Source: Candidatus Aerophobota bacterium
GTDB lineage: Bacteria > Aerophobota > Aerophobia > Aerophobales > B3-G15
DNA: 5,692 nt
Assembly: GCA_014859225.1 (NCBI GenBank)
Contig: JACUUP010000092.1
Span: forward strand, 1 to 5,692
Direction: 5' to 3'
The notes under the pieces were generated by a model, which did no database searches, was not told the origin of the DNA, and was given only the letters and a program-made list of their open reading frames with translations. A program made the translations under genes and the position numbers. Within the stretch, counting starts at the first letter, position 1. Every line of letters starts with the position of its first letter. Positions 1-5,692 of the stretch are shown here, in pieces.

Positions 1-68
1 TCAGTGAACCACGTTGACTCTGAGGAGTGGAATCCTGAAGCAATCTTTTAGAGTAGTGAATATTTAGC

Positions 69-75
69 AGGGGGT
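69..75 (+). promoter_or_regulatory. Ribosome binding site of the first gene
   Basis: AGGGGGT lies 7-8 bases before the ATG at 83, a normal Shine-Dalgarno distance. It supports this ATG as the start. No convincing sigma-70-type promoter is visible in the 68 bases upstream, so the operon promoter may lie outside the window. Confidence 0.75.
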
Positions 76-82
76 AAAAATT

Positions 83-709
83 ATGCTTAGAGGAAGGCAA
101 ATCTTCAGTAAATTATTAGTTATGGTGGTATTTGTTGGAGTGATGGCGGCGGGTGGGAGGATTTACCTCGTATCCCCCTCAGCATTAGCTGCTCCAATAC
201 AGACAGAAACTGTCCTTATTCCGGGAGATGAACAAAAGCAGCAGGGTAGTATGGAAGAGCTTCTAAATGAACTGGAGCCGCTGCAAAATCCAGCGAAGAA
301 TACGGACAACGAATCCTCGCTGAAGAAAAACCCAGCCCAGGTAGAGCAAATCTTAGCCGAACTTCAAAAGCTGGTGCCTCAACTTGAGGTTGACCGTCGT
401 CTACTGGCTGAACTTCGCAAACAAATTCCTCCGGTGCGAAAAGAAGCTGAAAGTTACCTTGAGAGAATAAAAGAATTAGCTGCAAAGTCAGATCCGACAC
501 AACTTGTTCCTCTTGTTAATAAAGTTATGGACAGAACTTCAACTTTCTATGACTGGGTGGAGGAAGAATTTGAAACTCCGGAAGAAAGAGCCATGGCCTA
601 TTATATGGGAGGAGCGCGAGAATTCCGTGATGCCTTTGAAGAGTTGAAAAACGCCATTTTATTAACTGTAATTAATCGTTTGGATGTTATAGCGAGTTTA
701 GTTGAGTAA
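83..709 (+). CDS. Exported coiled-coil/helical protein of unknown function
   Basis: I do not recognise this 208-residue protein. The N-terminus has a basic stretch (residues 2-10), a hydrophobic segment (about 11-24) and an A-L-A motif at 34-36 that fits signal peptidase I. It is therefore probably secreted or periplasmic, or else held by an uncleaved N-terminal anchor. The rest is almost all predicted helix and rich in Glu, Lys and Leu. Residues 56-70, 86-99 and 105-117 carry three related L-L-x-E-L segments, each followed by a proline. Residues 84-136 read like a coiled coil. The part from about 138 to 208 is helical with aromatic residues (F155, Y156, W158, Y173, Y174). There is no cysteine and no catalytic motif that I can see. 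The next gene starts 47 bases downstream in the same direction, so the two are probably co-transcribed. A structural, adaptor or anchoring role beside the next protein, which also ends in a coil, is inference only. Confidence 0.85.
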   Translation: MLRGRQIFSKLLVMVVFVGVMAAGGRIYLVSPSALAAPIQTETVLIPGDEQKQQGSMEELLNELEPLQNPAKNTDNESSLKKNPAQVEQILAELQKLVPQLEVDRRLLAELRKQIPPVRKEAESYLERIKELAAKSDPTQLVPLVNKVMDRTSTFYDWVEEEFETPEERAMAYYMGGAREFRDAFEELKNAILLTVINRLDVIASLVE

Positions 710-744
710 TTAATCTGGGACATCCACCAGGAGATTTTAAAATA

Positions 745-751
745 AGAGGTG
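745..751 (+). promoter_or_regulatory. Ribosome binding site of the propeller gene
   Basis: AGAGGTG lies 5 bases before the ATG at 757 and fixes that start. The 47-base gap after the first gene holds no terminator-like hairpin, which supports co-transcription. A second purine motif, AGGAG at 729-733, has no start codon at a usable distance. Confidence 0.75.
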
Positions 752-756
752 CTAAT

Positions 757-2976
757 ATGCGATTAATGGTTGGCCGACGCCGGGCGATAAGCGGTGTGTT
801 TTTTTTATTTTCCCTGTTGGCAATATCAATGTCATCTTATGCCGAGGTGAAAATTCCCACAAAGCCAGAGCGTCCAAGAGAGGGACAGGTGGCTAATCTG
901 ATGGAGCCGGTTAAGGATGTTCTTTCGGGCAGGTCATGGCTTATACTTGAGGGAATAGACCCGGGCCTACGAGCAAGACCTGGCTGGAATCCACTCACCC
1001 GACTTGACTGGAGGGCACTGGAGGAAATTTTCGTGGCACCATCTTCCTCCACTATAGGAAATCCTGCTCTGCAGGCTCCTGCTGCAGCATTTCTGGTTCC
1101 CTTCAGGCATCCGGCACCAGCTTTTAGTAGAGATGTTTTAATCACGCGCGACTTCAGTCAGATTCCCTTTCAAACCGAGCCTCATCTTGCCGTGCACCCC
1201 AATGATTCTGACCATATCGTGGTAGGGTTAATAGATTATAATTTTCCCACGGTATCCTCCTATGTTAGTATGGATGGTGGTATTACCTGGGAAGGTCCGT
1301 TTCAGGTCCCCTACCTACCGGATGACCGGGTTTCTGGTGGCGACCCCGTACTTGCTTTTGATAGGGAAGGCAAAGTATATTTTGCCAGCATATCCATGGG
1401 AGTAAAGGAGTTTACTGTTGGTCCTTTGTATTTTCGGGATACAGTGTCCAGTATAGTGGTTGCTCGTTCGGAGGATGGAGGGTTCAGCTGGCCTCAAACT
1501 GTATCCACAGCCCGCAGCACGGTAGGGATGAAAGAGCAGCGTATAGATGCAGAGGGAAAACTTCGGGGAATCCTGAGCGTCAGTTTCCTGGATAAGCCCT
1601 GGATGAGTGTTGGTCCTCATCCTGATTTTCCCGAAAAAGACGTTATCTATGTTACTTATACAGATTTTGAAGTTGATTATCGCATCCAGTGGGTGGATGA
1701 GTTACCTGCTTTAATGCCGCGAGCAATCCAGACCACAATCCGTCTGGTGAGCTCAAAGGATGGCGGCTGCACCTGGAGCGACCCGGTAGCGGTAAGCCCC
1801 ACGGTGCAAAGACTGTTCGGTGAAATAGATCAGCCTGTAGATATTCCTGGTGTCTTTGGCACCGACCGTGTAGTGCAAGGCTCTCAACCGGTAGTTGACA
1901 AGGACGGTAATCTGTATGTTGCCTGGCTGGACAGCACTGACGATGGCAGCATGAAGGGCCTGGCAGAGATTCATGTGGCGCGTTCTGCTGATGGGGGAAA
2001 AACGTTCTCCCGAGCGGTAATTGCCTCACTTTTTAATGAAATTCCCTTTCGCCCTCGCACTGCTTTTTTCCGCTATTGGGGAGCAGCTTTTCCCCAGATG
2101 GCTATCGGGCCAGAAGGGGGATTGTATATTGTATATACCGCCCGTCCGCCAGATAGAAGGGGCGATGATGGTGATATCTACTTCATTAGTTCCCTGGACA
2201 GCGGTAAAAGCTGGAGCCGTCCAGTGCGTCTCAATGATGACCGCTCGCAAAGTCTGCAATTTTTCCCTGCTGTTGATGTTGACCCTAAAGGGATCATCCA
2301 TGTTATGTGGGGCGATATGAGGGATGACCCTTCGCAAACAAAATATCATATCTACTACACTCGCTCATATGATAAGGGAAAAAGCTGGGGATTTGAGATT
2401 GAAGAGTTAGGGTTGAAGGTGCGAGATACCAGGGTTACTGATTTTCCTTCTAATCCCAACCGGGGATTCCCATACGGGCTTTTCATCGGCGACTATTTTG
2501 CCATCCAGGCAACTGAGGAAGATGTCTATATGGTGTGGGCAGATACCCGCTTAGGTGAATTTGGTCCCATGAACCAAAAAATTGCTTTTGCCAGACAGCG
2601 CTCTATCCGCTCTCCAGATATCTTTATTTCCCCTCCAGCAGGAGCAGGCGGGCAAAACATTGCAGTCCAGGGTTTCAACTTTCAACCGAACATGAATGTC
2701 TTTATTCAATTAGGAGATGCCACAATTGCCTCTGCCAGAACTAATGATGTTGGCCGCTTTACCACGAGCCTCTATATACCGGTTACGGGAGAGGGCCCAC
2801 AAACACTGAGTGTGCTGGATGAATCAGGGAATAGAGCTTCAACCTCATTTTACACGGAATTTGGCTTTGACAACCTGCAGGAGCTTCGCAGGGACCTTAT
2901 GGAGGAAATGGGAACTCTCAGGGACACACTAAAGGCATTAGAGTCTTTGCTGAGCGATTTGAAAGGTAAGAATTGA
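757..2976 (+). CDS. Secreted Asp-box (BNR) beta-propeller protein with TIG-like domain and C-terminal coil
   Basis: A 739-residue exported protein. Basic residues (R7-R9), a hydrophobic core (11-24) and S-Y-A at 27-29 give a clear signal peptide. After a linker (about 30-135) comes a beta-propeller with six Asp-boxes of the form S-x-D-x-G-x-x-W/F at 171-178, 238-245, 333-340, 410-417, 479-486 and 537-544. Between them recur inner-strand motifs such as NLYVAW (385-390). A seventh strand set (578-616, with GDYFAI and VYMVWAD) has no box, so seven blades are likely. Residues about 619-700 look like a TIG/IPT Ig-like domain (VQGFNF, then DVGRFTT). Residues 707-735 form leucine heptads. Automated annotation would probably say sialidase/exo-alpha-sialidase. 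The Asp-box is structural, however, and I cannot place the sialidase arginine triad or the Tyr-Glu pair. The only F-R-x-P (116-119) lies outside the repeats. Binding of a glycan, polymer or partner protein is as likely as catalysis. The only cysteine is C338, inside the third box. The gene runs directly into the next one. Confidence 0.93.
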   Translation: MRLMVGRRRAISGVFFLFSLLAISMSSYAEVKIPTKPERPREGQVANLMEPVKDVLSGRSWLILEGIDPGLRARPGWNPLTRLDWRALEEIFVAPSSSTIGNPALQAPAAAFLVPFRHPAPAFSRDVLITRDFSQIPFQTEPHLAVHPNDSDHIVVGLIDYNFPTVSSYVSMDGGITWEGPFQVPYLPDDRVSGGDPVLAFDREGKVYFASISMGVKEFTVGPLYFRDTVSSIVVARSEDGGFSWPQTVSTARSTVGMKEQRIDAEGKLRGILSVSFLDKPWMSVGPHPDFPEKDVIYVTYTDFEVDYRIQWVDELPALMPRAIQTTIRLVSSKDGGCTWSDPVAVSPTVQRLFGEIDQPVDIPGVFGTDRVVQGSQPVVDKDGNLYVAWLDSTDDGSMKGLAEIHVARSADGGKTFSRAVIASLFNEIPFRPRTAFFRYWGAAFPQMAIGPEGGLYIVYTARPPDRRGDDGDIYFISSLDSGKSWSRPVRLNDDRSQSLQFFPAVDVDPKGIIHVMWGDMRDDPSQTKYHIYYTRSYDKGKSWGFEIEELGLKVRDTRVTDFPSNPNRGFPYGLFIGDYFAIQATEEDVYMVWADTRLGEFGPMNQKIAFARQRSIRSPDIFISPPAGAGGQNIAVQGFNFQPNMNVFIQLGDATIASARTNDVGRFTTSLYIPVTGEGPQTLSVLDESGNRASTSFYTEFGFDNLQELRRDLMEEMGTLRDTLKALESLLSDLKGKN
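2961..2967 (+). promoter_or_regulatory. Ribosome binding site inside the end of the propeller gene
   Basis: GAAAGGT lies within the last codons of the upstream gene. It is about 6 bases from the TTG at 2973 and about 12 from the ATG at 2979. The spacing favours TTG, while codon preference favours ATG. The two choices differ by only two residues (M-K) in the signal peptide, so the mature protein is unaffected. Confidence 0.5.
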
Positions 2977-5384
2977 AAATGAGAAACACAAATATTGTCA
3001 TAATTGCTCTGATATTTACTATGATGGCGGCTGTGCCGGCTCATAGCGAACTTTCAAACGCACCTGGCGCTATCTTGCCGCCCCATAATTATCCGGGGCC
3101 AGCAGCGGAGCGGGTATTGTTTAGAGCTTTTGATGTTGACCGGGCCCCACGGGACCTTGAGGCGGGCAGAATGGATATTTATATGTTTAGCCTGAAAACC
3201 GCTGCTGCCCAGAGGATGCGCCATGATGTGCGCTTTAACCTGTTTGAGGCACCTGCCACAACCCTGTCCTTACTTCTCAATCCTGCTCCAGCACCACCCG
3301 GTGAACTTAATCCCTTTTCTATACGTGAGGTAAGGCAGGCAGTTCAGTATCTGGTGGACCGCGAGTTTATAGTTAGAGATATCTATCAGGGTATGGCTTT
3401 GCCCATGGTAAGCCATGTTAGTCCGCAGGAGTTTGATTTTTTAACAGTATATGACATTGACCGCGGGTCGGGTATAAGTTATGACCCTGAGTTAGGGCGC
3501 GAGTTAATTGCCGGGGCTATGGAAAGAGCAGGTGCAACCCTAATTGATGGTATCTGGCACTATGGAAAAGAGCCTGTAAGGCTGAAGTTAATTGCCCGGG
3601 TGGAGGATGAGCGGCGGGAAATTGCTAATCTGGTGCGTACAGAAATGGAGAAAGCAGGATTTATGGTGGCTATTTCTTACCGTCCCTTTGCAGCCGCAGT
3701 TTTAACCGTGTATTCCACAGACCCGAAGGCCTTTGAGTGGCATCTTTACACTGAGGGATGGGGTCGAGCTGCACCCCAGCGTTACGATTTTGCCACCATA
3801 AACCAGATGAATGCACCCTGGCTTGGTAATATGCCTGGCTGGCAGGAGGTAGGGTTCTGGCAATACCAGCACCCTGAGCTGGATGAGCTGGGTAAGCGTC
3901 TTTTCCGGGGGGAGTTTACCAGCTTGAAAGAGCGCAGCGATATTTACCGCCTTATGAGTAAATTAGGATTGGAGGAGTCGATGCGCATCTGGCTTGTAAC
4001 TGCCATCAACAGTTTTCCTGCCCAGAAGAATCTGGTCGGGGTTACCCGGGACCTGGTGGCTGGACCTCGTTCCCCCTGGACACTCAGGGAAGCTCATGTT
4101 CCGGGGCGAAATGAGGTTATCGTAGGACATCTGTGGGTATGGACAGAACGCACCACCTGGAATCCTGTGGGTGGGTTTGGCGATGTTTACAGTGTTGATA
4201 TATGGCGCAGTCTCCATGATTCACCTATGTGGAATCACCCCTTTACCGGTATCCCTCGCTCTTTCCGGGTTGATTTCCAGGTGGAAACGGCCGGCCCTAA
4301 AGAAAAGCTGATTGTGCCATCCGATGCGGTTATCTGGAATGCCCATACCAATAAATGGGATGCTGTAGAAGCCGGGACCAAGGCTACCAGCAAAGTTATA
4401 TTTGATTACTCCCGTTATTTTCAGTCTTCCTGGCACCATGGTGAGGCTATCAGCATGGCTGATGTTTTGTATTCCATAGTTCAAAGCTATGAATTAGCTT
4501 ATGATGCTGATAAATCCCGCATTGAAGTTGCCCTGGGAGTTACTACAAGACCTTATTTAGAGACTTTCCGGGGCTATCGGCTGCTGGATGATAAGCGCCT
4601 GGAAGTATACGTAGATTTCTGGCACTTTGAGGAGAGCTATATAGCATCCTACGCCTCCCCTGCATCTCTTAGTATGCCCTGGGAAATCCTTGCTGCCATG
4701 GATGATCTGGTTTTCTCCCAGCGCCGGGCTGCCTACAGTGACACAGCTGCTGCCCGTTTCAATGTTCCCTGGCTGAATCTGGTGATGGACCGGGATGCAC
4801 GCCTGGTGCGCAGGACACTCAGGCAATTTTTAAGTGAAGGCTCCATACCAGGGGAGGTTTTTCAAATTGGAAACGATTCTCTGGTAAGTCTTGAGTTGGC
4901 TATGAAACGATATCAGGCAGCTATTAATTGGTTTGATAAGTATGGACATCTTGTTATCAGTAACGGACCTTTTTTCCTTTTTTCCTATGACCCGCCTGCC
5001 CAGTTTGCTGAGCTACGAGCATTTAGAGATGATACCTATCCTTATCGGCCAGGAGACTGGTTTTTTGGCGAACCGCCGACTATGAGAATAGAACGGGTAG
5101 AAACACATCCAGTATCGCCCGGCGAAAAAATAAGCTTAAATGTGGTTGTGCATGGCCCGGGCACCTTAGGTCTTAGATATCTTTTTTTGGACCCGGTAAG
5201 CGACGAGGTTCTTAAAATAGAAGAAGCTGAGCCAGTTTTACCCGAGGGCAAGTTCACCATTTTGTTTGACGAGGAGTTTACTTCAAAACTTAAGCCGGGA
5301 TTTTATCACCTTTACCTTGCTGCATATAGCGACAGCGTTGCTTTTGTAGTTGAGCAAAAGGTGGACGTAGACGTTGTGCCGTAG
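2973..5384 (+). CDS. Family 5 extracellular solute-binding protein, circularly permuted, with C-terminal Ig-like domain
   Basis: An 803-residue exported protein of the oligopeptide/dipeptide-binding (SBP_bac_5, cluster C) type. A signal peptide (1-25, A-H-S cleavage motif) has no lipobox cysteine, and the whole protein lacks cysteine. Motifs normally in the second half of the family come first: an L-E-A-G-R-M-D-I block (62-69), NPFSIREVRQAV (113-124) with V-D-R-E (128-131), Y-D-P-E-L-G-R-E-L (170-178) and E-W-H-L-Y-T-E-G-W-G (255-264). First-half motifs follow: WNPVGG (396-401), WHHGEAISMADVLYS (487-501), and NGPFFLFSYD (664-673) with AFRDDTYPY (683-691). Residues about 706-803 form an extra beta-rich Ig-like domain. 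Ordinary members have about 500-600 residues, so this one is long. Proteins of this family deliver peptides, nickel or oligosaccharides to ABC permeases; the ligand here cannot be read, and no permease or ATPase gene is present. The start overlaps the upstream stop (TTG at 2973, or ATG at 2979), which suggests translational coupling. Family call firm; transport role and ligand uncertain. Confidence 0.92.
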   Translation: MKMRNTNIVIIALIFTMMAAVPAHSELSNAPGAILPPHNYPGPAAERVLFRAFDVDRAPRDLEAGRMDIYMFSLKTAAAQRMRHDVRFNLFEAPATTLSLLLNPAPAPPGELNPFSIREVRQAVQYLVDREFIVRDIYQGMALPMVSHVSPQEFDFLTVYDIDRGSGISYDPELGRELIAGAMERAGATLIDGIWHYGKEPVRLKLIARVEDERREIANLVRTEMEKAGFMVAISYRPFAAAVLTVYSTDPKAFEWHLYTEGWGRAAPQRYDFATINQMNAPWLGNMPGWQEVGFWQYQHPELDELGKRLFRGEFTSLKERSDIYRLMSKLGLEESMRIWLVTAINSFPAQKNLVGVTRDLVAGPRSPWTLREAHVPGRNEVIVGHLWVWTERTTWNPVGGFGDVYSVDIWRSLHDSPMWNHPFTGIPRSFRVDFQVETAGPKEKLIVPSDAVIWNAHTNKWDAVEAGTKATSKVIFDYSRYFQSSWHHGEAISMADVLYSIVQSYELAYDADKSRIEVALGVTTRPYLETFRGYRLLDDKRLEVYVDFWHFEESYIASYASPASLSMPWEILAAMDDLVFSQRRAAYSDTAAARFNVPWLNLVMDRDARLVRRTLRQFLSEGSIPGEVFQIGNDSLVSLELAMKRYQAAINWFDKYGHLVISNGPFFLFSYDPPAQFAELRAFRDDTYPYRPGDWFFGEPPTMRIERVETHPVSPGEKISLNVVVHGPGTLGLRYLFLDPVSDEVLKIEEAEPVLPEGKFTILFDEEFTSKLKPGFYHLYLAAYSDSVAFVVEQKVDVDVVP

Positions 5385-5692
5385 TCGTTCCTTAAGACAA
5401 GAATAGCTGGTGTCATCTCAAAGGCAAAGAAACCTCTGAAAATTCCTCTAATAAATTTAGCTGCCCGCCGAGTGTGTTCTCCATAAGGTGAGCGGCGAGT
5501 AGGCTTATTCTTGAGTTCTAACGCGTAGGTTCTTCACGGACGTGTTTTGTAAAAAGTTAGGAGAAAGATTACTGTCAGGTGAAATATCTTGCCTAAGGCC
5601 TTATTTATAATTATGGAAGTCCCCTGGCGGACAAATCTACCAGGCTAAAGTAGCAGGACAAAAGTAGAACTAAGCCGCCACCGTTGGAGAAC
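5385..5692. other. Downstream region without a recognisable gene
   Basis: These 308 bases hold no open reading frame with a credible start and ribosome binding site on either strand. No classic intrinsic terminator (GC stem plus T-run) follows the last stop codon. The region is rich in self-complementary segments: CAAGAATA at 5398-5405 with TATTCTTG at 5506-5513; CGCCG near 5466-5470 with CGGCG at 5493-5497; a small hairpin CCTGG/CCAGG at 5623-5627/5640-5644; a palindrome TAAGGCCTTA at 5594-5603; and the long inverted repeat listed separately. A TATAAT at 5606-5611 has no matching -35 element. A structured RNA, a long 3' untranslated region or a remnant of a small mobile element are all possible. 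I match it to no known RNA family. Confidence 0.5.
5476..5692. repeat. Long imperfect inverted repeat, right arm ending at the window edge
   Basis: The left arm (5476-5496) and right arm (5674-5692) pair in order: GTTCTCCA 5476-5483 with TGGAGAAC 5685-5692; GGTG 5487-5490 with CACC 5679-5682; GCGGC 5492-5496 with GCCGC 5674-5678. That makes 17 pairs with only small bulges. A further nested pair, AGTTCTA 5514-5520 with TAGAACT 5665-5671, extends it. The enclosed sequence is about 145 bases. Because the right arm touches the last base, the repeat may extend further, and any target-site duplication cannot be tested. It could be the closing helix of a structured RNA or the terminal repeats of a small non-autonomous element. 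Confidence 0.45.

Follow-up and report, generated by a model that had tools for sequence, protein, structure and literature searches.

Sequence and model evidence for a circularly permuted family 5 solute-binding protein in a Dpp/Opp-type operon, with relatives in archaea and several bacterial groups

Introduction

Natural circular permutation has rarely been reported in binding-protein folds. One case described in an ABC importer is the glucose receptor TpMglB-2 (Tp0684) from Treponema pallidum, which belongs to cluster B and for which the authors proposed a 'Type Ic' or 'Cluster Bc' subclass (PMC4990184). No description of circular permutation in OppA or other family 5 receptors was found in the open-access literature, most subscription papers lying outside the search, and relative to that literature the family 5 permutation reported here is new, natural permutation being already known in a cluster B solute-binding protein. 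Tandem duplication followed by trimming is the usual model for the origin of circular permutations. In the canonical core of family 5 receptors the motifs follow one another in the order WHxG..DV, NGPF and RQA..DRE, and the OppA of T. kodakarensis (7fi3) has been solved with an endogenous pentapeptide.

The stretch of DNA analysed here, referred to as the window, comprises 5,692 nucleotides from a Candidatus Aerophobota bacterium. We are highly confident that one of its genes codes for the extracytoplasmic receptor in a Dpp/Opp-type importer, and that the family 5 (cluster C) fold of this receptor has genuinely undergone circular permutation.

Results

The receptor is encoded on the + strand by an ORF of 803 codons (2973..5384) without interruption, and its residues are numbered here from the TTG codon at 2973. 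The start codon is likely the ATG at 2979 (codon 3), since a normal-looking signal peptide begins there. This signal peptide (residues 3-25, 2979..3047, + strand) is recognized in the sequence and corresponds to a low-pLDDT N-terminal helix in the structure model; a motif check for a lipobox within it found none. The motif positions given by the first-pass annotation hold, with RQAVQYLVDRE at residues 121-131, the W-H-H-G motif, WHHGEAISMADV, at residues 487-498 and NGPF at residues 664-667. This order, RQA, WHHG and NGPF, becomes collinear with the family 5 core only once the sequence is rotated, and for that reason we class the protein as a permuted variant and not as a regular SBP_bac_5 member.

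Two segments on the + strand make up the binding domain. Segment A (residues 46-379, 3108..4109) corresponds to the canonical C-terminal part according to Pfam, to 7fi3 (residues 318-595 and 662-722) and to the structure comparison, and contains RQA..Y..DRE, RVEDERR and YTEGW, while segment B (residues 380-705, 4110..5087) corresponds to the canonical N-terminal part (7fi3 22-309, i-Evalue 7e-27) and contains WNPVGG, WHHG..ISMADV and NGPF. The new junction, at which the former C-terminus meets the former N-terminus, lies at residues 378-396 (4104..4160, + strand), the maximum of the rotation scan described below. An all-beta extension follows at the C-terminus (residues 706-803, 5088..5381, + strand), delimited by the secondary structure of the model and by the alignment; the model indicates that it is probably Ig-like, and in Chloroflexi and archaeal relatives a stalk, often with a membrane anchor, comes after it.

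The Pfam profile SBP_bac_5 (PF00496) scored 73.4 bits against a curated cut-off of 32.4, which places the receptor in the family, yet the match covers residues 43-274 only (profile 146-357 of 368) and the native order contains no collinear core. Two other family 5 receptors of the same genome gave collinear matches (profile 3-365 and 1-326), and since both are matched from the start of the profile, the swapped match is due neither to the genome nor to the search. NCBIfam profiles produced weak fragment matches only.

Local comparison with the OppA of T. kodakarensis gave scores of 290 for residues 30-375 and 240 for residues 376-705, against a maximum of 64 in 100 shuffles, so that the segment matches are not attributable to chance. 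A family profile built from 36 relatives and searched against solved structures likewise matched 7fi3 as two blocks in swapped order, profile positions 35-284 aligning with chain residues 318-595 (i-Evalue 4e-42) and positions 389-684 with residues 22-309 (i-Evalue 7e-27), and the window protein alone, in its native order, gave two out-of-order stretches on the same structure. When the receptor was rotated (residues 380-705 followed by 46-379) it produced a single continuous match (16-573 on 7fi3 22-597, 160.9 bits). Upon rotation the DppA match increased from 18.4 to 24.0 bits and then included the segment before the join, and the SBP_bac_5 match increased from 73.4 to 80.6 bits, widening from profile 146-357 to 109-357. 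A scan of all rotations against OppA, which left out 7fi3 residues 598-661, reached 493 at the best cuts (378-396), compared with 290 for the native order and at most 64 for shuffles, and the rotated receptor shared with OppA 175 identities over 596 aligned residues (29%). As rotation controls, the two canonical receptors of the same genome scored 47 against this OppA, which is noise level and makes them uninformative for this purpose.

With full-length relatives, only 22 of the 83 members showed a pairwise rotation gain above 15% against OppA, since rotation moves the C-terminal extension into the interior of the alignment. As this makes the full-length test misleading, a half-by-half test, free of that problem, was used. 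Over the 83 members the median score was 33 for the first half against the canonical N-terminal part and 44 for the second half against the canonical C-terminal part (shuffles: mean 37.9, maximum 66), whereas the reverse pairings, first half with C-terminal part and second half with N-terminal part, reached 282 and 210. The swapped order is found in 83/83 relatives, archaeal and bacterial, with both other pairings at noise; a collinear alignment in the native order was seen in none of them, the match of the first half to the canonical N-terminal part staying at noise level throughout. These results bear on the reading that the protein contains two binding domains in tandem that fold independently, or a duplicated half, either of which would merely look swapped. 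Its length, 803 aa against ~500 for typical family 5 receptors, would fit such an arrangement, but the additional length is the C-terminal extension, the OppA of T. kodakarensis itself has 732 aa, and the first half of the structure model matches solely the C-terminal part of solved receptors. We consider this reading very improbable and reject it on the half-by-half test of the 83 members. The circular permutation proposed by the first-pass annotation, together with its expectation of one continuous match after rotation, is borne out by the agreement of motif order, rotated match and half-by-half scores. The annotation had also suggested tandem duplication and loss of the outer halves as the route; no intermediate of that route was seen in this analysis.

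The AlphaFold2 model of the receptor, obtained with the family alignment, reached a pLDDT of 90.6 and a pTM of 0.88, and Foldseek ranked 7fi3 first. With VIA-align, model residues 31-377 were placed on 7fi3 328-755 (Z 27.7, 343 residues, 3.8 A), and the N-terminal half of the model was also placed on the C-terminal parts of DppA (207-507), NikA and other receptors. For the first half the comparisons with solved receptors gave Z 21-28, the second half being matched by sequence; the VIA matches listed cover mainly one half of the model. An order-keeping aligner places one half of a permuted chain at a time. In line with the structural prediction of the first-pass annotation, no receptor was matched as a whole, and residues 46-381 were not seen as a complete independent domain, the first half of the model fitting the canonical C-terminal part only. 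No experimental structure of a permuted family 5 member was identified.

Representative genomes yielded 54 relatives when scanned. Almost all are full-length and have the same half order, and most are more than 50% identical along that order; they come from Spirochaetes, Calidithermus (Deinococcota), Chloroflexota, Poribacteria and archaea. In the phylum of Archaeon HR01 the family profile matched 155 of 250 genomes, the matches listed being mostly end-to-end and in uninterrupted frames of 800-1000 aa, and with a canonical OppA as query every two-piece gene of that phylum checked by eye was swapped. Strong matches occur in 13 of the 111 Deinococcota genomes, the window's own phylum carries the receptor gene in 1 of 17 genomes (this one only), and a search of plasmid records found no relative of the permuted receptor. 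The half swap is old, fixed and common to many archaea and several bacterial groups, and not a private feature; the earlier guess that it marks an existing subfamily was right, if understated.

A contig assembled from gene pieces joined in the wrong order would also produce swapped halves, and such an artefact could be suspected given that the window makes up an entire 5.7-kb contig in a fragmented genome bin and that the receptor gene is absent from the other genomes of the 17-genome phylum. However, the receptor ORF is one uninterrupted frame, the operon carries on into contig C273 through a 33-nt overlap, and the same order is present in the 54 relatives from independent assemblies, Calidithermus isolates among them. 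The relatives and the overlap refute a chimeric contig, which we regard as extremely improbable.

A very distant permuted relative of 887 aa (L084 6020-8683, G061:C87) lies among ABC importer genes of branched-chain-type appearance, without Dpp-type permeases. In Sulfolobus, SSO1273 is an oligopeptide-binding surface protein (PMC4124505). Permuted receptors of 818 aa at L114 (4321-6777) and L132 (6360-8816), possibly from Sulfolobales, have no permease gene within the fetched flanks. SSO1273 might be a member of the permuted group alongside these two receptors.

Upstream of the receptor, on the + strand, the window encodes a secreted coiled-coil protein (83..709), whose homologues lie close to the operon in 14 loci, counting the window, and a secreted beta-propeller protein of the BNR/Asp-box type (757..2976). 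The latter, the conserved upstream partner, also has a TIG-like region, and its C-terminus is a coiled coil. Downstream, the window extends 308 bp past the receptor gene. Its last 33 nt (5660..5692, + strand) recur unchanged as the opening 33 nt of contig C273. Encoded on C273 are permease B, which shares 72% identity with its counterpart in a spirochaete relative, permease C (479 aa) and two ATPases, of which the second is truncated where the contig stops. On account of the shared 33 nt, the two contigs are probably genomic neighbours, and the transporter genes very probably follow the receptor. The usual bacterial locus consists of a coiled-coil gene (in some), the BNR gene, the permuted receptor, permease B (~350 aa), permease C (~479 aa) and one or two ATPases; permeases B and C are also next to the receptor in the majority of the archaeal loci that do not belong to the BNR group. 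Being linked to BPD_transp_1 permeases and oligo_HPY ATPases, the receptor gene is part of a Dpp/Opp-type operon. The permease C found beside permuted receptors mostly has 463-522 aa, compared with 287-313 aa in the canonical systems of the genome. In the permease C of L006 (5657-7096), L082 (1153-2592) and the archaeal loci L115-L133, the BPD domain is confined to the last 190 residues. Genes of an S41 peptidase cluster adjoin four spirochaete operons on the upstream side (L002, L003, L005 and L008), and at L005, the one locus checked, Pfam assigned S41, tricorn C1 and PDZ domains.

The BNR gene immediately precedes the permuted receptor gene in ~50 loci and is co-inherited with it in one clade of 49 rows. 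The BNR protein was modelled as a propeller (pLDDT 80.3) that resembles CylK, Photorhabdus lectins and glycoside hydrolases in fold comparison, and its sequence has sialidase-like Asp boxes. A hydropathy test found C-terminal anchors in both proteins in 23 loci, in neither in 14, in the BNR protein only in nine and in the receptor only in one, the two anchors co-varying for the most part. We infer that, at the surface, the BNR protein would act as a partner in binding or trimming.

A tree of 84 rows places the bacterial members on a single branch (SH-aLRT 94) nested among the archaeal ones, and the archaeal loci with a BNR gene all group with the bacteria in a strongly supported group of 49 rows. 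The OppA of T. kodakarensis sits on a very long branch (3.6 changes per column), and the root and origin are uncertain for that reason. The tree is consistent with a single old permutation in archaea, after which the BNR gene joined and the cluster was transferred to bacteria, as the simplest reading. The presence of the gene in a single genome of the 17 in the phylum suggests that it was acquired by transfer into this genome, the alternative being that the window's contig is a binning error. The GC content is 0.48-0.50 on contigs C221 and C273, compared with 0.40 over the initial 6 kb of contig C220, which could reflect either transfer or a binning error.

Discussion

As judged from the sequence, and with the support of the model, the two halves of the binding domain are swapped. 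The receptor chain starts just ahead of the strand that canonically comes after the NGPF segment, continues to the old C-terminus and reaches the old N-terminus through a short linker; it ends past NGPF, where the probably Ig-like extension begins. The protein most likely functions as the receptor of a peptide-type importer; it would close on its ligand like the two-lobed family 5 receptors and pass the ligand on to permeases B and C, with two oligo_HPY-type ATPases supplying the power. In permease C, the long part that follows the first membrane helix may lie outside the cytoplasm and provide a docking site for the receptor. A plausible benefit of the permutation is that the chain leaves the domain at another place, which would allow the C-terminal Ig-like region, stalk or anchor to hold the receptor in a different orientation.

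Peptides are the most likely ligand, in view of the pentapeptide in 7fi3 and of the S41-type peptidase genes beside four spirochaete operons. The lectin- and glycosidase-like fold of the BNR partner leaves room for sugars or glycopeptides, and one may ask whether the main ligand is a sugar or glycoconjugate that the propeller binds or sets free. The placement of the BNR gene directly upstream, its co-inheritance in the 49-row clade, its fold and the co-varying anchors are in favour, and some family 5 receptors do bind sugars, such as TM1223 with mannobiose. On the other hand, permuted receptors outside the BNR clade occur without the propeller, the nearest solved relative holds a peptide and peptidase genes lie beside some operons, so that we consider a sugar or glycoconjugate as main ligand less likely than not, and peptides the preferred assignment.

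More tentatively, and with slightly less than even confidence, we hypothesize that these loci represent an ancient archaeal branch of Dpp/Opp-type importers, later transferred to bacteria, with permuted receptors, a long permease C and, in a subclade, the BNR protein, which would constitute an undescribed importer type whose receptor topology, permease and anchoring co-evolved. Throughout a large radiation of archaea and in several bacterial phyla the permutation is fixed, in a group that is poorly visible to standard annotation, as Pfam detects half a domain and collinear profiles under-score all its members. A canonical-order relative with a solved structure exists for this group, and the permuted receptors make testable the spread of the permutation, any effect on permease docking and any role in C-terminal anchoring.

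Among known systems, TpMglB-2 and the window receptor both have a circularly permuted receptor topology, but the former has a cluster B glucose-binding fold, of another family and with another cut point; all strong sequence and fold matches listed for the window receptor are to family 5 receptors, and MglB does not appear in those lists. With DppA, OppA and NikA (cluster C) it shares an SBP_bac_5 match over the cut-off, the half-by-half match and operon genes of DppBCDF type, and it differs from them in the swapped halves and the additional, probably Ig-like C-terminus, as does its system in the partner permease C of ~475 aa with a long N-terminal part. The best solved relative, the OppA of T. 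kodakarensis, has its halves in the canonical order, unlike the window receptor, and yet it carries the same RVEDER and YTEGW motifs, belongs by sequence to the same subfamily and, once the receptor is rotated, is 29% identical to it over the whole domain.
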